From Stenotrophomonas maltophilia (GTDB taxonomy: Bacteria; Pseudomonadota; Gammaproteobacteria; Xanthomonadales; Xanthomonadaceae), in NCBI RefSeq assembly GCF_023518235.1, contig NZ_CP090423.1:2418001-2482000 (forward strand): DNA of 64,000 nucleotides, given 5' to 3'. Every line of letters starts with the position of its first letter. Within the stretch, counting starts at the first letter, position 1. Positions 1 through 64,000 of the stretch are shown here, one piece after another. A program made the translations under genes and the position numbers. Below the pieces are notes generated by a model. It was not told where the DNA came from and did not search any database. It saw only the letters and a list, made by a program, of their open reading frames with translations.

Positions 1-126
1 AACCGGCTGTCGCTGATCGTGCCGCAGGCGTTCATCGATGCCCGCCCGCTGCTGCGCGCCGACCTGATCGGCGAGAACGATGGCCTGGCCGGGCTGGGCA
101 TCCAGTTCCGCCCCTTCGTTGCCTGA
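1..126 (+). CDS. C-terminal fragment of an unidentified protein
   Basis: Frame 1 is open from the window edge to a TGA at 124-126 and encodes 41 residues ending in GIQFRPFVA. The codon use is GC-rich like the neighbouring genes, so it is probably the 3' end of a real gene whose start lies outside the window. The fragment is too short to assign a family. The end resembles a beta-strand (alternating IQFRPF), which would suit an envelope protein, but this is only a guess. Confidence 0.55.
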   Translation, partial: NRLSLIVPQAFIDARPLLRADLIGENDGLAGLGIQFRPFVA

Positions 127-443
127 ATAGGCGTCCCCATCCGGGTCACGGGGCGACAGGGTGACGCGCTTCGCGCTCCCACTTTGCGCAGTCTGGCGGT
201 TTTTTGTGCTGCCACGCAGCACGGCGAGGCCGCGGCCGTTTCCGTGAACCCCACGTAACCGCCTGCTTTTGTTCACGTTTCGTGAAAAGGCCGGGCGCGT
301 CACGACATAAATGGATACGAACTCTTTACAGAGCATTAACCAACGAGACTACTATCGGGTTACCGGCTCGGTCATTGGCCATGCCGGCTTCCTTCGACGC
401 CCGCTTTGGCGTCCTTTGCACGACCTGAGAGAGAGAGCTCGCC
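127..443. other. 317-bp intergenic region before the first TonB receptor
   Basis: No gene was found here. It holds a small palindrome GTGCTG-ccacg-CAGCAC at 207-223 and a perfect inverted repeat TTCACG-TTT-CGTGAA at 272-286, about 160 bp before the receptor start. The second could be an operator or a cis-regulatory hairpin. An AT-rich CATAAAT at 306-312 could serve as a -10, but no convincing -35 accompanies it. The receptor has a purine-rich ribosome-binding tract (GAGAGAGAG) shortly before its ATG. Confidence 0.4.
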
Positions 444-3383
444 ATGACTTCACGCACCACCGCACTGGGGCAGGCCATCCGCTACGCCCTGGCTACCACT
501 GCAGCGCTGGCCGCCCTGCCCGCCTTTGCCCAGGACGGCAGCAACGCCAACCCGACCAACCTCGACCGCATCGAGATCACCGGCTCGCGCATCCGCCAGG
601 TGGACGTGGAAACCGCGCAGCCGGTGTTCGCGATCACCCGCACCGCCATCGAGCAGCAGGGCTTCAGCTCGGTCGCCGACATCCTGCAGAACGTCACCGC
701 GATGGGCAGCCCGGCGATCAGCCGCGCCAACGCGCTGACCGCAGGTGAGAACGCGGGCGGTTCGTACATCGACATGCGCAACCTGGGCACCCAGCGCACG
801 CTGGTGCTGATCAACGGCAAGCGCCTGGGCATCAGCACCTCGGGTTACCAGGACATCTCCACGATTCCGGTGTCGGCGGTGGAGCGCATCGAAGTGCTGA
901 AGGATGGCGCGTCGGCCATCTACGGTTCCGATGCCATGTCCGGCGTGGTCAACATCATCACCCGCTCCAATGTCACCGGTGTGACCGCCAACGTCTACCA
1001 CGGCCAGTTCAGCCAGGGCGACGGCGCGCGCGACCGCTTCGACGTGGTGGCGGGCTGGAGCAATGACCGCATCTCGCTGACTGTCGCGGCCGAACATGCC
1101 GAAGAAAAGGCCGTGTGGGCCAAGGACCGTGGCTTCAGCGCCTACGGCCTGACCGACCGCCATGCCGACAACCTGACCAACTGGGCCACCATCAGCCAGT
1201 ACGGCCAGTTCACCGGCGTGAAGGGCCGCCCGGGCTGCACGTCGAGCAGCGGCTGCAACTACTCGCTCAACCGCGGTACCGACCCGACCAACCCGGCCAA
1301 TTACCACATCACCGATCCGACCGGGTTCACCGGCGACGTCAGCAACAGCAACGACCAGATGCACCTGAACTTCCCGCTCAAGCGTGATTCGGTGTACTTC
1401 GACGGCCGCTTCAAGATCACCGACAACGTCAACTTCCGCACCGAGCTGGGCTACAACAAGCGCAAGGCCGTGCGCCAGATCGCCGGCTACCCGCTGCAGT
1501 CGAGCACCGCCGGCGTGGGTTCGATGTCGATCGACAGCTACTTCAACCCGTTCGGCCGCCAGCACGGCTACGCCACCCCGACCGCCGTGGCCTGGAACCG
1601 CCGCACCTGGGAAGTGCCGCGCGTGACCACCAGCGAGCTGAAGACCTACCGCGCGGTGGCTTCGTTCGACGGTTCGTTCGAGATCGGCAGCCGCTACTTC
1701 GATTGGGAAGCGGGCTACCAGTACAACCGCAACGAGCTGGAAACCATCGCCACCGGCAACCTGCACAAGGCGCGCGTCGCCGGCGGCGTCGGCCCGTCGT
1801 TCTACAATGCAGCCACCGGCAAGGTCCAGTGCGGTACCGCTGCCGCGCCGATCTCCTATGACGTGTGCAAGCCGTGGAACCCGCTGGTGCCGTACGGCAC
1901 GATCGATCCGAACGGCATCGACGGCAACGCCGACCTGCAGGCCTGGCTGTTCCCGCCGGAAGTCACCACCGGCAAGACCACCAGCAAGAACTTCTTCGCC
2001 AACATCGCCGGTTCCATCGTGACCCTGCCGGCCGGCGATCTGGGCTTCGCCTTCGGTGTGGAAAGCCGCAAGGAAACCGGTGAGTACCGTCCGGATCCGC
2101 TGGCGCAGACCGGTGCCACCACCAACCTGGCCGCTGGCCCGACCGGTGGCGGCTACAAGGTCAATGAGGCGTACCTGGAAATCAACGTGCCGGTGCTGGC
2201 GGATCTGCCGGGTGCGAAGGAACTGACCTTCAACGGCGCTACCCGCTTCTCCGACTACGACACCTTCGGCAACACGCTCAACAGCAAGTTCGGCTTCAAG
2301 TGGAAGCCGTTCGACCAGCTGCTGGTCCGTGGTACCTGGGCAGAAGGCTTCCGCGCCCCGACCATCAGCGATCTGTACGGTGGTGGCTCGCAGACCTTCG
2401 CCCAGTTCAGCGATCCCTGCGACGTGCAGTTCGGCTCCTCGCGCACCAGCGCCGAAGTGCGTGCACGCTGTGCCCGTGACATCGCCAACGCTGCAACCTT
2501 CCGCCAGCTGCGCCAGGGCAACCAGCCGGTCGCCACCTCGGTGGACGCGACGCCGGTGCCGTTCGTGTCCGGCTCCAACCCGAGCCTGACCCCGGAAACC
2601 TCGACCAGCAAGACGCTGGGCCTGGTCTGGAGCCCGAGCTTCATCAAGAACTTCAACGCCTCGCTGGACTGGTGGAAGATCCGCATCGACAACACCATCG
2701 TTGCCGACAGCCCGACCCAGATCCTGATCGACTGCTACGAGCAGGGCATTGATGCACGCTGCCAGCGCTTCACCCGTGACAAGTCGACCGGCCCGACCGC
2801 CGGCATCGTCGATACCCTGCAGTTCGGCAGCCGCAATGCCGGCTTCATGGAAACCGAAGGCTACGACCTGGACCTGAACTACCGCCTGGAAACCAGCGTC
2901 GGCAAGTTCAACGCCGGTTGGGCCACCACCTATGTCAGCAAGAGCGAGTTCCGCTCGACCAACGACAGCACGGTGGTGCCGACCGTCTCCAACGGCATCG
3001 GCAGCAACTTCCGCGTCCGTTCGAACCTGGTGCTGGGCTGGGATCTGGGCAACTTCGGCGTCAGCTGGACCGCGCGCTACTACTCCGGCGTGAAGGAACA
3101 GTGCGTGGACATCCGTGCCTATCCGGACGAGTGCTCCGATCCGGGCGTGTACGCCCCGTGGTACAAGGGTGCACGCAACTACAACGAGCGTGGTTCGGTC
3201 ACCTTCCACGACGTGCAGTTCCGTTACTCGCTGCCGTGGGACGCCACCGTTTCGGTCGGTGCCAACAACGTGTTCGAGAAGACCGGCCCGATCATGTACA
3301 CCAAGCCGAATTCGGCCTTCTCGTACTACGGCGGCTACGACATCGGTCGCTTCGTCTACATGAAGTACCAGCAGCGCTTCTGA
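444..3383 (+). CDS. TonB-dependent outer membrane receptor
   Basis: The 979-residue product has a signal peptide (residues 1-29, cut after ALPAFA), then a plug domain beginning near residue 45 (RIEITGSRIRQ) that contains the typical GSYIDMRNLG and VLKDGASAIYGSDAMSGVVN motifs. A long beta-barrel rich in aromatic strands follows, ending in a terminal Phe, as expected for insertion by the BAM machinery. No N-terminal signalling domain precedes the plug, so it is not of the FecA type. Such receptors import siderophores, carbohydrates or other large substrates with TonB energy; the substrate cannot be told from sequence. It appears monocistronic and ends at a strong terminator. Confidence 0.93.
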   Translation: MTSRTTALGQAIRYALATTAALAALPAFAQDGSNANPTNLDRIEITGSRIRQVDVETAQPVFAITRTAIEQQGFSSVADILQNVTAMGSPAISRANALTAGENAGGSYIDMRNLGTQRTLVLINGKRLGISTSGYQDISTIPVSAVERIEVLKDGASAIYGSDAMSGVVNIITRSNVTGVTANVYHGQFSQGDGARDRFDVVAGWSNDRISLTVAAEHAEEKAVWAKDRGFSAYGLTDRHADNLTNWATISQYGQFTGVKGRPGCTSSSGCNYSLNRGTDPTNPANYHITDPTGFTGDVSNSNDQMHLNFPLKRDSVYFDGRFKITDNVNFRTELGYNKRKAVRQIAGYPLQSSTAGVGSMSIDSYFNPFGRQHGYATPTAVAWNRRTWEVPRVTTSELKTYRAVASFDGSFEIGSRYFDWEAGYQYNRNELETIATGNLHKARVAGGVGPSFYNAATGKVQCGTAAAPISYDVCKPWNPLVPYGTIDPNGIDGNADLQAWLFPPEVTTGKTTSKNFFANIAGSIVTLPAGDLGFAFGVESRKETGEYRPDPLAQTGATTNLAAGPTGGGYKVNEAYLEINVPVLADLPGAKELTFNGATRFSDYDTFGNTLNSKFGFKWKPFDQLLVRGTWAEGFRAPTISDLYGGGSQTFAQFSDPCDVQFGSSRTSAEVRARCARDIANAATFRQLRQGNQPVATSVDATPVPFVSGSNPSLTPETSTSKTLGLVWSPSFIKNFNASLDWWKIRIDNTIVADSPTQILIDCYEQGIDARCQRFTRDKSTGPTAGIVDTLQFGSRNAGFMETEGYDLDLNYRLETSVGKFNAGWATTYVSKSEFRSTNDSTVVPTVSNGIGSNFRVRSNLVLGWDLGNFGVSWTARYYSGVKEQCVDIRAYPDECSDPGVYAPWYKGARNYNERGSVTFHDVQFRYSLPWDATVSVGANNVFEKTGPIMYTKPNSAFSYYGGYDIGRFVYMKYQQRF

Positions 3384-3413
3384 TCCATCGCGCTGTGATG
3401 TGATGCACCACGA

Positions 3414-3443
3414 CCACGGCCCTTCGGGGCCGTGGTTTTTTTT
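3414..3443 (+). terminator. Rho-independent terminator after the TonB receptor
   Basis: A nine-pair GC-rich stem (3414-3422 with 3427-3435) closes on a TTCG tetraloop and is followed by eight T residues (3436-3443). It begins 30 bp after the receptor stop codon and separates the receptor from the glycosyltransferase gene. Confidence 0.92.
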
Positions 3444-3555
3444 CTGCCCGGCGCTGTCCATACGGTGGCCGGCAGCGGCGTCATCCAGCGGTCGCAATAC
3501 GGTCATGTTGGCTACATCGCCAGGCCCGAGCATGCCCGAAACCCGGAGGCCCGCC

Positions 3556-4701
3556 ATGCGCTATGCCATCGTCACCGAGACCTATCCGCCGGAAGTAAAC
3601 GGCGTTGCCCTTACCGTGCAGGGGCTGGAACAGGGACTGCGCGCGGCCGGGCACGAGATCGACCTGGTACGCCCCCGCCAGGCCAGCGAAGCGCTCGATT
3701 CGGCGCCGGGCACCCTGCTGGTACCGGGCGCGGCGCTGCCCCGTTACCCGGGCCTGCGCTTCGGCCTGCCGGCGCCGATCCGGCTCGGTCGGCACTGGCA
3801 GCAGCAACGCCCCGATGCGGTCTACGTTGCCACCGAAGGCCCGCTGGGCTGGTCGGCGCTGCGCACCGCGCGCCGCCTGGGCATTCCGGTTGCCAGCGGC
3901 TTCCACACGCGCTTCGACGAATACCTTCCCGATTACGGCGTAGCCTGGCTGCAGGCCGCGGCGATGCGCTGGATGCGGCGCTTCCACAACCAGGCCGATG
4001 CCACCCTGGTGCCGACCCGCGAACTGCAGCAGTTCCTCGGCGAACAGGGTTTCGAGCGGGTGCGCCTGCTGGCCCGCGCGGTCGACAGCCAGCAGTTCGA
4101 TCCGGGCCGGCGCGATCCCGCGCTGCGCGAAGAATGGGGCGTGGATGGCAACGGCCTGGTGGCCATCTATGTGGGCCGCATTGCCGCCGAAAAGAATCTG
4201 GGTCTTGCGGTGAAAGCGTTCCGCCGCCTGCAGCAGATCCGGCCGAAGGCGCGCTTCGTCTGGGTCGGCGATGGCCCCGCCCGCGAGAAGCTGGCGCATG
4301 AGAACCCCGACTTCATCTTCTGTGGCATCCAGCGCGGCGATGCCCTGGCCCGGCACTTCGCCAGCGGCGACCTGTTCCTGTTCCCCAGCCGCAGCGAGAC
4401 CTTTGGCAACGTGACTCTGGAAAGCATGGCCAGCGGTGTGGCAACGGTGGCCTTCGATTACGGTGCCGCGCGCGAGTACCTGCGTACCGACGAGAACGGC
4501 GCGGCGGTGGACAGCGATGAGCAGTTCATCGACGCCGCCGTGCAGCTGGCGGGCGATGATGCGCAACGGCGCGAGCTCGGCAGCAACGCCGCACGTGCGA
4601 TGAAGCGACTGCATCCCCAGCAGGTAGTGGCCGAGTTCGATGCCCTGCTGGCCGAACTGGCCCAGTCGCGGAGGAGCGGTCATGCGCACCACGCCGCTTG
4701 A
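3556..4701 (+). CDS. Glycosyltransferase family 4 (GT-B), MgtA/SqdX-like
   Basis: The 381-residue protein begins MRYAIVTETYPPEVNGVA, the usual N-terminus of GT4 enzymes that move hexoses or mannose onto lipid acceptors. The second Rossmann domain carries the family's E-x7-E motif (Glu281 and Glu289 in SETFGNVTLES). The frame is open further upstream, but the ATG at 3556 is chosen because a GGAGG site lies six bases before it and homology starts there. The gene overlaps the PAP2 phosphatase gene by 20 bp, so the two are probably co-translated. That context suggests glycolipid assembly, perhaps a mannosyl- or glucuronosyl-diacylglycerol. The exact donor and acceptor are not determined. Confidence 0.88.
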   Translation: MRYAIVTETYPPEVNGVALTVQGLEQGLRAAGHEIDLVRPRQASEALDSAPGTLLVPGAALPRYPGLRFGLPAPIRLGRHWQQQRPDAVYVATEGPLGWSALRTARRLGIPVASGFHTRFDEYLPDYGVAWLQAAAMRWMRRFHNQADATLVPTRELQQFLGEQGFERVRLLARAVDSQQFDPGRRDPALREEWGVDGNGLVAIYVGRIAAEKNLGLAVKAFRRLQQIRPKARFVWVGDGPAREKLAHENPDFIFCGIQRGDALARHFASGDLFLFPSRSETFGNVTLESMASGVATVAFDYGAAREYLRTDENGAAVDSDEQFIDAAVQLAGDDAQRRELGSNAARAMKRLHPQQVVAEFDALLAELAQSRRSGHAHHAA

Positions 4702-5221
4702 ACTGCTGGCCGGTCGCGAAGCGCGCCTGTGCCGGCGAGCCAACCATTATTGCCGGCGCCGCCGCGTGCGTCGCCTGTTCGCGGTGATCAGCCGGCTCGG
4801 CGATGGCGTGTTCTGGTACGTGCTGATGGGTGCACTGCTGCTGATCGATGGCTTTGACGGCCTGCGCGCGTCGGTGCACATGGCCGCCACCGGGCTGGCT
4901 GCGCTGCTGCTGTACAAGGGCCTCAAGCGTTGGACCCGACGTCCCCGCCCGTACGCGGCCGACCTGCGCATCCGCGCCTGGGTGGCGCCGCTGGACGAGT
5001 TCAGCTTCCCCTCCGGGCACACGCTGCACGCGGTGTCGTTCACCATCGTCGCACTGGCCTACTACCCGTGGCTGGCGCCGCTGCTGGTGCCGTTCACCTG
5101 CGGCGTGGCCCTGTCGCGCGTGGTACTGGGGCTGCATTACCCCAGCGATGTGCTGGCCGCCACCGGCATCGCCATCGGGCTGGCCTCGGCCAGCCTGGCC
5201 TGGTTGCCGCTGCCGGTGTAG
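4682..5221 (+). CDS. PAP2-family membrane phosphatase
   Basis: This 179-residue integral membrane protein carries all three PAP2 signature motifs: K-x6-RP (Lys82 to Pro90), PSGH (110-113) and SR-x5-H-x3-D (Ser145 to Asp156). These form the vanadium-chloroperoxidase-like active site that dephosphorylates lipid phosphates such as phosphatidate or undecaprenyl pyrophosphate. Hydrophobic helices surround the motifs. The ATG at 4682 lies inside the glycosyltransferase gene behind a GGAGGAG site, which argues for translational coupling with it. A shorter lipid phosphatase next to a GT4 enzyme suggests a joint glycolipid pathway. Confidence 0.9.
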   Translation: MRTTPLELLAGREARLCRRANHYCRRRRVRRLFAVISRLGDGVFWYVLMGALLLIDGFDGLRASVHMAATGLAALLLYKGLKRWTRRPRPYAADLRIRAWVAPLDEFSFPSGHTLHAVSFTIVALAYYPWLAPLLVPFTCGVALSRVVLGLHYPSDVLAATGIAIGLASASLAWLPLPV

Positions 5222-5226
5222 CCCTC

Positions 5227-5266
5227 GGGATCAGATGCCTTTTCCTTCGGAGAGGGATCTGACCCC
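5227..5266. repeat. GGGGTC/GACCCC palindromic repeat, copy 1
   Basis: An imperfect hairpin beginning GGGATCAGATGCC and ending GGGATCTGACCCC lies five bases after the PAP2 stop codon. Three similar copies occur in the window, at 21366, 30330 and 47611. The consensus is GGGGTCRGATCC, a variable GC stem, then GCTCTGACCCC. Confidence 0.7.
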
Positions 5267-5303
5267 AGCTACTCCTGCGGCGCTACCGTCATCGTTGATG
5301 CCC

Positions 5304-5309
5304 TAGAAT
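5304..5309 (+). promoter_or_regulatory. Candidate -10 box (TAGAAT) of lpxH
   Basis: TAGAAT ends seven bases before the lpxH ATG. Normal -10 to start-site spacing would place the transcript start at or next to the ATG, giving a leaderless mRNA, and no Shine-Dalgarno sequence is visible. No good -35 box was found. Confidence 0.4.
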
Positions 5310-5315
5310 GCGGGC

Positions 5316-6062
5316 ATGACCACGTTGTTCATTTCCGACCTGCACCTGGACCCCAGCCGTCCGGAGATCACCGACCTGTTCCTGCGCTTCCTGCGCGAGC
5401 AGGCGCCCGGCGCCGATGCCCTGTACATTCTCGGCGACCTGTTCGAAGCCTGGATCGGCGACGACACACCCTCGCCCGCCGCCGATGCGGTGGCCGATGC
5501 GTTGAAGGTGCTGTCCGACAGTGGCGTGCCGGTGTACTTCATCCGCGGCAACCGCGACTTCCTGCTCGGCGAGGACTATGCGCGCCGTGCCGGCCTGCGC
5601 ATCCTGCCCGACCCGTGCGTGATCGAGCTGTACGGACGCCCGGTGCTGCTGCAGCACGGCGATCTGCTGTGCACCGATGACATCCCCTATCAGCAGTTCC
5701 GTGCGCAGACCCGCGATCCGGCGTTCCAGGCACAGTTCCTGTCGCAGCCGCTGGCCGCTCGCATCGCCTTCGCACAGAAGGCACGTGACGCCAGCCAGGC
5801 CCGCCAGTCGGAAATGAAGCAGGGCGATCGTACGCAGTTCGAGACCGTGACCGACGTGGCGCCGGCCGAGGTCGAGGCCACCTTCGTGCGCCATGGTGTG
5901 GACGCCATGATCCATGGCCATACACACCGCCCGGCCATCCATGCGCTGCAGGCCGGTGGCCGCGACCGCACCCGCATCGTGCTGGGCGACTGGTACGAAC
6001 AGGGCTCGGTACTGCGCGTGGATGCCAGCGGCTGGTCGCTGGAGACCCTCGCGCGCGACTGA
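5316..6062 (+). CDS. lpxH: UDP-2,3-diacylglucosamine diphosphatase LpxH
   Basis: The 248-residue protein is a calcineurin-like phosphoesterase beginning [16 protein letters not shown]. It has the metal-binding motifs DLH (Asp8, His10), [11 protein letters not shown] starting near residue 40, RGNRDFLLG, and a C-terminal IHGHTHRP. LpxH hydrolyses UDP-2,3-diacylglucosamine to lipid X and UMP, an essential step of lipid A synthesis at the inner membrane. Length and motifs match the proteobacterial enzyme. It runs alone, convergent with the protease gene downstream, with SMAG repeats between them. Confidence 0.95.
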
Positions 6063-6074
6063 TGGATCGCAGGC

Positions 6075-6144
6075 TGCCAACCAAGGTTGGCATCTACCAG
6101 AGCAGGTGCACGCGCCCTGGTAGACGCCGACCCTGGTCGGCGCC
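6075..6144. repeat. SMAG (GTAG) palindrome pair
   Basis: Two GTAG-headed hairpins in inverted orientation, at 6075-6098 (reverse) and 6119-6144 (forward), with stems CCAACC/GGTTGG and GCCGACC/GGTCGGC. They fill the gap between the convergent lpxH and protease genes. The GTAG head and the paired arrangement are typical of S. maltophilia SMAG repeats. Confidence 0.8.
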
Positions 6145-6149
6145 TGGGC

Positions 6150-7403
6150 TCAGCGGAAGGCGGCGATCGTGTGCTTGGTGTTGACCAGCACGCGCTGGTT
6201 GTCGGCGGTACTGGCATTGCCCATCGGGATGCCGTTGTAGCTGATGTTCGGGTTCGACCAGTAGTTCAGGCGCGGGCAGCTGCGGGTGCAGTTGTAGGCC
6301 ATGATGGTGCGCCAGCCGGTGCCGCTGGACGGTTCATAGCGGTAGCCATGGCCATAGGCATAGGGCGAGGTGCTCGGGTCGGTGGCGATGTCATGCCGTG
6401 CGCTCTGCAGGTGGCCGATCTCGTGCGCGAAGGAGTAGTACCCAGTCGCACAGTCCCAGTACACCGCCGCGAACGCGGTCGACGCCGTCGAGCCGATACC
6501 CGAGGCCAGGCCGCAATAGGCGCTGTTGTTGATCAGCAGTACGCCGACATCGGCGGTGGTGGTGTTGCGGCTGGTGTGGATGCTGTCCATGTAGCCATCG
6601 CTGGTGCCACGGAACCGCGCCAGGTCGGTATCGAAGCTGCCCGACTCGCTGTAGCTGGTGGTCTCGTAGCCGGCCAGCTGCAGGGTGAGGCCGACGTTGC
6701 TGTTGGTGTAGCCCTGGTTGGACTCGGCCACCGCCAGCTGCACCAGCGACTGCATGTTGCCGCCGTAGGCCGCCACCGCCGCGTTGGTTGCCACCACCAG
6801 CACTCGGATGGTGGCTGGGGTGCCCGACGATGCCTGCGCGATGCCGATGCGGTCGCTGTCGCCCATCGGGATCTTCGGCAACTGGTTGTAGTCGGCCGGA
6901 TGGTCGGCCGGCATCCGCGATTCGTCCACCTCGACCAGCACATGGCGGTTGCCCAGCGGGCGCAGTCGGTACAACTTGCCGTCCTTGCGGATCGAACCGG
7001 TGAGGGTGTTGCCCGAGCGCACCAGGATCAGCGAATTGCCCGGATCGTCCTGGCCGTTGGAGGTCGCGGCGGTCAGCTTGTCCGAAGGCGAACGGAACTG
7101 GCCATACCAGATGCTGCCGCCGTCGGGCAGCGCTTCGAGCTTGCTGCGTACTGCCTGCACGCGCTGGCCGAGCAGCTCGAACTCCAGCTGCGTCGATGCA
7201 GTGGCTGCCGCATCAACGCGGACTTCCTGCACCGTGGCCGTGGACGGGGTCGCCAGCAGCTTGCCCAGCGCGGGCTCGCTCGACGCCGAGGCGCGACTGA
7301 GTACCGTCACCGGTTCGAACAGGGGAGCCGCGTGTGCGGCCGCTACCACCGACAATCCCAACACCAGGCCATCTGCCGCTTTGCCAATCGATCTGGACAA
7401 CAT
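6150..7403 (-). CDS. Secreted zinc metalloprotease, metzincin-like (M12B/reprolysin type)
   Basis: The 417-residue protein starts with a signal peptide of about 25 residues (cut after AAAHA). A propeptide-like region follows, then a catalytic domain with HEIGHLQSARHD at 327-338. His327, His331 and His337 would bind zinc and Glu328 would be the general base. The motif fits the metzincin pattern HExxHxxGxxH except that Ser334 replaces the usual Gly. An ATG at 7403 preceded by AAGGAG is preferred over the longer open frame. The gene is divergent from the DUF2235 lipase gene. It is likely an extracellular protease; its substrate is unknown. Confidence 0.82.
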   Translation of the reverse strand: MLSRSIGKAADGLVLGLSVVAAAHAAPLFEPVTVLSRASASSEPALGKLLATPSTATVQEVRVDAAATASTQLEFELLGQRVQAVRSKLEALPDGGSIWYGQFRSPSDKLTAATSNGQDDPGNSLILVRSGNTLTGSIRKDGKLYRLRPLGNRHVLVEVDESRMPADHPADYNQLPKIPMGDSDRIGIAQASSGTPATIRVLVVATNAAVAAYGGNMQSLVQLAVAESNQGYTNSNVGLTLQLAGYETTSYSESGSFDTDLARFRGTSDGYMDSIHTSRNTTTADVGVLLINNSAYCGLASGIGSTASTAFAAVYWDCATGYYSFAHEIGHLQSARHDIATDPSTSPYAYGHGYRYEPSSGTGWRTIMAYNCTRSCPRLNYWSNPNISYNGIPMGNASTADNQRVLVNTKHTIAAFR

Positions 7404-7629
7404 TGCGTCGCTCCTTGAATGATGTGAACAGCGTTGATGCAGCACGACCCGGATCTGCCGGGTTCGGCCATCTGGCCTGCGCAGGTCGTGTGAATTCAAT
7501 AGATGATGAGAATGAAAATCGGGAAATGTGATCGACCGCATCTGCGTTCAGGCAGGTCAAAAGCGTCACTACACGTCGTCAACACACCACTTTCGCGCTA
7601 CCGTGACGCAGCCACGACGGGGAATGCAC

Positions 7630-9087
7630 ATGGCACCATCGCAGGACACGGACGAAGCTGTCGGCTTGCTGCGGATTGGCCTGTTCTTCGACGGCACCCG
7701 CAACAACGCGCACAACCTGGCGCGCGGCCGCCCGCAGCAACCGCAGCCGCGACCGGCGCAGATGCGGGCCGACGATGACTCGACCTACCAGAGCCGGCTG
7801 ACCAGCAGCTACGACAACGGCCTGACCAACATCGCGCGATTGCAGCAGCTGTATCCGGACAGCCGCCGCCAAACCCATGCCTCACCCTCGCTGTCGATCT
7901 ACGTGGAAGGGGTGGGAACCCGCGATGATGCCGACGACGATCTGATCGGACTGGCGTTCGGCATCGGCGCCAGCGGCGTGCGTGCCAAAGTGCAACGCGC
8001 ATTGCAGGTGCTGTTGCCGGCGGCGCTGGCCGCGCTTTCCGCGCGCTGGACAACGCCGCTGCGGCGCGTGCAGCTGGACCTGTTCGGCTACTCGCGCGGT
8101 GCCGCTGCGGCACGTGACGTCGCCAGCCAGCTGCAGGGCTGGGACAGCGCGCGCTGGCGGCAGCAGTTGCAGGCCTCGGGCCTGGCCTGCACGGAGGACT
8201 TCGCACCGGCTACACCGGTGGTGCGTTTCATCGGCCTGTTCGACACGGTGGTAGCAGTCAACAGTGGGCGCGCGGACGAGCAGCCGCAGGTACGGCTGCG
8301 CGACGGCGTGGCCGCGCACGTGGTGCAGTTGACCGCGCGTGACGAGCATCGCCAGCACTATCCGCTCACCAGCGTGGCGCCCCCGTTTGCCGAGATCGCG
8401 TTGCCGGGGGTGCATGCCAACATCGGTGGCGGCTACAACCAGGTGGAGGAAGGACCGAAGCTGCTGAGCCGGCCTCGGCGCCAGCAGCTGCGTCGCCCCG
8501 CCGTTGCCGATTACCAGACACCGCCGCTGGCGGTATTGCAGGCCACCACGGCCTATGCCGAAGCGCAGGCCGATGCCGAGCGCTGGCGGCAACAGCTGGG
8601 GGCGGGCGCGAACGAGGTCTGGGTGGACGTCTGGCACCAGTGGCAGCAGCAGCGCCGTGCGGGCAGCCGCAGCGTGCTGCTGGCACCGACGCTGTATGTG
8701 ACCGCGGCGGTGGTGCTGCGCCGGCGCATCGACTGGCGCTACCAACTGATCGCACTGCAGGTGATGCAGCAGCACGCCATCGACGCCGGTGTGCAGTGGC
8801 GTGGCCATGCCGCCGATGTTGCCGAGTGGGCGTTGCCCTCCGCCCTGCAGCCGATCGCGCGTCGCCTGGTGGCTGGGCAGGCGCTCACCCAGCCGCAGGA
8901 AGCGTTGCTGCGCCGGCGTTACCTGATGCAGTCGGCGCACTGGAATTTCGACGCGCTGGGCGACACCGCACTGACCTACGCCGCTGACGCCGGGGTCAGC
9001 GAACTGCCCTACCGGCCCGGGCCCGGGCTGTTCTACATCAACCGCCCGACGGTCGACGGCAAGCGCGTGGTTTTGCCCAACGCATGA
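7630..9087 (+). CDS. DUF2235 alpha/beta-hydrolase, Tle1-like T6SS phospholipase effector candidate
   Basis: The 485-residue protein opens with GLFFDGTRNN (Asp21), the hallmark of DUF2235, the catalytic domain of type VI secretion lipase effectors of the Tle1 group. A nucleophile elbow GYSRG places Ser155 as nucleophile; FDTV (Asp205) and GVHANIGGGY (His262) complete a plausible Ser-Asp-His triad. There is no signal peptide, as expected for a T6SS cargo. The ATG at 7630 follows a GGGGA site by seven bases; an in-frame ATG six bases upstream is possible. No VgrG, PAAR or immunity gene lies beside it, so it is an orphan. A strong terminator follows. Confidence 0.82.
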   Translation: MAPSQDTDEAVGLLRIGLFFDGTRNNAHNLARGRPQQPQPRPAQMRADDDSTYQSRLTSSYDNGLTNIARLQQLYPDSRRQTHASPSLSIYVEGVGTRDDADDDLIGLAFGIGASGVRAKVQRALQVLLPAALAALSARWTTPLRRVQLDLFGYSRGAAAARDVASQLQGWDSARWRQQLQASGLACTEDFAPATPVVRFIGLFDTVVAVNSGRADEQPQVRLRDGVAAHVVQLTARDEHRQHYPLTSVAPPFAEIALPGVHANIGGGYNQVEEGPKLLSRPRRQQLRRPAVADYQTPPLAVLQATTAYAEAQADAERWRQQLGAGANEVWVDVWHQWQQQRRAGSRSVLLAPTLYVTAAVVLRRRIDWRYQLIALQVMQQHAIDAGVQWRGHAADVAEWALPSALQPIARRLVAGQALTQPQEALLRRRYLMQSAHWNFDALGDTALTYAADAGVSELPYRPGPGLFYINRPTVDGKRVVLPNA

Positions 9088-9154
9088 AAAAGGCGACGGA
9101 GGGAATCAAGTCGTCTGTGGCACAAATGCCTTGACTCCCTCCGTCCCCTCTTTT
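9087..9154. terminator. Bidirectional terminator between convergent genes
   Basis: A 16-base stem (9095-9110 with 9130-9145, one mismatch) is flanked by an A run on the left and a C/T-rich tract ending in TTTT on the right. It can therefore stop both the DUF2235 transcript and the minus-strand DUF455 transcript. The loop is 19 nt. Confidence 0.85.
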
Positions 9155-9978
9155 CAACCCGCCTGCTCGACCAGGTTGGCCAGTTCGTCGGCATCGAAGC
9201 CGGCCAACAGGCGGGCTTCCATGTTGAACGGCCCGTGCAGGTAGCCGCCGGCGTACTCCACCAGCAGCTCCTTGAAGCGTGCGCGCGGCTCGACGCCGGC
9301 GCGGTCGCAGTACCAGCGGTACCAGCGCGAACCGGCGGCGACATGGGCCACTTCCTCGCGCAGGATCACCTCCAGCACTTCGGCGGTTTCACCGTCGCCC
9401 ACATTGCGCAGCTTGTCGATCATGCCCGGGGTCACGTCCAGGCCACGCGCTTCCAGCACGCGCGGCACCAGCGCCATGCGCGCCAGGCCATCGTGCGCGG
9501 TCTTTTCGCACATCTCCCACAGGCCGTTGTGCGCGGGAAAATCGGCGTAGTCGTGGCCATGGGCCAGCAGCCGTTCGCGCAGCAGCATGAAGTGCCGCGA
9601 TTCGTCATCGGCGCAGCTGACCCAATCGGCATGGAAGGCCGACGGCAGGCCGCGGAAGCGATACACCGCATCCCAGGCCAGATCGATGGCGTTGAGCTCG
9701 ATGTGGGCAATGGCGTGGATGAAGGCGGCGCGCCCCTCCACGCCACCCAGTCCGCGTCGCGGCACCTCGCGCGGATGCACCAGCACCAGCTGCGCCGGCC
9801 GACCCGGCATGCGGATCGGCTCCGGCGCCGGCGCATCGGTGGCCACCTTCAGCCGGCCGGCGCGGAACGCGGCGGCATGGGCCTGGGTCAGCGCCACCTT
9901 GCGCAGCGGATCGGCTTCGGCCAGGCACTGCTGTGCAGCGCGCAGCAGATCGCCTCCTACGTCGGCCATATCCACCAC
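9154..9978 (-). CDS. Ferritin-like DUF455 (COG2833) family protein
   Basis: The 274-residue protein belongs to the DUF455 ferritin-like family. A four-helix core carries di-iron-type ligands: HIELNAIDL in the middle of the protein and EVILREEVAHV in the C-terminal half (ExxH). The function of the family is not settled. The frame begins GTG GTG GAT ATG, so it could start at the GTG at 9978 or at the ATG at 9969. The former has GAGG at a good distance and lies nine bases after the purF stop, so it probably forms the last gene of the purF operon. Confidence 0.85.
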   Translation of the reverse strand: MVDMADVGGDLLRAAQQCLAEADPLRKVALTQAHAAAFRAGRLKVATDAPAPEPIRMPGRPAQLVLVHPREVPRRGLGGVEGRAAFIHAIAHIELNAIDLAWDAVYRFRGLPSAFHADWVSCADDESRHFMLLRERLLAHGHDYADFPAHNGLWEMCEKTAHDGLARMALVPRVLEARGLDVTPGMIDKLRNVGDGETAEVLEVILREEVAHVAAGSRWYRWYCDRAGVEPRARFKELLVEYAGGYLHGPFNMEARLLAGFDADELANLVEQAG

Positions 9979-9987
9979 GCCTGGACC

Positions 9988-11454
9988 TCAGGCGCGGCGC
10001 TTGTGCTTGGCGTCGTCCGAACGCAGCTGCTGGATGCGCTCGAAGTAGCCCGGCTCGATGCCGGTCGGGTAATGCCCGTTGAAGCAGGACGAATCGAAGC
10101 TGCGCAGCGCCGGATTACCTTCGCTGACCGCCGCCTCCATGTCCTCGATGTCCTGGTAGATCAGCCAGTCGCAACCCAGGTGGGCTTCGATCTCTTCCAC
10201 GCTGCGGTTATGCGCGACCAGCTCTTCGGCGGCCGGCATGTCGATGCCGTAGATGTTCGGGAACCGCACCGGCGGCGCGGCGCTGGCCAGGTAGACCTTG
10301 CGCGCGCCAGCATCGCGGGCCATCTGCACGATCTGCTGGCTGGTGGTTCCGCGCACGATCGAATCGTCCACCAGCAGCACCACGCGGTTGCGGAACTCCA
10401 GGTGGATCGGGTTGAGCTTGCGGCGCACCGACTTCACCCGTTCACCCTGCCCCGGCATGATGAAGGTGCGGCCGATGTAGCGGTTCTTGATGAAGCCTTC
10501 GCGGTACTTCACCCCCAGCACGTTGGAGATCTCCAGCGCGGCGTCGCGCGAGGTATCCGGAATCGGGATGATGGTGTCGATGTCGTGGTCCGGGCGCAGG
10601 CGCAGGATCTTCTCGCCCAGCTTGATGCCCATGCGCATGCGCGCCTTGTGCACCGAAACGTTGTCGATCATCGAATCCGGGCGCGCGAAGTACACGTACT
10701 CGAAGATGCACGGGGTGTGCTCGGCCGGTTCGGCGCAGATCTCCGAGAACAGTTCGCCACGCGCGGTGATCACCAGCGCTTCGCCCGGCTGCACGTCACG
10801 CACGCGCTGGAAGCCCAGCACGTCCAGCGCGGCCGACTCGGAGGCGACGATGTACTCATCACCTTCGGCATGGCTGCGCTTGCCCAGCACCAGCGGACGG
10901 ATGCCGTGCGGATCGCGGAAGGCCACCAGGCCCAGGCCCAGCACCACGCTGACCACCGCATAGCCGCCCTTGCAGCGACGGTGCACGCCGGCCACCGCAC
11001 GGATCGCGGCCTCCGGGCTCAGCTGGCGCTGCTGCTCCAGCTCGTAGGCGAACACGTTCAGCAGCACTTCGCTGTCCGAATCGGTGTTGACGTTGCGGCG
11101 GTCCTGCTCGAACACCTGCTGGCGCAGCGCCTCGGTATTGATCAGGTTGCCGTTGTGCGCCAGCGCGATGCCGTAGGGCGAATTGACGTAGAACGGCTGC
11201 GCCTCGTCCATGCCTTCCGAGCCGGCGGTCGGATAGCGCACGTGCGCGATGCCGACGCTGCCTTCCAGGGTGGACATGGTGCGGGCATCGAATACGTCCC
11301 GGACCAGGCCGGTGGCCTTCTGCACCCGCAGGCGACTGCCGTTGGCGGTGGCGATGCCTGCCGCGTCCTGGCCACGGTGCTGGAGAACGGTCAAGCCGTC
11401 ATACAACTGCCCGGCGACGTTCTGGTTGCCGACGATTCCGACGATGCCACACAT
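9988..11454 (-). CDS. purF: Amidophosphoribosyltransferase PurF
   Basis: The 488-residue enzyme starts MCGIVGIVG. After Met removal Cys2 is the N-terminal nucleophile of the glutaminase domain. The C-terminal phosphoribosyltransferase domain has the PRPP loop [13 protein letters not shown]. It converts PRPP and glutamine to phosphoribosylamine, the first committed step of purine synthesis in the cytosol. It follows cvpA by 30 bp, in the order folC-dedD-cvpA-purF known from gamma-proteobacteria. Confidence 0.97.
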
Positions 11455-11484
11455 GGTGCGAGGTCTCCGCTGGGCTGTGCCCAG

Positions 11485-12246
11485 TTACAAGGAAGATGGC
11501 CGTGCCTGGCCGGGGATCCCGCCCGCGTCAGGCGCGGGCCGGGCCGGGCGCGCGGGCACCGGCTCGATGTTGCTGGGCAGTGCGGGGGCCCGCCTGGGCT
11601 CCGGCTCCACGTCCACGGGCCGCGGCCATCCGCCGCCCGCCACTACCTGGTTGAGAACGCCATTATCGCCTGTCACCGTCGGCTTGCCCAACACCTGCTG
11701 CGAAGATGGGGCGTCCTCGGCCAGAGGCAAGGGCAGCCGCGCCGGCAGCAGGGCCTGCAGCGGCAACGCCTGCGGCAATACCTCGTCCAGCTGTGGCAGT
11801 TGCGCCTGCATCCACGCCACCGCCGGTTGCAGCATCGGGCGCAGCTGCGACTGCTGCCACGCCGACTCACCCGGCAGCGTGGTGAAGCCGGCCAGCAACA
11901 GCAGGACGCAGGCGAAGAACGCACCGCGGACCGCACCCAGCGCCCCGCCCAGCAGACGATCGACGCCACCGAGCAGGGTCAGTTTGATCACCGCCTTCAG
12001 CAGCAGGCCCACCAGGCCTACCAGCACCACGGTGGCCACGAATACGCCCAGATAGCCGGCCAGGTAATGGCCGCTGCCCGGAGACTGCGGCGCCGCCCAC
12101 CAGTGGGATGCCTGGTTGCCGAAGGTGAACGCCGCCCAGCCGGCCAGCAGCCAGGACACCAGCGCCACCACCGTACCGACGAACCCACGGATGAAGCCGA
12201 ACAGAGCGGACGCGCCGATCAGCACGCCCAGCACGATGTCGATCAC
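11485..12246 (-). CDS. cvpA: CvpA family inner-membrane protein
   Basis: The 253-residue protein begins MIDIVLGVLIGASALFGF from a GTG codon. Its N-terminal two thirds hold four hydrophobic helices; the C-terminal part is Pro/Ala/Gln-rich and probably lies in the periplasm. CvpA was named for colicin V production in E. coli and is linked to envelope homeostasis. The C-terminal extension makes it longer than the E. coli protein (about 160 residues). The position between dedD and purF supports the assignment. Confidence 0.92.
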   Translation of the reverse strand: MIDIVLGVLIGASALFGFIRGFVGTVVALVSWLLAGWAAFTFGNQASHWWAAPQSPGSGHYLAGYLGVFVATVVLVGLVGLLLKAVIKLTLLGGVDRLLGGALGAVRGAFFACVLLLLAGFTTLPGESAWQQSQLRPMLQPAVAWMQAQLPQLDEVLPQALPLQALLPARLPLPLAEDAPSSQQVLGKPTVTGDNGVLNQVVAGGGWPRPVDVEPEPRRAPALPSNIEPVPARPARPAPDAGGIPGQARPSSL

Positions 12247-12289
12247 GCGACCCGCTCCTGCCTTCGACAGCGGCGGAGTGCGCGTCCGG

Positions 12290-13315
12290 TCACGGGTGCG
12301 GGCGGACCATGCCGGCCACGCCGACCTTGGCGGCGACCTGCGCCTTCAGCTGTTCGGCATCGGCACGGTTGGCCACCGGCCCGACACGGACCCGATGCAG
12401 GGTGCCCTTTTCAGTGCGCACCTGTTCGACGAAGGCGCTGAATCCGGCGGCGCGGACCTTGTCACGCAACGCGTTGGCATCGTTGGCCTGGCCAAAGGCG
12501 CCCAGCTGCACGGCGAAGCCGACGCCTGCCGCGGCCGGTGCGGCCGGGGTGACCGGCGCGGCCGCCGGCTTGCTGGCGGTGGCTTCCGGCTTGGGGGCTT
12601 CCGGTTTCGGTGCCGGCTTGGGCGGTTCCGGCTTGGCCGCCGGCGCGGTGGTGGCGGTCGTCGTGCTCGGCGGCAGGGTTTCACTGCGCACCGGGTTGCC
12701 ATTGGCCGACGGTGCGGTGGCTGCGGCAGGGGTGCTGGCGCTCGGCGCGGCCGGCGCCGGGGTCGCAGCGGCCGTGCTGCCGGTGGCCGCATCCAGCGTG
12801 ATGACCTCGGCCTTCACGTCGGAACGGATCTTCACCGCCTGCAGCCGGCCGGCTTCGGCCTGCGCGCGGTCGGCATACGGCCCGACGCGCACACGCCAGG
12901 CCTGGCGGCCATTGAGGGTGGTGGTTTCACTGAAACCGGGCAGCTGCGAGCGCTGCAGGTGGGCGATCACCGCGTCGGCGTCGGCCTTGCTGCCGTAGGC
13001 ACCGAAGGTGACTGCATAGTTGCCGGCGGCCACGGCCGGCGAGGTATCCACCGTCGGCGGCGTGGCCGGCGCGGCGGCATCGGCCAGTGGCCTGGCCTGG
13101 CCGCTCTGCAGGCCGGTAGCGCCACCGGCCGGCGCGACCAGCGGCAGCTCACGGGTTTCGAACTGGCCATCGGCCGGCGCATCCGGCGCGGCAATCGGCA
13201 CATTGGCGACACCGCTGTCCGGCGCCGGTCCCTTGACCAGCATCGGCAGGAAAATCACGGCCAGTGCCACCAGCACGATGGCACCAATCAGACGCTGTTT
13301 CAGAGGCGTATCCAC
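12290..13315 (-). CDS. dedD: SPOR-domain cell-division protein, DedD-like
   Basis: The 341-residue protein has a short cytoplasmic start (MDTPLKQRLIG, from GTG) and one transmembrane helix. A first SPOR-like domain (YAVTFGAYGSKADADAVIAH... to about residue 170) is followed by a Pro/Ala/Lys-rich linker and a second SPOR domain at the C-terminus (GFAVQLGAFGQANDANAL...). SPOR domains bind denuded glycan at the septum. E. coli DedD has a single C-terminal SPOR domain, so the second copy is unusual. Synteny (folC-dedD-cvpA-purF) supports the name. A TATAAT on this strand at 13349-13354 could give it its own transcript. Confidence 0.88.
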   Translation of the reverse strand: MDTPLKQRLIGAIVLVALAVIFLPMLVKGPAPDSGVANVPIAAPDAPADGQFETRELPLVAPAGGATGLQSGQARPLADAAAPATPPTVDTSPAVAAGNYAVTFGAYGSKADADAVIAHLQRSQLPGFSETTTLNGRQAWRVRVGPYADRAQAEAGRLQAVKIRSDVKAEVITLDAATGSTAAATPAPAAPSASTPAAATAPSANGNPVRSETLPPSTTTATTAPAAKPEPPKPAPKPEAPKPEATASKPAAAPVTPAAPAAAGVGFAVQLGAFGQANDANALRDKVRAAGFSAFVEQVRTEKGTLHRVRVGPVANRADAEQLKAQVAAKVGVAGMVRPHP

Positions 13316-13396
13316 GTGAGGCAGGCAACTGTCCGGAGGTTGCGGTCGATTATACGGGTGCCGGACCGGGCGGCGTCGGCGTTGGCTGAACGTGGA

Positions 13397-14668
13397 TCAG
13401 GCCGGGTCCTGCAGCCATTGCAGGGCAGCGGCGGCGGTATGGAAGGAACCGAACACCAGCACCCGGTCGCCCCGCTCGGCCTTCGCCAGCACCTGCGCCA
13501 GCGCCTGCTCGACGGTGCCGGCCAGGGCCGCGCTGGCGGCTGCGGTATCGGCCAGCCGATCCTGCAGCTGGCCCGCGCTCTGCCCGCGCGGGCCGTCCAG
13601 GCCGGCCAGGGTCCACGCCCCCACCACCTCCTGCAGTGCCTGCACCACGCCCACCGCATCCTTGTCCTGCAGCGCGGCGTACACCGCCAGCGTGCGGCCG
13701 CCGCACACCTCGGCCTTCAGTGCACGGGCCAGCTGGCCGGCAGCCTGCGGGTTGTGGCCGACATCGACGCGGATCTGCACGCCATCACGCTCGAAGGCCT
13801 GCAGGCGGCCGGCGATGCGCGCCGCCGCGATACCCGCCGCCCACGCGGCACGCGGCACCGGCTTGTCCAGCGCGCGCAGCGCGGCCACGGCGGCGCCGGC
13901 GTTGGCCAGCTGGATCGGACCGGCCATCGCCGGGGTCGGCAGCTCCATGCGCAGGCCAACGTCGCGCCAGCGCCAGCGCTGGGCATCGATCGGCTCGTAG
14001 AAATAATCGCTGCCGCCACGGATCGCGTTGGCCCCCAGCAGGTAGGCGCGCGCCAGCACGCTGGAGGGCGGATCGGTCTCGCCGAGGATCACCGGCTTCC
14101 AGCCACGGATGATGCCGGCCTTCTCGGCCCCGATCGTCTCGCGGTCTTCGCCCAGCCACTCGGCATGGTCGATGTCCACGGTGGTGATCACCGAGACGTC
14201 GGCGTCGACGATGTTCACCGCGTCCAGGCGGCCGCCGAGCCCCACTTCCAGCACTGCCAGGTCCAGCCCGGCGTCGGCGAACAGCTGCAGCGCCGCCAGC
14301 GTGCCGTACTCGAAGTAGGTCAGCGTGGTGTCACCGCGGGCGGCCTCGATGGTGTTGAAAGCGGCCACCAGCGCAGCATCGTCCACGTCCTGGCCGTCGA
14401 TGCGCACGCGCTCGTTGTAGCGCAGCAGGTGCGGCGAGGTGTAGGCGCCGACCTTCCAGCCGGCGGCCCGCGCGATGGCCTCGATGAAGGCCACCGTGGA
14501 GCCCTTGCCGTTGGTGCCACCGACCACGATGGTGCGCTTGGCCGGCGCGCCCAGCCCCATCGCCGTGGCCACGGCGCGTACGCGCTCCAGGCCCATGTCG
14601 ATGGTCGCCGGGTGCTGGCGTTCAATGTAGTCCAGCCAGTCGGCCAGGGTGGTCGGGGTGTTCGTCAC
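13397..14668 (-). CDS. folC: Bifunctional folylpolyglutamate/dihydrofolate synthase FolC
   Basis: The 423-residue Mur-ligase-like enzyme starts from GTG (MTNTPTTLADWLDYIERQHP). It has the ATP-binding P-loop GGTNGKGSTV near residue 47, followed by TSPHLLRYNERVRI. It adds glutamate to dihydropteroate and then to folates, in the cytosol. The length is normal. It lies between the histidine phosphatase gene (41 bp upstream) and dedD (81 bp downstream). Confidence 0.95.
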   Translation of the reverse strand: MTNTPTTLADWLDYIERQHPATIDMGLERVRAVATAMGLGAPAKRTIVVGGTNGKGSTVAFIEAIARAAGWKVGAYTSPHLLRYNERVRIDGQDVDDAALVAAFNTIEAARGDTTLTYFEYGTLAALQLFADAGLDLAVLEVGLGGRLDAVNIVDADVSVITTVDIDHAEWLGEDRETIGAEKAGIIRGWKPVILGETDPPSSVLARAYLLGANAIRGGSDYFYEPIDAQRWRWRDVGLRMELPTPAMAGPIQLANAGAAVAALRALDKPVPRAAWAAGIAAARIAGRLQAFERDGVQIRVDVGHNPQAAGQLARALKAEVCGGRTLAVYAALQDKDAVGVVQALQEVVGAWTLAGLDGPRGQSAGQLQDRLADTAAASAALAGTVEQALAQVLAKAERGDRVLVFGSFHTAAAALQWLQDPA

Positions 14669-14709
14669 GGCAGCGGTTCCAGCAGAAGCAGTTGATGCGA
14701 GGGGATGGA

Positions 14710-15354
14710 TCAGAGAGCGCGATGCTTGGCTTCACCGAAGAACGGCGTGTGGTGGGCGCAGTCGTTCAGGCGCACCACTTCCAGGCTGTCCAGGTCGGCG
14801 CCTTCGAGCAGGTTGAGCGTGGTTGGCGCCTGGCGGAAGGTCCACAGGCGGGAAATCGGCAGGCCCAGCACCTTGCACAGGATCACCCGGTTGACCGCGT
14901 CGTGGGCGACCACCAGCAGGGTGTCGTGCTCGCCGAGGCCTTCGGTGGCACGGGCCAGGCCACGCCAGCTGCGTTCCAGTACCAGGCGCAGCGATTCACC
15001 ACCGGGCATCAGCACAGTGTCCGGCTCCTCGCGCCAGGCCTGCAGGCGCGACGGATCCTTCTCGTGGATCTCGCTGGCCAGCAGCCCTTCCCATTCGCCG
15101 TGGGCGATTTCCTGCAGTTCCGGCTCGGTCAGCAGCATGTCGGCACGGGCGGCGCCCAGCGCCAGCTGCGCGGTGCGCTGCGCGCGCGACAACGGCGAGG
15201 CGACGGCACGGGTGATGTCGACCGAGGCCAGGCGGGCACCCAGTGCCTGGGCCTGGGCTTCACCGATCGGCGAAAGCGGAATATCAATCTGGCCCTGGTA
15301 GCGGCCTTCGGCGTTCCACGGCGTTTCACCGTGACGGGCAAGCAGGATGCGCAT
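14710..15354 (-). CDS. Histidine phosphatase (phosphoglycerate mutase-like) family protein
   Basis: The 214-residue protein begins MRILLARHGETPWN with the catalytic RHGE motif (His8). Downstream motifs are SPLSRAQRT and a C-terminal VAHDAVNR that supplies the second His. Members include cofactor-dependent mutases, CobC and broad-specificity sugar phosphatases. No neighbouring cobalamin or glycolysis gene points to one of these, so the substrate is open. It is the first gene of the folC-dedD-cvpA-purF group, in a place often taken by accD. Confidence 0.88.
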   Translation of the reverse strand: MRILLARHGETPWNAEGRYQGQIDIPLSPIGEAQAQALGARLASVDITRAVASPLSRAQRTAQLALGAARADMLLTEPELQEIAHGEWEGLLASEIHEKDPSRLQAWREEPDTVLMPGGESLRLVLERSWRGLARATEGLGEHDTLLVVAHDAVNRVILCKVLGLPISRLWTFRQAPTTLNLLEGADLDSLEVVRLNDCAHHTPFFGEAKHRAL

Positions 15355-15463
15355 GCGAACAAGGGGTCCTGGGGGGAGGAGGTTTCCGCGTTTCGTTCAC
15401 ATCCTGTGAAGTACGCGGAACAGGGATGATACCTGTTCGGCGCACCGGGCCGGACCGGGCATG

Positions 15464-15494
15464 AAAAAACCCCGCGACGTCGATCGCGGGGTTT
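15464..15494 (-). terminator. Rho-independent terminator of the S46 peptidase gene
   Basis: An 11-base stem (15467-15477 with 15484-15494) has a six-base loop. On the minus strand the stem is followed by a run of T (the A tract at 15464-15469). It lies about 100 bp after the peptidase stop and ahead of the histidine phosphatase start. Confidence 0.88.
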
Positions 15495-15501
15495 CAGGTT
15501 T

Positions 15502-15572
15502 CCTACCGATTCCGCCGGGCATGGCCCGGCGCTGCCGAACGCGGCCGGTAGATCCACGCCATGCGTGGATGG
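15502..15572. repeat. SMAG palindrome pair
   Basis: A reverse unit with stem GCCGGGC/GCCCGGC (15514-15530) and a forward unit GTAGATCCACGCCATGCG (15548-15570) lie just downstream of the S46 peptidase stop codon. Confidence 0.75.
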
Positions 15573-15594
15573 ACCGCCAGCGACCGCAAACGGA

Positions 15595-17760
<2,166 letters not shown>

Positions 17761-17843
17761 GGAGCGGCCCCTGGTAGTGGAACCCTCGATTGTAGCCCGC
17801 TGCCCTGCCCCGGCCCGAACCCCGGAAGTCATGGGCCCCGCCT

Positions 17844-17909
17844 CGCCGGGCATGGCCCCGCGCTACCCGTACGATTCCCTGCCCCGGTAGCGCCGGGCCA
17901 TGCCCGGCG
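17844..17909. repeat. SMAG palindrome pair between S46 peptidase and tdh
   Basis: A reverse unit at 17844-17868 and a forward unit GGTAGCGCCGGGCCATGCC at 17886-17909 occupy the 294-bp gap between the divergent peptidase and tdh starts. Nothing else was seen there apart from the tdh -10 box. Confidence 0.75.
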
Positions 17910-18002
17910 AGCGCGGCGGCGCCGTTCGAAACGCCCGCCGGCGCACGCCTTTCGTTCCGCCAAAGCACCCGCAGCGCAACATGGGAAATCCGCGCAGCAC
18001 CC

Positions 18003-18008
18003 TATAAT
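18003..18008 (+). promoter_or_regulatory. Candidate -10 box (TATAAT) of tdh
   Basis: A perfect TATAAT lies 46 bp before the preferred tdh ATG, predicting a start near 18015 and a leader of about 40 nt. A -35 box is not recognisable. Confidence 0.5.
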
Positions 18009-18054
18009 CCGCGTTTTCCCCCTGATGAGTTCCACCCCGATGGCGCAGCAAACG

Positions 18055-19077
18055 ATGAAGGCCCTGGTCAAGCGCGAAGCGGCCAAGGGCATCTGGCTGG
18101 AAGAAGTTCCGGTGCCGACCCCAGGCCCCAACGAGGTCCTGATCAAGCTGGAGAAGACCGCGATCTGCGGTACCGACCTGCACATCTACCTGTGGGACGA
18201 GTGGAGCCAGCGCACGATCAAGCCGGGCCTGACCATCGGCCACGAGTTCGTCGGTCGCGTCGCCGCACTCGGCTCGGCGGTGACCGGCTACGAGATCGGC
18301 CAGCGGGTCTCGGCCGAAGGCCACATCGTCTGCGGCCATTGCCGCAACTGCCGTGGCGGCCGCCCGCACCTGTGCCCGAACACCGTCGGCATCGGCGTCA
18401 ACGTCAACGGCGCGTTCGCCGAATACATGGTGATGCCGGCCAGCAACCTGTGGCCGATCCCCGATCAGATTCCGTCGGAACTGGCCGCGTTCTTCGATCC
18501 GTACGGCAACGCCGCGCACTGTGCGCTGGAGTTCGATGTGATCGGCGAAGACGTGCTGATCACCGGCGCCGGCCCGATCGGCATCATCGCTGCGGGCATC
18601 TGCAAGCACATCGGTGCGCGCAACGTGGTGGTGACCGACGTCAACGACTTCCGCCTGAAGCTGGCCGCCGACATGGGCGCCACCCGCGTGGTCAACGTCG
18701 CCAACCAGTCGCTGAAGGACGTGATGAAGGAACTGCACATGGAGGGCTTCGACGTGGGCCTGGAAATGAGCGGCAACCCGCGCGCGTTCAACGACATGCT
18801 CGACTGCATGTACCACGGCGGCAAGATCGCCATGCTCGGCATCATGCCCAAGGGTGCCGGCTGCGACTGGGACAAGATCATCTTCAAGGGTCTGACCGTG
18901 CAGGGCATCTACGGCCGCAAGATGTACGAGACCTGGTACAAGATGACCCAGCTGGTGCTGTCCGGTTTCCCGCTCGGCAAGGTGATGACCCACCAGCTGC
19001 CGATCGACGAGTTCCAGAAGGGCTTTGACCTGATGGAAGAAGGCAAGGCCGGCAAGGTGGTATTGAGCTGGAATTGA
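18055..19077 (+). CDS. tdh: L-threonine 3-dehydrogenase Tdh
   Basis: The 340-residue zinc alcohol dehydrogenase oxidises L-threonine to 2-amino-3-ketobutyrate with NAD. The catalytic zinc site is visible as ICGTDLH (Cys38, the same number as in E. coli Tdh) and GHEFVGR. The structural zinc cysteines are in [15 protein letters not shown], and [13 protein letters not shown] is the NAD fold. In-frame ATGs at 18025 and 18040 are possible, but 18055 gives the family's usual length and Cys38 numbering. Its product is the substrate of Kbl, encoded at 20149; the two genes are separated by a porin gene on the other strand. Confidence 0.95.
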
Positions 19078-19093
19078 CCCTTCGGGTCAATTC
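19071..19093 (+). other. Hairpin overlapping the tdh stop codon
   Basis: GAATTGACCC at 19071-19080 pairs perfectly with GGGTCAATTC at 19084-19093, and the tdh TGA lies in the left arm. No T run follows, so it is more likely a 3'-end stabilising hairpin than a terminator. Confidence 0.5.
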
Positions 19094-19189
19094 CCCCGCA
19101 TGTCTCCCAATCCCCGCGCCGCTGGCGCGCCCCCTTGAACATCAAGGGGGCTCTCCTCAAGTCGGGATCAGGAACGCTGCGGAATTGAG

Positions 19190-19214
19190 AAAGGCGCCCG
19201 ATGGGCGCCTTTTT
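19190..19214. terminator. Terminator between convergent tdh and TorF-type porin genes
   Basis: AAAGGCGCCC (19190-19199) pairs with GGGCGCCTTT (19203-19212), and T residues follow to 19214. The A-rich left side lets the same hairpin act on the minus strand for the porin gene. Confidence 0.8.
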
Positions 19215-19257
19215 CGCAAAGCGTGCCAGGCAAGCCTGGCCCCTGCCGAAGCAAGGG

Positions 19258-19950
19258 TTACTTGCCCACGGCCACGCTCAGCATGACGCGGCTGTGGGCC
19301 AGCTTGCCCGAATTGTCGCGGCCGTTGCCGTCGGTGCCGTAGTAGCCCAGGCCGACATTGAACAGGCCGAACTGGCGGGCGACGCCAACGTTCCAGTCGG
19401 TGTAGTCCTTGGCAATGCCGTCCTCGAAGGTGCTGCGCCCGACGTTGGCATTCAGGGTGAAGTCCTTCGGCAGGCCCCAACTGCCGCCCAGGCCGAAGTA
19501 CCAGCCATCGGTGCTGCTGTTCCATACATCGTTGGTGTAGGCCACCGTCAGCTTGTAGGTGTCATCCAGCGTGGTGGTGGTGATCAGCTCGTTGTAGTTC
19601 TGGTGGCTGGACTTCAGGTAGGTGTAACGGTTCAGCAGCACGTCGAAGTTGACGCGCTCGGTGACGTCCACGCCGTAGCCGATCAGGTAGTCAACCTCGG
19701 TCTTCGGGTCACCCGGGCCAAAATCCACACCCGAACCCCACACGCCGGCGTACAGGCCAACCGGGCTGGTGTAGGTGAATCCGGCCTGCAGGGTCGGATC
19801 CTCATCGGTCTGCGACACACCACGGAACAGGTAGTCCGACACGGCGGTGACGTTCCAGCTGTACGGCGATTCGTTGTCCTGGGCGCTGGCCGCGAACGGC
19901 GCAAGGGTCAGGGCGGCGGCAATGGCGAGGCAGGCACGGGCGTGCTTCAT
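19258..19950 (-). CDS. TorF-family putative porin (TIGR02001)
   Basis: The 230-residue outer membrane protein has a 23-residue signal peptide (APFAASA-QDN). SYLFRGVSQT-like sequence (here DYLFRGVSQTDEDPTLQAGF) begins the barrel, which has alternating strands and many Tyr/Trp girdle residues. This matches the proteobacterial family TIGR02001 annotated as TorF putative porins; the transported molecule is not established. The gene lies antiparallel between tdh and kbl. Confidence 0.85.
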   Translation of the reverse strand: MKHARACLAIAAALTLAPFAASAQDNESPYSWNVTAVSDYLFRGVSQTDEDPTLQAGFTYTSPVGLYAGVWGSGVDFGPGDPKTEVDYLIGYGVDVTERVNFDVLLNRYTYLKSSHQNYNELITTTTLDDTYKLTVAYTNDVWNSSTDGWYFGLGGSWGLPKDFTLNANVGRSTFEDGIAKDYTDWNVGVARQFGLFNVGLGYYGTDGNGRDNSGKLAHSRVMLSVAVGK

Positions 19951-20109
19951 GGGCGTCTCCGGTGGGGGCGGTGGCGTGGAAGGCGGATGCGGGAACCGGA
20001 GCCAGACAGGTCCGGTTCACGAATTTTTAACCCGTTTGCTATTGCGATGCAACATGTGCCGGCCATGACGGCGCCGCCGATCACCCGGTCCGGGGTCACC
20101 GATGCCCGG

Positions 20110-20115
20110 TAGAAT
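20110..20115 (+). promoter_or_regulatory. Candidate -10 box (TAGAAT) of kbl
   Basis: TAGAAT lies 33 bp before the kbl ATG, giving a predicted leader of about 27 nt. It is the same hexamer as at lpxH. No clear -35 was found. Confidence 0.4.
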
Positions 20116-20148
20116 CGGCGGTTTCCCGTGCTGAGCCGTGCCCACGCC

Positions 20149-21357
20149 ATGACCGACGCCTCCTCCGCCCTGACCCGCCACTATGCAGACGAACTGGACG
20201 CCATCCGCGCCCAGGGCCTGTTCAAGTCCGAGCGGATCATCACCAGCCCGCAGTCCGCCGAGATCACCCTCGACGACGGCCGCACGGTGCTGAATTTCTG
20301 CGCCAACAACTACCTGGGCCTGGCCGACCACCCGGACCTGATCCAGGCGGCCAAGGATGCGCTGGACAGCCACGGCTTCGGCATGGCCTCGGTGCGCTTC
20401 ATCTGCGGCACCCAGGACCTGCACAAGCAGCTGGAAAAGCAGATCGCCGATTTCTTCGGCAAGCAGGACACCATCCTGTATGCGGCCTGCTTCGATGCCA
20501 ACGGCGGCCTGTTCGAACCGCTGCTCGGCGAGAACGACGCGATCATCTCCGATGCGCTGAACCACGCCTCGATCATCGATGGCGTGCGCCTGTGCAAGGC
20601 CAAGCGATTCCGCTATGCCAACTGCGACATGGCCGACCTGGAGGCGCAGCTGCAGGCCGCCGACGCCGCCGGCTGCAAGACCAAGCTGATCACCACCGAC
20701 GGCGTGTTCTCGATGGACGGCTTCATCGCCCCGCTGGACGAGATCACCGCGCTGGCGAAGAAGTACAACGCGCTGGTGCATATCGATGAGTGCCATGCCA
20801 CCGGCTTCCTCGGCGCCACCGGCCGCGGCTCGGCCGAGGTCAAGGGTGTGCTGGAGAAGATCGACATCATCACCGGCACCCTGGGCAAGGCCATGGGCGG
20901 CGCGCTGGGCGGCTTCACCTGCGCCAGCGCCGAGGTGATCGAGCTGCTGCGCCAGCGCTCGCGCCCGTACCTGTTCTCCAACTCGCTGCCGCCGCACGTG
21001 GTCGCCGCCGGCATCAAGGCGTTCGAAATGCTGGCCGCCGCCGATGACCTGCGCAGCACGCTGGCCGAGAACACCGCCTACTTCCGCGAGAAGATGACCG
21101 CGGCCGGCTTCGACGTGAAGCCCGGCGTGCACCCGATCAGCCCGGTGATGCTGTACGACGCCCCGCTGGCGCAGAAGTTCGCCGAGCGCCTGCTGGAAGA
21201 AGGCATCTATGCGATCGGCTTCTTCTTCCCGGTAGTACCCAAGGGTCAGGCGCGCATCCGCACCCAGATCAGCGCGGCGCACAGCCGCGAGCATCTGGAT
21301 CGCGCGATCGATGCGTTCACCCGCATCGGCGTCGAGCTGGGCGTGATCAAGGCCTGA
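20149..21357 (+). CDS. kbl: Glycine C-acetyltransferase (2-amino-3-ketobutyrate CoA ligase) Kbl
   Basis: The 402-residue alpha-oxoamine synthase is PLP-dependent. The PLP lysine is in [14 protein letters not shown] and the cofactor-binding Asp/His in [10 protein letters not shown]. It splits 2-amino-3-ketobutyrate with CoA into glycine and acetyl-CoA, completing threonine breakdown after Tdh. The ATG at 20149 gives [21 protein letters not shown] seven codons upstream is possible but sits closer to the -10 box. Confidence 0.96.
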
Positions 21358-21365
21358 TCAGGTCC

Positions 21366-21404
21366 GGGGTCGGATCCCTTTCCGCAGGAAAGGGCTCTGA
21401 CCCC
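21366..21404. repeat. GGGGTC/GACCCC palindromic repeat, copy 2
   Basis: GGGGTCGGATCCCTTTCC, a short GCAG loop, then the complementary GGAAAGGG and CTCTGACCCC. It starts eight bases after the kbl stop and shares its ends with the copies at 5227, 30330 and 47611. Confidence 0.75.
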
Positions 21405-21416
21405 ACCAGGCAGAGC

Positions 21417-21475
21417 GTGCCGACCAAGGTCGGCACCTACCGGAGCCGGGTAGCGTGCCGGCCAGGGTCGGCACC
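21417..21475. repeat. SMAG palindrome pair after kbl
   Basis: A reverse unit with stem GCCGACC/GGTCGGC (21417-21441) and a forward GGTAGCGTGCCGGCC unit (21449-21475) fill the space between kbl and the lipoprotein gene on the other strand. Confidence 0.75.
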
Positions 21476-21483
21476 TGTCGACG

Positions 21484-21816
21484 TCATTTCTTTTTCTTCT
21501 TGCCCTTCGGCTCGTCCTTGCTGGCCACCACCACCGGCTTGGCGGCAGCATCCTGCGCGTTGCCCTTGGCCACGCGGATGCCGTTGGCCTTCATCCAGGC
21601 ATCGAACTGGTCGGCAGTCATCTTCTGGTCGCCGTTGCTCATCATGAAGCGGTAACTGCCGCGACCATCCAGCTCCGGGGTCTTCACTTCCACCACCGGG
21701 GTCTCGGCCGGCGTTTCCGCCTTGGCCACCTTCTTGTGGCCGCCACAGGCGGCCAGCAATGCGATCGGCAACAGCAGGCCGGCGCAGCGCAGGGTTCGGT
21801 TGAGGGTCAGGTACAT
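21484..21816 (-). CDS. Small predicted lipoprotein with FDAWMKA motif
   Basis: The 110-residue protein has a lipoprotein signal peptide (lipobox LLAAC, Cys24), then a Pro/Val/Lys-rich linker, the motif KMTADQFDAWMKANGIRVAKG near residues 65-85, and a highly basic tail ending in KKKKK. The ATG at 21816 has GGAG upstream. A closely similar motif ends the exported protein encoded at 22732-23238, on the other side of the pseudouridine synthase gene. I do not recognise the family. The shared 18-residue motif and the common signal-peptide-plus-linker layout suggest paralogues. Confidence 0.75.
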   Translation of the reverse strand: MYLTLNRTLRCAGLLLPIALLAACGGHKKVAKAETPAETPVVEVKTPELDGRGSYRFMMSNGDQKMTADQFDAWMKANGIRVAKGNAQDAAAKPVVVASKDEPKGKKKKK

Positions 21817-21901
21817 GGGCACGCTCCGTTCAAGTAGATCGAAAGCCAGACGCCCCCTACGCCTGGAACGGTGGCCGGCAGCTGCCGGCCGCGGGCGATG
21901 A

Positions 21902-22711
21902 TCAGCCCGCTGCAGCGGCCCCCAGCCGCTGCTGGTCGCTGACCTGCAACACCCGCCATTGGCCCTTGCCGAGATCACCGAGCGCCAGCCCGCCGATCGC
22001 GACCCGGACCAGGCGCAGCACCTGCAGGTCGAAGGCCGCCAGCAGGCGGCGGATGTGGCGGTTGCGGCCCTCGTCGAGGACCACCTCCAGCCACGCAGTC
22101 TTGTCGCCGCTGCGCAGCACGCGCACGGCCTGGGCCACCAGGAACTCGCCATCGTCCTGCACGCCGGCCTGCAGGGCCGCCAGCGTCGCCTCATCGGGCA
22201 GATGGTCGACCTGCACGTGGTAGGTCTTGTCCGGCCCGGTCTGCGGGTCGGTCAGCCGCGCCGCCCATTGCGGGTCGTTGCTGAACAGCAGCAACCCTTC
22301 GCTGGCCTTGTCCAGGCGTCCGACCGGGGCGATCCAGGGTAGACCGGCACCATCGAAACAGCGGTACACGGTGTCGCGCCCACGCTCGTCCTGCGCGGTG
22401 GTCACCACGCCGCGCGGCTTGTTGAGCATCAGGTACAGACGCTGCGGCGCGCCCATCGGCTGGCCGTCGACCTCGATCGGCGGCGCCGGCTGGCCAATCG
22501 GGAATTCCGGATCGCGCACGATGCGGCCGGACACGCGTACGCGGCCATCGGCGATCCAGCGCGCGGCCTCGCTGCGCGAGCACACACCGGCCTTGGACAA
22601 CACACGCGCCAGGCCATGACGGACACCGGCCGGCATGGCAGCGGGCGTCGCACGCCCACGCGGTGCGTGGGAGCGGGCAGCGGGGGCAGCAGGGGGGCGG
22701 CGCGTGCGCAA
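21902..22711 (-). CDS. RsuA/RluB-family 16S/23S rRNA pseudouridine synthase
   Basis: The 269-residue protein has an N-terminal S4 domain (ARVLSKAGVCSRSEAARWIADGRVRV) and the catalytic motif GRLDKASEGLLLFSND with the essential Asp, followed by NRHIRRL. It isomerises a uridine in rRNA; which one cannot be told. A TTG at 22711 with GGGGAG upstream gives a basic N-terminal extension, while the ATG at 22636 would start directly before the S4 domain. It sits 20 bp after the exported-protein gene, probably in one operon with it. Confidence 0.88.
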   Translation of the reverse strand: MRTRRPPAAPAARSHAPRGRATPAAMPAGVRHGLARVLSKAGVCSRSEAARWIADGRVRVSGRIVRDPEFPIGQPAPPIEVDGQPMGAPQRLYLMLNKPRGVVTTAQDERGRDTVYRCFDGAGLPWIAPVGRLDKASEGLLLFSNDPQWAARLTDPQTGPDKTYHVQVDHLPDEATLAALQAGVQDDGEFLVAQAVRVLRSGDKTAWLEVVLDEGRNRHIRRLLAAFDLQVLRLVRVAIGGLALGDLGKGQWRVLQVSDQQRLGAAAAG

Positions 22712-22731
22712 GCCTCTGCTCCCCGCGCGAC

Positions 22732-23238
22732 TTACTTCTTCTCGCCCGGCTTGGTCTCAGCCGGTGCTTCGGCGGCGGCCGGGGCGGCCGCCGGTGCCGG
22801 ACGCGCCTTGACCACACGCACGCCGCGCGCCTTCATCCAGGCGTCGAACTCCTCGGCGGTCATGCGCTTGCCGTTCTGGCTCATGTCAAAGCGCCAGGGC
22901 GTGTTGTCGAATTCGGTCTGCGGCTTGTACGCCGCCGGATCGTTCGGCTTCACCGCCGGTGCGCTCGGGATGGCCTTGGCGATGTTCTGGCAACCATCGA
23001 TGCGCAGACGCTGCAGCACCTGGTCCAGCGACTGCGAGGGGTCATAGCTGCTGCTCAGCACGCCGGCCGGCATGCCCAGCTGATTGCCACGGATGTACAG
23101 CTCGTCGGCCACCGGTGCGATGGTCGTGGCCGGCAACGGAAGCGGCGTAGCGCTGGTGTTGACCGAGCAATCAACCGCAGCGTGGGCGGCGGGAACCAGG
23201 GCCAGCGCCAGGACGGCGGCCGATGCAGAGCGCAGCAT
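22732..23238 (-). CDS. Exported protein with C-terminal FDAWMKA motif
   Basis: This protein of about 168 residues has a signal peptide (cut after VPAAHA), one Cys pair in the mature part, and a C-terminal motif RMTAEEFDAWMKARGVRVVK followed by an Ala/Pro/Glu-rich tail ending GEKK. The motif is nearly the same as in the lipoprotein encoded at 21484-21816. An ATG at 23247 is equally possible. I do not recognise its function. It is probably periplasmic and first in a three-gene group with the pseudouridine synthase and the lipoprotein. Confidence 0.72.
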   Translation of the reverse strand: MLRSASAAVLALALVPAAHAAVDCSVNTSATPLPLPATTIAPVADELYIRGNQLGMPAGVLSSSYDPSQSLDQVLQRLRIDGCQNIAKAIPSAPAVKPNDPAAYKPQTEFDNTPWRFDMSQNGKRMTAEEFDAWMKARGVRVVKARPAPAAAPAAAEAPAETKPGEKK

Positions 23239-23405
23239 GAGGGGCATCCACGGAAGGAAGTGACGCGGCGAGTGTAGCAATGCCGCGACAGCTTTCAAGC
23301 GCCACTTTCAATGAATACGCCAACTCATTGGTTTCATGGACAAATTGCCGACGAACGGTCTGCCCGATCGGCGTGCGGCCAGCATCCGGGCCGCACAAAC
23401 AACAA

Positions 23406-23425
23406 GACCCGGCCGAAGCCGGGTC
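23406..23425 (-). terminator. Terminator downstream of the OmpA-family gene
   Basis: An eight-pair stem (23406-23413 with 23418-23425) with a four-base CGAA loop. On the minus strand it is followed by TTGTTGTTTG. It lies about 30 bp after the ompA-like stop codon. Confidence 0.75.
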
Positions 23426-23456
23426 CTGCAGTGTCTTACGGGCAGAGCGTCAGAAC

Positions 23457-24548
23457 TTAGTTCTGGACGTTCAGCTCGGTACGACGGTTCTTGGCGCGAC
23501 CTTCCGGGTTGTCCGAACCATCCGGGTTGGTGTTCGGAGCAATCGGACGGCTCTCGCCGTAGCCGATCGGGCCGACCAGGCGACCGGCGTCAACGCCGTT
23601 CTTGGTCAGGTAGTTGTACACGGCGGTGGCGCGACGCTCCGACAGCTTCTGGTTGTAAGCGTCGGTACCCTTCGAGTCGGTGTGACCGGCAACTTCAACG
23701 CGCAGATCCGGGTAACGCTTCAGGATCTCGGTGGCTTCGCTCAGGATCGCCACGGCGTCCGGACGCAGGTTCGACTTGTCGAAGTCGAAGTTCACGCCCT
23801 TCAGGTCGATGGAGACCGGCACCGGGCAACCGTCCGGACCGATGGTCTGACCCGGCTGCGAGTTCGGGCACTTGTCGTCGCAGTTGTTGACGCCGTCACC
23901 GTCGTCGTCCAGGTCGGCGCAGCTCGGGGCAACCGGAGCCGGAGCCGGAGCAGCCGCGACCGGAGCCGGGCCCAGCGGGATCACGACGCCGACCGAAGCC
24001 AGCACGTCGCCGAACCAGCTTTCGTTGCGGGCGGCAACGCTCTGGTCGTCGAAGTCAGCGCGGTAGGCCACTTCGGCGCGGACAGCAACGCGCTTGTCGA
24101 AGGTGGTCTGCAGGCCGACGCCGAGCTTGGCGGCAACGTTGCCGTCCTTGCGCTCACGCGGACCGTTGTTGTCCAGCGCGGCGTACTCTTCTTCCGACTT
24201 CTGGTAGCCCAGGCCACCGACGATGTACGGGTTCCAGCCGCGGCCTTCCTTGATGAAGTGGCGACGCAGGTCCAGCGAGATGCCGTACTGCGACCAGTTC
24301 AGGTCCTGGTTGCTGTCGAAGTTCGGGTTCTGGTAGTTCAGCTCACCGTCCAGCGACCAGTTCGGGCTGATGAACTTACCCAGGCCCAGGGTCACGAACG
24401 GAGCGTCATTGGTCAGACGGTCGCTGTCCTGGAAGTTGAAGCCGGCCGAACCGGTCAGGTACCAGCGGTCATCGAACTCCTGCGCAGAAGCTGCCTGGGC
24501 AAAAGCCAGGCCGCCCAGCAGCGCTGCAGTAAGGATCTTCTTGTTCAT
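23457..24548 (-). CDS. OmpA-family outer membrane protein with TSP3-like repeat
   Basis: The 363-residue protein has a signal peptide (FAQAASA-QEF), an N-terminal eight-strand-type barrel, and a Pro/Ala hinge. A calcium-binding thrombospondin-3-like stretch follows (DLDDDGDGVNNCDDKCP, about residues 205-225), then a C-terminal OmpA domain with NFDFDKSNLRPDAV and GHTDSKGTDAYNQKLSERRA, which binds peptidoglycan. It is a structural OM protein linking wall and outer membrane, like OprF or OmpA. It is expected to be highly expressed; the 5' region is long and AT-richer than the neighbours. Confidence 0.93.
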   Translation of the reverse strand: MNKKILTAALLGGLAFAQAASAQEFDDRWYLTGSAGFNFQDSDRLTNDAPFVTLGLGKFISPNWSLDGELNYQNPNFDSNQDLNWSQYGISLDLRRHFIKEGRGWNPYIVGGLGYQKSEEEYAALDNNGPRERKDGNVAAKLGVGLQTTFDKRVAVRAEVAYRADFDDQSVAARNESWFGDVLASVGVVIPLGPAPVAAAPAPAPVAPSCADLDDDGDGVNNCDDKCPNSQPGQTIGPDGCPVPVSIDLKGVNFDFDKSNLRPDAVAILSEATEILKRYPDLRVEVAGHTDSKGTDAYNQKLSERRATAVYNYLTKNGVDAGRLVGPIGYGESRPIAPNTNPDGSDNPEGRAKNRRTELNVQN

Positions 24549-24905
24549 TGAGTACAGCTCCTATTTCGGGGGTATGAAACCGGTAGAGGCATGGGCCAGC
24601 ACTACTGCGTCGAAGCTCGACAGCCGATTCAGCACGCCACCGCCGCGAACATTATGCTCAGGCGGGTGAAGGTCATGTTAACAGTCCCGTAACATGTGAA
24701 GTGTTGCGCCCGACCGTCCACCGGTCCGACGTTGAAACCCTATACAGGATGATGAAAATCCGCAAGACCCTCACTCTGCAAGGGTTTGACGGGGTTTAAG
24801 TGCGAAAAACGACATGCTGCGCAACACCACGGATGACCGTGTTCAGCGCATTTCGGCAAACGTGAGGAACCTTATGATGAGGGGACGCACCCAGCCGGAG
24901 CCGCA
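24549..24905. other. 357-bp divergent regulatory region (OmpA-family / oxidoreductase)
   Basis: No gene is visible. For the minus strand a CATAAT at 24651-24656 could be the ompA -10, giving a leader of about 95 nt. Upstream of it is an inverted repeat CATGTTA-n9-TAACATG (24675-24697). For the plus strand TATGAT at 24873-24878 could serve the oxidoreductase gene. Between them lies an AT-richer stretch with the direct words AACCCTATACAGG and AAGGGTTTGACGGGG. The palindrome is a candidate operator. Confidence 0.4.
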
Positions 24906-25922
24906 ATGAAAGCTGTCGCCCTGAGTCGTGAATCCGCCCCCCTCCTGCACGATGTCCATCTGCCTCCGCCGCTGCCGCCGGGTGGCCGCGACCTGCTGAT
25001 CCGGGTCGAAGCGGTGTCGGTCAATCCGGTCGATGGCAAGCAGCGTGCCGCCACCGATCCGGCCACACTCGACACCCCACGCGTGCTGGGCTGGGACGCC
25101 GCCGGCGTGGTCGAGGCGATCGGTGATGAGGTCACCCTGTTCGCCTCGGGAGACGAGGTCTATTACGCCGGGGATGTCACCCGACCGGGCTGCAACGCGC
25201 AGTACCAACGGGTGGACGAACGGCTGGTGGCTCGCAAGCCCACTACGCTGGATTTTGCCGAGGCTGCCGCACTGCCGCTGACCACGCTCACCGCCTGGGA
25301 ACTGCTGTTCCAGCGCATGCCCCTGCAGCTCGATGACCGTCGTCATGCCGGGCAGCACCTGCTGGTGATCGGCGGGGCCGGCGGTGTGGGATCGATGGCG
25401 ATCCAGCTCGCCCGCCATGCGGGCTTCGAGGTGATCGCCACCGCCTCGCGTGACGCCTCGGTCGACTGGTGCCGGCAGATGGGCGCCCGCCATGTGATCG
25501 ATCATCGGCAGCCCCTGCACCCCCAGCTGCAGGCGCTGGGCATCGCCGAGGTGCAGGTCGCGCTGAACCTGGCCGACACCGATCACTACTGGGATGAGCT
25601 GGGCCAGCTGCTGGCACCGCAGGGCCATGTCGGCCTGATCGTCGAACCCCGCGGCGCGCTGCGGATCGGTGATCCGTACAAGGCCAAGTGCATCGGCATC
25701 CACTGGGAATTCATGTTCGCGCGTGCGCGTTTTGCCACCGCCGACCGCATCGAACAGCACCGCATCCTCAGCCGCGCGGCCAGCATGATCGACGCCGGAC
25801 AGCTGCGCGGCACGCTCAGCGAGACGCTGGGCACGATCAACGCCGCGAACCTGGACATCGCCCATCAGCGCCTGGCCAGCGGACGCACGGTGGGCAAGCT
25901 GGCGCTGGCCGGCTGGGAATGA
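24906..25922 (+). CDS. Zinc-binding alcohol dehydrogenase family oxidoreductase (QOR-like, TIGR02817)
   Basis: The 338-residue MDR-superfamily enzyme has a GroES-like N-domain with VSVNPVDGKQR and the NADPH fold at GGAGGVGSMAIQLARHAG. It lacks the zinc-ligand cysteines, as typical for quinone oxidoreductases despite the family name. The likely role is NADPH-dependent reduction of quinones or reactive enones. A GGAG lies nine bases before the ATG. A SMAG pair follows. Confidence 0.88.
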   Translation: MKAVALSRESAPLLHDVHLPPPLPPGGRDLLIRVEAVSVNPVDGKQRAATDPATLDTPRVLGWDAAGVVEAIGDEVTLFASGDEVYYAGDVTRPGCNAQYQRVDERLVARKPTTLDFAEAAALPLTTLTAWELLFQRMPLQLDDRRHAGQHLLVIGGAGGVGSMAIQLARHAGFEVIATASRDASVDWCRQMGARHVIDHRQPLHPQLQALGIAEVQVALNLADTDHYWDELGQLLAPQGHVGLIVEPRGALRIGDPYKAKCIGIHWEFMFARARFATADRIEQHRILSRAASMIDAGQLRGTLSETLGTINAANLDIAHQRLASGRTVGKLALAGWE

Positions 25923-25934
25923 CTGAAGCGTCAT

Positions 25935-26000
25935 GTAGAGCCGAGCCCATGCTCGGCTGAGGATGCCAGGCAACGCAGCCGAGCATGGGCTCGGCTCTAC
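25935..26000. repeat. SMAG palindrome pair
   Basis: The forward unit GTAGAGCCGAGCCCATGC (25935-25958) and its near-perfect inverted partner (25977-26000) have stems AGCCGAGC/GCTCGGCT. The two units are also complementary to each other and could form one long cruciform. Confidence 0.82.
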
Positions 26001-26100
26001 AGATTCTGCCTGTGGCAGCGGATTGGCCAGCATCTGTATCTATGCTGACGGCTGATTCGGATCTACGGTGGAAACAGATCCCCCTCCCCCCGAGCCCGCC

Positions 26101-28867
<2,767 letters not shown>

Positions 28868-29165
28868 CAAGCGCCTGAATGGGGGGCGGAATGTGATTTC
28901 CGTCACTCCTGTTGAAGCTGAATGTCAAGCCGAGCGGTTCACGATGCGTTCGGCTATGCCCCCCTACCTTGCGCCATCTTTCCGCTCACCAGCCAGTTTC
29001 CGGTGAGCCGGCGCAGCCCCCTCGATCGGTACTGATCGTTTCTTTTGGGGCTGCCCACGGGGCGGCCCCGATGGCCGCCTCCCCATGACGCCAAGTCGTG
29101 CCCCGCTTCCCGTCGCCCCTGCGGCCGGAACCGGAGAGTGCGGCCCATACGGAGCAAGGAGTTAT

Positions 29166-29624
29166 ATGAAACTGGCCTGGATTCTCTGGCTGTCGCAGTT
29201 GTTGCCGCAGCCGGCCGCCGATTCACTGTGTTTGAGCACCACCGTGTACCTGGAAGCCCGCGACCAGACCCTGCGCGGCCAGCAGGCCGTCGCCGAGGTC
29301 GCCCTGCGCCGCCTCGACAGCGGCTTGTGGGGCGACTCGATGTGCCAGGTGGTCACCGCGCGCAAGCAGTTCGCACCGACCATCGTTTCCCCCGGCACCC
29401 AGCTGGGCAATGATGCGGCCTGGAGCGAGGCGATGAACGTCGCCTTCGACGCCGAACGCAACTGGGCGCTGCCGGCCGGCGAGCGCCGTGAGATCGTGCC
29501 CGGTGCCAGCCATTTCGCCGCGCTGTCCATCGCCAGCCCGAACTGGCGCAATGCCTACCAGGTGGCCACCATCGGCGATCACACCTTCTATAAGGTGCAG
29601 AACCTCAAGCCGCGACAGTCGTAA
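29166..29624 (+). CDS. SleB-like cell wall hydrolase
   Basis: The 152-residue protein has a short hydrophobic start, then the Hydrolase_2 (SleB) core: VYLEARDQTLRGQQAVAEVALRR with the catalytic Glu, and a C-terminal ASHFAALS...NWRNAYQVATIGDHTFYK region. Family members are lytic transglycosylases or amidases that cut peptidoglycan; SleB itself acts on spore cortex, but close relatives are common in non-sporing proteobacteria. AAGGAG lies five bases before the ATG. There is no full signal peptide cut site, so export is unclear. Confidence 0.82.
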   Translation: MKLAWILWLSQLLPQPAADSLCLSTTVYLEARDQTLRGQQAVAEVALRRLDSGLWGDSMCQVVTARKQFAPTIVSPGTQLGNDAAWSEAMNVAFDAERNWALPAGERREIVPGASHFAALSIASPNWRNAYQVATIGDHTFYKVQNLKPRQS

Positions 29625-29645
29625 CGATCCGTGCCGGCGGCAGCG

Positions 29646-29675
29646 TTGCCGCCCGCCGCCAGGCTCTGGGATAGT
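29646..29675 (+). promoter_or_regulatory. Candidate promoter of the glutathione transferase gene
   Basis: TTGCCG (29646-29651), an 18-bp spacer and GATAGT (29670-29675), each four of six matches to the sigma-70 consensus. It lies 33 bp before the ATG. Confidence 0.4.
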
Positions 29676-29708
29676 GGGCGTTTCCCGCCCGCATCACCTG
29701 GAGTTCCC

Positions 29709-30320
29709 ATGAAGCTGTACAGCAAGCCCGGTGCCTGTTCCACCGCCGACCACATCGCCCTGCAGTGGACCGGCCAGCCGTTCGAGGTTGAACTGCTGAA
29801 CAAGGACACCCTGAAGGGTCCGGAATTCCTCAAGATTAACCCGGCCGGCGCGGTACCCGCGCTGGTCGACGGCGATTTCGTGCTGCTGCAGAACGCCGCG
29901 ATCATGGGCTACATCGCCGACCGCTTCCCGCAGGCCGGCCTCGGCGGCGACGGCAGCGCGCGCCAGCGCGCCGAAGCCACCCGCTGGCTGGCCTTCGTCA
30001 ATTCCGACGTGCACCCGGCCTTCTCGCCGCTGTTCGCGCCGGGCAAGTTCATTGCCGACGAAGGCCAGTACGACGCCATCCGCGCCGCCGCGCACAAGCG
30101 CCTGCGCGGCCTGTTCGAGACCGCCGACCGGCAGCTGGCCGACAAGCCGTGGCTGGCCGGCTTCCGCAGCTTCGCCGACCCGTACTTCTACATCACCCTG
30201 CGCTGGGCCGCCGGCACCAAGGTCGACCTGTCCGGCCTGGACAACCTGGCCGCCTACAAGGCGCGCATGGACGCCGATGCCGGCGTGCAGGCCGCGCTGA
30301 AGGCCGAAGGCCTGGCCTGA
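29709..30320 (+). CDS. Glutathione S-transferase family protein
   Basis: The 203-residue protein has the thioredoxin-like N-domain MKLYSKPGACSTADHIAL, with Ser/Cys at positions typical of beta-class enzymes, then the glutathione-binding turn NPAGAVPAL and QNAAIMGYIAD. A helical C-domain follows. It conjugates or reduces electrophiles with glutathione in the cytosol. The ATG at 29709 begins the conserved strand. It appears monocistronic and ends just before a palindromic repeat. Confidence 0.92.
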   Translation: MKLYSKPGACSTADHIALQWTGQPFEVELLNKDTLKGPEFLKINPAGAVPALVDGDFVLLQNAAIMGYIADRFPQAGLGGDGSARQRAEATRWLAFVNSDVHPAFSPLFAPGKFIADEGQYDAIRAAAHKRLRGLFETADRQLADKPWLAGFRSFADPYFYITLRWAAGTKVDLSGLDNLAAYKARMDADAGVQAALKAEGLA

Positions 30321-30329
30321 GGCACCCCC

Positions 30330-30368
30330 GGGGTCGGATCCGCCTGCACCGCAGGCGGCTCTGCCCCC
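30330..30368. repeat. GGGGTC/GACCCC palindromic repeat, copy 3
   Basis: GGGGTCGGATCCGCCTGC, an ACC loop, then GCAGGCGG and CTCTGCCCCC. It lies nine bases after the glutathione transferase stop. The central stem sequence differs from copy 2 (CGCCTGC in place of CCTTTCC), yet it remains paired. Confidence 0.75.
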
Positions 30369-30387
30369 ACCGCTGCGATCGGCGTGG

Positions 30388-31443
30388 TCAGCCGATCTGG
30401 CGGATCACTTCACCCTGAGCGTCACGCAACAGGGTCGGCACCACTTCGATCTGTAGTGCAGCGCCCAGTGGGTAGATGCCACGCTCGGCACGCACCTCGG
30501 CCAGCGCCTGCAGCCCGTGCTCGTCCAACGGCCAGCGCGCGCTGTGCGGCCCCAGCTCGCCGCTTGCGCCCTCGGCGCCGGGGCTGAACTCCCACTGCCG
30601 CTGGCGGCTCACCAGTTCCAGCGACATGCCATGGCGCAGGCGCAACGGCAGCAGCTCGCAGACACTGGGCACCTGCCCTGCGCCCAGCACCAGCGTGGTC
30701 ACGCCCTCCTGCTGGCGCCAGTCCAGGGTCTCGATGAACAACATGCCGGTGCTGGATCCCTCCTGCTCGCTCCCGGCACGCACGCGTGCGGCCAATACCG
30801 GATCCTCCAGCAGGTTGCCGCGGTGCAGATCGGTGATCCACAGCGGCATCGCCGGCTGCAGCGCCTGCAGCACGCCGCGCGTGGACCAGCGCTTGACCGC
30901 CGCCATCTCTTCGTCGGTCAGCCCGACCAGCTGCAGGAACTGCAGGTGGCCATTGGCGGTGTCGCGCGCCGGCAACTGCGGGTCGGCGATGAAGGCCAGA
31001 TGGCGCAGCCGCGTGTCGGTCTCCAGCGCAATCGGGCCGTTGGCATCCAGATGGTGGCCATCCTCGAACACATTGCCACTGCCGAACACGTAGCGCGCCA
31101 GGTTCTGCAACAGGTTCATCGGCCACACCGGCGGTGTGCCGTCGGCGCGTTCATCGGCTGCGGCGGCCAGACGGAAGGTCAGTTCAAATCCATAGCCGCT
31201 GGCGGCAGCGTCACTGCTTTCCTTGGTGTACAGCTCGGAGAATCCGTAGGTGATGTAGTGCCAGTGCGGCAGCGGCGCATCCGACCAGTACACACTGATG
31301 CCGTCCAGTGGATCCTGGCCACCCAGCGTGTACGGCAGCGCGGTGCCGAAATGGCGCGGTTCCTGGCCGGCATACAGCGGCGCCAGCGCGGCGTTGATCG
31401 CGTCCCAGCCCGGGGTGTCGCTGTCATGGTGGTCGTCCTGCAC
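30388..31443 (-). CDS. SUFU (suppressor of fused) domain protein
   Basis: The 351-residue protein matches the bacterial SUFU family: GWDAINAALAPLYAGQEPRH at the start, then DGISVYWSDAPLPHWHYITYGFSELY. Bacterial SUFU proteins are best known as immunity proteins of polymorphic toxin systems, but many are orphans. The frame has no nearby ATG; a GTG at 31443 behind AAGGAG at six bases is a convincing start. No toxin gene lies next to it. It follows the small unknown gene at 31490-31993 by 46 bp and may form an operon with it. Confidence 0.87.
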   Translation of the reverse strand: MQDDHHDSDTPGWDAINAALAPLYAGQEPRHFGTALPYTLGGQDPLDGISVYWSDAPLPHWHYITYGFSELYTKESSDAAASGYGFELTFRLAAAADERADGTPPVWPMNLLQNLARYVFGSGNVFEDGHHLDANGPIALETDTRLRHLAFIADPQLPARDTANGHLQFLQLVGLTDEEMAAVKRWSTRGVLQALQPAMPLWITDLHRGNLLEDPVLAARVRAGSEQEGSSTGMLFIETLDWRQQEGVTTLVLGAGQVPSVCELLPLRLRHGMSLELVSRQRQWEFSPGAEGASGELGPHSARWPLDEHGLQALAEVRAERGIYPLGAALQIEVVPTLLRDAQGEVIRQIG

Positions 31444-31489
31444 GCGGGACTCCTTGTGGGAAAGTGAACCGGTCACTTTACGCGCTGGC

Positions 31490-31993
31490 TCAGGCCTGCA
31501 CGACCTGGCCACCGTCGATCGCCATCGCCGCCTGGGTTTCCTGCCACCAGCGCTGCGCCAGCGCCGGGCTGCGTGCCTTGCCCACGGCAGCCAGCAGTTC
31601 CGGGCACAGGCGTTCCAGCGCCAGCGCATCGGTACAGCGCTCGATCTTCAACTGCATGAAGTAGCCCTTCAGGCCGAGATGACGCCGCACGGCGTCGCTC
31701 ATCGCCTCGTACAGCTGCTGGTACAACGCCGGGTCCTGTTCGCGGCCGCTGCTGATGCCGCGCATCGGCACCGTCTCGGCGCTGCCACCGATCACCTCGA
31801 TCAGGCCCTGCGCTGCCAGCTGCTCCAGCGCATCGTGCGGTGCGCGCAGGCCTTCGAACAGGCCGCGCAGTTCGGTATCGTCGCGATGGCCGTCGACCAT
31901 CAGCAGGATCGATCGCAACGCCGCCGGCAGACGCCGGCCACGGTCTTCGATTTCCTGACGGCCAGCAGCCGTCTTGGCGTGCAGCAATGCCAT
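31490..31993 (-). CDS. Hypothetical protein, winged-helix-like N-domain
   Basis: The 167-residue protein begins MALLHAKTAAGRQEIEDR, then LPAALRSILLMVDGHRDDTELR...LEQLAAQGLIEVIGG. Similar segments occur at the N-termini of many proteobacterial regulatory or surface-associated proteins and look like a small winged-helix fold. The C-terminal half is helical with no motif I recognise. AGGGGG precedes the ATG. No signal peptide or membrane helix is seen, so it is probably cytosolic. Function unknown. Confidence 0.75.
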   Translation of the reverse strand: MALLHAKTAAGRQEIEDRGRRLPAALRSILLMVDGHRDDTELRGLFEGLRAPHDALEQLAAQGLIEVIGGSAETVPMRGISSGREQDPALYQQLYEAMSDAVRRHLGLKGYFMQLKIERCTDALALERLCPELLAAVGKARSPALAQRWWQETQAAMAIDGGQVVQA

Positions 31994-32138
31994 TGCATCC
32001 CCCTCCCTTGATGCACCATGCCTGCGTGCCCTGGCGGGCACGCCCCCTGTCTGTCATCCCCGGACGGCACACGCATTCCCCGGCGCGCACCGCGTGTTGC
32101 AGGTCGATGACAGGCCGAGCTTAGCGCAAGAACCGCAG

Positions 32139-32204
32139 GTAGTGCCGGCCGCTGGCCGGCAACCTCCGGATTGACGGGATTGCCGGCCAGCGGCCGGCAC
32201 TACC
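32139..32204. repeat. SMAG palindrome pair after prpE
   Basis: The forward GTAGTGCCGGCCGCTGGCC unit (32139-32161) and its inverted partner (32181-32204) share the perfect stem TGCCGGCC/GGCCGGCA. The right end is three bases from the prpE stop codon. Confidence 0.85.
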
Positions 32205-32207
32205 GGG

Positions 32208-34088
32208 TCAGCGGCCCAGCGCGCGGCGGATCTCTTCCAGTGCACTGGGGTCATCCAGGGTCGACAGATCACCCGGGTCGCGCTGCTCGGCCAGCGCCTG
32301 CAACGAGCGCCGCAGCAGCTTGCCGGACCGCGTCTTGGGCAGTGCGTTGACCACATGCACATGCGCCGGGCGCGCCACCGCGCCGAGCGAGGTGGTCACC
32401 GTGGCCATCATCTCCGCCACCACCGGCGCCGGGTCCTCACCGTTGAGACCCTGCTTGAGGGTGACGAACACCAGTGGCACCTGCCCCTTCAGCTCGTCCT
32501 TGACCCCTATCACGGCGGCCTCGGCCACGCGCGGGTGGCTGGAAATGGCCTCCTCGATCTCGCGCGTGCCCAAGCGGTGCCCGGCCACGTTGATCACATC
32601 ATCGGTACGGCCGAGGATGAAGGTATAGCCATCGTCGTCGCGGATCGCCCAGTCCAGCGAGCTGTACAGCAGTTCCTTGAAGTGGCTGAAGTAGCTCTGC
32701 AGGAAACGGTTGTCGTCGTTCCACACCGTGCTCATGCAGCCCGGCGGCAGCGGCGGCGACACCACCAGCACGCCCTTCTGTCCCGGCGCGACTTCTTCGC
32801 CGGTGTTCTCGTCAATCACCTTCATCCGGTAACCGAGGTTGGGGAAGCCGGGCGAGCCGAAGCGCACCGGCTTCATCTCCAGGCCGGGCAGCAGGGTCAG
32901 CGCCGGCCAACCGGTTTCGGTCTGCCAGTAGTTGTCGATGATCGGCTTGCCCAGTGCCTCATTGATCCAGTGCGCAGTCGGCTCGTCCAGCGGCTCGCCG
33001 GCCAGGAACAGGTACTTCAGCGCGCGCAGGTCGTGGCGATGGATGAAGTCGGCATCATGCTTCTTCAGCACGCGGATCGCGGTGGGCGAAGAGAACATCG
33101 TGCGCACGTTGTACTGTTCGCACAGCGCCCACCAGATGCCCGGATCGGGGTTGGTCGGCAGCCCTTCATACAGCAGCGAGGTGCAACCCCCGATCAGCGG
33201 CCCGTACACGTTGTACGAATGGCCCACGGCCCAGCCGACATCGGAGGTGGAGAACATCACCTGCCCGGGCCTGCAGTCGAAAACGGTTTCCATCGACTGT
33301 GCCATCGCCACCGCATAGCCGCCGACATCGCGCTGCACGCCCTTGGGCTTGCCGGTGGTGCCGGAGGTGTACAGCAGGTAGCTAGGCTCGCTGGCTTCCA
33401 GCCACTGCACCGGCACATCCACCTGCCCGATCTGCGCACGCAGCGCGGCGTACTCCACATCACGGCCCGGCACGCGCGGCTCGGCCGCATCCAGTCCGCG
33501 CGACACGATCAACACGTGCGGTGGCGGCGCGCTGGCTTCTGCACAGGCTGCATCGACCATCGGCTTGTACGGAATCAGCTTGCCACCGCGCATGCCGGCA
33601 TCGGCGGCGATCAGCAGCTTGGGCCTGGCATCGTCGATGCGCAGCGCCAGGTTGTGTGCGGCAAAGCCACCGAATACCACCGAATGCACCGCACCGATGC
33701 GTGCACAGGCGAGCATCGCGAACACGGCCTCGGCCATGTTCGGCATGTAGATCACCACGCGGTCGCCGTGGCCAACGCCGAGATGCTTGAGCACGGCAGC
33801 GAAATCATTCACTTCGCGATACAGCTGGCGATAGGTGATTTCGCGGGTGCTGTTGGTTTCGGTGGAGATGGCCACCAGCGCGAGCTGGTCGGGACGGTCG
33901 GCCAGATGGCGGTCGACAGCGTTGTAGCAGAGATTGGTTTCACCGCCGACGAACCAGCGCCGGAACGGCGGATTGCTGTAGTCGAGCACCTGCTGTGGCG
34001 GCTTGTGCCAATGGATGCGCTTGGCTTCCTCGCCCCAGAAGGCCTCCGGCTCGTCGATCGAGCGACGGTAGGTTTCCTCGTAGTTCAT
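32208..34088 (-). CDS. prpE: Propionate-CoA ligase PrpE
   Basis: The 626-residue AMP-forming acyl-CoA synthetase starts MNYEETYRRSIDEPEAFWGE, the PrpE pattern rather than that of Acs. It has the ATP loop LLYTSGTTGKPKGVQRDVGGY, YWQTETGWP, and the C-terminal Lys of PKTRSGKLLRR that is acetylated in regulation. It activates propionate to propionyl-CoA. GGGAGGG lies seven bases before the ATG. It stands alone here; prpB, prpC and prpD of the methylcitrate cycle are not in the window. A 555-bp structured repeat element precedes it. Confidence 0.93.
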   Translation of the reverse strand: MNYEETYRRSIDEPEAFWGEEAKRIHWHKPPQQVLDYSNPPFRRWFVGGETNLCYNAVDRHLADRPDQLALVAISTETNSTREITYRQLYREVNDFAAVLKHLGVGHGDRVVIYMPNMAEAVFAMLACARIGAVHSVVFGGFAAHNLALRIDDARPKLLIAADAGMRGGKLIPYKPMVDAACAEASAPPPHVLIVSRGLDAAEPRVPGRDVEYAALRAQIGQVDVPVQWLEASEPSYLLYTSGTTGKPKGVQRDVGGYAVAMAQSMETVFDCRPGQVMFSTSDVGWAVGHSYNVYGPLIGGCTSLLYEGLPTNPDPGIWWALCEQYNVRTMFSSPTAIRVLKKHDADFIHRHDLRALKYLFLAGEPLDEPTAHWINEALGKPIIDNYWQTETGWPALTLLPGLEMKPVRFGSPGFPNLGYRMKVIDENTGEEVAPGQKGVLVVSPPLPPGCMSTVWNDDNRFLQSYFSHFKELLYSSLDWAIRDDDGYTFILGRTDDVINVAGHRLGTREIEEAISSHPRVAEAAVIGVKDELKGQVPLVFVTLKQGLNGEDPAPVVAEMMATVTTSLGAVARPAHVHVVNALPKTRSGKLLRRSLQALAEQRDPGDLSTLDDPSALEEIRRALGR

Positions 34089-34245
34089 GACGCAGCCCTC
34101 CCAGACAAAGTCATGGGTTCGAGGATAGTCCGGCGCTGCCGCGCGGGCCGCCCTACCTTGGTAGGGGGTGGGTTTGTTCGGCAGGGCTTGCAGCCCTGCA
34201 CCTGCAGAAGCCGAAGCAACAGCAGAAGCTGGCTTGCTGGGGGAT

Positions 34246-34346
34246 GGCGGGGTGGGTCCGGTTGCGGGGGACGCCGTGAATCCGTCCATGGAGGCTCGGT
34301 CGCGCCATCCATGGCGCTCACGCCCCCGCAACCGGACCCATCCCGC
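34246..34346 (-). repeat. Structured repeat unit E1
   Basis: The arms at 34246-34272 and 34321-34346 pair with one G-T wobble and one bulged base. An inner seven-pair hairpin lies at 34302-34308/34311-34317. Read on the minus strand the apex is GCGCCATGGATGGCGC, then CGAGCCTCCATGGACGG and TTCACGGCGT. A header with CTGTCGAA lies directly 5' of it. Confidence 0.82.
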
Positions 34347-34551
34347 CTTCGACAGTTCTCCGCAATCTTTCGGGCTGGCATTACCTGGGCTCTTGGTGGG
34401 TGTCGACCTTGGTCGACACGCTTGATCCACGCCATGCACGGATGACTCATTCGATATCTGAAAGAAAAATCGTGTCGACCAAGGTCGACATCTACCAACA
34501 GCCGTGCGGAACAACGGCCGCAGTTACCAACAGCCGCGGGAATCTGTCAGA

Positions 34552-34655
34552 GGCGGGGCGGTGTGGGTGGGCAGGACCGTTGGCGCCATGGATGGCGCCA
34601 TCGAGCCCCCATGGATGGGTTTACGGCGTGTCCTGCCCACCCACACCGCCCCGCC
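34552..34655 (+). repeat. Structured repeat unit E2
   Basis: Its outer arms (34552-34577 and 34630-34655) are a perfect 26-bp inverted repeat. The apex repeats the E1 apex: GGCGCCATGGATGGCGCC, CGAGCCCCCATGGATGG, TTTACGGCGT. The arm sequence differs from E1 at many positions but stays fully paired. Confidence 0.85.
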
Positions 34656-34740
34656 AACCCACGGATGGCCCGCTTTCGCCGTTGACGTTGACGTTGCTCT
34701 GGCTCGTAGCAGGTGCAGGGCTGCAAGCCCTGCCGACCCC

Positions 34741-35355
34741 CTAGAACGGAGCCGCAGACTCGAACGCGAGCGCTTCGCCCGTCACCGGGTGGGTAAACCG
34801 CAGGCTGCGTGCATGCAGGTGCACGCGCTGCGCCGGAGCGGCGTCGTACAGCACGTCACCGACAATGGGATGGCCGAGGCTGGCCATGTGCAGGCGCAGC
34901 TGATGGCTGCGGCCAGTGATCGGTTCCAGCGCCACGCGGGTGCGCTGCGCTTCAACATCACGTGCCATCACGCGCCAGCGCGTCAGAGCAGGTTTGCCGC
35001 GCTCACGGTCGACCACCTGCTTCGGTCGGTTCGGCCAATCCACGATCAGCGGCAGGTCCACTTCGCCGGCCTCGCCTTCGATCAAACCCTGCACGATGGC
35101 CTCGTAGCACTTGCCGACCTGGCGCCGCTCGAACTGCATCGACAATGCGGCCTGCATCTCTTTGCCGCGCGCATGCAGCAACAGGCCGGAGGTCACCTGG
35201 TCCAGCCGATGCACGGTCAGCGCGTCCGGGTACACCGCCTGCAGGCGTGTGACCACGCAGTCCTGGTTTTCCTCGCTGCGGCCGGGCACGGACAGCAGGC
35301 CGGCCGGCTTCTCGGCCACCAGCAGCGCGTCGTCGATGTAGTGCAGGTGGATCAT
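34741..35355 (-). CDS. RluA-family pseudouridine synthase
   Basis: The 204-residue protein starts MIHLHYIDDALLVAEKPAGLLSVPG and has the catalytic motif HRLDQVTSGLLLHARG with the essential Asp, plus GRSHQLRLHMASLGHPIVGD. It lacks an S4 domain, as in RluA itself, which modifies 23S U746 and tRNA U32; the target here is inferred. The start at 35355 excludes the mdh terminator upstream. Its TAG stop lies seven bases from composite element A. Confidence 0.9.
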   Translation of the reverse strand: MIHLHYIDDALLVAEKPAGLLSVPGRSEENQDCVVTRLQAVYPDALTVHRLDQVTSGLLLHARGKEMQAALSMQFERRQVGKCYEAIVQGLIEGEAGEVDLPLIVDWPNRPKQVVDRERGKPALTRWRVMARDVEAQRTRVALEPITGRSHQLRLHMASLGHPIVGDVLYDAAPAQRVHLHARSLRFTHPVTGEALAFESAAPF

Positions 35356-35378
35356 CGGTTTGCGTATCCGTTCAAACG

Positions 35379-35408
35379 AAAACGGGGAAGCCGAAGCTTC
35401 CCCGTTTT
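35379..35408 (-). terminator. Rho-independent terminator of mdh
   Basis: A perfect 13-base stem (35379-35391 with 35396-35408) with a CGAA loop. The A/T-rich ends (AAAA...TTTT) form the U tract on either strand. It lies 40 bp after the mdh stop. A further palindrome GTACCGACC-aac-GGTCGGTAC follows at 35420-35440. Confidence 0.9.
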
Positions 35409-35448
35409 CTGCGGTGAGCGTACCGACCAACGGTCGGTACCGCCCGTA

Positions 35449-37045
<1,597 letters not shown>

Positions 37046-37266
37046 GAAGATCCTTGATACAAAGGGGAATGCGTCTAGCCCCCTAGTTTACACCCGCCTC
37101 GTGTCGGCGGCGGCTTCGACCATCGGTGAAGAGCCCGGCTTCAGCCCCCGGACGGGGAGCGGCGCCGGCGGCTCCTGGCGGCCTCGGCCGGAGCGGCGGG
37201 CAGCCAGCTGAATGGGTGCCAGCCCGGGCGTGAAATCCACCTTTTCGCGAATCGTCAAGTTCGACG

Positions 37267-37272
37267 TATAAT
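37267..37272 (+). promoter_or_regulatory. Candidate -10 box (TATAAT) of typA
   Basis: A perfect TATAAT lies 46 bp before the typA ATG, predicting a leader of about 40 nt. The -35 region is not recognisable. Confidence 0.55.
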
Positions 37273-37318
37273 GTTGGACTTCTTTTTCCAAATCCGGCGC
37301 CGACTGGCCCCCTTTCGT

Positions 37319-39166
37319 ATGTCCATCGAAAATCTTCGCAACATCGCCATCGTCGCCCACGTCGACCATGGCAAGACCACCCTGGTCGACCAGCTGCTGA
37401 AGCAGTCCGGCACCCTGTCCGAACGCACCGTCCTCGCCGAGCGCGTGATGGACAGCAACGACCAGGAAAAGGAACGCGGCATCACCATCCTGGCCAAGAA
37501 CACGGCCATCACCTGGGAAGACAAGCGGACCGGCGTCAAGAACCGCATCAACATCGTCGACACCCCCGGCCACGCCGACTTCGGCGGTGAGGTCGAGCGC
37601 GTGCTGTCGATGGTCGACACCGTGCTGATCCTGGTCGACGCGATGGACGGCCCGATGCCGCAGACCCGCTTCGTCACCCAGAAGGCCTTCGCGATGGGCT
37701 TCAAGCCGATCGTGGTGGTCAACAAGATCGACCGTCCGGGCGCGCGTCCGGAGTGGGTGATCGACCAGGTCTTCGACCTGTTCGACAAGCTCGGCGCGAC
37801 CAATGAGCAGCTGGACTTCCCGATCGTCTACGCCTCGGCCCTGAACGGCTACGCCGGCCTGGAAGACACCGTGCGCGACGGCGACATGACCCCGCTGTAC
37901 GAAGCGATCATGCAGCACGCGCCGAAGCCGGAAGTGGACCCGGAAGGCGCGTTCCAGATGCGCATCAGCCAGCTGGACTACAACAACTTCGTGGGCGTCA
38001 TCGGCATCGGCCGCATCCAGCGCGGCACCCTGAAGAAGAACATGCAGGTCGCGGTCATCGACCGTGAAGGCAAGAAGCGCAACGGCAAGGTGCTGCAGGT
38101 GCTGGGCTTCCTGGGCCTGGAGCGCATCGAGCAGGACTCGGCCGAAGCCGGCGACATCGTGGCCATCTCCGGCATCCAGGAGCTGACCATCTCCGACACC
38201 CTCTGCGCCCCGGATACCCCGGAAGCACTGCCGGCGCTGACCGTCGACGAGCCGACCATCTCGATGACCTTCCAGGTCAACAACTCGCCGTTCGCCGGCA
38301 ACAAGGACCTGTCCGGTGGCAAGTTCCTGACCAGCCGCCAGATCAAGGACCGCCTGGACCGTGAAAAGGTCCACAACGTGGCCCTGAAGGTCGAACAGCT
38401 GGAAGACGCCGACAAGTTCCTGGTCTCCGGCCGTGGCGAACTGCACCTGTCGGTGCTGATCGAGAACATGCGTCGCGAAGGCTACGAGCTGGCCGTGTCG
38501 CGCCCGGAAGTGATCATCAAGGAAATCGACGGCCAGCTGATGGAGCCGATCGAGCAGCTGGTGGTGGACATCGAAGAAGTGCACCAGGGCGGCGTGATGG
38601 AAAAGCTGGGTACCCGCAAGGGCCAGCTGAAGAACATGGAGCCGGACGGCAAGGGCCGTGTGCGCCTGGAATACCAGATCCCGGCCCGTGGCCTGATCGG
38701 CTTCCAGAACGAGTTCAAGACCCTCACCCAGGGTTCGGGCCTGCTGTTCCACGTGTTCGACCATTACGGTCCGAAGGAACAGGGCGCGATCGCCAAGCGC
38801 ATCAACGGCGTGATGATCGCCAATGCGCCGGGTGCCACGCCGGCCTACTCGCTGGGCCCGCTGCAGGAGCGCGGCAAGCTCTTCGCTGCTGAAGGCGACA
38901 ACGTGTATGAAGGTCAGCTGGTCGGCATCCACTCCAAGGACAACGACCTGACCGTCAACGCGATCAAGACCAAGCCGCTGACCAACATGCGCGCTTCGGG
39001 CAAGGACGATGCGATCCAGCTGACCCCGGCGATCAAGTACTCGCTGGAGCAGGCCCTGGACTTCATCGAAGACGACGAGCTGGTCGAGATCACCCCGAAG
39101 GAGATCCGCCTGCGCAAGAAGTTCCTGACCGAAAGCGACCGCAAGAAGGCTTCGCGCGGCGGCTGA
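37319..39166 (+). CDS. typA: Ribosome-associated GTPase TypA/BipA
   Basis: The 615-residue translational GTPase has G1 [16 protein letters not shown]3 [16 protein letters not shown]4 [12 protein letters not shown], and the BipA-specific C-terminal domain ([26 protein letters not shown], then [14 protein letters not shown]). It binds the ribosome in an EF-G-like way and helps 50S assembly and stress adaptation. The ATG at 37319 ([18 protein letters not shown]) is the family start; the upstream in-frame ATG would add residues encoded by the leader. The DUF2127 gene follows by 11 bp. Confidence 0.97.
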
Positions 39167-39177
39167 GCCAGCACCCC

Positions 39178-39645
39178 GTGAACCCGAGCGGTTACAACCC
39201 GGATCCGCACCGGCATCCGGGTCTCCACGTCATCGCCCTGCTCGAAGCGAGCAAGGCGATGCTGGCGCTGTTGGCTGCCACCGGGCTGGAAGTGCTCGGA
39301 CCGCAGCCGCTACGGCACGGCATCATGGTCCTGATCCGGCGTTTCAGCCTGGATCCGGACCATGGCACCCTGCCCTCGTTGCTGCACATGATCAGCCCCG
39401 ACGCGGTGCACCTGGCCGCGGCGGGGATGATCGGCTACGGCCTGCTGCACCTGGTCGAAGCCTGGGGCCTGTGGCGGGCCAAGGCTTGGGCCTCCTGGCT
39501 GGGCTGCCTGACCGCCTCGCTGTACCTGCCTTTCGATATCTTCGCGATCATCCGCCACCCCGGCTGGCCCTCCTGGACGATCCTGGCGATCAACCTGATC
39601 GTGGTCTACGTGCTGGCCCGCGACCTGCGCAAGCGTCACCGCTGA
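39178..39645 (+). CDS. DUF2127 family membrane protein
   Basis: The 155-residue protein starts from GTG (MNPSGYNPDPHRHPGLHVIALLEASKAML) and has four hydrophobic helices with the DUF2127 signature words RHPGLHVIALLEASKA and GLLHLVEAWGLW. The family is widespread and of unknown function. It is 11 bp downstream of typA and probably co-transcribed with it. Confidence 0.85.
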   Translation: MNPSGYNPDPHRHPGLHVIALLEASKAMLALLAATGLEVLGPQPLRHGIMVLIRRFSLDPDHGTLPSLLHMISPDAVHLAAAGMIGYGLLHLVEAWGLWRAKAWASWLGCLTASLYLPFDIFAIIRHPGWPSWTILAINLIVVYVLARDLRKRHR

Positions 39646-39686
39646 GCACCGGCTACACTGGGGATTGGAGCCGACCAAGCCGCCCC

Positions 39687-41309
39687 ATGCGCCCGTCCTT
39701 GCCGCCTCTGCTGATCTGCCTGCTCAGCGCGCTGCCTGCGCTGTTTTCGGCTGGCTGCAGCCCGGCCGCGTCCAGCGCGCATGCCGCCGAACCTGCGAGC
39801 CGCAACGTGCCCTTCCCCTATGCCGAAACCGATGTGGCCGACTTGCAGGCGCGGATGACCGCCGGCGAACTGGACAGCACCACCCTCACCCAGGCCTACC
39901 TGCAGCGCATCGCCACCCTGGACCGTGCCGGGCCACGCCTGCGCGCGGTGATCGAACTCAATCCCGATGCCCTGAAGGAAGCCGCCGCACGCGACCGCGA
40001 GCGCCGCGACGGCCGCGTGCGCGGTGCCCTGCACGGCATTCCCGTGCTGCTGAAGGACAACATCAACGCCGCCCCGATGAGCACCACGGCCGGCTCGCTG
40101 GCACTGCAGGGCTTCCGTCCTGACGATGCCTACCTGGTGCGACGCCTGCGCGAGGCCGGCGCCGTGGTGCTGGGCAAGACCAATCTCAGCGAGTGGGCCA
40201 ACTTCCGCGGCAACGACTCGATCTCCGGCTGGAGTGCGCGCGGCGGCCAGACCCGTAACCCCTACCGCCTCAGCCACTCCCCCTGCGGCTCCAGCAGCGG
40301 CAGCGCGGTGGCGATGGCGGCCAACCTGGCCAGCGTGGCCATCGGCACCGAAACCGACGGCAGCATCGTCTGCCCGGCCGCAATCAATGGGGTTGTTGGC
40401 CTGAAGCCCACCGTCGGGCTGGTCAGCCGCGACGGCATCATCCCGATCTCCTTCAGCCAGGACACCGCCGGGCCGATGACGCGCAGCGTGGCCGACGCGG
40501 CGGCCGTGCTGACCGCGATCGCCGGCCGCGACGACGCCGACCCGGCCACCGCGACCATGCCCGGCCGCGCGGTCTATGACTACACCGCACGCCTGGACCC
40601 GCAGGGCCTGCGTGGCAAGCGCATCGGCCTGCTGCAGACGCCGCTGCTGACCTATCGGGGCATGCCACCGCTGATGGAACAGGCGGCCACCGAACTGCGC
40701 CGCGCTGGTGCGGTGGTGGTGCCGGTGGAACTGCCCAACCAGGGTGCGTGGGCCGAGGCCGAGCGCACGGTGCTGCTGTACGAGTTCAAGGCCGGCCTGG
40801 AGCGCTACCTCAACACGCACCGGGCGCCGCTGCGACGCCTGGCCGACCTGATCGCCTTCAACCAGGCGCACCACAAGCAGGAGCTGGGCCTGTTCGGCCA
40901 GGAGCTGCTGGTGGAGGCCGACGCCACCGCCGGCCTGGCCGATCCCGCCTACATCCGTGCACGCAGCGATGCACGCCGGCTGGCCGGCCCGGAAGGCATC
41001 GATGCCGCCCTCGCCGCCCACCAGCTGGATGCACTGGTGGCGCCGACCACCGGTGTGGCCTGGCCGATCCGAAGCGAAGGGGACGACTTCCCCGGCGAGA
41101 GCTATGGCGCCGCCGCCGTGGCCGGCTATCCCAGCCTCAGCGTGCCGATGGGCCAGATCAACGGCCTGCCCGTGGGCCTGTTGTTCATGGGCACCGCCTG
41201 GAGCGAACCGAAGCTGATCGAAATGGCCTACGCCTATGAACAACGCACGCGCGCGCGGCGGCCACCGCACTTTGATACCGACACCCTGATCGACGCCGAC
41301 GAGCCGTGA
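39687..41309 (+). CDS. pam: Peptide amidase Pam
   Basis: The 540-residue exported protein matches the S. maltophilia peptide amidase, an amidase-signature enzyme that removes C-terminal amide groups from peptide amides without cutting peptide bonds. The Ser-cisSer-Lys triad is present at Lys123 (VLLKDNIN), Ser202 (CGSSSGSA) and Ser226 ([10 protein letters not shown]), exactly the numbers known for Pam. A hydrophobic signal segment (residues 6-22) ends in SAGC, so a lipoprotein lipobox is possible. The mature start near [16 protein letters not shown] agrees with the known enzyme. It lies 41 bp after the DUF2127 gene and ends shortly before a SMAG pair. Confidence 0.96.
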
Positions 41310-41340
41310 CCTCCGGTGACGCCGGCGAATCCTGACCTCC

Positions 41341-41406
41341 GGTAGTGCCGGCCGCTGGCCGGCTGCTCGATCATCCCGACGTTGCCGGCCAGCGGCCGGC
41401 ACTACC
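41341..41406. repeat. SMAG palindrome pair; right unit supplies a stop codon
   Basis: The forward unit GGTAGTGCCGGCCGCTGG at 41341 and the reverse unit ending CACTACC (to 41406) share the stem TGCCGGCC/GGCCGGCA. The TAG stop codon of the minus-strand MscS gene (41402-41404) is part of the GTAG head of the right unit. Confidence 0.85.
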
Positions 41407-42541
41407 GATCAAACGCCTCCACCGGCACGATCGCCGCCTCGCCATCCTCCGCACCCGGCGAGCGCACATCCGCGGTACGCGCCCGCGGCCCACGCGGCAT
41501 GTCCTGCTCGTCATCGTGCTGTACGCGTGCGCGAATCTGCGGCAATGACTGTGGATGCTCACGCGCAAGGAAATCGAGCATGCGTTCGCGCACCAGGCAG
41601 CGCAGATCGAACGCATCACCGGAGCTGCGCGCGCTGACCAGCAGGCGTACCTGGATCGCGCGTTCACTGGTCTCGGTTACCTGGGTCACGCAGACGCGTC
41701 CATCCCACAGCGCCTCACCCCGGCAGATGCGCTCCAGCTCACTGCGGATCGCCGCGATAGGCGCGCGATAATCCAACCACAGGAATGCCGTCCCCAGCAG
41801 ATCCGCGCTGCGTCGCGTCCAGTTCTGGAATGGATTCTCGATGAACCAGGTCAGGGGCACCACCATGCGCCGCTCGTCCCAGACCCGCACCACCACATAG
41901 CTGCTGCCGATTTCCTCGACACGCCCCCACTCACCTTCGACGATCACCACGTCATCCAGCCGGATTGGCTGGGTCAGCGCGATCTGCAGACCGGCGATGA
42001 GGTTGCCGAACACCGGCTTGGCCGCGATACCCGCCACCAGGCCGATCAGGCCCGCCGACGCCAGCAGCGCGGTGCCGATCTTCTGCACCATCGGGAAGGT
42101 CAACAGCACCAGCGATGCGCCGAGCACGATGATGCCGCCCATCAACACGCGACTGAGCACCCGCGTCTGGGTCTGGATGCGGCGCGCTTCCAGATTGTCG
42201 GCGACATCGATGGGATGGCTGCGCAGGATCGCCCGCTCGCCGGCCGCCACCGCACGCACCAGCAACCAGATGAAGCAGGCCGTAAGTGCGATGTGCAGCA
42301 CATGCTGCAGGTGGCCCAGCAACGGATCCTGCAGGGGCGTGGCCTGCAATGCAGGGATCAGCAGCAGCAGCGGCCAGGCGGTCGCCATCGGCAACCCCAG
42401 CACACGCCCGATGCGCGCACGCCGACGATCACGTCCCTTCAATCGATGGTAGATCCACAGGATCAACCACGCACCGATGCCGCCGACCAATGCTGCCAAT
42501 CCCAACGGCCATGCGTAGGCCTGCGCGCTTTGCCAGTGCAC
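41402..42541 (-). CDS. MscS-family mechanosensitive ion channel
   Basis: The 379-residue protein has three N-terminal hydrophobic helices. The MscS pore helix and beta domain follow (ALLASAGLIGLVAGIAAKPV, then FGNLIAGLQIALTQPIRLDD and WGRVEEIG), and then a cytoplasmic domain with a long acidic tail. It opens under membrane tension to release solutes. No ATG exists near the start; the GTG at 42541 with GGAGG eight bases upstream gives MHWQSAQAYAWPLG. Its last codon before the stop abuts a SMAG repeat whose GTAG provides the TAG. Confidence 0.88.
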   Translation of the reverse strand: MHWQSAQAYAWPLGLAALVGGIGAWLILWIYHRLKGRDRRRARIGRVLGLPMATAWPLLLLIPALQATPLQDPLLGHLQHVLHIALTACFIWLLVRAVAAGERAILRSHPIDVADNLEARRIQTQTRVLSRVLMGGIIVLGASLVLLTFPMVQKIGTALLASAGLIGLVAGIAAKPVFGNLIAGLQIALTQPIRLDDVVIVEGEWGRVEEIGSSYVVVRVWDERRMVVPLTWFIENPFQNWTRRSADLLGTAFLWLDYRAPIAAIRSELERICRGEALWDGRVCVTQVTETSERAIQVRLLVSARSSGDAFDLRCLVRERMLDFLAREHPQSLPQIRARVQHDDEQDMPRGPRARTADVRSPGAEDGEAAIVPVEAFDR

Positions 42542-42720
42542 CGCTGCCACCTCCGTCACTCTGCATGCAGATACACAGCGTGGCCCAGCACGGATGAGCG
42601 CAATGTCAGACGTTCGTAAGCAGAATGTAGGTGGGGCTCGGCAGGGCTGCGCCCTGCACCCGCGGTAGTGCCGGCCGCTGGCCGGCAACCTCAGCAGCAA
42701 CAGCGTGCATCCTGTGGGAT

Positions 42721-42822
42721 GGCGAGGTGGGTCCGGTTGCGGGGGACGCCGTGAATCCCTCCATGGAGGCTCGGTCGCCGCATCCATGCGGCTCACGCCC
42801 CCGCAACCGGACCCACCCCGCC
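42721..42822 (-). repeat. Structured repeat unit E3
   Basis: The arms 42721-42748 and 42796-42822 pair with one A-C mismatch and one bulged base. The inner hairpin 42777-42783/42786-42792 differs from E1 by two base pairs that both changed on both sides. The apex on the minus strand reads GCCGCATGGATGCGGC, CGAGCCTCCATGGAGGG, TTCACGGCGT. Confidence 0.82.
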
Positions 42823-42993
42823 TTCGACAGTTTTCCGCGATCTGCCCGCTCTTCTGTAGAGCCGAGCCACGCTCGGCTCAAATCGTTCCGAAATCGAAAT
42901 ATTCGATGTCGATGGAGATTCATCCATGCAAGGCGTGGATCCACCGTGTCGACCAAGGTCGACACCTACCCACGGCCGCAGGAATCCGTCAGA

Positions 42994-43097
42994 GGTGGGA
43001 CGGTGTGGGTAGGCAGGACCGTTGGCGCCATGGATGGCGCCATCGAGCCCCCATGGATGGGTTTACGGCGTGTCCTGGCTACCCACACCGTCCCGCC
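42994..43097 (+). repeat. Structured repeat unit E4
   Basis: The 26-base arms 42994-43019 and 43072-43097 pair at 24 Watson-Crick positions plus one G-T wobble, with one mismatch. Compared with E2, two pairs changed from G-C to A-T on both sides. The apex is identical to that of E2. Confidence 0.84.
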
Positions 43098-43124
43098 ATC
43101 CCACGGAATGCCGCTTCGGCTTTT

Positions 43125-43148
43125 GCCGTTGCCGTTGCCGTTGCCGTT
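43125..43148. repeat. Hexanucleotide tandem repeat (GCCGTT)x4
   Basis: Four exact GCCGTT units lie in the tail of unit E4. The matching place in element A has GTTGAC repeats (34681-34695), so this is a variable microsatellite inside the element. It is non-coding. Confidence 0.8.
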
Positions 43149-43190
43149 GATTGCAGCAGGTGCAGGGCTGCAAGCCCTGCCGCAACACAC

Positions 43191-44582
43191 TTACCGCACC
43201 TGTTCCTGCTTGCGCACGATCGCCATCGCAATCTCCAGCGACTGCTCGTAGTTCAACCGCGGGTCCACCGTCGAGCGGTACGCACGCTCCAGGTCACGCT
43301 CGGTCAGTTCGCGCGCACCACCGGTGCATTCGGTCACGTCCTCGCCGGTCAGCTCCAGATGCACGCCACCCAGGCGCGTGCCTGCGGCCGCATGCAGGTC
43401 GAACGACATCTCCACTTCGCCACGCACGTTGTCGAAGCGGCGCGTCTTGAAGCCATTGGCCGTGCTTTCGGTATTGCCATGCATCGCATCGCACACCCAC
43501 AGCACGCGGCGGCCGTCGCGCTTGACCGCATCCAGCAGCGGCGGCAGCTTTTCGGCAATCTGTGCCGCGCCCATGCGATGTATGAAGCTCAGGCGGCCCG
43601 GTTCGTCGTGCGGGTTGAGCACGTCGATCAGGCGCAGCAGCTGGTCCGGCGACACCGACGGCCCGACCTTGATCGCAATCGGGTTGCGCACACCCCGCAG
43701 GTACTCGACGTGGGCACCGTCCAGCGCGGCGGTGCGCATGCCGATCCACGGGTAATGCGTGCTCAGGTTCAGCCAGCCCTGCTGGCGCGGCACCTGCCGG
43801 GTCAACGCCTGCTCGTAGGGCAGCAGCAGCGCTTCGTGCGAGGTGTAGAAATCGATGCGGTTGAGGTTGTGCACGCGGGCCCCGGCCAGGGTTTCCATGA
43901 AGTGCACCGCATCACCAATGGAGGCCACCATCTTCTGGTACTCGGCGGCCAGCGGCGAATGCCGCACCCACTCCAGGTTCCAGTACTCGGGATGGTGCAG
44001 GTCGGCGAAGCCGCCGTCGATCAGCGCCCGCACGAAGTTCATCGTCATCGCCGAATGCGCGTGGGCCTGCAGCATCCGCTTCGGGTCCGGCAGGCGCGCC
44101 GCTTCGGTGAACGCCGGCGCATTGATCACATCGCCGCGGTAGCTGGGCAGGGTCACGCCGTCACGGGTCTCGGTGTCGGCCGAGCGCGGCTTGGCGTACT
44201 GGCCGGCGAAGCGGCCCACGCGGATTACCGGCTGGCGCAGGCCGTGCACCAGCACCAAGCTCATCTGCAGCAGCACCTTCAGGCGGTTGGAGATGGTGCC
44301 CGATTCACAGTCACTGAAATTCTCCGCACAGTCGCCACCCTGCAACAGGAAGCGCTTGCCCTCCTGGGCCTCGGCCAGCTGCTGCTTCAGCGCCAGGATC
44401 TCCCAGGAGGTGACCAGCGGCGGCAGCCGCTTCAGTTCGTGCAGCGCCGCGTCCAGCGCCACCGGATCGGGATAGGTCGGCATCTGCAGCGCGGTCTTGC
44501 CACGCCAGCTCTCCGGCGACCAGGCGGCGCCAACGGCGGCTGCGGCAGGATCGGACACGGGCGGAACGGCGGACAGGCTCAT
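43191..44582 (-). CDS. Class II 3-deoxy-7-phosphoheptulonate (DAHP) synthase
   Basis: The 463-residue enzyme is of the plant-like class II type: RFLLQGGDCAENFSDCESG, then RVGRFAGQYAKPRSADTE, IDFYTSHEALLLPYEQALTR, WVCDAMHGNTES and ELTGEDVTECTGG hold the PEP, E4P and metal sites. It joins phosphoenolpyruvate and erythrose 4-phosphate in the first step of aromatic amino acid synthesis. It is divergent from a TonB receptor, and its mRNA end carries composite element B. Regulation by a leader was not seen. Confidence 0.95.
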   Translation of the reverse strand: MSLSAVPPVSDPAAAAVGAAWSPESWRGKTALQMPTYPDPVALDAALHELKRLPPLVTSWEILALKQQLAEAQEGKRFLLQGGDCAENFSDCESGTISNRLKVLLQMSLVLVHGLRQPVIRVGRFAGQYAKPRSADTETRDGVTLPSYRGDVINAPAFTEAARLPDPKRMLQAHAHSAMTMNFVRALIDGGFADLHHPEYWNLEWVRHSPLAAEYQKMVASIGDAVHFMETLAGARVHNLNRIDFYTSHEALLLPYEQALTRQVPRQQGWLNLSTHYPWIGMRTAALDGAHVEYLRGVRNPIAIKVGPSVSPDQLLRLIDVLNPHDEPGRLSFIHRMGAAQIAEKLPPLLDAVKRDGRRVLWVCDAMHGNTESTANGFKTRRFDNVRGEVEMSFDLHAAAGTRLGGVHLELTGEDVTECTGGARELTERDLERAYRSTVDPRLNYEQSLEIAMAIVRKQEQVR

Positions 44583-44736
44583 TGCAGACTTCCGGGGTGG
44601 GGGGCGGTCATGGTCGCAGAGCCAGCCGCTGTCGCAAAGGGCCAGGGCGGCGTCCGGCAGCCTGAACGGCGGGGAAAGGGCACCGCGAGCGGCCAGACAC
44701 GGCATGTCCATAGCGGCTCCAACAGGCGCATGATTT

Positions 44737-44749
44737 GTTACGGAGTAAC
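44737..44749. promoter_or_regulatory. Small palindrome in the DAHP synthase / TonB receptor gap
   Basis: GTTAC-GGA-GTAAC lies 53 bp before the TonB receptor ATG and is the only clear symmetry in the 219-bp divergent gap. A role as an operator is possible but unproven. Confidence 0.3.
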
Positions 44750-44801
44750 ACTGACACGTCACGGACCGGCCCCTCCTACGCCCCAGGCTCCGCCCCTCCC
44801 C

Positions 44802-46928
44802 ATGAAGCCCTCGCCTCTCGCTACCGGCATCACCCTCGTCCTGGCCGTGGCCAGCCTCCCTGCCTTCGCTGCTGCGGCCAATGATGTGGCCGCGCCGGTC
44901 ACCCAGTTGGACGCGGTCACCGTCCACGCCCAGCTCGACCAGGCCCGCAATGCGCTGTCGCCGGACATCGGCGCCAGCCAGTACCAGATCACCGCCGAGG
45001 ACATCCAGAAGCAGCCGCTGGGCGCCTCCGCGCCGCTCAGCCAGGTGCTGCTGCAGGCGCCTGGCGTGGTACAGGACTCCTACGGCGGCGTACATGTCCG
45101 CGGTGACCACGCCAATCTGCAGTACCGCATCAACGGCGTCCTGCTGCCCGAGTCGATTTCCGGCTTCGGCCAGACCCTGGACGCCCGCACCATCAAGAGC
45201 ATCCGCCTGATGGACGGCGCGCTGCCGGCACAGTTCGGCGAGCGTACGGCGGCGGTGGTCGACATCACCACCCGCAGCGGCGCCGAGCTTGGCAACGGCG
45301 GCAGTGCCGGATTGACCGCCGGATCATTCGGCAAGCTCAACCCGAATGCCTCCTGGTGGGGCAGCCAAGGGCGCTGGAGCTGGTTCCTGACCGGCAACTA
45401 CGACCAGAACGATGTTGGCCTGGAGAACCCCACCAACACGCGCAGGCCGTTGCATGACGATACCCATCAGGGCAAGGCGTTCGCCGACCTCACCTACCTG
45501 CTCAACGACAGCACGCGCCTGAGTGTGTTTGCCGGCTTCGCCAACAACCGCTTCCAGATTCCGGTCAATCCGGGCCAGACGCCGCAGTTCGGCTATCTCG
45601 ACACCACTACCTTCGATTCCAGCCGGCTGGACGAGACCCAGCGCGAGACCACCCGCTTCGGCATGCTGGTGCTGCAGGGAACGCTCGGCGCCACCGCCTA
45701 TCAGCTCTCGGCCGGGCAGCGCTACAGCGATGTGGCGTTCAACCCGGATGTCATCGGCGACCTGGTATTCAGCGGCGTCGCCTCGCAGGTACAGCGCAGC
45801 AACCGCGCCAACACCCTGCAGGCCGATTTCTCCACGCCGCTGGGCAACGACCACACGCTGCGTTATGGCCTGTATGGCAATTACGAGAACGCACAGGCCA
45901 GCAACAACAGCTGGGTGTTCCCGGTGGACGACAGCGGCCAGCAGTCCAGCACCACGCCGCGGCTGATCCCCGACCGCAGCGCCTTCCATGCCAGCACGCT
46001 GGCGCTGTACGTGCAGGACGAATGGAAGATCGGCGACGACTGGACGGTGAACTACGGCCTGCGTGGCGACCGCTACAAGGCCTTCGGCCACACTGAAGGC
46101 CAGCTCAGCCCGCGCGTGGGCGTGGTCTGGAATGCCAGCGACAGCACCACCGTGCACGCCGGCTATTCACGCTACTTCACGCCGCCGGCCAGCGAGCTGA
46201 TCGCCAGCAGCGACATCGCCCTGTACGACGGCACCACCAACCAGCAGCCCAGCGGCGGCAACACCACGCCCCTGGCCGAGCGCAGTGACTATTACGACAT
46301 CGGCGTTTCGCAGCAGCTGGGCGAACACCTGACCCTGGGCCTGGACGCATACGACCGTCGCGTTGCACGCCTGCAGGACGAAGGCCAGTTCGGCGCCGCG
46401 TACATCTACTCGACCTTCAACTATGGCCGCGGCCACATCCGTGGCCTGGAGTTCAGTGCCGACTACAGCAACGGCCCGTTCAGCGCCTACGTCAATGCGG
46501 CATACAACAAGGCCCTCGGCACCCAGGTCATCACCGGCCAGTACAACCTCGACCCGGACGCCCTGGCCTACGTCGCCGACCATTGGATCCACCTGGACCA
46601 CGACCAGAAACTGACCTCGTCCGGTGGCCTCAGCTATGCCTTCGCCGGCCACAACCGGATCGGTGCGAACTACCTGTTCGGCAGCGGCCTGCGCTCGGAT
46701 ATCGAGGGCGTGCCCAACGGCGGCGAGCTGCCGTCGTACCTGCAGGTGAACCTCAGCGCCGGGCATGACTTCAACGCCGACAGTGGGCATCCGCTGCACG
46801 TGCAGGTGGCCGTGATCAACGCACTGGATCGCAGCTACCAGCTGCGCGACGGTGGCGGCGTCGGTGTATTTGCCCCGCAGTGGGGGCCGCGTCGCGGCGC
46901 TTACCTGAGCCTGCAGCAGGACTTCTGA
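44802..46928 (+). CDS. TonB-dependent outer membrane receptor
   Basis: The 708-residue receptor has a signal peptide (cut around LPAFAAAA), a TonB-box-like DAVTVHAQL, a plug with VLLQAPGVVQDSYGGVHVRGDHANLQYRINGVLLP split over strands, and a 22-strand-type barrel. The barrel starts near residue 165 and ends in QQDF with terminal Phe. Its substrate is not evident. It is shorter than the receptor at 444 and not closely similar to it. The open frame upstream of 44802 is a shadow of the DAHP synthase gene. A SMAG cluster directly follows the stop codon. Confidence 0.92.
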   Translation: MKPSPLATGITLVLAVASLPAFAAAANDVAAPVTQLDAVTVHAQLDQARNALSPDIGASQYQITAEDIQKQPLGASAPLSQVLLQAPGVVQDSYGGVHVRGDHANLQYRINGVLLPESISGFGQTLDARTIKSIRLMDGALPAQFGERTAAVVDITTRSGAELGNGGSAGLTAGSFGKLNPNASWWGSQGRWSWFLTGNYDQNDVGLENPTNTRRPLHDDTHQGKAFADLTYLLNDSTRLSVFAGFANNRFQIPVNPGQTPQFGYLDTTTFDSSRLDETQRETTRFGMLVLQGTLGATAYQLSAGQRYSDVAFNPDVIGDLVFSGVASQVQRSNRANTLQADFSTPLGNDHTLRYGLYGNYENAQASNNSWVFPVDDSGQQSSTTPRLIPDRSAFHASTLALYVQDEWKIGDDWTVNYGLRGDRYKAFGHTEGQLSPRVGVVWNASDSTTVHAGYSRYFTPPASELIASSDIALYDGTTNQQPSGGNTTPLAERSDYYDIGVSQQLGEHLTLGLDAYDRRVARLQDEGQFGAAYIYSTFNYGRGHIRGLEFSADYSNGPFSAYVNAAYNKALGTQVITGQYNLDPDALAYVADHWIHLDHDQKLTSSGGLSYAFAGHNRIGANYLFGSGLRSDIEGVPNGGELPSYLQVNLSAGHDFNADSGHPLHVQVAVINALDRSYQLRDGGGVGVFAPQWGPRRGAYLSLQQDF

Positions 46929-47013
46929 GGTAATGCCGGCCGCTGGCCGGCATTAGCACGGCGTGCCGGCCAGCGGCCGGCACTACCCAGTAGAGCCACG
47001 CCATGCGTGGCTA
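46929..47013. repeat. SMAG cluster of three units
   Basis: A forward unit GGTAATGCCGGCCGCTGG, a reverse unit ending CACTACC, and a third unit GTAGAGCCACGCCATGCG follow the receptor stop and reach to four bases from the dsbB stop. Confidence 0.82.
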
Positions 47014-47016
47014 CGT

Positions 47017-47523
47017 TCAGCGCCTGACCTTGCGCAGCGACACCACCAGCGCCCACAGCGCCAGCAGCACGAACCACACGCCCGACCACATCGGCATGGT
47101 CAGGCCCAGGAACGTCCAGTCGATGTTGCCGCAGTTGCCGGTGCCGGTCAGCACCGTGCGGAACACCTCCAGCGGGCCCATCGTCTCGCGCAGGAAGCTC
47201 AACGGCGGGCCGCAGGTCGCGCCCATCTCCGGCGGCAGCATCTGCACATAGACGTGGCGCGCCGCGATGCCCACGCCCACCGCCGCAGCGATGAAGGCGA
47301 GGATGCCGTAGGTCGCCCGGCCGGGGCGGTTGGACGGACCGTGCAGCGCACCGATCAGGAACAACAGGCCCAGGGCGGCGAACGCCAGGCGCTGGAAGAT
47401 GCACAGCGGGCAAGGCTCCAGGCCCATCTTCAGCTGCAGGAAGATCGCGTAGCCGAGCAGGCCCGCGCAGATCAGGAAGCCCAGGAAGAACTGGGCGCGG
47501 AAGGGCCAGCGCAGTGGATTCAT
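47017..47523 (-). CDS. dsbB: Disulfide bond formation protein DsbB
   Basis: The 168-residue inner membrane protein has four helices and the two redox pairs of DsbB: Cys38-x2-Cys41 (EPCPLC) in the first periplasmic loop, and Cys104 (GATCGPP) and Cys131 (TGNCGNID) in the second. It reoxidises DsbA and passes electrons to quinone. The ATG at 47523 is preferred over a TTG two codons earlier. It is isolated from dsbA. Confidence 0.95.
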   Translation of the reverse strand: MNPLRWPFRAQFFLGFLICAGLLGYAIFLQLKMGLEPCPLCIFQRLAFAALGLLFLIGALHGPSNRPGRATYGILAFIAAAVGVGIAARHVYVQMLPPEMGATCGPPLSFLRETMGPLEVFRTVLTGTGNCGNIDWTFLGLTMPMWSGVWFVLLALWALVVSLRKVRR

Positions 47524-47610
47524 CGTCAACGCTCAAGTGATCAGGCGCCAAGCGTAACCGAGAGCGCGCGCCATTCGAACCGCCACAGGTGACGCCTGTC
47601 GGAACGGTGA

Positions 47611-47648
47611 GGGTCAGATCCCCTTGCGAATGCAATGGGCTCTGGCCC
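47611..47648. repeat. GGGGTC/GACCCC palindromic repeat, copy 4
   Basis: GGGTCAGATCCCCTTGC and TGGGCTCTGGCCC share the family's ends, followed by another half-unit GCGGGGTCAGAGCCCG at about 47662. It lies between the dsbB start and the rplQ terminator. Confidence 0.6.
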
Positions 47649-47712
47649 AGCGCCCAGCATTGCGGGGTCAGAGCCCGTACCTGCGGCACGCGTTCCGACC
47701 CTGCAGAAACGC

Positions 47713-47737
47713 AAAAGCCCGGCGGATGCCGGGCTTT
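47713..47737 (-). terminator. Terminator of the alpha operon (after rplQ)
   Basis: Stem AAAGCCCGGC (47714-47723) with GCCGGGCTTT (47728-47737) and a GGAT loop, 26 bp after the rplQ stop. On the minus strand the stem ends in TTTTGC. Confidence 0.85.
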
Positions 47738-47763
47738 CACTATGTCGCGTTGGAGCGGTCCGA

Positions 47764-48147
47764 TTACTCGGCCACTTCCTCGGCCACGGCCGGACGGTCA
47801 ACCAGCTCCACGTAGGCCATCGGCGCGTTGTCGCCGGCGCGGAAGCCGCACTTCAGCAGGCGCAGGTAGCCGCCCGGACGGTTCGCGTAGCGCGGGCCCA
47901 GGATGGTGAACAGGTTGCCCACGGCTTCGTTGTCGCGCAGACGGGCGAAGGCCAGACGGCGGTTGGCGACGGAGTCGACCTTGGCCAGGGTGATCAGCGG
48001 CTCGGCAACGCGGCGCAGTTCCTTGGCCTTCGGCAGGGTGGTCTTGATCAGCTCGTGCTTGAACAGCGAGGCGGCCATGTTCTTGAACATCGCTTCGCGG
48101 TGGGCGCTGGTGCGGCTGAACTTACGGCCAGACTTCTGGTGACGCAT
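47764..48147 (-). CDS. rplQ: 50S ribosomal protein L17
   Basis: The 127-residue protein begins [20 protein letters not shown], the L17 signature. It is the last gene of the alpha operon and sits in the 50S near the exit tunnel. The gap to rpoA is 193 bp, longer than usual, and holds a strong hairpin. Confidence 0.98.
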
Positions 48148-48294
48148 GGTGATATTCCTTGATTAATGATGAGACTGTGCGGATCGTTGTCGCCATCCTG
48201 GCGTTGCTGCGTGGACTGCGGATGGTCCTGGTCGCCCGTCCTGGACGCCCTGCCCGCGAACCTGGGGTTCGTCGTGGCATGTTTGGTAAACCGG

Positions 48295-48328
48295 TTGAAG
48301 GCTCCACCGTTGCCGGTGGAGCCCTCAA
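48295..48328 (-). other. Hairpin in the rpoA-rplQ spacer
   Basis: GGCTCCACC (48300-48308) pairs with GGTGGAGCC (48315-48323). After one mismatch the stem goes on with TTGA/TCAA (48295-48298 and 48325-48328). There is no U tract, so an RNA processing or attenuation site is likelier than a terminator. Confidence 0.55.
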
Positions 48329-48340
48329 GCAATACCGATA

Positions 48341-49339
48341 TCAGCCCAGCATGCCGTGGCTGGCGACACCGGCCGGCGGCCAGTTCTCCAGCTTCATGCC
48401 GAGCGACAGGCCGCGCTGAGCCAGCACTTCCTTGATCTCGGTGAGCGACTTCTTGCCCAGGTTCGGGGTCTTCAGCAGCTCCACTTCGGTCTTCTGGATC
48501 AGATCGCCGATGTAGTAGATGCTCTCGGCCTTCAGGCAGTTGGCCGAACGCACGGTCAGCTCCAGATCGTCGATCGGGCGCAGCAGCACCGGATCCACGC
48601 CGTTGTTGGCCGGCTTGGCCGCACCGCGGTCGCGGTGGGTGAAGTCACCGAACACCGACAGCTGGTCGCTGAGGATGTCGGCGGCGGTGCGCACGGCTTC
48701 CTCGGCATCGATGGTGCCGTTGGTCTCGATATCGATGACCAGCTTGTCCAGGTCGGTGCGCTGCTCGACGCGAGCCGCTTCCACGGCATAGGCGACGCGG
48801 CGGACCGGCGAGAACGAGGCATCCAGGACCAGACGGCCGATGGCACGGGTTTCTTCGTCCGGACGACGACGCGCGGCAGCCGGCTGGTAGCCGAAACCAC
48901 GTTCGATCTTCAGACGCATGTTGACTGCCGTGTCCTTGGTCAGGTGGCAGATCACATGGTCGCCGTTCAAGATTTCCACATTGTGGTCAACCTTGATGTC
49001 GGCAGCGGTGACAACGCCCGGGCCCTGCTTGGACAGGGACAGGGTGGCGCTGTCGCCGGAGTGCATACGGATGGCCACGTCCTTCAGGTTGAGCAGGACT
49101 TCCAGCACGTCCTCCTGCAGACCTTCGACCGTGGTGTACTCATGCAACACGCCGTCGATTTCGACTTCCGTGATGGCGAAGCCCGGGATGGACGACAGCA
49201 GCACGCGACGCAGGGCATTGCCCAGCGTATGCCCGTAACCCCGCTCCAAAGGTTCGATAACGACCTTTGCACGGGTGTCGGTAAGGCGTTCGATCTGCGG
49301 ACCGCGAGGACGCAGAACCTGGTTGGCGGTAACCGTCAT
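48341..49339 (-). CDS. rpoA: RNA polymerase alpha subunit
   Basis: The 332-residue protein has the N-terminal dimerisation domain ([21 protein letters not shown]), a linker, and the C-terminal DNA/activator-binding domain ([20 protein letters not shown]...[14 protein letters not shown]). It assembles the polymerase core. Its place between rpsD and rplQ is canonical. Confidence 0.99.
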
Positions 49340-49358
49340 GTTGCGGGTTCTCCTAGTG

Positions 49359-49378
49359 AACCCCCGGCCGTCGCCGGG
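49359..49378 (-). other. GC hairpin in the rpsD-rpoA spacer
   Basis: CCCCCGGC (49359-49366) pairs perfectly with GCCGGGGG (49371-49378) around CGTC, within the 55-bp gap upstream of rpoA. Without a T tract it probably acts as an mRNA structure or partial attenuator. Confidence 0.55.
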
Positions 49379-49394
49379 GGCTCTCCAATGTGAA

Positions 49395-50024
49395 TTACTT
49401 CGAATACAGCTCGACGATCAGCGCTTCGTTGATGTCCGCAGGCAGATCCGAACGATCCGGAACAGCCTTGAAGATGCCGGTGAACTTGCCGGAATCCACT
49501 TCAACCCACGACGGGCTCAGGTCATGCTGGGCGGCGACGGTCAGGGCTTCCTGGACGCGCAGCTGCTTGGCAGCCTTCTCAGACAGAGCGATGGCGTCGC
49601 CAGCCTTGACCTGGTACGAAGCCAGGTTGACCGACTTGCCATTCACGGTGACGCCGCGGTGCGACACCAGCTGACGGGCAGCCGGACGGGTCACGGCGAA
49701 GCCCATGCGGTAGACGACGTTGTCCAGGCGGGTTTCCAGCAGCTGCAGCAGGTTCTCGCCGGTGTTGCCCTTCTTGGTCGAGGCCTTCTTGTAGTAGTTG
49801 CGGAACTGGCGCTCCAGCAGGCCGTAGATACGCTTGACCTTCTGCTTTTCACGCAGCTGGGTGGCGTAGTCGGACAGCTTGCCCTTGCGGGCAGTGGCGC
49901 CGTGCTGGCCGGGCTTCTGCTCCAGCTTGCACTTGGAGTCCAGCGCACGCGCCGGGCTCTTCAGGGACAGGTCGGCGCCTTCGCGACGGGCGAGCTTACA
50001 GGTAGGACCGATATAACGAGCCAT
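49395..50024 (-). CDS. rpsD: 30S ribosomal protein S4
   Basis: The 209-residue primary 16S-binding protein starts [20 protein letters not shown] and has an S4 RNA-binding domain ([23 protein letters not shown]). In E. coli S4 represses its own alpha operon by binding the leader before rpsM. Confidence 0.99.
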
Positions 50025-50039
50025 TTCTTATCGCTCCCT

Positions 50040-50429
50040 TTAGACGCGACGCTTCTTCGGCGGACGGCACCCGTTGTGCGGGATAGGCGTCACGTCGATG
50101 ATGTTGGTGATCTTGTAGCCGACGTTGTTCAACGAACGCACGGCCGACTCACGGCCCGGACCCGGGCCCTTGATGCGGACTTCCAGCGACTTCACGCCGT
50201 AGTCCAGCGCAGCACGACCGGCCTTTTCAGCAGCCACCTGGGCAGCGAACGGGGTCGACTTGCGCGAACCGCGGAAGCCAGCGCCACCGGAGGTCGCCCA
50301 CGACAGAGCGTTGCCCTGGCGGTCGGTGATGGTGACGATGGTGTTGTTGAACGAAGCGTGGACGTGGGCAACGCCGTCAGTGACGACGCGCTTGATCTTC
50401 TTCTTGGTCTTAGCAGCGGGCTTAGCCAT
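50040..50429 (-). CDS. rpsK: 30S ribosomal protein S11
   Basis: The 129-residue protein has the typical [20 protein letters not shown] and a basic Pro-rich end [12 protein letters not shown]. It lies in the 30S platform. It lies 15 bp before rpsD and 11 bp after rpsM. Confidence 0.99.
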
Positions 50430-50440
50430 TTCTCAGTCCC

Positions 50441-50797
50441 TTACTTCTTGATCGCCTTGCGCGGACCCTTGCGGGTGCGGGCGTTGGTACGGGTGCGCTG
50501 GCCACGCAGCGGGAGGCCACGACGGTGACGCAGGCCGCGGTAGCAGCCCAGGTCCATCAGGCGCTTGATCGCGATGCCGATCTCACGACGCAGATCGCCT
50601 TCCACGATGTACTTGCCGACTTCGGCGCGCAGGCGCTCGATTTCCGGCTCCGACAGATCGCGGATCTTGGTGGTCGAAGCAACGCCTGCGACTTCGCAGA
50701 CCTTCTTCGAACGGGTACGGCCGATGCCGTAAATGCTTTGCAACCCGACCCAGACATGCTTCTGGGCTGGCAGGTTGACGCCTGCAATACGCGCCAT
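50441..50797 (-). CDS. rpsM: 30S ribosomal protein S13
   Basis: The 118-residue protein begins [20 protein letters not shown] and ends in a basic tail ([15 protein letters not shown]) that contacts P-site tRNA. It is first in the alpha operon here, since no rpmJ precedes it. Confidence 0.99.
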
Positions 50798-51144
50798 GAC
50801 GCGGTTCTCCAGCTGAGTGATGGCCGACAGCGCGCCTCGGGCACGCCAATCCGGCAGGATGGATCAAAAAAGTGAACTAGCGATACTAACAAGGTTCCGG
50901 TTTACATGGAAGCCCGTGAAACCATTGGTTTCATGAACCCGGCCTGGGGAGTGTGCCCAGGCTCCGGCGCCGGATGGGGTTGGACCTGGAGTTTCCCCCG
51001 GAGCCGCCCGCGCTACTCCAGCGCGGGACCACCTCATCACACCCCCACCCGGAACCGCTGCGGGGGCCGCCCTTCGTTTGTGTGGCCGGAGTCCGCGAAG
51101 CGGAGGGACCATCACGTCAGGAAGACGAAAGTATAACAGGCCAA
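50798..51144. other. 347-bp gap between secY and rpsM, no rpmJ
   Basis: No frame resembling L36 (MKVRASVKK...) is present on either strand, although many bacteria have rpmJ here. The gap holds a perfect palindrome TGAAACC-ATT-GGTTTCA (50917-50933) and a possible minus-strand promoter (TTCCAT at 50906-50911, 17-bp spacer, TAGTAT at 50883-50888). A GC-rich stretch follows. It may be the leader and promoter of an independent alpha operon. Confidence 0.5.
50883..50911 (-). promoter_or_regulatory. Possible promoter of the alpha operon
   Basis: On the minus strand TTCCAT, 17 bp and TAGTAT. The -35 matches the consensus at only three of six bases. It predicts a leader of about 80 nt before rpsM, in which an S4-binding structure could form. 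Confidence 0.3.
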
Positions 51145-52512
51145 TCAGCCGCGGGCAAAGCCGCCGCGGTTGCCGCCCTTCAGGTTGGCCTTCTTCAGCA
51201 GGCTCTCGTACTGGTGGGACATCAGATGCGCCTGCACCTGGGCGATGAAGTCCATCACCACCACCACCACGATCAGCAGCGAAGTACCGCCGAAGTAGAA
51301 CGAGGCGTTCAGCTGCGTGCGCATCAGTTCCGGCAGCAGGCAGACGATCACCAGGTAGGCCGAGCCGGCCGCGGTCAGGCGGGTCAGCACACCGTCGATG
51401 TAGTCGGCGGTGGCCTTGCCCGGACGGATGCCCGGAATCAGCGCGCCGGACTTCTTCAGGTTGTCGGCGGTTTCCTGCGAGTTGAACACCAGCGCGGTGT
51501 AGAAGAACGCAAAGCCGGTGATCAGTGCGGCGAACACGATCATGTGCAGCGGTTCACCCGGGCCCAGGGCATTGGCGACCTTCTGCAGAACCTGGCCGAA
51601 GCTGCTCTGGTTGGCCGCCTGGCCGGACCACATGGCCAGGGTGGCCGGGAAGGCCAGCAGGCTCGAGGCGAAGATCGCCGGGATGACGCCGGCCATGTTG
51701 AGCTTCAGCGGCAGGAACGAGGTCTGGTTCATGTACGCGTTGCGACCGCCCTGGCGGCGCGCGTAATTGACCGTGATCCGGCGCTGGCCACGCTCGACGA
51801 ACACCACGAAGAAGGTGAAGGCGAGCACGACGATGGCGATCAGCAGCAGCTGGATGAACTGGATGTTGCCGTCGCGGTAGGCGTCGAAGGTGTGGATGAC
51901 CGCACCCGGCAGGCCCGCCACGATACCGGCGAAGATGATCAGCGACACGCCGTTGCCGATGCCGCGCTCGGTGACCTGCTCACCGACCCACATCAGGAAC
52001 ATGGTGCCGGCGGTCAGCGCGACCACGGCGGTGAGCACGAAGCCCATGCCCGGTGCGTACACGACCGGAGCGCCCGACGGCGAGACCTGGCCCTGCAGGG
52101 CCAGCGCGATCGAACCGCCCTGCACCACTGCCAGCAGCACGGCGCCGATGCGCGAATACTGGGTGATCTTGCGGCGACCGGACTCACCTTCCTTCTGCAT
52201 CGCCTTCAGGGCGGGGAAGATGTGCACGGCCAGCTGCATCACGATCGATGCCGAGATGTACGGCATCACGTTCAGCGCGAAGATGCTGAAACGGTGCAGG
52301 GCGCCGCCCGAGAACATGTTGAACATGTCCACGATGCCGCCGCCCTGCTGTTGCATCATGGCAAGCATGGCATCGGGATTGACGCCCGGCACCGGCACGT
52401 AGCAGCCGATGCGATAGACGATCAAAGCCCCGACGACGAACAGCAAACGTTGGCGAAGTTCAGTGAACTTGCCCATTCCGCCCGCGAGGTTACCGATGCC
52501 AGCTTGCGCCAT
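51145..52512 (-). CDS. secY: Protein translocase subunit SecY
   Basis: The 455-residue protein has ten membrane helices and forms the channel of the Sec translocon with SecE and SecG. Conserved words include [15 protein letters not shown] and [14 protein letters not shown]. It is the last gene of the spc operon, seven bases after rplO. Confidence 0.99.
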
Positions 52513-52519
52513 GATTTTC

Positions 52520-52963
52520 TTACTCCGTTACGCTGCCGCCGGCAGCTTCGATCGCGGCCTTGGCACCAGCCGTGGCAGCAATACCCTTCAGGGTGAACGC
52601 CTTGGTCACTTCGCCCTTGACGACGACCTTGGCCTTCTTGGCAGTGCTCGGGACCAGCTTGGCAGCACGCAGGGCGGCGAAGTCGATCTCACCGGCCGGC
52701 AGCTTGTCCAGCGCGTACAGCAGCACTTCAGCGGTGTCCTTGGCGATCGGCGAACGGAAGCCGATCTTCGGCAGACGACGCTGCATGGGGGTCTGGCCGC
52801 CTTCGAAGCCAGCCTTGATCTTGCCGCCACCCTTGCGGGCGAACGAACCCTTGTGGCCGCGGCCGGCAGTCTTGCCCAGGCCCGAGCCGATACCGCGACC
52901 GACGCGGGTGCGCTCGGTGCGGGCGCCCGGTGCCGGGCTCAGTTCATTGAGACGCAGAGTCAT
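52520..52963 (-). CDS. rplO: 50S ribosomal protein L15
   Basis: The 147-residue protein begins [20 protein letters not shown] and has the Gly/Arg-rich [18 protein letters not shown] segment of L15, an assembly protein of the 50S subunit. Confidence 0.99.
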
Positions 52964-52969
52964 GATCGA

Positions 52970-53161
52970 TTACTCCTCAACCTTGACGAGGTAGTGAACG
53001 GTGTTGATCAGGCCGCGGACCTGCGGGCTGTCCTTCAGTTCACGCACATCGTTGAGCTTGTTCAGACCCAGAGCACGCACCGACAGGCGGTGACGCGACT
53101 GAGCACCACGCAGGCCGCGCACCAGGCGCACCTTCACAGTCTTGTTGGACTCATTAGCCAT
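52970..53161 (-). CDS. rpmD: 50S ribosomal protein L30
   Basis: The 63-residue protein has the L30 core [18 protein letters not shown] and [14 protein letters not shown]. Its start overlaps the rpsE end by eight bases, which suggests coupled translation. Confidence 0.98.
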
Positions 53162-53696
53162 GGTTGAGTTCCTCCACCTTCTTGCCGCGCTTGGCCGCGA
53201 TGCGAGCCGGCGACTGCGCTGCAGTCAGGCCCTTCACGGTGGCACGCACCAGGTTGATCGGGTTGCGCGAGCCGGTGGCCTTGGCCAGCACGTTCTTCAC
53301 GCCAACCGCTTCCAGCACGGCACGCATGGCACCGCCGGCAATGACGCCGGTACCTTCCGAAGCCGGCTGCATGAACACGCGGGCTGCGCCGTGACCATCC
53401 TTGATGGTGTGCCACAGGGTGCCGTTGTTCAGGTCAACGCTGACCAGGTTCTTGCGAGCCTGCTCCATCGACTTCTGGATGGCGACCGGCACTTCGCGGG
53501 CCTTGCCATAGCCGAAACCGACCTTGCCTTCGCCGTCGCCGACCACGGTCAGGGCGGTGAAGGTGAACTGGCGGCCACCTTTGACGGTCTTGCTGACGCG
53601 GTTGACCGCGACCAGCTTTTCGATCATGCCGTCGTCGATCTTCTCTTCGCGGTTACGGTCGCGATCGCGACCCCGCTGCTGACGCTCTTCTGCCAT
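53154..53696 (-). CDS. rpsE: 30S ribosomal protein S5
   Basis: The 180-residue protein has a basic N-terminus ([19 protein letters not shown]) and the double-stranded RNA-binding core [21 protein letters not shown]5 contributes to decoding accuracy and 30S head movement. The spacer to rplR is 161 bp, unusual for this operon. Confidence 0.99.
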
Positions 53697-53857
53697 GTTG
53701 ATTCCTTGGTTGTTTGGGTATGTACGGCTCGAGGCCGCTTATGGTTGTGGAGTGACGCGTCGTTCCGGTGGGCCGCTGCAGAAGAGCGGCGCCGTCCAGC
53801 CTCACTCAGGCTGGCGAGCAGGCGGGCAGAGGACGCGAAGTCCCCTGCCCTTATCCC
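53697..53857 (-). other. Long structured spacer between rplR and rpsE
   Basis: This 161-bp gap is usually only a few bases. It holds the stem CCAGCC/GGCTGG (53796-53814) and a longer hairpin 53824-53850 (GGGCAG-GGAC with GTCC-CTGCCC). No frame in it looks coding. It may be an mRNA processing or regulatory site. Confidence 0.5.
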
Positions 53858-54211
53858 TTAGAACTGCAGGCCGGCTTCGCGGGCGGCTTCTGCCAGGGCC
53901 TTGATGCGGCCGTGGTAGCGGTAGCCCGAACGATCGAAGGCAACCTTCTCGACGCCGGCGGCCTTGGCGCGCTCAGCGACGATGCGGCCAACCTTGGCAG
54001 CGGCGTCAGCGTTCTTGCCGTTCTTCAGGCCTTCCTTGATGTCGGCCTGGGTGGTGTTGGCAGCAGCCAGCACCTTGGAACCGTCGGCAGTGAAGACCTG
54101 GGCGTACAGGTGCTGACCGGTGCGCAGCACCGACAGACGGGCAACGCCGAGCTCACGGATGTGGGCGCGGGTCGACTTGGCGCGACGCAGGCGGGCGATG
54201 TTCTTGTTCAT
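53858..54211 (-). CDS. rplR: 50S ribosomal protein L18
   Basis: The 117-residue 5S-rRNA-binding protein starts [20 protein letters not shown] and ends AGLQF. It has the family words [11 protein letters not shown] and [19 protein letters not shown]. Confidence 0.99.
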
Positions 54212-54243
54212 TTTGTTTTTCCCTTGAAAGCGGAAGGACCTAA

Positions 54244-54768
54244 TTAGGCCTTCTTGGCTTCCTTACGGATGATGACTTCGTCGGAGTACTTCACGCCCTT
54301 GCCCTTGTACGGTTCCGGCTTGCGGAACGCACGGATCTTGGCGGCGACTTCACCGACGACCTGCTTGTCAGCGCCCTGGACCAGGATCTCGGTCTGGGTC
54401 GGGGTCGACAGCGTGATGCCTTCCGGCGCCACGAACACGACCGGGTGCGAGAAGCCCAGCGACAGGCTCAGGTCCTTGCCCTGCATGGCAGCGCGGTAAC
54501 CCACGCCGACCAGCTCCAGCTTGCGCTCGAAGCCTTCGGACACGCCCTTGACCATGTTGGACAGGATCGCACGCACGGTACCGGTCAGCGCGACCAGCTC
54601 AGCATTCTCGGTGCTCAGGGTGGCAACGCCGTTGTCGACGTTGATGGCAATGCCGGCCGGCTTGGCCAGCGACAGGGTGCCCTTCGGGCCCTTGACGGTG
54701 ACGGATTCGGACTGGACGTTCAGTTCAACCTTACCCAGGTCGACGGGCTTCTTGGCTACGCGGGACAT
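54244..54768 (-). CDS. rplF: 50S ribosomal protein L6
   Basis: The 174-residue protein has the N-terminus [20 protein letters not shown] and the conserved end [20 protein letters not shown]. It binds 23S rRNA near the factor-binding site. Confidence 0.99.
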
Positions 54769-54786
54769 AGTTCTACTCCTTTCGCC

Positions 54787-55185
54787 TTAGGCCACGAAGC
54801 ACAGGACTTCGCCGCCGACGCCCAGCTGGCGCGCCTGCGCATCAGTCATGATGCCCTTGGAGGTGGAAATGATGGAGATACCCAGGCCGTTCATGACCTT
54901 CGGCAGCTCGCTCTTGCCGCGGTACTGGCGCAGGCCCGAACGCGAGAAGCGCTTCAGGGTCGCGATGACCGGCTTGCCTTCGAAATACTTCAGCACGATT
55001 TCCAGCTCGGACTTGTTGTTTTCCAGCTGGGTCACGCGCAGGTCGGTGATGTAACCCTCGTCCTTCAGGACCTGGGCGATCGCAACCTTGATCTTGGACG
55101 ACGGGGCTTTCACCGTCTGCTTGCCAACCGCAGCCGCATTCTTGATGCGGACCAGCAGGTCGGCGATGGGATCAGTCATGCTCAT
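54787..55185 (-). CDS. rpsH: 30S ribosomal protein S8
   Basis: The 132-residue protein starts [20 protein letters not shown]; the ATG at 55185 is chosen because it matches E. coli S8 (MSMQDPIADML) and has AAGG upstream. In E. coli S8 is the repressor of the spc operon, acting on the rplE leader region. The gap before it is 257 bp. Confidence 0.98.
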
Positions 55186-55328
55186 ATGAGTACCTTTGAG
55201 TGCACCGATATCCGCTTTCGCGAAAATCTGTTGTCTCCTGGAAACGGGCCAGGTCCCTTCTTGCGGCAGGCCAGTGGCCCGCCCTAAAACCCGGTTTGCA
55301 CAGGGCAAGACGCGGGAGTATACGCCAA

Positions 55329-55354
55329 AAGAGCCCGACTTGCGTCGGGCTCTT
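55329..55354 (-). terminator. Terminator-like hairpin in the rpsN-rpsH spacer
   Basis: An 11-base perfect stem (55329-55339 with 55344-55354) with a TTGC loop, bordered by AAAA on the left and by CGGGTTTTTT on the right. On the minus strand the U tract is only four bases, so it may be an attenuator inside the spc operon. On the plus strand it would need the more distant T6. Confidence 0.5.
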
Positions 55355-55442
55355 CGGGTTTTTTCGCAGAAGGGAAGCTGAATGCCTCCCCTCCCCGGTT
55401 CAGGAGCCCACGGGGGGCTCCTGATCGCAGGGCCGGCTGGGA

Positions 55443-55748
55443 TTACCAGCTGGCCTTGCGCAGGCCCGGGACGTCGCCACGCATGGTGGCTTCACGCAGC
55501 TTGTTGCGGCCGAGGCCGAACTTGCTGTAAACGCCACGCGGACGGCCGGACAGCTCGCAGCGGTTGCGCTGGCGGCTCGGCGACGAGTCGCGCGGCAGCT
55601 TGGCCAGCTTGGTAGCGGCTTCGATCTTCTCGTCGTAGCTCGCGTCCACCGAGGACACGATCTTCTTCAGAGCCGCACGCTTGTCAGCGTACTTCTTGGC
55701 CAGCTTTTCCCGCTTGATGTCGCGGTTGACCATGGAGGTCTTTGCCAT
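55443..55748 (-). CDS. rpsN: 30S ribosomal protein S14
   Basis: The 101-residue protein is the long, zinc-free type ([20 protein letters not shown], then [20 protein letters not shown] and [17 protein letters not shown]). The lack of CxxC pairs shows it is the C-minus form. Confidence 0.99.
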
Positions 55749-55766
55749 TTCGGTTTCCTCGACAGA

Positions 55767-56309
55767 TCAGTTACGGAACGGGAACTTGAACGCTGCCAGC
55801 AGCGCCTTCGCTTCCGCGTCGGTCTTCGCAGTGGTGGTGATGGCGATATCCATACCGCGGATCGCGTCGACGGCGTCGAAGTCGATTTCCGGGAAGATGA
55901 TCTGTTCCTTCACACCCATGTTGAAGTTGCCGCGACCGTCGAAGGAACGACCGGAAACACCACGGAAGTCGCGCACGCGCGGCAGCGAGATGTTGATCAG
56001 GCGGTCCAGGAACTCGTACATCTTGTGGCGACGCAGCGTGGTCTTGCAGCCGATCGGCCAGCCATCACGGATCTTGAACGACGCAACCGAGATACGCGAC
56101 TTGGTGACAACCGGCTTCTGGCCGGAAATCTTGGTCATGTCGCCGACGGCGTTTTCCAGGATCTTCTTGTTGGTGGCCGCTTCGCCGACACCCATGTTCA
56201 GGGTGACCTTGACGAGCTTCGGCACTTCCATCGGATTGGTGTAGCCGAACTGCTTCATCAGCGCCGGCACCACTTCTTCCTTGTAGAACTTTTCGAGACG
56301 GGAAGTCAT
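55767..56309 (-). CDS. rplE: 50S ribosomal protein L5
   Basis: The 180-residue 5S-binding protein starts [20 protein letters not shown]. The ATG at 56309 gives the length seen in Xanthomonas; a GTG two codons earlier is open. Motifs include [16 protein letters not shown] and a conserved end FKFPFRN. Confidence 0.98.
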
Positions 56310-56320
56310 CTTCACATTCC

Positions 56321-56638
56321 TCAGGCGTCGAGCGCCTCACCGCTGGAGCGGAACACACGCAGTTTGCGTCCATCCTCCAGCACCTTGAAGCCAACGCGTT
56401 CGCCCTTGCCCGAAGCCGGGTTCAGCACATTCACGTTGGAGATATGGATCGAAGCTTCACGCTCGACCACGCCGCCGGCAACGCCTGCCTGCGGGTTCGG
56501 CTTGGTGTGGCGCTTGACGATGTTCACGTTGGCGACGACCACGCGGTCGCCGTCGACGCGGACGACTTCGCCCTGCTTGCCCTTGTCCTTGCCGGTGTTG
56601 ACGACGACCTGGTCGCCCTTCTTGATACGGTTAGCCAT
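56321..56638 (-). CDS. rplX: 50S ribosomal protein L24
   Basis: The 105-residue assembly initiator has the KOW motif [20 protein letters not shown] and then [20 protein letters not shown]. It lies 11 bp before rplE and 16 bp after rplN. Confidence 0.99.
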
Positions 56639-56654
56639 GATTATCTCCTGTCGC

Positions 56655-57023
56655 TCACAGCACTTCGGGAGCGAGCGAGACGATCTTCATGAACTTCTCC
56701 GAACGAAGTTCACGGGTCACCGGCCCGAAGATACGGGTGCCGATCGGCTCCTGCTTGTTGTTCAGCAGAACGGCAGCGTTGCCGTCGAAGCGGATCAGCG
56801 AGCCGTCGGCGCGACGCACACCCTTGCGGGTACGCACCACGACGGCGTCATACACTTCACCCTTCTTGACCTTGCCGCGCGGAATCGCATCCTTCACGGT
56901 GACCTTGATGATGTCGCCGATGCCGGCGTAACGGCGCTTGGAACCACCCAGCACCTTGAAGCACATCACCTGCTTGGCACCCGAATTGTCCGCGACGTCA
57001 AGGTAGCTCTGCATCTGGATCAT
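56655..57023 (-). CDS. rplN: 50S ribosomal protein L14
   Basis: The 122-residue protein begins [20 protein letters not shown], the canonical L14 start, and is first in the spc group. It contacts 16S helix 14 across the subunit interface. Confidence 0.99.
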
Positions 57024-57035
57024 GATTCAGACTCC

Positions 57036-57305
57036 TTATTCAGCCGCACGCGTGATGACTTCCACCACGCGCCAGTTCTTGGTCTTGGACATCGGAGCAA
57101 TCTCGGTCACGCGGACGACATCGCCTTCCTTGCAGGCGTTGTCGGCATCGTGGGCGTGCAGCTTGGTCGAGCGCTTGATGTACTTGCCGTACAGCGCGTG
57201 CTTGACCTGACGCTCAACCAGGACGGTAACCGTCTTGTCCATCTTGTTGCTGACGACACGGCCTTCGACCGTGCGCAGCGTCTTGTTTTCAGTATTGTCG
57301 CTCAT
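57036..57305 (-). CDS. rpsQ: 30S ribosomal protein S17
   Basis: The 89-residue OB-fold protein has [20 protein letters not shown] and [19 protein letters not shown]. The ATG at 57305 is preferred; an ATG three codons upstream would leave almost no space after the ribosome-binding site. Confidence 0.98.
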
Positions 57306-57316
57306 AGCGGCCATCC

Positions 57317-57502
57317 TTACTTCGTGCTGCCGAGCAGGGTCTTGACGCGAGCAATCTCGCGACGGACCCGGCGGATGTCGTGGGTCTTCGGCAGCTGGCC
57401 GGTGACCTGCTGCATACGGACAGAGAACTGTTCCTTACGCAGGTCGATCAGGTGGGCCTTCAGTTCGTCAGCCGACTTTTCACGGAGAGTTTTGATATCC
57501 AT
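57317..57502 (-). CDS. rpmC: 50S ribosomal protein L29
   Basis: The 61-residue helical protein begins [20 protein letters not shown] and ends [16 protein letters not shown]. Its ATG shares one base with the rplP stop (TGATG), so translation is coupled. Confidence 0.98.
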
Positions 57503-57915
57503 CAGCGCACCGTACGGGTCACGAAAGTGGTGGTGACCGAGAGCTTGGCGGCGGCCAGGCGGAACGCCTCGCGTGCCACTTCTTCGGTAACACCCTCGAT
57601 TTCATAGATCATGCGGCCGGGCTGGATCTGGGCCACCCAGTATTCCACGTTGCCCTTACCCGAACCCATTCGAACTTCGATGGGCTTCTTGGTGATGGGC
57701 TTGTCGGGGAACACGCGGATCCACATCTTGCCGCCGCGCTTGACGTAGCGGCTGATCGAGCGGCGGGCCGCTTCGATCTGACGCGCGGTCAGCTGACCGT
57801 GTGCGGTTGCCTTCAGGCCGTATTCGCCGAAGCTGACAGCGTTGGCGCTCCAGCTCAGGCCTTCGTTACGGCCCTTGTGTACCTTGCGGTACTTGGTTCG
57901 CTTGGGTTGCAACAT
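57502..57915 (-). CDS. rplP: 50S ribosomal protein L16
   Basis: The 137-residue protein begins [20 protein letters not shown]. It has the [20 protein letters not shown] and [20 protein letters not shown] segments. It helps to shape the tRNA-binding site of the 50S. Confidence 0.99.
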
Positions 57916-57920
57916 TGTCG

Positions 57921-58655
57921 TTACCTCGCTTCACGAGCCGGGCGCTGACGGTCACCACGGTCGCCGCGATCGTGACGATCGTTGCGCGACGGGGTGTCGT
58001 CCTGCTTTTCCTGGCCAACCTGGGAGAAATCGAAGACTTCGCCCTTGTAGATCCAGACCTTGATGCCGATGATGCCGTAGGTCGTCTTGGCTTCAGCGAA
58101 GCCATAGTCGATGTCGGCACGCAGGGTGTGCAGCGGCACGCGGCCTTCGCGGTACCACTCCGAACGGGCGATTTCTGCACCGTTGAGGCGGCCACCCACG
58201 TTGACCTTGATGCCCAGGGCACCCAGGCGCATCGCGTTGCCGACCGAGCGCTTCATGGCGCGGCGGAACATGATGCGACGCTCCAGCTGCTGGGCGATCG
58301 ACTCGGCAACGAGCTGCGCGTCCAGTTCCGGCTTGCGCACTTCGGTGACGTTGATGTGCGCCGGGACGCCCATCATCTCGCTCACTTCCTTGCGCAGCTT
58401 CTCGATGTCCTCACCGCGCTTGCCGATCACCACGCCCGGACGGGCGGTGTGGATCGTCACGCGAGCGGTCTTGGCCGGACGCTCGATCAGGATCTTGCTG
58501 ATGCCGGCCTGAGCCAGCTTCTTGCGCAGCATTTCGCGCACTTTCAGGTCGGCTGCCAGGTAACCAGCGAACTCGGCCTTGTTGGCGTACCACTTGGAGT
58601 TCCAGTCCTTGGAAATACCGAGACGGATACCAATCGGATGAACTTTATGACCCAT
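57921..58655 (-). CDS. rpsC: 30S ribosomal protein S3
   Basis: The 244-residue protein has an N-terminal start [20 protein letters not shown], a KH domain with [20 protein letters not shown], and a basic Asp/Arg-rich tail. It forms part of the mRNA entry channel. Confidence 0.99.
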
Positions 58656-58673
58656 GGTCTTTTCCTTATCCGC

Positions 58674-59009
58674 TTACTTGCCGGCGCCCACAACCACAGT
58701 GATGTGGCTGGTGCGCTTGAGGATGCGGGTACCGCGGCCTTTCGCCCGCGCCATGAAACGCTTCAGGGTCGGACCTTCATCAACCATGATGGTCTGAACC
58801 TTCAGCTCGTCGACGTCGGCGCCCTGGTTGTTCTCGGCGTTGGCAATAGCCGACTCCACCACCTTCTTGATCAGGTGGGCAGCCTTCTTGTCCGAGAACT
58901 TCAGCAGGTTGACCGCACGCTCGGCCGGCAGACCGCGCACCTGGTCAGCGACCAGACGAGCCTTCTGCGGGGAGATGCGCGCAGTGCGCAGGATGGCTTT
59001 CGCTTCCAT
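58674..59009 (-). CDS. rplV: 50S ribosomal protein L22
   Basis: The 111-residue protein starts [20 protein letters not shown]. The ATG at 59009 is spaced seven bases from GGAGA; the ATG two codons upstream is too close to it. Its hairpin loop ([20 protein letters not shown]) lines the exit tunnel. Confidence 0.98.
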
Positions 59010-59021
59010 TGTCATCTCTCC

Positions 59022-59291
59022 TTACTTGCCCGACTTCTTGTCACCACCGTGACCCTTGAAGGTCCGGGTGATGGCAAATTCGCCGAGCTTGTGGCCGACC
59101 ATGTTCTCGTTGACGAGAACCGGGATGTGGTTCTTGCCGTTATGCACGGCAATGGTGATGCCTACCATGTCAGGCAGGATCATCGAACGGCGCGACCAGG
59201 TCTTGATCGGCTTCTTGCTGCCCGCAGCGGCCTCCACCTTCTTGACGAGGTGGTGATCGACGAACGGGCCCTTCTTGAGTGAACGTGCCAT
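59022..59291 (-). CDS. rpsS: 30S ribosomal protein S19
   Basis: The 89-residue protein begins [20 protein letters not shown] and has [20 protein letters not shown], the core of S19 in the 30S head. Confidence 0.99.
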
Positions 59292-59297
59292 GGTCGA

Positions 59298-60125
59298 TTA
59301 GCCCCTACGATCGCGGACGATGAACTGCTGAGTGCGCTTGTTATGGCGCGTCTTGTAACCCTTGGTCGGGACACCCCACGGGGTGACCGGGTGCGGGTTA
59401 CCCTGGCCGGCCTTCGCCTCACCACCACCGTGCGGGTGGTCAACCGGGTTCATGGCAGCACCACGAACGGTCGGGCGGACGCCGCGCCAGCGCTTGGCAC
59501 CGGCCTTGCCCAGCTTTTCCAGGCTGTGCTCGTCGTTGCCGACTTCGCCGATGGTGGCGCAGCACTCGACCGGAACCTTACGCATTTCACCCGAGCGCAG
59601 GCGCAGGGTGGCGTAGATGCCTTCACGGGCCACCAGCTGCACGGCCGCACCAGCGGCGCGGGCGATCTGAGCGCCCTTGCCGGGCTTCAGTTCGATGCAG
59701 TGGATGGTGGTACCGACCGGGATGTTGCGCAGCGGCAGGGTGTTGCCGGCCTTGATCGGGGCGTCCGAACCAGCGATCACCTGATCACCAGCCTTCAGAC
59801 CCTTCGGGGCGATGATGTAGCGGCGCTCACCGTCGACGTAGCACAGCAGGGCGATGTGGGCGGTGCGGTTCGGATCGTATTCGATGCGTTCCACGCGCGC
59901 CGGGATGCCCAGCTTGTTGCGCTTGAAGTCGATGATGCGGTAGTGCTGCTTGGCACCACCACCGACGTGACGCACGGTGATGCGGCCGTGGTGGTTACGA
60001 CCACCCGAGCGGCTCTGCGACTCGACCAGTGCGGCGTGCGGAGCACCCTTGTGCAGGTCGGGCGTGACCACGCGCACGGCCGAACGACGACCGGGGGAAG
60101 TGGGCTTGAATTTCATCAATGGCAT
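59298..60125 (-). CDS. rplB: 50S ribosomal protein L2
   Basis: The 275-residue protein has [20 protein letters not shown] at the start and the conserved [18 protein letters not shown] near the end, with the His needed for peptidyl-transfer function. Confidence 0.99.
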
Positions 60126-60135
60126 GGGATGTACC

Positions 60136-60435
60136 TCAGGCCTTGGCCGTTACATCGATCGACTGGCCGTCGGCCAGGCGAACGTACGCCTTGCGCCAAT
60201 CGCCGCGGCGGCCAGCACGGTTACGGAAGGACTTGTTCTTGCCCTTGACGTTGACCACGTTGACGGCTTCGACCTTGACGTCGAACAGCTGCTCAACCGC
60301 GGCCTTTACATCGGCCTTGGTGGCTTCGTTCGAAACTTCGAAGACATACTGGTTGGAGAGTTCCTGCAGGCGCGCGGTCTTTTCGGAGACACGCGGGGCA
60401 CGCAGCACGCTGAAGATTTTTTCGTTGCTGTTCAT
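60136..60435 (-). CDS. rplW: 50S ribosomal protein L23
   Basis: The 99-residue protein starts [20 protein letters not shown]. Its ATG overlaps the rplD stop by four bases (ATGA), which fixes the start at 60435. L23 sits at the tunnel exit and docks trigger factor and SRP. Confidence 0.98.
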
Positions 60436-61037
60436 GCCAGCCACTCCTCGACCTTCTTGACCGCGTCAGCGGTGATGACGACCGTGTCGGCACCGACCAG
60501 CGACACCGGATCCAGGCCCTGGACGTCACGCACCTGCACGTACGGCAGATTGCGGGCGGACAGGTACAGGTGCTCGGAGGCATCTTCGGTGACGATCAGC
60601 GGGCGCTTGCCCACTTCCAGGCCGGCCAGCTTGGCAATCAGACCCTTCGTGCTGGTGGCTTCGACATCGAAGGCCTCCACGATGGTCAGACGGCCCTGAC
60701 GGTTCAGCTCGGACAGGATCGCGCACATGGCGGCACGGTACTGCTTACGATTGACCTTCTGCTCGAAGCTGCGCGGCTTGGCCGCGAAGGTGACACCGCC
60801 GCCGACGAAGATCGGAGCCGTCAGTGCGCCATGACGCGCGCCGCCGCCCTTCTGCTTCTTCGACTTCTTGGTGGTACCAGCCACTTCGGAGCGAGTCTTC
60901 TGTGCCTTGGTGCCGGCGCGACCGGCGTTGCGGTAAGCAACGACGACCTGGTGGACCAGATCTTCGCTGAAATCGCGACCGAACACGGCTTCGGAGACCG
61001 AGACCTTGTTGTTGCTACCCGTGATAACGAGTTCCAT
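60432..61037 (-). CDS. rplD: 50S ribosomal protein L4
   Basis: The 201-residue protein starts [20 protein letters not shown] and has the tunnel loop [20 protein letters not shown]. In enterobacteria L4 represses the S10 operon through its leader; whether that applies to this leader is untested. A GGAGA at seven bases supports the ATG at 61037. Confidence 0.98.
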
Positions 61038-61049
61038 CGTCATCTCTCC

Positions 61050-61700
61050 TTATGCCTTGCTCGCCGGACGGACGATCACATCGCCACCCGCCGCGCCCGG
61101 AACGGCGCCGCGAACCGCGATCAGACCGCGCTCGACGTCGACCTTGACCACTTCCAGGTTCTGGGTGCTCTGCTGCACCGCGCCCATGTGGCCCGACATC
61201 TTCTTGCCCGGGAAAACGCGACCCGGGGTCTGGCGCTGACCCAGCGAACCCGGCGCGCGATGCGACAGCGAGTTACCGTGGGTTGCATCGCCCATACGGA
61301 AGTTGTGGCGCTTGATGGTGCCCTGGAAGCCCTTACCCTTGGTGACACCCTGGACGTCGACGATCTGGCCGACTTCGAAGATGTCCGCCTTGACTTCGCC
61401 GCCAACGGCGAAATCGCCGAGCTGCGCGTCTTCAACGCGGAATTCCCACAGGCCACGACCCGCTTCCACCTTCGCCTTGGCGAAGTGGCCGGCTTCCGGC
61501 TTGTTGACCAGGGCAGCGCGACGCGCGCCGACGGTCACCTGCACGGCGCTGTAGCCGTCGGTTTCGACGGTCTTGATCTGCGCGATGCGGTTCGGGGTTG
61601 CTTCGATCAGGGTCACCGGGATGGAACGACCATCTTCGGTGAACACGCGGCTCATGCCGGCCTTGCGGCCCACGAAGCCCAACGAATACTTCTTCGTCAT
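61050..61700 (-). CDS. rplC: 50S ribosomal protein L3
   Basis: The 216-residue protein begins [20 protein letters not shown] and has the conserved loop [20 protein letters not shown] with the Gln that is methylated in E. coli. It is a primary 23S-binding protein. Confidence 0.99.
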
Positions 61701-61711
61701 GGTCGTAGTCC

Positions 61712-62023
61712 TCAGGTCAGCTTGATCTGAACGTCGACGCCGGCAGCCAGTTCGAGCTTCATCAGCGCGTCCACGGTCTTGTCATTCGGGTCAACGATAT
61801 CGAGCACGCGCTTGTGCGTGCGGGTCTCGTACTGGTCACGCGCGTCCTTGTCGACGTGCGGGGAGACGAGAACGGTGTAACGCTCGATCTTGGTCGGCAG
61901 CGGGATCGGGCCACGCACTTGCGCGCCGGTCCGCTTTGCCGTTTCAACGATCTCGCTGGCCGAACGGTCGATCAGACGATGATCGAACGCTTTCAGCCGG
62001 ATCCGGATCTTTTGGTCCGCCAT
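61712..62023 (-). CDS. rpsJ: 30S ribosomal protein S10 (NusE)
   Basis: The 103-residue protein starts [20 protein letters not shown] and is of normal length. Besides its 30S role it is the NusE antitermination factor. It is the first gene of the S10 operon, behind a leader of about 160 nt. Confidence 0.99.
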
Positions 62024-62188
62024 GGCGGTAGGTTCCTTCGTTAAAAGAGCGACAGACAAAGCCTCTGGGTTGCTTTGTCCCATGAAATTCCTGAATACGG
62101 ACGTCCCACACTCCTGCAGGCCGACAAGGTCAATCCGTAGACCTCAAAAACGTAGGCAGACCCGTTCCCAGGCCTGCCCAGACGTAGA

Positions 62189-62217
62189 AGCATAATGGCA
62201 CGCAAGGCAGCTGTCAA
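62189..62217 (-). promoter_or_regulatory. Promoter of the S10 operon
   Basis: On the minus strand a perfect TTGACA (62212-62217), an exact 17-bp spacer and TATGCT (62189-62194). It is the best sigma-70 promoter in the window and fits the very high expression needed. The predicted transcript start is near 62182. Confidence 0.8.
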
Positions 62218-62308
62218 CAGTCGCCTGTTGACGCCGCCTGAATGGCATTGACCCTTCCTGGTCCGGGGAACACAAGGCACATCCTGTGCCTGCTTTCCCA
62301 TTTGATAC

Positions 62309-62340
62309 GCCCCGATGCCCTACCCAGGCAACATCGGGGC
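62309..62340 (-). terminator. Hairpin downstream of tuf
   Basis: GCCCCGATG (62309-62317) pairs with CATCGGGGC (62332-62340) over a 14-base loop, 16 bp after the tuf stop. No U run follows, so termination is uncertain; it may be partial. Confidence 0.45.
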
Positions 62341-62355
62341 GCAGATACTACCAGA

Positions 62356-63546
62356 TTACTCGATGATCTTCGAGACCACGCCGGCGCCGACGGTACGGCC
62401 GCCTTCGCGGATGGCGAAGCGCAGACCTTCGTCCATTGCCACCGGGTTGATCAGGGTGACTTCCATCTTGATGTTGTCACCCGGCATCACCATTTCGACG
62501 CCTTCCGGCAGCTTGGCAGCGCCGGTGATGTCGGTGGTGCGGAAGTAGAACTGCGGACGGTAGCCGTTGAAGAACGGGGTGTGACGGCCGCCCTCGTCCT
62601 TCGACAGGACGTAGACTTCGCCTTCGAACTTGGTGTGCGGCTTGATCGAACCCGGCTTGGCCAGAACCTGGCCACGCTCGACGTCGTCACGCTTGGTGCC
62701 GCGCAGCAGCAGACCGGCGTTGTCGCCTGCCTGGCCCTGGTCCAGCAGCTTGCGGAACATTTCGACGCCGGTCACGGTGGTCTTCTGCACCGGACGGATA
62801 CCGACGATTTCGATTTCGTCGCCGACCTTGATGATGCCGCGCTCGATACGACCGGTCACCACGGTGCCGCGGCCCGAGATCGAGAACACGTCTTCCACCG
62901 GCATCAGGAACGGCTTGTCGATCGCACGCTCCGGCTCCGGAATCCAGGTGTCCAGGGCATCGACCAGCTTCAGGATGGCCGGCACGCCGATGTCGCTCTG
63001 GTCGCCTTCCAGCGCCAGACGGGCCGAACCGGCGATGATCGGGGTGTCGTCGCCCGGGAACTCGTACTTGCTCAGCAGTTCGCGCACTTCCATCTCGACC
63101 AGCTCGAGCAGCTCGGCGTCGTCAACCATGTCGGCCTTGTTCAGGAACACGACGATGTACGGCACGCCGACCTGACGCGACAGCAGGATGTGCTCGCGGG
63201 TCTGCGGCATCGGGCCGTCAGCGGCCGAGCACACCAGGATCGCGCCGTCCATCTGGGCGGCACCGGTGATCATGTTCTTGACGTAGTCAGCGTGGCCCGG
63301 GCAGTCAACGTGGGCGTAGTGACGGGTCGGGGATTCGTATTCGACGTGCGCGGTCGAGATCGTGATACCACGAGCCTTTTCTTCCGGCGCGGCGTCGATG
63401 GCGTCATACGCCTTGAACTCGCCACCGAAACGCTCGGCACCGATCTTGGTCAGTGCGGCGGTCAGCGTGGTCTTGCCATGGTCGACGTGACCGATGGTGC
63501 CGACGTTGACGTGCGGCTTGGTGCGCTCGAACTTACCCTTTGCCAT
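62356..63546 (-). CDS. tuf: Elongation factor Tu
   Basis: The 396-residue GTPase has G1 [15 protein letters not shown]3 [13 protein letters not shown]4 NKADMVDD, and ends [14 protein letters not shown]. It carries aminoacyl-tRNA to the ribosome. It follows fusA by 52 bp, as in the str operon; xanthomonads often carry a second tuf elsewhere. Confidence 0.99.
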
Positions 63547-63598
63547 TGTTCTATACCTTGATTGTTCGTAAGTGGTTTCAAGAGAGGCTGAGCGAGGC

Positions 63599-64000
63599 TC
63601 AGCCCTTCTTCATGACGGCTTCGGCGATGTTGGTCGGCGCCGGCTCGTAGTGATCGAATTCCATGGTGAAGGTGGCGCGGCCCTGCGTCTGCGAACGCAG
63701 CGCAGTGGCGTAGCCGAACATTTCACCCAGCGGGATCATCGCGTTGATGATGCTGGCCGAACCGTCACCGGTGGTGTCGGAACCCTGCAGCACGCCGCGA
63801 CGACGGCTGACGTCGCCCATCACGTCACCCTGGTAATCCTCCGGGGTCACGATCTCGACCTTCATGATCGGCTCCAGCAGCACCGGCTTGGCCTTGGCGA
63901 AGCCCTGCTTGAAGGCCATCGACGAAGCCAGCTTGAACGCCATTTCCGAGGAGTCGACGTCGTGGTACGAACCGAACACCAGCTTCACCTTGACGTCCAC
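63599..64000 (-). CDS. fusA: Elongation factor G, C-terminal part (cut by window end)
   Basis: The 133 residues seen cover EF-G domains [52 protein letters not shown], and the end [22 protein letters not shown] drives translocation and, with RRF, ribosome recycling. The gene continues beyond 64000; its stop TGA is at 63599-63601. Confidence 0.98.

Follow-up and report, generated by a model that had tools for sequence, protein, structure and literature searches.

A composite of YPAL/RU-2-type hairpin repeats in Stenotrophomonas maltophilia whose twin apical loops resemble CsrA/RsmA sites

The block and its parts

The window, that is, the whole stretch of 64,000 nucleotides of Stenotrophomonas maltophilia DNA that was analysed, begins at C1:2418001. 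The block studied here lies between two minus-strand genes, one for a propionate/acetate-CoA-ligase-like protein and the other, which ends at 34741, for an RluA-like pseudouridine synthase, both names being our reading of the translations. The preliminary description of this DNA reported two outward-facing units within a non-coding block between two genes, and these were seen again (Table 1). It also gave a perfect terminal inverted repeat of 26 bp; the repeat is indeed perfect but its true length is 28 bp. The arms of the spacer palindromes are 36 nt long and 89% complementary, the units' own stems measure 28 nt (93%) in unit A and 26 nt (100%) in unit B, and the two units are complementary to each other at 79% over 66 nt. 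When each unit was folded alone as RNA, the energies were -83.4 (z -8.5) and -89.1 kcal/mol (z -10.5), the z scores being relative to shuffled sequences. A second composite of this kind is present in the window at 42692-43181 (C1:2460692-2461181), with an outward pair of units and an exact right terminal repeat.

Table 1. Features of the composite block, in window positions
Feature	Position	Strand	Description
Composite block	34178..34736		Terminal repeat, minus unit, REP-bearing spacer, plus unit, terminal repeat
Left terminal repeat copy	34178..34205	+	Perfect 28-bp inverted repeat with the small hairpin GCAGGGCT-TGC-AGCCCTGC inside
Unit A, YPAL-type	34239..34360	-	Header, long stem, two-hairpin apex; R1 match
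Unit A loop 2	34284..34289	-	AUGGAC hexaloop, C-G closing pair; from sequence and consensus structure
Unit A loop 1	34307..34312	-	AUGGAU hexaloop, C-G closing pair; from sequence and consensus structure
Spacer palindromes	34388..34503		Two SMAG/REP-like repeats of the GTGTCGACC..GGTCGACAC type, inverted relative to each other; from arm complementarity
Unit B, YPAL-type	34539..34662	+	Header, long stem, two-hairpin apex; R1 match
Unit B loop 1	34588..34593	+	AUGGAU hexaloop, C-G closing pair; from sequence and consensus structure
Unit B loop 2	34611..34616	+	AUGGAU hexaloop, C-G closing pair; from sequence and consensus structure
Right terminal repeat copy	34709..34736	-	Just past the stop codon of the RluA-like gene

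Copies in the genome and their place among genes

A search of the genome with the block by BLAST gave at least 122 matches (from the best 40 of 240 candidates) that were grouped into at least 40 places. The expression CANGGANG..CANGGANG gave 65 matches, and the 64 in-block units among them made up alignment A1, from which the covariance model R1, with 122 positions, was built. R1 gave at least 143 matches in the same genome (from the best 150 of 6368 candidates). Counting copies per genome with such a model had been proposed in the preliminary description, and after overlapping opposite-strand R1 matches were removed the count came to at least 127 units in at least 77 places, which is approximate because part of the 127 units are weak, the lowest scoring 37.7 bits. 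Among the R1 matches listed, these 77 places comprise 48 outward pairs, 27 single units, one pair with both units on the plus strand and one with both on the minus strand, and no inward pair.

The 26-bp form of the terminal repeat, with up to three mismatches allowed, has 27 copies genome-wide, whereas the reversed pattern gave none in the same scan, and therefore the repeat is not a chance occurrence. In 26 of the 27 the repeat lies 29-71 nt outside a unit cluster, in plus orientation on the left side and in minus orientation on the right, and the remaining copy overlaps its cluster. Since every copy adjoins a unit cluster, the terminal repeat is part of the composite, and in this genome, the one scanned, no copy marks another element. 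It marks 21 of the 77 places listed. By eye, the spacers of the 48 outward pairs hold varied REP-type palindromes and have no sequence common to all of them. Some of these spacers, for example L018, L030 and L040, contain GGGGTCAGATCCGTTTTC..GAAAACGGATCTGACCCC hairpins that fit the GGGGWSAS of TIRYT terminal repeats (PMC3733652). At five other loci (L034, L044, L128, L136 and L138) an arm of about 80 nt with further hairpins inside it is inserted in loop 1 or loop 2, and the R1 matches there are about 200 nt long.

The gene context was scored by a rough ORF rule at 67 of the 77 places, the 10 with an internal ORF call being excluded. Convergent genes flank 28 of the 67, 33 are in tandem contexts and 6 lie between divergent genes. 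Gene 3' ends that face a unit are 50-95 bp from it in 58 of 89 cases (median 77), and facing 5' ends fall in this range in 9 of 45 (median 146). Single units in tandem contexts are co-directional with the genes in 8 cases and opposite in 4, which is a weak orientation bias. Owing to the outward layout of a pair, a transcript reading through from either side would contain one unit in the GGA sense.

Fold and covariation

The 64 units of A1 have a common fold, in which a stem of about 25 bp bears two hairpins at its apex. Pairing holds in 99.0% of the cells of A1 and compensatory changes are found at 27 of the 38 pairs; there are 444 compensated cells, against a mean of 138 when shuffled and 11-49 in slid versions. 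Alignment A2, drawn from other genera and families, has 45 distinct rows, one of them an opposite-strand echo, and it was fitted to R1, which favours the structure; 97.1% of its cells are paired, changes on both sides occur at 37 of the 38 pairs, and the cells with both-side changes number 606 (shuffled mean 171; slid versions 95-143). Between genera the stem sequences are unrelated, and the apex and the fold are kept. On the strand that carries GGA, read from header to tail, there are 62 G-U cells versus 6 A-C cells in A2 (44 rows) and 98 versus 30 in A4 (125 rows), and this excess points to the header-to-tail strand as the one under selection to fold. In the minimum-energy folds of five single units the consensus hairpins are not both drawn in all: that of unit A has neither as drawn, and in the other four hairpin 1 is present and hairpin 2 is mostly replaced. 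Decayed genes were rejected as the source of the block because the ORFs across it are mechanical and the compensatory changes favour a structure. The preliminary description was right on this point, and the block is a repeated, structured non-coding composite with a dedicated fold and a mobile-like distribution.

Range across genomes

R1 found matches in 32 of 121 genomes of the order, belonging to 15 of 56 genera; within the genus, 8 of the 9 genomes of the order sample had them, our own genome included. Using R2, a core model made from 77 units (alignment A5 took 77 of 109 picked cores), matches were found in 78 of 369 genomes and 69 of 271 genera of the class, and in the phylum sample 20 of 299 genomes matched, 19 within the class and one, weakly, outside it. 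Carrier genera among the matches listed from a pattern scan are Yersinia, Sodalis, Shewanella, Rheinheimera, Idiomarina, Marinobacter, Halopseudomonas, Microbulbifer, Methylomonas and Xanthomonas, the pattern being one that included loop 2 and the linker. Outside Stenotrophomonas, 11 of the 13 cases of neighbouring units within 300 nt in A2 face outward, with one inward and one tandem, as do 14 of 19 in A3, with four inward and one tandem after one overlapping match was excluded. The totals for other genera, 25 outward, 5 inward and 2 tandem, show the outward layout to be common without being a rule. In another gammaproteobacterium (G714:C1:94436-95646) six core matches form a tandem array on one strand with a spacing of about 227 nt, and the core is also present in two contigs of a viral collection (L359 at 11490-11556, near the contig end, and L360 at 6220-6294). 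One genome of the same genus, G013, has no R1 or R2 match, and its orthologous spacer carries a different repeat set (L324).

The apical loops and their likeness to CsrA sites

From header to tail, each of the two apical loops is an ANGGAN hexaloop with a C-G closing pair, and the two are mostly 19-21 nt apart. Because the units of A1 had been picked by motif, the loops were recounted on 61 units of this genome outside A1, and in these counts, which rest on R1 and so on a model trained on motif-chosen units, loop 1 was CANGGANG in 55 of the 61 and loop 2 was CANGGANG in 54, each N position of loop 2 being found with all four bases. In four of the six loop-1 exceptions the loop is interrupted by an arm of about 80 nt; the seven exceptions in loop 2 are six single changes of differing kinds and one inserted arm. 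All 29 distant units of A5 that R1 found independently of the pattern have a C-G-closed ANGGAN as loop 2, and the letters G, G and A of loop 1 are present in 29, 28 and 28 of them. A simple rule applied to 128 units outside Stenotrophomonas identified the loop-1 hairpin in 122, with GGA in 106 of these; by eye, the rule missed a shorter, GGA-bearing hairpin in most of the 16 others, and the true losses include L100 and L225. The GGA-to-GGA gap outside Stenotrophomonas is 19-21 nt in 95 of the 104 counted. A census of GGA hexaloops on stems of at least 4 bp found them in 31 of 46 A2 units, 79 of 113 A3 units and 113 of 125 units of this genome. Hairpin 2 alternates between UAC-ANGGAN-GUA and CCC-ANGGAN-GGG, which is a compensated change.

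Sites for CsrA/RsmA have been described as an ANGGAN hexaloop, with the SELEX consensus RUACARGGAUGU and a best intersite distance of more than 18 nt (PMC7652899), and the SELEX ligands mostly have four or fewer stem pairs (same source). Two features of RNA that binds CsrA/RsmA are present in the units, namely, an ANGGAN hairpin loop with free N positions and two GGA sites so spaced, going by the range in that source, that one dimer could bridge them. By sequence, then, the units, with GGA fixed and both N variable, match CsrA/RsmA sites. Hairpin 1 often exceeds the four-pair stem of most SELEX ligands, and the unpaired apex bases GAGC and TTCACGGCGT, which are about as conserved as the GGA loops, are not accounted for by CsrA. 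In the open-access literature, the range of our search, we found no link between YPAL, the repeat to which we compare the unit below, and CsrA, and no CsrA-binding repeat family; the small RNA Ysr224 and CsrA are mentioned together there, but in the passages concerned they are named separately and without a link. Within that literature, reading the twin apical loops as putative CsrA-type sites is new.

CsrA (PF02599) is present in 313 of the 369 genomes of the class. By a by-eye matching of lists that does not control for relatedness, 73 of the 78 carriers of the unit have it versus 240 of 291 non-carriers (Fisher p 0.013), and among good genomes the figures, again uncontrolled for relatedness, are 64 of 65 versus 216 of 249 (p 0.006). 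The five carriers with no CsrA match are G182, G242, G273 and G514, which are 67-88% complete, and G368, which is 98% complete. This association lends weak support to the CsrA reading.

History of the site

A left-flank query matched all 61 genomes of the genus sample, 57 of them strongly; the weak matches, in G130, G147, G151 and G159, are perhaps to a paralogue. Twenty-five of 30 close loci, our own included, could be bridged, and 15 of these have both apices intact, 8 have one and 2 hold remnants. The preliminary description suggested a mobile element and proposed comparing occupied with empty sites; since all 25 bridged close loci turned out to carry the block or a remnant of it, a recent insertion at this site is ruled out. 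Among distant loci 8 of 20 were bridged and none of the 8 has a unit, L322, for example, having a gap of 20 nt. As the block is found in close relatives and in none of the bridged distant ones, it arose in the maltophilia-like lineage and was then kept. There was no empty site among the bridged close loci from which target duplications could be read, and the bridged unit-free sites belong to distant relatives whose spacers align too poorly for this. In the bridged close loci the apex subtype of each unit varies between species at one and the same place, and units have probably been exchanged among copies by gene conversion. Such a change of subtype from species to species, with the apex preserved throughout, may be a sign of selection on the apex itself.

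Relation to YPAL/RU-2 and other known elements

Judged by its sequence, the unit is related to YPAL/RU-2, the Yersinia palindromic repeat. The printed 168-nt RU-2 sequence (PMC2759123, Table 1b), which that paper equates with YPAL, holds the core of the unit with both GGA hairpins. Rfam Ysr224 (RF02770) scores 126.5 and 94 bits (cut-off 70) at two Yersinia loci, L161 and L211, where it overlaps R1 units on the opposite strand; to the block itself it gives a weak match below the cut-off, also on the opposite strand. An Rfam scan of 33900-35000 (E <= 5) found nothing above cut-off, and in a scan of the block with ten distant loci, which otherwise returned hairpin look-alikes far below cut-off, the only family above it was Ysr224 at the two Yersinia loci. 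Several copies of Ysr224 with differing expression profiles have been reported in Y. ruckeri (PMC12112432). YPAL is described as an element of about 168 bp with internal inverted repeats and target duplications of 3-26 bp, which inserts at or beside dyads and of which filled and empty sites exist in Yersinia; expression together with upstream genes ('co-translated') is reported for it, perhaps with an effect on transcript stability, and a table of the same paper lists it without a terminal inverted repeat (PMC2229807).

The unit and YPAL/RU-2 are alike in being intergenic, palindromic and multi-copy and in sharing a core and a fold. They differ in that the stem sequences of the units here are unrelated, that the units are mostly outward pairs around REP-bearing spacers, and that the composite has a terminal inverted repeat of 26-28 bp (at 21 of the 77 places listed). 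The unit model has 122 positions and most units are paired; YPAL/RU-2 as a single element is about 168 bp long. Since it has such a repeat, the composite is a relative of YPAL and not YPAL as defined. As to the dyad-adjacent targets of YPAL, the spacers between the units hold palindromes, which may have arrived with the block. Ysr224 as drawn in Rfam lies on the strand opposite to the GGA loops. The preliminary description knew of no named family with this layout and held that a described repeat family would count against it; with the RU-2 core and the Ysr224 scores, a described family does exist for the unit, and for the paired layout with a terminal repeat we found no description in the open-access literature.

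The units are similar to CsrB/CsrC and RsmX/Y/Z in having several ANGGAN-type loops in hairpins (PMC7652899), but they have two sites each and many dispersed copies and are not a few sRNA genes, and these families gave no Rfam match in the block (E <= 5). TwoAYGGAY (RF01731), a proposed CsrA ligand, also has two GGA-loop hairpins; unlike the units here, it is not credited with a long basal stem or high copy number in the parts of PMC4333381 that describe it, and it had no Rfam match in 33900-35000 (E <= 5). With REP/BIME elements and their RAYT, and with TIRtrons (TIRYT), the composite shares inverted palindrome pairs between genes, and REPs are present in its spacers; its unit, however, is about 100 nt long with a two-hairpin apex, and no GTAG head was seen. 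S. maltophilia is reported to have two TIR repeat families, one of them self-complementary and close-set (PMC3733652). Membership in REP/RAYT or TIRtron families was rejected because none of the four Y1 transposase genes (PF01797) of this genome has a unit or a terminal repeat nearby and REPs occur in the spacers only. At one locus (L052, C1:2304627-2307827) REPs resembling those in the block's spacer flank a Y1 transposase gene.

Proposed function and alternatives

We propose, with moderate confidence, that the block is an old composite of YPAL/RU-2-type repeats and that its units are dispersed 3' CsrA-binding sites that titrate CsrA and have local effects. In this model the two YPAL/RU-2-type hairpin repeats face outward around a REP-bearing centre, with the lineage-specific terminal hairpin as a cap at the ends. 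The units were presumably mobile in the past and, by analogy, are probably transcribed in this genome; once transcribed, a unit would form a long stem displaying two ANGGAN hexaloop hairpins at a spacing of about 20 nt, which would suit clamping by one CsrA/RsmA dimer, and on the strength of these loops the units are predicted to bind CsrA. More than 100 copies would then act as dispersed CsrA-binding sites in the 3' regions of transcripts, and jointly they may titrate CsrA as a sponge while each affects its host transcript locally. Several results do not sit easily with this proposal: the family's sole sRNA annotation, Ysr224, lies opposite the GGA strand, the minimum-energy folds of the five single units do not all show both hairpins, CsrA leaves GAGC and TTCACGGCGT unexplained, the orientation bias is weak (8 with the genes versus 4 against), hairpin 1 is often longer than the stems of the SELEX ligands (mostly four pairs or fewer; PMC7652899), and 5 of the 78 carriers have no csrA match.

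There are three rival explanations. The folded single strand could be a DNA hairpin that serves in trans as the substrate of a transposase, HUH/Y1 or other, with the GGA loops as its recognition letters and any RNA role incidental. The many copies per genome, the outward pairs, the association of the terminal repeat with the composite, the long conserved unpaired stretches besides the GGAs and the reported mobility of YPAL, with filled and empty sites (PMC2229807), agree with this, and since G-T pairs are allowed in folded DNA the G-U over A-C bias fits a one-stranded DNA substrate too. We consider it unlikely because the four Y1 transposase genes of this genome are not accompanied by a unit or a terminal repeat, what distinguishes close relatives at this site is an exchange of unit subtypes, the block as a whole being neither gained nor lost, and the hexaloop with its two free N positions closely matches CsrA sites. 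It is similarly improbable that the unit is a plain 3'-end hairpin that stabilises or ends mRNAs and is an RNase III substrate, its GGA loops being inherited and having no present role. Such a hairpin would be expected where 28 of 67 places are between convergent genes and 6 between divergent ones, at the distances seen from gene 3' ends, and the expression of YPAL with upstream genes, perhaps affecting transcript stability (PMC2229807), would agree with it, but it gives no account of why the N positions and the stems vary around a fixed GGA. A divergent cassette, in which promoters in the spacer would drive two outward CsrB-like sRNAs and each unit would stand alone, we regard as highly improbable: for all that outward pairs number 48 and inward pairs none among the matches listed in this genome, and 25 against 5 inward and 2 tandem within 300 nt in other genera, the 48 spacers have no common sequence by eye and hold varied REP-type palindromes, and a single unit is found at 27 of the 77 places listed.

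Returning to the CsrA reading, a wider and more tentative form of it, to which we give somewhat less than even credence, is that YPAL was the first to be described of a class-wide family of mobile RNA hairpins addressed to CsrA, which spread through genomes with the twin CsrA-binding apex preserved and whose copies wire neighbouring transcripts into the Csr/Rsm system. If this is true, the set of copies would be a distributed sponge able to reset global regulation. Should the units bind CsrA, what was known as a miniature insertion sequence of Yersinia would become a class-wide family of regulatory RNA, in heavy carriers more than 100 extra CsrA sites per genome would enter the Csr/Rsm balance, and an element that looks mobile would clearly have spread sites for a global RNA-binding regulator.
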